DNA of 22,313 nucleotides from a virus, in IMG/VR virus record IMGVR_UViG_3300008517_000287, positions 1 through 22,313 of that record; one strand, given 5' to 3'. The notes beneath the pieces were generated by a model. That model saw nothing but the letters and a program-made list of their open reading frames with translations, had not been told where the DNA came from and did not search any database. Position numbers and translations under genes: made by a program. Every line of letters starts with the position of its first letter. Positions within the stretch are counted from its first letter, which is position 1. Of this stretch, positions 1 to 22,313 are shown in pieces.

Positions 1-78
1 GAGTAAGTATGAACGATTAAAGTAACGGCTCCCTTGAGGGGTCGCTGCTTTAAATCATAAGCTTAAGCATAAGGTTAT

Positions 79-104
79 CTAGTTTGCTTTGAGAGCGAAC
101 CTAG
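79..104 (+). other. Leader stem-loop upstream of the packaging genes
   Basis: Bases 79-88 (CTAGTTTGCT) pair with 94-104 (AGCGAACCTAG), leaving C101 bulged and a 5-nt loop at 89-93, including one G-U pair. It lies 24 nt before the first gene. There is no T-run after it, so it is not a simple terminator; an mRNA 5'-end stabiliser or processing site is possible. Bases 1-78 contain stops in all three forward frames within the first 25 nt, so any upstream gene ends at or before that point. I see no convincing promoter there. Confidence 0.35.
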
Positions 105-128
105 TGAGATCGATCAAGGAAACTAGTA

Positions 129-776
129 ATGAGTGGTAGTAATATCAAACAAAGTAAAATGTTACAACTATATCTTGATGATATAGGTACTTTTACTCCT
201 TCCTATGACGAGATCCATGCTGAGGATCTAGGGATCCCTGAAGATACCGATCTATATAGATTAACCGATATAGACTCTCTCAATGATTCCAGATCTAAAT
301 ACTCTGTAAGAGAAAAACTACAAGCTGTTACTATTTGGGTACTTACAGGAAACCTCCATGAAACCAGCCGAAAGCTGGGAATTTCTGTAGAGGCTATTAA
401 GTATTGGAAGAGGGAGAAGGATTGGTGGAAGGAAGCTGTAGCAAGGATTAAGCTGCAAAGGAATGAGAAGCTGGATGCTGATCTGACTAGATGTATGGAC
501 CTATCTATAGAACAGATCCAGGATAGGATAATCAATGGAGATGAGGTGATTCTTAAGGATGGAGAGAAAGCAAGGAAGAAATTGAATGGGAAGGATCTAG
601 CAGTTATGTTGAGTATTCTCAATGATAAGCGGGCTATGATGAGAGGGGATACAGCGATCTCTCGTAGTGAGAGGAATACCCAGACTGAAGTTCTTAGCCA
701 ATTGAAGGACTCCTTTGAGAAAATGAGTAAGGATATCAAACGGAATCTTGAAGAAAAGGTAGTAAGCGAACAATAG
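129..776 (+). CDS. Putative small terminase subunit (HTH protein)
   Basis: A 215-aa protein with a helix-turn-helix-like segment at about residues 59-100 (a charged helix, then a TSRKLGISVEAIKYWKR stretch where a recognition helix would sit), followed by a Trp/Lys-rich linker and long charged helices to the C-terminus. Small terminases (TerS) recognise phage DNA through such an N-terminal HTH and oligomerise through a helical core before handing DNA to the large subunit. The first place in the late cluster, just upstream of the large terminase, supports this. AAGGA at 116-120, 8 nt before the ATG, fits the start. The first 55 residues are acidic and unassigned. A transcription regulator is the alternative; position is the main argument for TerS. 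Confidence 0.6.
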   Translation: MSGSNIKQSKMLQLYLDDIGTFTPSYDEIHAEDLGIPEDTDLYRLTDIDSLNDSRSKYSVREKLQAVTIWVLTGNLHETSRKLGISVEAIKYWKREKDWWKEAVARIKLQRNEKLDADLTRCMDLSIEQIQDRIINGDEVILKDGEKARKKLNGKDLAVMLSILNDKRAMMRGDTAISRSERNTQTEVLSQLKDSFEKMSKDIKRNLEEKVVSEQ

Positions 777-801
777 TTCGCCGACTTATCAGGGGCCAAT
801 A

Positions 802-1059
802 ATGCCTAGCGCACCAGGATATAAACGAAACTATAAACAAGAGTATGCTAATCAAGGGGGTACACCTGCTCGCCGGAAAGCTCGCTCTAAAAATACTATG
901 GCTCGGAGGAAGGCTATTAAGGAAGGGAAGGTGAAGAAAGGATCAACCAAGGATGTGGCCCATACCAAACCGAAAGCCAACGGTTCTACATTTATTCAGT
1001 CCAGGAGTAAAAACCGATCTATTCCAAGGACTAAAACAGCTAAGAGGAGATCTAAATAA
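802..1059 (+). CDS. Small basic protein with degenerate HNH-like motif
   Basis: An 85-aa, Lys/Arg-rich protein. The C-terminal half, from a KDVAHTKP segment at about residues 50-57 to SKNRSIPR at about 69-76, resembles small phage proteins near terminase genes that carry a DVDH...N...NR pattern related to HNH endonucleases. Here the usual second Asp is Ala and the loop is short, so nuclease activity is doubtful. HNH proteins next to terminases take part in packaging in some phages, but here the role is only suggested. AGGGG at 791-795 gives a good ribosome site. Its stop overlaps the next start by one base (TAATG). Very basic composition predicts nucleic-acid binding. Confidence 0.6.
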   Translation: MPSAPGYKRNYKQEYANQGGTPARRKARSKNTMARRKAIKEGKVKKGSTKDVAHTKPKANGSTFIQSRSKNRSIPRTKTAKRRSK

Positions 1060-1265
1060 TGGCAAAGTATAAGAAAGCTGGTGTTGTGAAATCTGCATAT
1101 CAGGCAGTTAAAGGTCTTAGTGAGATGCGGAAACGCAAGGTAAAAACCAAAGGACAAAAGGCTGCTAAAGCTCGTGTTAAGAAACGGGTAACTGGTACTC
1201 CTGAAGTAACCCGTCGTAGGATGGCTAAAGCAGGACTGGTTCGTAAACCTAATAAGTATAAGTAA
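1059..1265 (+). CDS. Very basic small protein, unknown function
   Basis: A 68-aa protein with about 25 Lys/Arg and only two acidic residues, so strongly cationic. I recognise no family. It is translationally coupled to the preceding basic gene by a TAATG overlap, with a GAGGAG-type site about 10 nt upstream. A DNA- or RNA-binding role in packaging or condensation is a composition-based guess. Codon use looks like its neighbours. Confidence 0.6.
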   Translation: MAKYKKAGVVKSAYQAVKGLSEMRKRKVKTKGQKAAKARVKKRVTGTPEVTRRRMAKAGLVRKPNKYK

Positions 1266-1281
1266 TATCTAGGAAAGTAGG

Positions 1282-1449
1282 ATGGAAACCAAAGAAACAA
1301 AGAACAAAGAAACCAAAGGGTTGAGGGTACGTCCTCGTAGTATGGTTCCTTCTCAGGAATATCGTGATAACTGGGATCGTATCTTTAAGAACTGTACTGG
1401 TATTCAAGAGGATAAAGAAACTGGATCTTCACCAACATTTAGGAATTAG
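1282..1449 (+). CDS. Small conserved-type phage protein (55 aa)
   Basis: A 55-codon frame from ATG 1282 to TAG 1447-1449. It begins with a lysine/glutamate/threonine-rich segment (METKETKNKETKG) followed by VPSQEYRDNWDRIFKN. That YRDNWDRIF pattern resembles very short uncharacterised proteins found beside podovirus terminase genes. AGGA at 1271-1274 is 7 nt before the start. The next gene, the large terminase, begins at the very next base, which supports this being translated. Function unknown. Confidence 0.6.
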   Translation: METKETKNKETKGLRVRPRSMVPSQEYRDNWDRIFKNCTGIQEDKETGSSPTFRN

Positions 1450-2964
1450 ATGAGTAGAACAGCTACTTTAACTGCAGAGCAAATCCATGGATTCACATCC
1501 TCTTTGCTTATGCGCAATTTTGACCAGCCCCAGCCGACACCTGCTTGTCATTTAGAATGGTGGAAACTGGTCACGCTGCCGGAGCGCAAGGTCGCTATTG
1601 CTGCTCCGCGTGGACACGCTAAGTCAACAGCGATTACCCATGCGTTTACCTTGGCAGCTCTTTTATTCCGATTCAGGGACCATTGCATGATTGTCTCTGA
1701 TACTGAGGAACAGGCTTGTGCCTTCCTTGGGGATATAAAGATGGAGCTCACGGAAAATGATGATCTTAGGGAACTCTTTGGAATCAGTAAATTCCTTAGG
1801 GAGAAAGAAAGTGAGATCGTTGTTATGTGTGAGGATCTACATAAGTTTCGTATAATTGCCCGCGGTAGTAACCAGAAATTACGTGGATTGAAATGGAGAA
1901 ATAAGCGTCCCAATCTTATTATTGGGGACGATTTGGAAAACGACGAGATGGTGATGAGCCAGGATCGTCGTCAGAAGTTCCACAATTGGTTCCTAAAGGC
2001 ACTCCTTCCTTCTGGAAGTGATGATGCAGTATTTAGGGTAGTTGGAACTATTCTGCATTTAGACTCAATGCTTGAGAGGTTGATGCCTCCAATTGGCGCA
2101 AGAGACACACTAATTGATGGGCTGAGATCTACATCTTCTAATACTAAGAAGATATGGAAATCTGTCAGGTACAAGGCCCATAATGAAGATTTCTCTGATA
2201 TTCTATGGCCTGAGAAGTTCACACAGAAACGTCTTGAAGATGAGAGGCAGGATTACATAGATCAAGGATATCCGGAAGGTTATGCACAAGAATATCTCAA
2301 CTACCCAATCGACGACTCCACAGCCTATTTCAGAAAAGACGACTTTAGATTTGAATATGATTTCAGAGAGCTACAGGGAACTCCCCTCCATTATTACACT
2401 GCTATTGATTTCGCAATATCACAGAGGGAACGAGCTGACTATACTGCAATCGTCACTATCGGAATAGACAGTGATAATAAGATGTATGTGGTAGATGCAA
2501 GGAAAGGTAGATGGGATGCTATGGAGATCATTGATGAAATGTTCAATGTGCATATGACATACCAGCCAGAATTATTTACGACAGAGGTAGGTGCAATAGA
2601 AAAGGCTCTTGGGCCTTTCTTAAGAAAAGAGATGCAGGATAGAGGGGTGTTTATTAACCTTAATCCTTTACCGCCTACTGCTGATAAAGTAGCTAGAGCA
2701 AAGTCCATACAAGCTCGTCTTCGTCAAGGGAATGTGTGGTTTGACAAAGAATTTGATTGGTATCCTGACTTTGAGGCTGAACTTCGTCATTTTCCGCGGG
2801 GAGCGCATGATGACTATGTTGATGCTTTCGCATGGATAGGTCTCACCCTTGCTAACATGATAGAAGCTCCAACAGCTTCTGAATGGGCGGATGAGTTGTG
2901 GGAAGAAGAGGTTGGTGATACTGCACTATTTCCTGATGGAAGATGTGCCATAACAGGGTACTAA
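1450..2964 (+). CDS. terL: Terminase large subunit (packaging ATPase/nuclease)
   Basis: A 504-aa motor that translocates DNA into the prohead through the portal and cuts the concatemer. N-terminal ATPase: Walker A-like APRGHAKST at residues 52-60, Walker B LIIGDD with following acidic residues at 157-165, and a coupling VGT at 198-200. C-terminal RNase H-like nuclease: Asp in the AIDFA segment (residue 320), Glu in TEVGAIEKA (379), and the HDDYVDA cluster at 453-459. Both domains are complete and the length is normal for the family. The start ATG follows directly on the stop of the 55-aa gene, implying coupling; no strong separate ribosome site is seen. Confidence 0.96.
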   Translation: MSRTATLTAEQIHGFTSSLLMRNFDQPQPTPACHLEWWKLVTLPERKVAIAAPRGHAKSTAITHAFTLAALLFRFRDHCMIVSDTEEQACAFLGDIKMELTENDDLRELFGISKFLREKESEIVVMCEDLHKFRIIARGSNQKLRGLKWRNKRPNLIIGDDLENDEMVMSQDRRQKFHNWFLKALLPSGSDDAVFRVVGTILHLDSMLERLMPPIGARDTLIDGLRSTSSNTKKIWKSVRYKAHNEDFSDILWPEKFTQKRLEDERQDYIDQGYPEGYAQEYLNYPIDDSTAYFRKDDFRFEYDFRELQGTPLHYYTAIDFAISQRERADYTAIVTIGIDSDNKMYVVDARKGRWDAMEIIDEMFNVHMTYQPELFTTEVGAIEKALGPFLRKEMQDRGVFINLNPLPPTADKVARAKSIQARLRQGNVWFDKEFDWYPDFEAELRHFPRGAHDDYVDAFAWIGLTLANMIEAPTASEWADELWEEEVGDTALFPDGRCAITGY

Positions 2965-2970
2965 TAGTAT

Positions 2971-4902
2971 ATGAGCAATTATATTAAAAATCCAATTTCT
3001 ATGGAGAAGATAACTTCTAATGTATCTATTGTAGATGAATTAGATGAGAAAGATCTCGAAGCTATTGGTACTTATGTATGTGAAACGTATGATGAAGATG
3101 AGTTATCCCGAGATACCTATATCACTAATATAGAATCTTGGACTCGTCTTGCGATGCAAACAGTTGAAGAAAAAACATTCCCTTGGGTAGGAGCCGCCAA
3201 CGTAAAGTTCCCATTACTCACAATTGCTGCTCTGCAGTTCTCTGCTAGAGCATACCCAGCGCTAGTCCCAGGAACTAATGTAGTAAAGGGAAAAGTTATT
3301 GGGTTTGACCCAGAAGGGAAAAAGAGAGACCGGGCTATCCGTGTTGGTAAGCACATGAGCTACCAACTACTAGAGCAGATGGAAGATTGGGAAGAAGAGA
3401 TGGATCGTCTTCTCTTTGCCTTACCTATCATAGGATGCATGTTTAAGAAGACATATTTTGATTCTATCAAAGGAACAAATGTTAGTGAGGTAGTGTATCC
3501 TAAAGAGTTAGTAATTAACTACTGGGCTAAGTCTTTAGCAGATGCGGATCGCGTAACTCATATTCTTTCTTTGAATGAGAATGAAGTTTATGAAAGGCAA
3601 GCAGAAGGAACGTATGCTGATGTAGAACTTTCTAGACCTCCTATGGAAGATATGATTGATGAGAACAGGGATGAGATGATAGGAACTTCTCCTGAAGGGA
3701 TGGATAATCGGGATGAAGCTCCTTACAAGGTGTTGGAGCAACATTGTTACTGTGATCTAGATGGTGATGGGTACAAAGAACCCTATGTAATTACTGTGGA
3801 TTATGGATCAAAGAATGTATTGAGGATTGTTCCTAGGTTTAACTCAGAGAGTATTAAGATTACTGCAGATGGTGAGAAGATCATAAAGATCACTCCAGAT
3901 CAGTATTTTACTAAGTTCTCCTTTATTCCTTCTCCTGATGGTGGGTTCTATGATATAGGATTTGGTATTCTTCTTGGTCCTATCAACGACACAATCAACA
4001 CAACCATTAACCAGCTTATAGATGCTGGAACTCTTAGCAACAGACAAGCTGGATTTATATCGAAAGGAATTCGTATAAAAGGAGGTAACAAATCGTTTAC
4101 TCCTGGTGAATGGAAATTTGCTAATGCTACTGGTGATGATCTCCGTAAAGGGATTGTACCACTACCAACTAAGGAACCTTCTTCTGTTCTATTTAATCTG
4201 TTAAGTTTGATGATAGAATATGGAGAAAAGATATCTTCTGTACAAGATATGATGACTGGAAAACTGCCGGGGCAGAACACAAAAGCTACTGTAGCGCTAG
4301 CTTCTATAGAACAAGGAATGAAAGTATTCTCTTCTATCTACAAGAGAATTTATCGTTCTCTTACCAAAGAATATAAACTGTTAAGTAAACTTAACTATGA
4401 GTATCTAGCTCCCGAAGAATATTTCTCAGTACTCGATCTTGGGGACGAACGGGCTGATACTATAAAGAATGCGGATTACAATCCAGAAGATATTGATGTA
4501 AGACCTTCTGCAGATCCTAATGTTGCTACTGAGGAACAACGCCTTGCTAAAGTTCAAGCTTTGTTCGAAGTACTGCAACTAGGAACAGTTAATGTACAAG
4601 AAGTTACTCGCAGATATCTTGAGGCTACAGAGCAGCCTAACCAAGAAATACTTATGCAAGTTCCTCCTCGTGGTCCTTCTCAAGAAGAGTTGGATTACCA
4701 ACTTAAGCAACGGGAACTTGATATTAGAGAATTTGAAGCATACGTAAAAGGTATTCTTCAGATAGCCCAAGCTGAGGGCGTAGAACCTGGAAATCAGTTA
4801 AAACTGTATGATGAGCAAATCAAAGAACTTAAAGTTCGATTAGATGCAAGAGCAAAAGCTTCAAAGGGGGCAACAAATGCAGGCACCACTAACACAGGAT
4901 GA
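2971..4902 (+). CDS. Portal protein (head-tail connector)
   Basis: A 643-aa protein with features of podovirus portals, which form the dodecameric ring through which DNA enters and leaves the capsid. Residues 50-101 contain a Trp/Arg-containing helix, then a PWVGAANVKFP segment and a long helix ending SARAYPALVPG, typical of this portal group. A charged, probably coiled-coil stretch lies at about 570-605, followed by an Asn/Thr/Gly tail. It directly follows the large terminase and precedes scaffold and capsid genes. The ribosome site is weak (GGGTACTAATAGTAT before the ATG), suggesting coupling to the terminase. Its last 26 nt overlap the next gene. Confidence 0.9.
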   Translation: MSNYIKNPISMEKITSNVSIVDELDEKDLEAIGTYVCETYDEDELSRDTYITNIESWTRLAMQTVEEKTFPWVGAANVKFPLLTIAALQFSARAYPALVPGTNVVKGKVIGFDPEGKKRDRAIRVGKHMSYQLLEQMEDWEEEMDRLLFALPIIGCMFKKTYFDSIKGTNVSEVVYPKELVINYWAKSLADADRVTHILSLNENEVYERQAEGTYADVELSRPPMEDMIDENRDEMIGTSPEGMDNRDEAPYKVLEQHCYCDLDGDGYKEPYVITVDYGSKNVLRIVPRFNSESIKITADGEKIIKITPDQYFTKFSFIPSPDGGFYDIGFGILLGPINDTINTTINQLIDAGTLSNRQAGFISKGIRIKGGNKSFTPGEWKFANATGDDLRKGIVPLPTKEPSSVLFNLLSLMIEYGEKISSVQDMMTGKLPGQNTKATVALASIEQGMKVFSSIYKRIYRSLTKEYKLLSKLNYEYLAPEEYFSVLDLGDERADTIKNADYNPEDIDVRPSADPNVATEEQRLAKVQALFEVLQLGTVNVQEVTRRYLEATEQPNQEILMQVPPRGPSQEELDYQLKQRELDIREFEAYVKGILQIAQAEGVEPGNQLKLYDEQIKELKVRLDARAKASKGATNAGTTNTG

Positions 4903-5161
4903 CTTAGAATCCGTAGCACAAGAAATAGAGAATAATGATATAAGTAAAGAAGAGTATGAACAGTGGCTAAATAACAAAGTAACTAGAAACGTATTTGACC
5001 AAATTAAGTTAGAAGAAGCTAGATCAGTTCTAGCCATAAAGACAAGCCCAGGTAATGTTATCGGTATCACTCCTTCGCAGGACATTATGATAGGAAGGAT
5101 ACAAGGATACAATTGGGTTCTTGACCTTAACTACGAGGATGATACTAAATATGACCACTAG
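4877..5161 (+). CDS. Small acidic protein overlapping portal end
   Basis: A 94-aa frame beginning inside the portal gene in the +1 register relative to it. The frame opens further upstream (ATG 4844), but AAAGGGGG at 4863-4870 sits 6 nt before ATG 4877, making 4877 the better start. Residues 5-45 are acidic and probably helical; residues 50-85 look like a small mixed alpha/beta unit ending in acidic DDTKYDH. I do not recognise the family. Position between portal and co-chaperonin suggests a head-assembly accessory. Its stop overlaps the next start by 11 nt. Confidence 0.7.
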   Translation: MQAPLTQDDLESVAQEIENNDISKEEYEQWLNNKVTRNVFDQIKLEEARSVLAIKTSPGNVIGITPSQDIMIGRIQGYNWVLDLNYEDDTKYDH

Positions 5162-5474
5162 ATTTAAGGCCATAGGGCACAGGGTTCTGATAGAACCAGT
5201 ACTAAATGAGAACAATGGTAAGACTGAGTGGGGATTTGATTTATCTAACACAAAGACTTACAAAGCAGAAATAGCTGCTACAGAGCGAGGACGTATAGTT
5301 GATATTGGTCCTAACGCATGGAAGGCTTATGACGATGGTAAGCCATGGGCAAAAGTAGGTGATATTGTTATCTTTGCTAAACATGCTGGTAAGTTTGTAG
5401 CACACCCGGACGATCCGGATACTGTGTATGTTGTCATTAATGATGATGACGTGCAACTTAGAATAGAGGAATAA
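5151..5474 (+). CDS. GroES-like co-chaperonin
   Basis: A 107-aa protein aligning by eye to GroES along its whole length: an N-terminal HRVLIEPV strand (residues 10-17), a flexible region at 18-44, ERGRIVDIG at 45-53, KVGDIVIF at 68-75 (a GroES family hallmark), and a C-terminal VYVVINDDDVQLRIE strand. Such proteins cap host GroEL and can enlarge or adapt the folding chamber for capsid protein, as T4 gp31 does. The likely GroEL-contacting tripeptide in the mobile loop is FDL (29-31) instead of the bacterial IVL. ATG 5151 is preferred over the in-frame TTG at 5121: it starts just before the conserved region and has GAGGA at 5135-5139. It lies between portal and scaffold genes, consistent with a capsid-folding role. 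Confidence 0.85.
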   Translation: MTTRFKAIGHRVLIEPVLNENNGKTEWGFDLSNTKTYKAEIAATERGRIVDIGPNAWKAYDDGKPWAKVGDIVIFAKHAGKFVAHPDDPDTVYVVINDDDVQLRIEE

Positions 5475-5476
5475 CC

Positions 5477-6289
5477 ATGGGCGAAGAAGCCGTAATCCCA
5501 ACAAAAGATGAATTGCTAGAGGCAATTGATGGAGAAGCAGAAGAAACTTCTGTAGAAGAAGGGAAAGAAGAAGAAACAACACATGAGTATACTGAAGTTG
5601 AAGAGGAAGCACTTACTCATGGATGGAAACCAGATGGAGTAGAAGGACGAAGGACTCTCACAGCAGAAGAGTTCATGGATCGTCAGCCGTTGTATGATGA
5701 AATTCGTACACTAAAACGGCAAACACGTAAACTGCAAGATGGTATGGAGGCGCTAACACAGCACCAAAAGAACATCCGTAAACAGGAACGTGAACAGACT
5801 ATCCGAGAGCTTAAGCAACAGAAAGTTGAAGCTTTAGAGGCACAGGATCACGTAAAGGTAGTAGAACTTGATGACAAGATCCAAGATACAAAGGCTGAGG
5901 CCGTTGTAGAAGATGAACCCGCAAATGAAGATTTTGAGGAGTGGGTGGAAACTAATACTTGGTATAATCAAGATGATAATCTACGATTTTACGCGAACAC
6001 AATAGGAGCTGGTTATGCTAAGCTCCATCCAGATAAGAGTTTATCTGATGTGTACGAACATGTGACCAAAGAAGTTAAAGCTCGCTTCCCAGACAAGTTT
6101 CCAGGAGCACGTAGGGGGAAACCCAACGCAGTAGAGCCTGCAGGTAAAGGTCGGAAACAGGGTAAACAATCTAAACATTCTGTTAAAGATCTTCCCGAAG
6201 AGGAGCGTACTTTGATGCGCACTATCTTACGGGCTACGCCAGATATGACTGAACAAGATTATCTGAGTGAATATTTTAAGTATCAGTAA
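5477..6289 (+). CDS. Head scaffolding protein (putative)
   Basis: A 270-aa protein with the layout usual for phage scaffolds: a very acidic N-terminus (1-45), a TLTAEEFMDRQPLYDEI segment at about 60-76, a long Arg/Lys/Glu/Gln coiled coil at about 77-142, a middle domain rich in aromatics (152-182), a basic linker (200-235) and a short helical C-terminus ending in EYFKYQ. The C-terminal helical part of scaffolds typically binds capsid protein. No protease motif is visible. GAGGA at 5465-5469 precedes ATG 5477. It sits between portal/co-chaperonin and capsid, the standard place for a scaffold. Confidence 0.8.
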   Translation: MGEEAVIPTKDELLEAIDGEAEETSVEEGKEEETTHEYTEVEEEALTHGWKPDGVEGRRTLTAEEFMDRQPLYDEIRTLKRQTRKLQDGMEALTQHQKNIRKQEREQTIRELKQQKVEALEAQDHVKVVELDDKIQDTKAEAVVEDEPANEDFEEWVETNTWYNQDDNLRFYANTIGAGYAKLHPDKSLSDVYEHVTKEVKARFPDKFPGARRGKPNAVEPAGKGRKQGKQSKHSVKDLPEEERTLMRTILRATPDMTEQDYLSEYFKYQ

Positions 6290-6318
6290 CGAGCACAAAG
6301 AGGCCATAGGAGATAATA

Positions 6319-6777
6319 ATGACTAGTAATCAAACTACTACACCTAAACGGCGCGGTCGTCCACGCAAGGTTGACAATGTTCACCTGCAAGGTAGTCGCC
6401 CAAAAAGGGTTCCGATTAGCGGAGCAAGGCCAAAAATGGAAGTACCGAAAGAAGCCTTAGACCCTAATTACTTTTACTATTGGTTTAACGACGTTAACAA
6501 TGATATCTACCATGCTAAACAGGCAGGGTTTGTCCATGTTCAAGTAGATGAAGTTCCGTTAAGTAATTTCGGAGTGGACACATCTAATTCTGGATCTTCT
6601 GACGTTTCAATGCGAGTGGGGCAAGGTGTGACCGCTTTTTTGATGAAACAACCCAAGGAATTTAGGGATGAAGATGTAGCAGCCTATAATGCACGGGTGG
6701 ATGAAAGTGAGAGCGCGTTAAAAGAAAAACTTAACAGCGGACAAGATGGACAATATGGTAAGGTTACTATTGATTAA
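6319..6777 (+). CDS. AT-hook-containing virion-associated protein
   Basis: A 152-aa protein starting with a disordered, basic region that includes PKRRGRPRK at about residues 9-17, matching the AT-hook (RGRP) DNA minor-groove motif. A domain around residues 45-75 (DPNYFYYWFNDVNNDIYHAKQAG) resembles small proteins in phage head clusters carrying a YRW-ND pattern. The C-terminal third is charged and helical. Function unknown; a minor head protein touching packaged DNA is possible. AGGAGA at 6308-6313 is a strong ribosome site. Confidence 0.7.
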   Translation: MTSNQTTTPKRRGRPRKVDNVHLQGSRPKRVPISGARPKMEVPKEALDPNYFYYWFNDVNNDIYHAKQAGFVHVQVDEVPLSNFGVDTSNSGSSDVSMRVGQGVTAFLMKQPKEFRDEDVAAYNARVDESESALKEKLNSGQDGQYGKVTID

Positions 6778-6790
6778 TTGTTATCTTAAG

Positions 6791-6823
6791 TCTCCTGTTG
6801 AGTAGTTTAGTCACTATAGGAGA
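6791..6823 (+). promoter_or_regulatory. Hairpin that can mask the next ribosome site
   Basis: TCTCCT at 6791-6796 is the exact complement of AGGAGA at 6818-6823, which is the ribosome site of the gene starting at 6830. Within the loop, TAGT (6803-6806) can pair with ACTA (6813-6816), making a stacked structure. If it forms, it would hide the Shine-Dalgarno sequence and modulate translation of the putative decoration protein. Seen by eye only; no energy was calculated. Confidence 0.35.
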
Positions 6824-6829
6824 TATAAT

Positions 6830-7462
6830 ATGGCTAATTTTGACAACCCAAATGGTGCATACCCTGTAGGCACACTGAGTGGTAGTCCTTGGCAAGCTTC
6901 TGTTCGAGCATATCAGCTCGATGCCACCCATTCTGCTATTGCGGTGGGGGATCTTGTTCAAATGACTTCTGACGGCTACCCTGATGTGTACGCAGCAGGC
7001 GAGGTCGGTTTTATTGGTGTGTGCGTTGGTGTGTTGCCTGCTACTGCAACTACTGTGAATGGTAAACTTGGCGACAATATGCTTTCTAACTCCGAGCCTA
7101 CTATTTCTGGTGCTGCAGTTCGTAATTCAGCGGCTAACGCTACTGATGTTATTCTAGTGTGTACTGCACCTGATGCACTCTATGAGATGCAAGAAGATGG
7201 GGATACAACTCCTCTTGTCCTTGCTGATCGTGGTGCAAATGTTGAAATTATCAATGCTGGCGTTAATTCCACTACTGGTAATTCTACAATGGAAATTGAT
7301 TCTACTTCTAAGGCACAAACTGCTACCCTTCCCTTCATTCTGTTGGATTTGGTGCAGCGTCCTGGTAATGAATTGGCATCCATTGATGCGACCAAACCAT
7401 GGACTCGCTGGATCGTAACTCCAGCTAACCATGCGTTCAATCTGGCGCAAGTTGGGCTTTAA
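6830..7462 (+). CDS. Putative head decoration / minor capsid protein
   Basis: A 210-aa, mostly beta-strand protein with no signal peptide or membrane segment. It opens with FDNPNGAYPVGTLSGSPW and continues with a GDLVQMTSDGYPDVYAAGE segment, a pattern found in phage proteins encoded directly before the major capsid gene and thought to be capsid-associated. Location between the AT-hook gene and the capsid gene fits a decoration or cement role. AGGAG at 6818-6822 lies 7 nt upstream of the ATG. The assignment rests mostly on position and composition. Confidence 0.65.
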   Translation: MANFDNPNGAYPVGTLSGSPWQASVRAYQLDATHSAIAVGDLVQMTSDGYPDVYAAGEVGFIGVCVGVLPATATTVNGKLGDNMLSNSEPTISGAAVRNSAANATDVILVCTAPDALYEMQEDGDTTPLVLADRGANVEIINAGVNSTTGNSTMEIDSTSKAQTATLPFILLDLVQRPGNELASIDATKPWTRWIVTPANHAFNLAQVGL

Positions 7463-7475
7463 GGAGGAATAAAAA

Positions 7476-8384
7476 ATGCCTATTACTACTGGTAGTTTTG
7501 CCAAAGCACTCTGGCCCGGCGTTAATGCATGGTATGGTAAAGCATACAATGAACACCGAGAAGAGTGTACAGACCTGTTTAATACTTACGGCTCGCGTAA
7601 AGCGTGGGAAGAAGATGTAGGTATTTCAGGATTTGGGCTGGCTAGTGTCAAGCCCGAAGGTCAACAGGTATCTTATGATACCGAGCAACAGAGTTTCTTG
7701 ACTCGTTATACGCATGTCGTGTATGCTCTTGGGTTTATCATCACTCGTGAAATGGTTGATGATGATCTCTATGATGTAGTCGGCAAGCGGCGTTCTCAGG
7801 GACTCGCATTTTCTATTCGTCAAACCAAGGAGACCGTTGCTGCGAACGTATACAATCGTGCGTTCAACTCTTCGTACACTGGTGGTGACGGTGTGGAAAT
7901 GATTAGTACTGCTCATCTGGCGACAAACGGCCCTAGCTGGTCGAATGAGCTGGCTGTTGCTGCTGCACTTTCTGAAGCAAGTTTGGAAGATCTGTGCATT
8001 CAGATCATGAACGCAACCAATGACCGTGGTCTGAGGATTTCGTTGATGCCTGAAACGCTGCATGTTCCGCCTGCTTTGGTGTTTGAAGCGGATCGTATTT
8101 TAAATACCCCGCTCCGTGTTGGTACTGCGGATAATGATATTAACTCTCTGAAGAACATGGGCAAGTTCCCTGGTGGTACGATTGTTAATCATTACTTCAC
8201 TAGTACTAGTGCTTACTTCCTCCGGACTAATTGCCCGGATGGCATGAAGTACTTTGAGCGTCGTGCTGACGATTTCTCGATGGATAACGATTTCGATACT
8301 GACAATGCGAAGTATAAGGCTACTTCCCGTTACAGTTTCGGCTGGACTGATCCTCGTGGAATCTACGGTTCCGAAGGCGTGTAA
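7476..8384 (+). CDS. Major capsid protein (HK97-type fold expected)
   Basis: A 302-aa protein with major-head-subunit features: a helical N-terminus (FAKALWPGVNAWYGKAYNEH), a conserved-type segment with VYALGFIITREMVDDDLYDVV at about 84-104, a long helix with RQTKETVAANVYNRAFN at about 115-132, an H-L-rich surface loop, and a C-terminal segment ending in YSFGWTDPRGIYGS. It resembles the Mu gpT-like group in length and general pattern. It has the strongest ribosome site in the window (AAGGAGGA at 7461-7468) and is followed by an intrinsic terminator, as expected for the most abundant protein. No delta-domain or protease-cleavage site is evident. Confidence 0.88.
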   Translation: MPITTGSFAKALWPGVNAWYGKAYNEHREECTDLFNTYGSRKAWEEDVGISGFGLASVKPEGQQVSYDTEQQSFLTRYTHVVYALGFIITREMVDDDLYDVVGKRRSQGLAFSIRQTKETVAANVYNRAFNSSYTGGDGVEMISTAHLATNGPSWSNELAVAAALSEASLEDLCIQIMNATNDRGLRISLMPETLHVPPALVFEADRILNTPLRVGTADNDINSLKNMGKFPGGTIVNHYFTSTSAYFLRTNCPDGMKYFERRADDFSMDNDFDTDNAKYKATSRYSFGWTDPRGIYGSEGV

Positions 8385-8390
8385 TTGATC

Positions 8391-8411
8391 GGGGGCCGCA
8401 AGGCCCCCTTT
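8391..8411 (+). terminator. Intrinsic terminator after the capsid gene
   Basis: A perfect 7-bp GC stem, GGGGGCC (8391-8397) with GGCCCCC (8402-8408), closes a GCAA tetraloop and is followed by TTTCTCTC. The T-tract is short, so termination is likely partial. It lies 6 nt after the capsid stop codon, where it could raise capsid mRNA over the genes downstream. Confidence 0.8.
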
Positions 8412-8421
8412 CTCTCATATA

Positions 8422-8462
8422 TTCTTTCTGAGGAAAGAAGTTGACCTTCTACTAAATAGAAG
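8422..8462 (+). other. Two tandem hairpins in the leader of the next gene
   Basis: TTCTTTC (8422-8428) pairs perfectly with GAAAGAA (8433-8439) around a TGAG loop. CTTCTA (8446-8451) pairs perfectly with TAGAAG (8457-8462) around CTAAA. Both are AT-rich, without T-runs, and end 5 nt before the AAGGAGA ribosome site at 8467-8473. They may mark mRNA processing or stability signals. Together with the terminator, three hairpins fill this 95-nt gap. Confidence 0.45.
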
Positions 8463-8479
8463 AGATAAGGAGAAATAAA

Positions 8480-8968
8480 ATGGCTGCTGCCAATACTTCA
8501 AGTAATATTACTCATTTTTCTAACGTCGCTGTCGGCGTAAGTGGGGGTAGTTCTACCCTTACTCTTAATGGTGTAGGACAAGGCGGAGGCGCTGCTAAAA
8601 CTGTAGCGGCTGCTACTACGCTAACTGCTGCCGATAGTGGCAAGCTAATTGTTCTGGATGCTGCGGCTGGCGTAACCGTTACGTTGCCTACCCTAGCTGA
8701 TGGATTGTCTTTCCGCGTTGTTGTAGGGGCAGCGTTTGCTACTACTAATTGGGTTGTTGCTAGTGCTGAAGGTGATAATATTAATGGTAATATTAATGTT
8801 AACAACACCCTAATTCAGGCTATTGGTGAGGATCAAATTAACTTTGTAGCTACTGCTGAGAACCTTGGAGACTATGTTGATCTTGTTGCTGACTCAGGCA
8901 ACAGTCAATGGCTTGTCTTTGGGGTAGGCTTTGCTGCTGGTAGTATTACTGCTACTGATCCGGCGTAA
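8480..8968 (+). CDS. Beta-rich virion protein (decoration/fibre type)
   Basis: A 162-aa, Ala/Gly/Thr/Val-rich protein. A segment at about residues 45-130, with LTAADSGKLIVLDAAAGVTVTLP followed by a GDNINGNINVNN stretch, is a pattern I know from small structural proteins encoded after capsid genes in many phages; the fold is likely all-beta. Its exact place on the virion is unknown: capsid decoration or head fibre is likely. There are no cysteines and no signal peptide. It has a strong AAGGAGA site and is the first gene after the capsid terminator. Confidence 0.7.
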   Translation: MAAANTSSNITHFSNVAVGVSGGSSTLTLNGVGQGGGAAKTVAAATTLTAADSGKLIVLDAAAGVTVTLPTLADGLSFRVVVGAAFATTNWVVASAEGDNINGNINVNNTLIQAIGEDQINFVATAENLGDYVDLVADSGNSQWLVFGVGFAAGSITATDPA

Positions 8969-8980
8969 TATTTGGAGTTT

Positions 8981-9003
8981 AGCCACAAGGATGTGGCTAT
9001 TTT
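8981..9003 (+). terminator. Weak terminator-like hairpin
   Basis: AGCCACA (8981-8987) pairs perfectly with TGTGGCT (8992-8998) around AGGA and is followed by ATTTT. The stem is only 7 bp and the T-run is four, so partial termination or RNA stabilisation is more likely than full termination. The next ribosome site (AGGAG 9004-9008) begins right after it. Confidence 0.45.
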
Positions 9004-9014
9004 AGGAGAATAGA

Positions 9015-9335
9015 ATGGCTGATAATCGTAGTAGAGTTGTCTCTACATTTGCTACCACTACCACTGGCTCTACTGACTGGTTACTGCTTAGTGGCAATAA
9101 AGTAGATTCTCGTAACTTTTTTGACGTATCTATTCAAGATGATACTGATGGTACTTTCCAGGTTGATCTTGAGCGTAAGCGGGAAACTGAAGCAGATGGT
9201 GCTGCTCGTTTAATTAAATCTTATACTGCTGATGCAGAAGAGATTGGTGAAATCCAGGGCACATGGCTTGTTCGCCTGACAGTAAGTGACCATACTACGT
9301 CAAGTAGTCTGGTATGTGAAGTCTCAAGGGCTTAA
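9015..9335 (+). CDS. Small beta-rich structural protein, unknown
   Basis: A 106-aa protein predicted to be almost all beta strand: an N-terminal Ser/Thr-rich segment, then DWLLLSGNKVDSRNFFDVSIQDD, a charged middle and a C-terminal strand pair. Composition and neighbours suggest a virion component, possibly a small decoration subunit or fibre adaptor. AGGAG at 9004-9008 precedes ATG 9015. I do not recognise a named family. Confidence 0.65.
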   Translation: MADNRSRVVSTFATTTTGSTDWLLLSGNKVDSRNFFDVSIQDDTDGTFQVDLERKRETEADGAARLIKSYTADAEEIGEIQGTWLVRLTVSDHTTSSSLVCEVSRA

Positions 9336-9337
9336 TT

Positions 9338-11062
9338 ATGGCTATTATGCGCGACATAATGCGTGGAATTATGCGCGATATTATGAGAGGGGTAATGGAT
9401 GGTATTGGTGGTATTGCCAGAATCTTCTATGCCCCTCTTACTAATAGCCTAATTCCTACAACTGCTGTTGATAAGACATATACATTTACTCGTAACGATA
9501 CAGATGCTACCGTTACTGATTTTGAAGGGTTAGTTAAAGACGTTACCGCGAACGAAGCGCGGTTTGTGGGTGCGAGAAGAGTTCATAATCTAGCCACAGG
9601 ATTAGTCACAGAAACAATTACTGTAATTAGTGGACGAGAGTATCAGGTAACAATTGCCGGAGGCAGCGGAGATACTGCGGTTGCCAGCAATGCATTCACC
9701 GGTACGTTAACTGCTGATGGAACGAATCGCATCTCATGGAATAGTGGCACACCGAAAACTGCCGCAACAACATCTCTAACACTTACAGTTACAGGCACCT
9801 TAACACAAATGCTTGTTGAGGACGTGACAGGGCAAACAAACCAGAATCCTTCTGAGAATGTAGAGATTGGTGCAGAACATGGTACTAATGTTGGCAATGT
9901 AAAATACTTTAATTATGAAAATGGCAATACTGTTTCTGCAGGGGGAGTTATAACCGAAGCCAGCGGCGGAGCAATTGCAGATGCTACCCTTAAAGGGGTG
10001 TTGATTGAAGAAGCGCGGACGAATGAGGTTACGTTCTCTCAAGATTTTAGTAATGCAGCTTGGGGCATGATAAATGGGACTAAAACTCCCGGTGATGAGC
10101 CGGGCGTTCAAGGAGATGATACCGCTGTAAAGATATTAAATAATGTTGGGATCACAGAGTGTAGGATGGCACGTTTCGTTAATGGAGCTATAGGTAATGG
10201 GGCAGGGGATATTGTTAGTGCTTCGGGTTATTTGCGTAAACAAACTGGTAAATATGGATATATTAGAATTGATAATAATACCGATTTAGAAATTGGTGTA
10301 GCTAATATAAATCTCCAAACAGGGGCAGTGAATGGAGTATTAGGAGTTATATCAGCAAGTGATGTATCTGTCGAAGATATAAGTGATACGTATTGGCGGG
10401 TAATTATCAGACTAACGCTTACGTCTGCCAATGTATCCATATCATTCTATGCTGGTCCAGCAAAAGCCGATAATAGTGAGGTCTCTGATTACTACAATTC
10501 AGATATTAATGATTTTATACATCTAGATTCCGTTCAAATAGAACTGGGTCCGTTTCATACGTCCTACATTCCTACCGTAGGTGCTGCGGCTACGCGCAAT
10601 GTTGAGGCGCTATCCTACCCTGATACAAACTTCACAGATACCGAAGGAACAGTGGCGCTTGAGTTTACACCAAATGGCAGTACAGCACAGTATGTGTCTT
10701 CTGCTGTAGATAGGGCATTAGTAGGAGTACGAGGTACTAATATTGATGTTATGTATATAGATGATGTGTCTGGGGAAATAGCATTAGCAGATGGGACTAG
10801 CGTAACTACAATTACTGCTATGCCTTCTTTAGTAGCAGGAACTTCAGTCAAGTTAGCTGGGCGCTGGAGCGCTATTAGTAGCTTGATGAAAATAAACCAG
10901 GATGGAACAGAAAATGAAGCTGCGTTTGATGGCTCCATGGATAAGAGTACTGATTTTAGAATAGGGTATGCTGGTGCTAACAGAGCAAATGGAACTTACA
11001 AAAATATAAGTCTATATGATGGTGCTGTTGATGATTCCACACTTACGGGGCTAACATCATGA
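9338..11062 (+). CDS. Carbohydrate-binding/lectin-like virion protein
   Basis: A 574-aa protein. Residues 3-18 are two copies of IMRDIMRG followed by VMDG, a short repeat-based, probably amphipathic lead-in. Residues 60-165 are Thr-rich beta repeats. A jelly-roll carbohydrate-binding-like region spans about 215-420, starting GVLIEEARTNEVTFSQDF and ending QIELGPFHTSYIPTVGAAATR, a boundary pattern common in phage adhesins. The last about 150 residues, opening EGTVALEFTP, resemble a concanavalin A-like lectin domain. Likely a head- or tail-attached adhesin binding host or surface glycans. AAGGG at 9326-9330 precedes the ATG. The stop overlaps the next start (ATGA). Confidence 0.75.
   Translation: MAIMRDIMRGIMRDIMRGVMDGIGGIARIFYAPLTNSLIPTTAVDKTYTFTRNDTDATVTDFEGLVKDVTANEARFVGARRVHNLATGLVTETITVISGREYQVTIAGGSGDTAVASNAFTGTLTADGTNRISWNSGTPKTAATTSLTLTVTGTLTQMLVEDVTGQTNQNPSENVEIGAEHGTNVGNVKYFNYENGNTVSAGGVITEASGGAIADATLKGVLIEEARTNEVTFSQDFSNAAWGMINGTKTPGDEPGVQGDDTAVKILNNVGITECRMARFVNGAIGNGAGDIVSASGYLRKQTGKYGYIRIDNNTDLEIGVANINLQTGAVNGVLGVISASDVSVEDISDTYWRVIIRLTLTSANVSISFYAGPAKADNSEVSDYYNSDINDFIHLDSVQIELGPFHTSYIPTVGAAATRNVEALSYPDTNFTDTEGTVALEFTPNGSTAQYVSSAVDRALVGVRGTNIDVMYIDDVSGEIALADGTSVTTITAMPSLVAGTSVKLAGRWSAISSLMKINQDGTENEAAFDGSMDKSTDFRIGYAGANRANGTYKNISLYDGAVDDSTLTGLTS
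9344..9391 (+). repeat. Two 24-nt in-frame repeats encoding IMRDIMRG
   Basis: Bases 9344-9367 and 9368-9391 encode the same octapeptide. The DNA copies differ at several third positions, and Arg is CGT in one and AGA in the other, so the peptide, rather than the DNA, appears to be kept. Confidence 0.8.
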
Positions 11063-11484
11063 TACTAGAAGCCTGGATACTAATGGACCAAATAGCTTTG
11101 GATATTCTGTGGGCTGCTGCACATACTGAGTCTCCTCCTGAAAATCTAAAGTTAATAACGAATGGGGTGAGAGGCTTCTGGAACGATATAGCCACAGATG
11201 AAGTAATCAATGTTATTGGCACTTCACAGGAAATAAATGATCTTGTTGCTTTAATAGGCGTGGATGTGAATGTTGTATATGCATGGGATCAGGGACCAGG
11301 ATATGACAGTTTAGATGATTTTCCTACGGTTCCGCCTGGGGTTCTAGCCCTTATGAAAGATCATATAGAGCCTCCAGCTCCTGCTACATTTAGTAATCCT
11401 AATTGGGGACATGTGTTCCTTGGGCAAAGCGAGAGAATCTTTGCTGGTCAATTTTCAGATGAATTTACTGAGGAATTTTTATGA
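11059..11484 (+). CDS. Hypothetical protein in adhesin cassette
   Basis: A 141-aa protein: an N-terminal helical part (about 1-70), a Pro-rich linker (PTVPPG and EPPAPATF), and an aromatic C-terminus WGHVFLGQSERIFAGQFSDE. It is translationally coupled on both sides by ATGA overlaps (11059-11062 and 11481-11484). A second ATG at 11083 could also serve. No enzymatic motif or membrane segment is seen. It may be a linker or chaperone for the neighbouring adhesins, but nothing in the sequence proves it. Confidence 0.6.
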   Translation: MILEAWILMDQIALDILWAAAHTESPPENLKLITNGVRGFWNDIATDEVINVIGTSQEINDLVALIGVDVNVVYAWDQGPGYDSLDDFPTVPPGVLALMKDHIEPPAPATFSNPNWGHVFLGQSERIFAGQFSDEFTEEFL

Positions 11485-11987
11485 CAGTTAAAACGGAAGA
11501 TGAGCTGAATACTGATTTTGCGGACGCTCAATTCAGAGGTATTAGTGCTCAAAAACTGAGAGACTTTGTAGACAGCCGCTTTGCTGTTGGTGGTATTATG
11601 TATGGGCAGGACGCAGCTCAAAATGTAACAACTGGTGTTACAGAATACGCCCCCTATGATGCCTCATCGGATACCAAGGGAGTTACAGAAAATCTTGTAA
11701 CTGGTGAATATACAATAGATGCTGGTGCTGATGGCGCATATTCAATGGCTCTTGTAGCTATTATTGAAGCTCCTGGCCCTGGTACTATTGAGTTTGGCCT
11801 TACCAAGAATGGTAGTCCTCTGACGTTTAGGTGTAGCTTACCAGTACTTGCTGATACCCCCACTCTATATACTATTATAGGTGGTACGTCTGCAGCAGTT
11901 GGAGATACTCTTGGGGTTAAGTGGACAGGATCTGCTAATGCCCCTGTAATTATACATGATACTCAGTTTCGCGTAGTCAGGGCTTAA
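11481..11987 (+). CDS. Small fibre-like protein with jelly-roll C-terminus
   Basis: A 168-aa protein. The N-terminal 35 residues, with FRGISAQKLRDFVDSRF, match the short attachment helix found at the start of many phage fibre or baseplate-associated proteins. Residues 36-168 are beta-rich, with GEYTIDAGADGAYSMALVAII, TIEFGLTKNG and a C-terminal IIHDTQFRVVRA strand, resembling C1q/TNF-like trimeric jelly rolls of receptor-binding proteins. The ATGA overlap shows coupling to the gene before it. Probable virion surface protein; the target is unknown. Confidence 0.65.
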   Translation: MTVKTEDELNTDFADAQFRGISAQKLRDFVDSRFAVGGIMYGQDAAQNVTTGVTEYAPYDASSDTKGVTENLVTGEYTIDAGADGAYSMALVAIIEAPGPGTIEFGLTKNGSPLTFRCSLPVLADTPTLYTIIGGTSAAVGDTLGVKWTGSANAPVIIHDTQFRVVRA

Positions 11988-11988
11988 T

Positions 11989-13206
11989 GTGCCAAAAAGA
12001 ATAAAAGATCAGAACACCTACATTCATGGATCTCATAATGAGCTATGTGATGTGTGTGGTTTTAAGTTTAAAACTGAGGACATGCACACTAGGTGGGATG
12101 GTCTTAGAACATGCCATGATGATTTTGAAGAACGTCATCCTATGGATTTCTTTAGGGCATTTCCTGATGACCAGAATGTAAATGATCCGGATGCTGACGA
12201 TACAGATAATAGTGGGGTTAACACAATCCCACCATCTACTAACGGTCCTATACCAGCCCAGAGTAATTTTAATGGACAGACCATAACCCCTCTGGATGTT
12301 TCTGCATTCTTTGTGGAAGGGAATGGTACTAACGTTAAGTACGTAGCTACAAAGCTACCTGCTGGTCTAGTACTTGATTCAAGTACTGGCATTATATCTG
12401 GTACTGTTAATTCTATAGCATCTAATTCTTCTCCATATCCAGTTACAATAACATTAACTACATCTTATTCGGCTGTTTATTCAGTATCTTTAAGTTTCTC
12501 CTGGGAGATAACTGCAAGCTATGCAGAACTTATTCTTTCTACTGCTTCTATAATTAGTGTTGAGGGGTACTGGAAATTTGATACAGAGGCTGGACTTACA
12601 GTCACAGATTTCTCTGGTAATAGCAGAGACATGACTAGACCTGTGGCCTTTCCGTTAGCTGCTGGTAAAGTAAACCAAGCTATAGATTTTCCTGGTGGAA
12701 ACCAGAATGGTAATGATTGTGTAGGTGGTCCTTTTACTGGCTGGCCCGCAAATTTCTTAGATGATTTTACTATTGAAGCATGGGTCAACTTTAATGCTGC
12801 TCCCATAACTTTTGCAAGTATACTAAATGTTAATGGGGTTGGTAATGTTATTGGGTTAAACGTAGAAGTTAATACAAGTACTACAACCACAGATCCATTA
12901 ACTGTTCTGGTACAATCAACAGCTACCGTAACGTTTGCTGATATTTTGACTGTCGGCACATGGCACCATGTAGTTGCTACTTACGACAGGACTAGTAATG
13001 TTACTACTCTTTATATTGATGGAGCATCCGCAGGAACAGCGGCAGCAGCCAATCCAGTTGACGCCCAAACTAGTGTTATGAGTGGTAAGCGAGTAACTGG
13101 TAACGTACCAGCGCTGGATGGTCTTGTGGATGAATTAGTTCTATATAGAGGTGTTATGTCTTTGGCTGATGTGCAGGCCCATTATAATGCTGGTCTTGCT
13201 CTCTAA
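11989..13206 (+). CDS. Zinc-finger-like / Ig-like / LamG fusion protein
   Basis: A 405-aa, three-part protein starting at GTG 11989 with AGGG at 11979-11982; the ATG two bases earlier runs into a stop after five codons. Residues 15-56 contain CDVCGFKF and TCHDDFEERHP, a small cysteine-containing domain that I know mainly as a separate short protein in phage structural clusters; Cys20, Cys23 and Cys42 could bind zinc. Residues 85-175 include GLVLDSSTGIISGTV, the signature of putative Ig (He_PIG-type) domains. Residues 190-405 are a LamG/concanavalin-like lectin: YWKFDTEAG, FTIEAWVNF, TWHHVVATYDR, LYIDG and LDGLVDELVLYRGVMS. Probable glycan-binding virion protein anchored by its N-terminal domain. 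Confidence 0.8.
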   Translation: MPKRIKDQNTYIHGSHNELCDVCGFKFKTEDMHTRWDGLRTCHDDFEERHPMDFFRAFPDDQNVNDPDADDTDNSGVNTIPPSTNGPIPAQSNFNGQTITPLDVSAFFVEGNGTNVKYVATKLPAGLVLDSSTGIISGTVNSIASNSSPYPVTITLTTSYSAVYSVSLSFSWEITASYAELILSTASIISVEGYWKFDTEAGLTVTDFSGNSRDMTRPVAFPLAAGKVNQAIDFPGGNQNGNDCVGGPFTGWPANFLDDFTIEAWVNFNAAPITFASILNVNGVGNVIGLNVEVNTSTTTTDPLTVLVQSTATVTFADILTVGTWHHVVATYDRTSNVTTLYIDGASAGTAAAANPVDAQTSVMSGKRVTGNVPALDGLVDELVLYRGVMSLADVQAHYNAGLAL

Positions 13207-13217
13207 GGAAATTTAAA

Positions 13218-13922
13218 ATGGCTACTAGTGGTACTTACGTATATAATATAACTGCTGAAGGAATCATCACAGAAGCTTTACGCCATTGTGGTGTTCTTGA
13301 AGAAGGAGGAACTGCTTCTGCTTCGCAGGTAACAGATTGTTTACCAACGCTAGAAGCTATGCTCAAGGCTTGGAGCAACCATGGTCTTGAGTTGTGGACC
13401 ATAGAAAAAACAACTGTAACTTTGGTACAGGCGCAGATAACATATGATGTGTTTGCTGATAACAAAGCATTAAAAATAACAGATATGTTTTACAGGGATG
13501 CTGATAATAATGATACTACTTTGTTCGCGCTTACTAGGCAAGAGTATAATGAACTGTCGGATAAAGATGAACAGAATAGTTTACCAACTCAGTATTATTT
13601 TGATCCGCGTAGAGATGCTTCTACGCTATACATCTGGCCTACTGCTGATGCTAATATTACTGGGAATAACTTGCATATTACCTATCAACAGAGGATAGAA
13701 GATGTTGGGGTTTCTACAAACAATTTAGATGTTCCCGCAGAATGGTTAGAAGCTGTTAACTACAACTTAGCTACTAGGCGTATGCACGCATATGGGGTTC
13801 CTAGGGATAAGCGAGTTGAGTTAATGAATATGGCTAAGGATGCTCTTGGTCTAGCTTTAGCATTTGATACAGAACAAGAATCTATATATTTTCAACCAGC
13901 ACAAAATAAGGGACAAAGGTAA
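13218..13922 (+). CDS. P22 gp4-like head-tail adaptor
   Basis: A 234-aa, largely helical protein. Residues 11-61 (EGIITEALRHCGVLEEG through AMLKAWSNHGLELWT), the YFDPRRDASTLYIWP segment at about 127-141 and DVPAEWLEAVNYNLA at 171-185 match the gp4-like tail-accessory family, which binds under the portal ring to close the filled head. P22 gp4 also has peptidoglycan-hydrolase activity, but I see no clear catalytic motif here. AAGGA at 13205-13209 precedes the ATG. The stop overlaps the next start (TAATG), and the next gene is the expected gp10-like partner. Confidence 0.8.
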   Translation: MATSGTYVYNITAEGIITEALRHCGVLEEGGTASASQVTDCLPTLEAMLKAWSNHGLELWTIEKTTVTLVQAQITYDVFADNKALKITDMFYRDADNNDTTLFALTRQEYNELSDKDEQNSLPTQYYFDPRRDASTLYIWPTADANITGNNLHITYQQRIEDVGVSTNNLDVPAEWLEAVNYNLATRRMHAYGVPRDKRVELMNMAKDALGLALAFDTEQESIYFQPAQNKGQR

Positions 13923-15724
13923 TGGGGAGTCCTATTCGTCTACCTGTTATAACTTCTGAAAACATACTACAGTTTTCTGGTGGTATTACTTCTCTTTCTA
14001 GTGATTTCATTCAGAATGGAGTTATCCTCCCGTACTCGAATAATAAGTATTACGTAACCCAGCGTCCTTCCTTTGAAACATTTAATCAAACTGCAGCCCC
14101 TGATTCCATGGGACGTGGAGTATTTTTCTGGGCTGCTGATTCAACCCTGTATATAGTCAATGATACTAAAGTATATCTAAATGACTATTCTTCAGAGTTG
14201 ACCCCTGATGTTACCTACGGCACTGCTCTCACCACTGGGTCAGAACGAGTTTATTTTGCTGAACTAAATGGTGTGTTGTTTATAATAGATCCGCAGGGGA
14301 ACGAAGGCAAATATGTGCCCTCTACTGCTTCTACTACTTTCTTTGATATGGCAGTTAATCCGGACTCTCCATGGTCCGGTACTGATATTTCTTTTACTGC
14401 TCCGTCTACGATAGCATCTGCTGCCGTAGAGGATTTCTCTAACCTCCAGGCTGGAGATAGAATTACTGTTGCTACTACTTCTGGGCTGAATGATGGAACT
14501 TATACTGTTGCTTCTTCTACTACCTTAACTATTACTATTGTAGAAGACACTCTAACAACTGAAACTGCTATAGCTGCCGGTACTGTAACTATTACAGATA
14601 TTACGTTCTCTGCATTCCCTCCCAATAATGGACTAACGCTGGCGCATGGTGTTGCAGTTCTTGATAAGACTATGTATGTGTTGGCTACCAATGGGCAAAT
14701 TTGGGGAAGTGAGTTGAATGATGGAACGGACTGGTCAGATGGTCTGAATTTTATCACAGCGGAGAAAGAAGAAGATACTAAGAATTATATAGATATTCAC
14801 CACGATCATATTGTTGTGTTCGGGGAGAGGACTATAGAATTCTTCTATGATGCAGGCAACGAGGTTGGAAGTCCATTGTCTGCCCGTAATGATATCTCCT
14901 TTAATATTGGTTGCGCCGATCCTAACTCTGTATGGAGGAATGGGGATGAAATCTACTTTCTTGGTATTGACACCAATGGGGAAGTGGCAGCGTACTTATT
15001 AAAGAACTTCTCTATTTCAAAAGTATCTTCAACAACTATTACTTCGTTTGTTACTACTTCCAGAGCAAGTGGTGGATTTGGTACAGCAGGTTCTGGTGTA
15101 AGTGCTGGTAATGTCAACTATTATGTGCTGACCACATACCATTTAGTCAGCGGGATTATAGTACCAGATCAAACAATTGTATATAATTCATTAACATCAA
15201 CGTGGACTAGATGGATACACAGTGATCCAACTATAGATCAATTCCCGTTAATTGCCTGGGCAGTAACTGATACTTCTCGTATAGGTCAAGGGATCTTATC
15301 CTCTGGAGAGATTATTAGCTTATTCGATAACTTTGTGCCACAGGACGGAGAAGCTGGAGCTAGGTATATAACTACTGGATATGTTTCAGCAGGATACTAC
15401 CTTGGTGCTGCAGCTACTGTAGAGCCTATTGCTCTGAAGATCAGGATTAATGGCTGGGACGGAGATACCAGAAACTGGAAGTTCTGTTCTGAAATGAGGT
15501 ACATAGGGGATACTACCTCTAACGCCCAAGATCTGACTGTACGCTGGTCAGATGGTAGTGAGCGGGACTTCAACGCTGGACGAGTATTGGATATATCAGA
15601 TAACAAAAATAAGCTTACTGCCCTAGGTCGTTTTAAATCACGAAGTTGGGAACTAGCTTATCAAGGTGATGAGCAGATACGAATTGAAGGTATAGAACTT
15701 GTTGTTGATGTAGGATCTCATTAA
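13922..15724 (+). CDS. P22 gp10-like tail hub / DNA stabilisation protein
   Basis: A 600-aa, beta-rich protein. The N-terminus (PIRLPVITSENILQFSGG...) and a FLGIDTNGEVAAYLLKNFSI segment at about 346-365 are typical of gp10-like packaged-DNA stabilisation proteins, whose beta-propeller subunits form the tail hub under gp4 and carry tailspikes or fibres. A Thr-rich insert lies near residues 155-220. The last third (after WTRWIHSDPT) forms further beta domains. The order gp4-like then gp10-like is the P22 order. Coupled by TAATG at both ends. Confidence 0.8.
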   Translation: MGSPIRLPVITSENILQFSGGITSLSSDFIQNGVILPYSNNKYYVTQRPSFETFNQTAAPDSMGRGVFFWAADSTLYIVNDTKVYLNDYSSELTPDVTYGTALTTGSERVYFAELNGVLFIIDPQGNEGKYVPSTASTTFFDMAVNPDSPWSGTDISFTAPSTIASAAVEDFSNLQAGDRITVATTSGLNDGTYTVASSTTLTITIVEDTLTTETAIAAGTVTITDITFSAFPPNNGLTLAHGVAVLDKTMYVLATNGQIWGSELNDGTDWSDGLNFITAEKEEDTKNYIDIHHDHIVVFGERTIEFFYDAGNEVGSPLSARNDISFNIGCADPNSVWRNGDEIYFLGIDTNGEVAAYLLKNFSISKVSSTTITSFVTTSRASGGFGTAGSGVSAGNVNYYVLTTYHLVSGIIVPDQTIVYNSLTSTWTRWIHSDPTIDQFPLIAWAVTDTSRIGQGILSSGEIISLFDNFVPQDGEAGARYITTGYVSAGYYLGAAATVEPIALKIRINGWDGDTRNWKFCSEMRYIGDTTSNAQDLTVRWSDGSERDFNAGRVLDISDNKNKLTALGRFKSRSWELAYQGDEQIRIEGIELVVDVGSH

Positions 15725-16143
15725 TGCCTATTAACATAAAGCTAGATCCACCACCCACACGTCGTCCCCTACAAGAGGGGGATCTAGTTGACTTTGTATG
15801 GGCTAAATGGTTTCAGAGTTTGACAGATATTGTCGTTGGTGCTTCTGGTACTTTCTTCAATTATGTGTTACTCCCAGATGGTTCACCAGATTATGATGTG
15901 CAGGCTAAAGATACTCTTATTTTTGCGCAACCTGACTCTGCTGATATAAATATTAACTTAACTCCTGGGGTTGATGGTAAAGTGTATAGGATTAAAAACT
16001 TAGCAGCAACAGGGGCTAATTCTGTTAACGTATTTCCTTTTGGTTCTGAGGAAATAGAGCGAACCACTAGTCTTGTGTTAGCTAAGGGTGATGCTGCTAC
16101 GATTATGTTTGTTGCTCCTGCTAATGGGTGGTTCATCATATGA
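15724..16143 (+). CDS. Short fibre-type protein in the needle position
   Basis: A 139-aa protein. Residues 1-40 hold a proline-rich start (LDPPPTRRPLQEG) and VDFVWAKWFQSLTDIV, an anchor type found at the front of phage fibres. Residues 45-139 are beta-rich (DTLIFAQPDSADININLTP, KVYRIKNLAATGANSVNV, GDAATIMFVAPANGWFII), like a small trimeric tip domain. P22 has its needle gene after gp10; this one occupies that slot but lacks a long coiled coil. Its stop overlaps the next ATG (ATGA 16140-16143). Confidence 0.6.
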   Translation: MPINIKLDPPPTRRPLQEGDLVDFVWAKWFQSLTDIVVGASGTFFNYVLLPDGSPDYDVQAKDTLIFAQPDSADININLTPGVDGKVYRIKNLAATGANSVNVFPFGSEEIERTTSLVLAKGDAATIMFVAPANGWFII

Positions 16144-16910
16144 CATATTATCTTCAAAGAAATTGGCTTATTGATGTTCAGCAAGGAAAAATTCAGGGCC
16201 ATTCGTTAGTACATAAATTTGGCCGCAATCCTGCTGTTGCTTCTGGTACGGAGGAAGGTGTTCTACAAATTTCAGGTGGGCAGTTTATTTTTCGTACATC
16301 TGCAACTACATTCAGGATAGCTGCCGGGGGTGATGTTGCTGACACAGCGGCTGGTGCTGGCGCTAGGGAAATAACTATTCAGGGGATTGATTCTAATCTT
16401 AATGAGGTAACCGAAACAATCGCTACTGCTGGAGCTTCTGCTTCTTCCGCTACAACTGCTAGTTTTTGGCGTGTTCATCGAGCTTGGGTTAGTGACTGTG
16501 GAACTTACACGGGCAATAACGTTGCTGATATTGTAGTAGAAGATTCTGGTGGTGCTGCTAGCCATATAATGATTGCTGCGGGAGAGGGGCAAAGTCAGTA
16601 TGCAGGGTATACTATACCATCTGGCAAAACTGGTTACTTGTTATCTCTTCATGGATCTGTAGGGGCCAACAAGGATGATGCAGAGGTTAAAGTATATACT
16701 AGAGATAACTTTAACGATGTTACAGCAGGATACCAAGCTAAAAGATTAAGATTAAACTACGATGGTGCAACTGGGTTTCTACCCTATACTCCTATTTCTC
16801 CTGAGCTAGCCCTATCTCCATTAACAGATATATGGGTGACTGCTGTAGGGGCGGGTGCTGGGGGTAGCACAGTATCTATAGACTTTGAAATTTTATTGGT
16901 GGACGACTAA
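16140..16910 (+). CDS. Putative tail fibre / receptor-binding protein
   Basis: A 256-aa protein from ATG 16140, chosen over the in-frame GTG 16128 because it makes an ATGA overlap with the previous stop and has GGGTGG 8 nt upstream. The N-terminal QGHSLVHKFGRNPAV segment (about 18-32) and the following beta-rich domain (EGVLQISGG, TIQGIDSNLNEVTETI, FWRVHRAWVSDCG, GYTIPSGKTGYLLS) match a protein type I associate with structural clusters of aquatic phages. No enzyme motif is seen. Probably displayed on the virion; receptor-binding is an inference. Confidence 0.65.
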   Translation: MTYYLQRNWLIDVQQGKIQGHSLVHKFGRNPAVASGTEEGVLQISGGQFIFRTSATTFRIAAGGDVADTAAGAGAREITIQGIDSNLNEVTETIATAGASASSATTASFWRVHRAWVSDCGTYTGNNVADIVVEDSGGAASHIMIAAGEGQSQYAGYTIPSGKTGYLLSLHGSVGANKDDAEVKVYTRDNFNDVTAGYQAKRLRLNYDGATGFLPYTPISPELALSPLTDIWVTAVGAGAGGSTVSIDFEILLVDD

Positions 16911-16911
16911 A

Positions 16912-17760
16912 ATGACTGAAATAATTACCAGAAATACTAAGAGTGCTGAGCTGACCTATCAGGAAGGTGATAATCAGATTGCTGCTCCTGCTAGGACCTC
17001 GGCAGTTAACTTAACTCTTGATGAGACCAACAATCGAGAAACTGTTGTATTTAATGGAGCCTCTCTAGTAGCTACTCTTACAGCAGCAGGCGTGCTTGAG
17101 CCGTTGCTCAATGTAACTGGTGGTGGTGATATTGTTGGGTACGTAGTAACTATAGTAAATATAAACTCTTCAACTCTAAGGATTACTTCTGCTACCAATA
17201 TTGATGGCAGCGCTAATGATATTTATCTGCCACAATACGCTAGTATTACTATTGTTTATGATCCCACAACTAATGCTTATCTGACTTACGCTAAGCCCAA
17301 TGGTGTGTTCACATCTAATTCTAATGGTAATCCAAACATAAGTGACACATCATTTCTCATAGCCGCAACCATTACGACTGATACTTGGGAGTCAGTTGGG
17401 CCAACTGGTAGCTCTGCTACTAACATTTATACTGGGCTCGATAGTGTACCTCTATCGGTAGATTGGGTAGAAGTTAGAATTAGCTTAAGTGTTGTTGCCG
17501 CAGCGGCTAGTATCGCTACTAAAATATTTGGAAGAGCAACCGGTGGAGCACAGGCAGTAGGTGCAGATAATACCATAGCTGGGTTTTTTATGGGGGCTAC
17601 CGGTCCCACGGGACTGCAGTTAGATATTACTCAAAGTGGAATTAAATTACCTGTTGATTCGGCTAATAGATTTGATTTACAGTATACAGACCAATCAACT
17701 GCTCCTCTAAGCTCACAAACTTTACAGCTATTTGTAACTGGATATGGGTGGAATAGATAA
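16912..17760 (+). CDS. Beta-rich fibre-like protein
   Basis: A 282-aa protein from ATG 16912, which follows the previous stop by one base; the in-frame TTG 16885 is unlikely. Residues 1-130 contain repeated hydrophobic strands around a GYVVTIVNINSS core. A Ser/Asn-rich hinge (about 135-145) leads to a second beta domain with SVDWVEVRISLSVV and a C-terminal LFVTGYGWNR. This two-domain form suits an adhesin or fibre subunit. No family is recognised with certainty. The stop overlaps the next start (TAATG). Confidence 0.6.
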   Translation: MTEIITRNTKSAELTYQEGDNQIAAPARTSAVNLTLDETNNRETVVFNGASLVATLTAAGVLEPLLNVTGGGDIVGYVVTIVNINSSTLRITSATNIDGSANDIYLPQYASITIVYDPTTNAYLTYAKPNGVFTSNSNGNPNISDTSFLIAATITTDTWESVGPTGSSATNIYTGLDSVPLSVDWVEVRISLSVVAAAASIATKIFGRATGGAQAVGADNTIAGFFMGATGPTGLQLDITQSGIKLPVDSANRFDLQYTDQSTAPLSSQTLQLFVTGYGWNR

Positions 17761-18650
17761 TGGCCGTTACAGACTTTTTAAAGAATCTTACTAGTCCAGG
17801 TGTTGTTTCTGGGGGACTGGAGGTATATGATTACCTCAAGACACAGGACACCGCGAGAGAGGGAGCTAAGGAAGCTAAACAAGCTGCCCAGCAAGGGATA
17901 GCCACAACAAAAGAATATCTAGATCCTTATGCGAAAGCAGGGGCAACTGCCACTGGGGACTATTTGAAACTTCTACAAGATCCTTCTTCTATTAGGAGAG
18001 ATCCTGGCTACGCATTTCAGCAGGAAGAACAGAGCAAAGCAATTCAACGCAGCGCTGCCGCTGGCGGACAAGGAGTTATGTCTGGAGCTACCCTAGCTAC
18101 CCTACAGCAACGTGGGGGAGATCTAGCTTCCCAAAGTTACGACCAAGCCCTTAATCGTAGGCTAGCCCTTATAGGGCCAGGACAGCAGGCTGGTGCTGCT
18201 GCATCTTCTACTATTGCTGAATTGCAAGGGCAAATAGGACAGTCAGCTATTGATCGAGAAACCCTACAGATGCTTAATCGAGGGCAGACAATCTCCGGCA
18301 TTACCGGCATGATGGAAGCTATGAGACAGCCCAACGCTGCTGGGCAACCTTCTGGAGGAGGTGGCGGAGGCGGAGATGGAGGCATCTTCGATACTATTAA
18401 AGGAGCCGTAGGAGGCGGTGGTGGTGGTGGTGATGGTGACGGGGGAGGTGTTCCTATTATTGGAGACTGGTCACTAAGCGACATACCTGATGCAATCTCT
18501 AGCGGGGCTCATGAGGTTGGTGACTTCTTTGAGTGGATGAAAGATCCTAATACTTCTGTATTTGATCCTTCTACTTGGGAGCTTCCTTCTTTTGAGGGGA
18601 TAGCAGATTATACGGTAAACGACTTCTTTGGTGATCTGGGTTTTCTGTAG
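17760..18650 (+). CDS. DNA ejection (transfer) protein, zero-frame product
   Basis: A 296-aa protein. An Ala/Gln-rich helix (about 30-50) leads into TTKEYLDPYAKAG (49-61) and DPGYAFQQEEQSKAIQRSAAAGG (81-103), then SGATLATLQQRGGDLASQSYDQALNRR: a pattern known from phage DNA-transfer/injection proteins. Residues 198-230 are two poly-Gly runs, forming a flexible linker. The C-terminus is acidic and aromatic and ends FFGDLGFL. The stop (18648-18650) lies one codon beyond a GGGTTTT heptamer, so this is likely the non-shifted product of a -1 frameshift gene (see 18638-18676). Proteins of this kind are packaged inside the head and leave with the DNA. Confidence 0.8.
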   Translation: MAVTDFLKNLTSPGVVSGGLEVYDYLKTQDTAREGAKEAKQAAQQGIATTKEYLDPYAKAGATATGDYLKLLQDPSSIRRDPGYAFQQEEQSKAIQRSAAAGGQGVMSGATLATLQQRGGDLASQSYDQALNRRLALIGPGQQAGAAASSTIAELQGQIGQSAIDRETLQMLNRGQTISGITGMMEAMRQPNAAGQPSGGGGGGGDGGIFDTIKGAVGGGGGGGDGDGGGVPIIGDWSLSDIPDAISSGAHEVGDFFEWMKDPNTSVFDPSTWELPSFEGIADYTVNDFFGDLGFL

Positions 18651-18676
18651 GCTCCCCCGAAGGCGTGGAGGGAGTC
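18638..18676 (+). promoter_or_regulatory. Predicted -1 programmed ribosomal frameshift site
   Basis: The zero frame reads CTG GGT TTT CTG TAG. G18638 plus GGT TTT makes GGGTTTT, a canonical X XXY YYZ slippery heptamer in the correct phase. After a 5-nt spacer (18645-18649), GGCTCCC (18650-18656) pairs with GGGAGTC (18670-18676) in a 7-bp stem with one G-U pair; CC 18657-18658 can extend the stem to GG 18667-18668 if A18669 bulges. Slipping back one base enters the frame that stays open to 19840. No clear Shine-Dalgarno stimulator is seen upstream. Confidence 0.7.
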
Positions 18677-19840
18677 ATTGAAGCAGGCGCGGCTAACGCT
18701 GAGACAATTCAAGCAGCACTTGAGAAGCTTGGGTTTGAAGGAGCTCCAACAGAAATAGCTGGAAAAGTTGCTGAAGCATACGAAGCCACTGAGAAATATG
18801 GAGGTGCTTTCTGGGATGCCGCGGGTGGAGACTTTACCACAGTAACAGACATGGGCATGAACATGGGTGCTATGTTTGCTATTAACCAAACCTTTGGTAA
18901 AGCATTCCAAAATACTGCACAAGAAAATCTTGGATACCAAATTGGGGCTTATGGTGGTATGGCAGTAGCAGGCCCCTTTGGTGCTATAGCTGGTGGTATG
19001 ATGGGAGCTATAGTTGGTATCAGTGTTGGTAAGATTCTTGGGCTAGACACAAAGCCAGATTATGATTTCGTTACTCGCGCAGGTGATGGAGGATTTGAAG
19101 GAGGAAAGTACATAACTACACCCTTTGGTAACTTTGGATTCAATGCAGGTAGTACACGTGACCTGTCTATGACCAAACAAGGAAGCCAGATGTTAGATGT
19201 GTATGCTAAAGCTCTTATACCAATGGATGTGGCAATGGCTAGTGTTATGACTAAGGAAGAGGTTGGAGAAATTAAAGGATATATAAGCGATAGTGTTACT
19301 GAGAATTCCCATACTTATACACATGATAATCTACTTAAAACGTTCACTAAACAGCGGCTGGAAGCCATTAATGCTACTATGAGCGATCAGCGTAAAATAG
19401 ATACTGGTTTTGGTGAAATGATTAATGAATGGAATACTAGTCTAGCAGGTGGTTATGATGCTGAGACTTATTCAAGTGATCCAAATTATGCTCCCATGAA
19501 AGCTTTATTTAGCAAGAGTGGACAAGTATCTAGAGTTTCTTACAATAATGATGTTGGAGTTACCTATGGTGCTGAGGAAGGAGATTATATAATAAGAGAT
19601 TCAAAGCCCAATCAGTGGGGTGGTGGAGAAACTCAAACAACTTATAATCTTAGCCAAGCTATACGAGATGGGGAGTTTAGTTCATTTGAGCAGGAAGCTA
19701 TGGAGAGAGCTCTTTCTAAACATTCTCAATATTCTGAAGATACAAGCCTCATGGCAACTCGCTACAAAACTTCTCTAAGTGGTTACTTAAACCAAGCAAT
19801 GGCTGAAAACATAAGCAAAGATCAACAATACGCTATATAG
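18644..19840 (+). CDS. -1 frame extension of ejection protein (C-terminal half)
   Basis: This frame continues the preceding ejection gene after a -1 slip; the fusion would have 295 + 398 = 693 residues. As an independent gene it could start only at GTG 18665 (391 aa), where AAGG sits one base away, too close to work, and the first ATG is far inside. It holds an Ala/Glu-rich helical stretch, then a hydrophobic Gly-rich segment (about 92-127 from the GTG, YGGMAVAGPFGAIAGGMMGA) like the glycine-zipper helices of ejection proteins that enter or cross membranes. A TPFGNFGFNAGSTRDLS stretch and a long charged helical tail follow. It is also possible that a one-base sequence error splits a single gene. 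Confidence 0.75.
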   Translation, partial: SVGSPEGVEGVIEAGAANAETIQAALEKLGFEGAPTEIAGKVAEAYEATEKYGGAFWDAAGGDFTTVTDMGMNMGAMFAINQTFGKAFQNTAQENLGYQIGAYGGMAVAGPFGAIAGGMMGAIVGISVGKILGLDTKPDYDFVTRAGDGGFEGGKYITTPFGNFGFNAGSTRDLSMTKQGSQMLDVYAKALIPMDVAMASVMTKEEVGEIKGYISDSVTENSHTYTHDNLLKTFTKQRLEAINATMSDQRKIDTGFGEMINEWNTSLAGGYDAETYSSDPNYAPMKALFSKSGQVSRVSYNNDVGVTYGAEEGDYIIRDSKPNQWGGGETQTTYNLSQAIRDGEFSSFEQEAMERALSKHSQYSEDTSLMATRYKTSLSGYLNQAMAENISKDQQYAI

Positions 19841-19849
19841 GACACACTG

Positions 19850-20965
19850 ATGGCAGATTTACAAACAATGATTAAGGCACGGGCGAGTACTCCTTCTCCT
19901 CTGCAAGAACTACGTAGAATTCGTAGGGAAAACTTGTCAGATGAGATTGCTATGACAGGTGCCCGCGTTAATAATGAATTAAAAAGACTACAGGTAGAGC
20001 AACTGCAATCTGCAAGTGCAGCTAATAGAGAAGTTGGTAAAGCTGTATCTTCTGCCTTTCAAGGAAGGGGAGGTGCCCCTGGACAAGGGACGCCAGAGCA
20101 ATCAGTACAAGCAGCACAGAATATCAAGAACAGGTTAGCTGAGAATCCCCAGATGATTGAGGATCTTAGGACTACTAGGGATAAATTGTATTCTCTAGGT
20201 AATGACACTGCTTTTGATAAGGCTGGTAAGCTGGACAAGATTATAGGGGAATGGGAACAGCGTAACTTCTTTGGTAGAAAAGCTGCTGAAGATGAGAGGA
20301 AAGCTGCCAAGACTTCTGATCTTGAAGCTGCTCGTGCATGGTATGCTACTCCTGAAGTTGATAAGGAAGCTAGATTTGCTGAGTTTAAACAAGTTCATGG
20401 TATTACTGGTGTTGCTAATCCAGGTGATATGGATGTATGGGCTAGGGATCTTAAGGCGGCGGCTGAGGATACTGATCTCACTACCGCTGGTGGACCACTG
20501 AAGCCTGCTACAGCTAATGCTCTGTTAACTCGTGCTGAGAAGATTAAGAAGAACTTTGATGCTGAAGTTGCTAGATATTATCCTGAGATTAGTAAAGATA
20601 ATAAAGGTAATCTACTTGTAGATTCTAGCTATGATGAAGTACGTAGAGCATATGCTAAAGAGATAGATACTGCTGCCCAGTCCCAGAAACAATTTGATCC
20701 CACAACGTTGTTTGCTAAGGTTATTAGTGAGCATCGTTTGGTCAAGAAGCCCCGCACCGGTTGGGGCGACGGTCTAGATGATATGGATCGAGATGTATTT
20801 GTACCCATCCCTTGGATGGATATGGCTCGTCAGCAGAATGGTAAGTTAACCGAAGGACAAATTGCTGTCCTATACTCTATGGCACTAAACGATAAACTAA
20901 AGAATCAAGGAAAGACTTCCACTAAAACATGGAATCTCTTTGTTAAACATGGGCTAGCTAACTAA
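19850..20965 (+). CDS. Putative internal virion / ejection protein
   Basis: A 371-aa, highly charged, helix-rich protein. Residues 1-70 form an Arg/Glu/Gln amphipathic, coiled-coil-like region; a short GRGGAPGQGTPEQ hinge (about 72-84) separates it from a long Lys/Glu/Ala helical body. The C-terminal 60 residues hold DRDVFVPIPWMDMARQQNG and look more globular. There is no signal peptide or transmembrane helix. No family is recognised directly; position between two Gly/Ala-rich ejection-type genes suggests it is the middle of a three-protein ejection set (as P22 gp7/gp20/gp16). AGGA at 19839-19842 precedes the ATG. Confidence 0.7.
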   Translation: MADLQTMIKARASTPSPLQELRRIRRENLSDEIAMTGARVNNELKRLQVEQLQSASAANREVGKAVSSAFQGRGGAPGQGTPEQSVQAAQNIKNRLAENPQMIEDLRTTRDKLYSLGNDTAFDKAGKLDKIIGEWEQRNFFGRKAAEDERKAAKTSDLEAARAWYATPEVDKEARFAEFKQVHGITGVANPGDMDVWARDLKAAAEDTDLTTAGGPLKPATANALLTRAEKIKKNFDAEVARYYPEISKDNKGNLLVDSSYDEVRRAYAKEIDTAAQSQKQFDPTTLFAKVISEHRLVKKPRTGWGDGLDDMDRDVFVPIPWMDMARQQNGKLTEGQIAVLYSMALNDKLKNQGKTSTKTWNLFVKHGLAN

Positions 20966-22313
20966 TGCCAAATTCACTATTACTTGATAATATTGGAATT
21001 GATTACTCTGAGGAAGTTGATACTCCTAGGGAAGGTGGTATGCTGCAAGCTATGGGGCTTGACTCCTCAACCGCGTTAGCAGGCTCCCCTGCACAGCCAC
21101 AGAGTGAGGCTGCTTCTTTGTTTCAACAGGCAATGGGAGTATCACAAGAAACCTCTAAAGGGTTCTTTGAGCGTAATGATATCCTTCCCACTCTTTCTGA
21201 CGCTATGAAGACTTCTATTAATATCCTGAAGTCTGGTGGTCCGTATACCAAAGAAGTACAGATCAATGATCCTGTTAGGAAAGATCGTCTTAAGGGCTGG
21301 TATGATGAGGGAGTGAATATAACTCCCTACGAGCATATGTCGTATATGCGCACTGGTATTATGCCTAAAGAAGTATTGGAAAATATTACTGCTGAGAGAG
21401 AACAAACAGAAGCTTATATTGAATCCAAAGGTGGGCATCTACGTGTGATCTCTGATGCTATATCTGAGAATCCTTCTGAGATGGCTCTGGAGATGGGTAA
21501 GTATATTATATCCAATCCCCAGTATCTAATGCTTCCTATGGCTTATGCAGCTACTGCAGCCAGGGTTGCTGTCTCTACGGGTAAGACTGCGGCCAGGACA
21601 GCCGGTGTTGCCGCCGAAGTAGGAGTTGGTGCTGGTATTGCTGCTGGTGGTGCTGCATTAACCACCCGACAGCAAGAAGGAATTGTAGATCCTCAAGAAG
21701 TAAAGAATGCTGCTATGGTTGGCGGCGGAGCTGGTTTCCTCCTAGGCACTGGACAGGCTATCCTGCGCCCCTTAAAAGGTGCTGGTGATCTAGTACAGAA
21801 TAAGACTGGTATTATATCTGAGGATGTTCAAGCCCAGATCATACGCTACTCCCAGAAGCATAAGGTATCTATGCAAGTAGCTACTGCTAAAGTTGTAGAG
21901 AATTATAATCTTGATCCATATCCTATAGTTGCTGAGCTTAATAAGGTAGCTGGCGACCTGGAGAAAACTCTAGTGCCAGAAGGCCCCTTTGTTGGGCCTA
22001 AGACTAAGCGACAGATAATGCAGGAAAAGGTTTCTAAAAAAGCTGAAGCAGAAATGGCTGGGAGAGACCCCACCGCTTCATTTGTAGAAAATCGTTCTGT
22101 TGTTGACGTTCCACCTGAACCTCCTCGTATTAAGACTGGAGATGTGGCTGGAGATATGTTTACTTCTGCAGCCTACCCTCCGAACAAGGGAGCTGTAACT
22201 GAGCCAATTATGTCTATGGCTGAATTTGCTGATTCTCCTATGGGGAGATCAAGTTCTGGAGCTAGGTTGGCTCCCGCCACACTACGCGAAGCATACGAAG
22301 ATTTCCATAAAAC
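20965..22313 (+). CDS. Large internal virion protein, 3' truncated by window
   Basis: The frame opens at ATG 20965 (TAATG overlap with the previous stop) and has no stop to the window edge, giving at least 449 residues. Residues 1-165 are mixed and charged. About 180-232 is an Ala/Gly/Val-rich, weakly hydrophobic stretch (MAYAATAARVAV...GVGAGIAAGGAALTT), and 247-265 (NAAMVGGGAGFLLGTGQAI) is a second glycine-zipper-like segment. The rest is Lys/Glu/Pro-rich. This suits the last, largest ejection protein of a podovirus, which can form or cross a membrane channel. A lytic transglycosylase domain, often found in such proteins, is not visible in the part present. Confidence 0.7.
   Translation, partial: MPNSLLLDNIGIDYSEEVDTPREGGMLQAMGLDSSTALAGSPAQPQSEAASLFQQAMGVSQETSKGFFERNDILPTLSDAMKTSINILKSGGPYTKEVQINDPVRKDRLKGWYDEGVNITPYEHMSYMRTGIMPKEVLENITAEREQTEAYIESKGGHLRVISDAISENPSEMALEMGKYIISNPQYLMLPMAYAATAARVAVSTGKTAARTAGVAAEVGVGAGIAAGGAALTTRQQEGIVDPQEVKNAAMVGGGAGFLLGTGQAILRPLKGAGDLVQNKTGIISEDVQAQIIRYSQKHKVSMQVATAKVVENYNLDPYPIVAELNKVAGDLEKTLVPEGPFVGPKTKRQIMQEKVSKKAEAEMAGRDPTASFVENRSVVDVPPEPPRIKTGDVAGDMFTSAAYPPNKGAVTEPIMSMAEFADSPMGRSSSGARLAPATLREAYEDFHK

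Follow-up and report, generated by a model that had tools for sequence, protein, structure and literature searches.

A phage-encoded GroES-like co-chaperonin with a long mobile loop and an aromatic roof segment, encoded upstream of a scaffold-like gene and the capsid gene

The DNA analyzed here, called the window throughout, is a 22,313-nt IMG/VR stretch, i.e., a virus contig of only 22.3 kb, and all coordinates are positions in it. The window carries a phage head module that runs from the terminase to the major capsid protein and includes a gene for a Cpn10/GroES-like co-chaperonin (Table 1). A preliminary description, made from the sequence alone, had placed this gene between the portal and scaffold genes within the head module. 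The scaffold-like gene is indeed the next one downstream, but on the upstream side a 105-aa ORF intervenes after the portal gene, overlapping the end of the latter by 59 bases and the start of the Cpn10 gene by 11. The protein encoded by this ORF is identical in two near-identical contigs (L002 and L003), and a small ORF at the corresponding place in locus L009 likewise overlaps Cpn10. The product of the gene that follows Cpn10 would be a scaffold protein, judging from its place and composition. Compared with L002, this gene shows 10 amino-acid vs. 6 silent changes, unlike its neighbours, in what is a small sample. The product of the 210-aa ORF could possibly be a decoration protein or another head protein. 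The head operon may close with the hairpin directly behind the capsid gene, a reading made plausible by its position and not by the count of such sites, four of which were found in the region vs. 2.9 expected by chance. Promoter-like sites around the Cpn10 gene were no more numerous than expected by chance, and no tRNA was found in the window. Positions 11989-13206 encode a Laminin_G_3 lectin-like domain (2.5e-19) together with a putative Ig domain (2.8e-10), probably in a tail or adhesion protein.

Table 1. Features of the head module and of the Cpn10 gene within the window.
Feature	Position	Strand	Basis or remark
Terminase large subunit (terL)	1450..2964	+	PHROG 38, 7e-87; Pfam Terminase_6C
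Portal protein, SU10-type, 72.5 kDa	2971..4902	+	Pfam SU10_portal, 2.7e-9; PHROG 1216, 1.7e-24
105-aa ORF between portal and Cpn10	4844..5161	+	No credible Pfam or PHROG family match
Cpn10/GroES-like co-chaperonin gene, phage-encoded	5151..5474	+	107 aa, 12.0 kDa; Pfam, PHROG, AlphaFold2, Foldseek
Mobile-loop segment, residues 12-46, between conserved R11 and G47	5184..5288	+	Alignment-based lengths; low pLDDT at residues 21-40
Putative GroEL-binding tripeptide FDL, residues 29-31	5235..5243	+	Alignments with GroES I25-V26-L27
Roof segment, residues 54-69 (PNAWKAYDDGKPWAKV), aromatics W57, Y60, W66	5310..5357	+	Alignment
Scaffold-like acidic protein, 270 aa	5477..6289	+	Directly downstream of Cpn10; home-made profile; no library match
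152-aa head-module ORF	6319..6777	+	Order conserved in L010, L004, L007, L009, L011
210-aa head-module ORF	6830..7462	+	Conserved order; PHROG 37556, 4e-6 (unknown-function family)
Major capsid protein, 302 aa, 33.6 kDa	7476..8384	+	Pfam Phage_capsid_4, 3e-13; PHROG 371, 1.6e-12
Intrinsic-terminator-like hairpin, 7 GC pairs, T-rich tail	8391..8408	+	Directly 3' of the capsid gene

The Cpn10 reading frame opens with an ATG at 5151 and comprises 107 codons on the plus strand, with a stop that ends at 5474. The preliminary description had reported an end-to-end match to GroES on the strength of three motifs, HRVLIEP, ERGRIVDIG, and KVGDIVIF. All three are present in the product, and the match to the Pfam Cpn10 family (PF00166; E = 1.9e-6, 28.3 bits vs. 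a curated cut-off of 21.1) covers profile positions 2-89 of 93. The product also matches PHROG 3188, “co-chaperonin GroES”, at 6e-9. A PDB search with a profile of 35 viral Cpn10 homologues retrieved GroES, Hsp10, and chloroplast Cpn20 chains, with E-values down to 5e-20. The AlphaFold2 monomer model of the window protein, for which the alignment behind this profile was the input, has the GroES-type beta-barrel fold (mean pLDDT 80, pTM 0.70), and residues 21-40, the site of the mobile loop, are modelled with low pLDDT (block means 51 and 57). When the PDB was searched with Foldseek, the best 34 matches were all of the Cpn10, Hsp10, or gp31 type (best E 1.3e-6), and the top query-normalised TM-score among the matches listed, 0.67, was that of T4 gp31. 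The preliminary description had named two outcomes as refuting, a profile search that does not place the product in Cpn10 and a predicted fold lacking the mobile loop, and neither occurred. Overall, the gene at 5151-5474 encodes a member of the Cpn10/GroES family, with a membership far above chance, and a chance resemblance to GroES was ruled out by the profile and fold tests. Relative to the two near-identical contigs, its coding changes are one silent and no amino-acid change in one case, and two silent and one amino-acid change in the other.

The module order (terL, portal, Cpn10, scaffold-like gene, two small ORFs, capsid) is kept in the five relatives named in Table 1 and largely kept in L008. 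An expanded set was obtained through a capsid-protein search and comprised loci from viral and bacterial genomes, including prophages in cultured bacteria, and only the best-scoring matches. Of these capsid-relative loci, 86 had either a portal gene or sufficient sequence on the upstream side, and in all 86 Cpn10 lies upstream of the capsid gene, at a distance of 2.1-3.6 kb. The capsid query alignment was built from Cpn10-bearing loci, and a few of the loci share a contig or genome, so that the linkage applies to close and middling relatives. Downstream of Cpn10, the home-made scaffold profile finds a match in 181 of the 184 loci that have room for the gene. All close relatives open to this comparison have Cpn10 in front of the scaffold-like and capsid genes, so that it probably belongs to the regular equipment of such phage heads and is not peculiar to one phage. 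Among 71 dereplicated loci, the distances between Cpn10 proteins correlate with those of both the portal (r = 0.86) and the capsid protein (r = 0.81), indicating long co-inheritance and arguing against recent capture from each host. Viral chaperonins have been read in some marine virus surveys as host genes captured for general stress or as auxiliary metabolic genes (PMC8407431). Such an origin and use of the window gene as a captured host GroES is improbable in the extreme, given its co-inheritance with the head genes, its fixed gene position, and the loop and roof features described below, which are absent from the bacterial GroES compared.

Cpn10 genes were also observed next to more distant head genes. 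In vir526 (L236), the host of which is given as Methanomicrobiales (archaeal), a 10-kDa chaperonin is annotated at 97-453, upstream of the terminase, and the capsid protein is very distant, with 24% identity to that of the window. In Xanthomonas phage PBR31 (L237), Cpn10 is likewise found upstream of the terminase, in this case with a head module whose capsid gene (11786-13102) is larger and of another kind, and the linkage between Cpn10 and head genes is thus not limited to the window capsid family. In addition, two prophages of the window type occur in one genome, on a contig of Phenylobacterium sp. J367 (L189 and L172), and the Cpn10 frame of one of them is broken, which reflects a pseudogene or else an error in the sequence.

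Within the mobile loop, residues 28-31 read GFDL, and the alignment with E. coli GroES places FDL opposite IVL (I25-V26-L27), as the preliminary description had proposed, and directly after a conserved glycine. In GroES, the IVL tripeptide touches L234, L237, and V264 of GroEL, and the substitution L27A abolishes binding (PMC3514286). The leucine needed in GroES (L27) is retained in the window protein as L31. The further proposal that the tripeptide is functionally altered found no support when 181 aligned phage Cpn10 rows were surveyed (the window sequence is counted twice among them). Position 1 is hydrophobic in 100% of the phage sequences having that position and position 3 in 92% of the 181, while position 2 varies freely (I, L, Y, V, H, F, Q, D, M, E, A, K), and most other mobile-loop positions show wide variation as well. 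L010, which is the nearest relative that is still distinct (49% identity in a tblastn match), has FQL, and the Alcaligenes phage vB_Af_QDWS535 has IDL. FDL is not special, because with F and L both outer positions stay hydrophobic, and it departs from GroES in the middle, where the family tolerates many residues. It is a variant that preserves both outer hydrophobic positions, i.e., neither a lost, nor a broken, nor a new motif, and the tripeptide as a special adaptation was ruled out by the same survey.

It is worth noting that the motif is not strict family-wide, with K or R at position 3 in about thirteen homologues. Examples of degenerate tripeptides include GWER in L092 (3725-4069) and IIK or ILK among L142, L167, L183, and L192. 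In these lineages, GroEL docking may be relaxed, changed, or lost. Degenerate tripeptides of this kind, together with a linkage to head genes that is universal in the loci sampled, would be in line with a Cpn10 fold that has been exapted to serve in head structure or assembly and has lost GroEL binding. We consider this very unlikely, since most homologues, including that of the window, keep the outer hydrophobic residues, for which a purely structural function would give no reason, and the loop shows the low model confidence that a disordered loop should have.

The preliminary description had also noted that the mobile-loop region differs in composition from that of GroES, which we can confirm and extend, since the loop is longer too. 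Measured between the R11 and G47 landmarks, it has 35 residues in the window protein vs. 28 in E. coli GroES. In our bacterial comparison set, which consists of E. coli GroES and 34 further genes, Pseudomonadota only, the loop has 27-28 residues. By contrast, 179 of 181 phage Cpn10 loops are longer than those of all 35 bacterial GroES, and the remaining two come from frames that are truncated or broken. The roof segment is retained in the window protein, with 16 aligned residues vs. 17 in GroES. At least two aromatic residues are found in the roof of 171 of the 181 phage homologues, vs. at least one in only 1 of the 35 bacterial GroES, and nearly all phage sequences have Y, F, or W in columns 57 and 60. 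From these alignments, the longer loop and the aromatic roof segment appear as family-wide contrasts with bacterial GroES. Three homologues (L005, L009, and L115) have a short roof of 9-10 residues, nearer to the missing roof of gp31 than the rest.

These features bear on the parallel that the preliminary description drew with T4 gp31 and RB49 CocO, which alter the folding chamber for a large capsid subunit. A co-chaperonin of the gp31 kind would have evolved to enlarge the chamber for a phage protein too large or too badly shaped for the GroES-capped one. The loop of the window protein, seven residues longer than that of E. coli GroES, is consistent with this, as the gp31 loop is also longer than that of GroES (22 vs. 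16 residues; PMC6318259), and gp31 gave the best TM-score as mentioned above. However, the roof is present in the window protein, while gp31 is without roof loops (PMC6318259), and the capsid protein, itself only the presumed client, is well below gp23 in size. We therefore regard chamber enlargement as rather unlikely. The parallel stands with respect to the longer loop (35 vs. at most 28 residues) and falls short with respect to the roof and the 33.6-kDa capsid protein, and the idea that the chamber is widened to take a big capsid subunit has weak support.

In agreement with the preliminary description, which had recognised no GroEL partner, a search for GroEL found none in the 22.3-kb window or in the records of 20 relatives (nine are phage-collection genomes, and several of the IMG/VR records may be fragments), while 14 of 14 control genomes were positive. 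In addition, genomes of Zavarzinia, Phenylobacterium, Sphingobium, and Leisingera contain a prophage Cpn10 along with a separate host GroES. With no phage GroEL in the window or these 20 records, the partner of the phage Cpn10 is presumably the host GroEL. This would be analogous to T4 gp31, which works with host GroEL in capsid folding (PMC3012670), and to phages encoding only GroES, for which host GroEL is stated as the partner (PMC7185714).

Overall, we consider it likely that the gene encodes a phage co-chaperonin that docks on host GroEL, and that its likeliest clients are the phage's own head proteins, the capsid protein first. Seven copies of Cpn10 would form a dome, which would dock on GroEL via the long disordered loop with its G-F-D-L motif and close the folding chamber during infection, with head proteins, and primarily the capsid protein, as the presumed clients inside. 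Family membership, fold, the G-hydrophobic-x-hydrophobic motif, the longer loop, the aromatic roof, and the linkage to head genes are the directly supported elements of this proposal. The capsid protein is named as the likeliest client because the Cpn10 gene heads the run of scaffold-like and capsid genes.

The essential client might instead be the portal or another large phage protein. The Cpn10 gene comes after the portal gene, the window portal is a 72.5-kDa protein, and the portal protein B of phage lambda requires GroES/EL (PMC3224144). The partial correlation of Cpn10 distances is also higher for the portal (0.48) than for the capsid protein (0.10), although both full correlations are high and not decisive for the choice of client. 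In terms of gene arrangement, the gap between portal and Cpn10 varies from 4 to 4077 nt (n = 123), vs. a near-fixed spacing between the end of Cpn10 and the scaffold-like frame (median 4 nt, n = 190), and many small genes separate the portal gene from Cpn10 in HTVC027P. We therefore consider the portal or another large protein unlikely as the essential client.

If the capsid protein is the client, as we prefer, the reasoning from size that is applied to gp23 does not transfer, since the window capsid protein is only 33.6 kDa. A client this small would need the co-chaperonin for some other reason, such as folding kinetics, the chemistry of the chamber, or the supply of lids during infection. 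It is also conceivable, and we suggest it tentatively and with more doubt than confidence, that these proteins form a distinct class of capsid-dedicated Cpn10, in which the docking motif is kept and the lid is rebuilt through the longer loop and the conserved aromatics of the roof. Such a lid would be adapted to folding a single family of small capsid proteins and would be obligatory for this family in very diverse hosts.

The family-wide pattern, with Cpn10 preceding the scaffold-like gene and the capsid gene in 86 loci, is more useful than the single gene. It lends itself well to the question of why a capsid protein of 34 kDa should need its own lid, given that the explanation for T4, where the client exceeds the chamber in size, fails here. 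A second question for this system is whether the aromatic roof changes the chemistry of the chamber. We did not meet the loop-length and aromatic-roof contrasts in the part of the literature covered, and claim no priority for them.

GroES is one of the 13 core genes in HTVC023P-type pelagiphages (PMC9599517), and a co-chaperonin GroES is annotated in CRP-901-type roseophages (PMC10149686) as well as in other phages met in this analysis. The window protein is a diverged member of this published phage GroES group, and the individual gene is ordinary for its group. In the HTVC023P-type and related phages (HTVC027P, CRP-901, 023Pt_psg01, and Caulobacter phage RW), Cpn10 is also found upstream of a scaffold-like gene and with a capsid protein of the window's family. 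Their Cpn10 proteins are about 32-37% identical to that of the window where compared, with tripeptides such as ILF or LIL, and more small genes are present from portal to Cpn10 than in the window. The phage vB_Af_QDWS535 shares the order terL, portal, Cpn10, scaffold-like gene, and capsid, the middle aspartate of the tripeptide, and a capsid protein that is 62% identical. However, its Cpn10 is about 36% identical and has isoleucine at tripeptide position 1, where that of the window has phenylalanine.

T4 gp31 and RB49 CocO resemble the window protein in being phage co-chaperonins. The T4 capsid protein gp23 has a mass of about 56 kDa. The roofless gp31 serves this larger protein, the capsid protein of the window is of 33.6 kDa, and the roof of the window Cpn10 is both present and aromatic. 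Bacterial GroES shares with the window protein the fold, the conserved glycines, and the G-hydrophobic-x-hydrophobic tripeptide, but differs in its shorter loop (27-28 vs. 35 residues), in a roof without aromatics in 34 of 35 sequences, and in a tripeptide that is mostly III.
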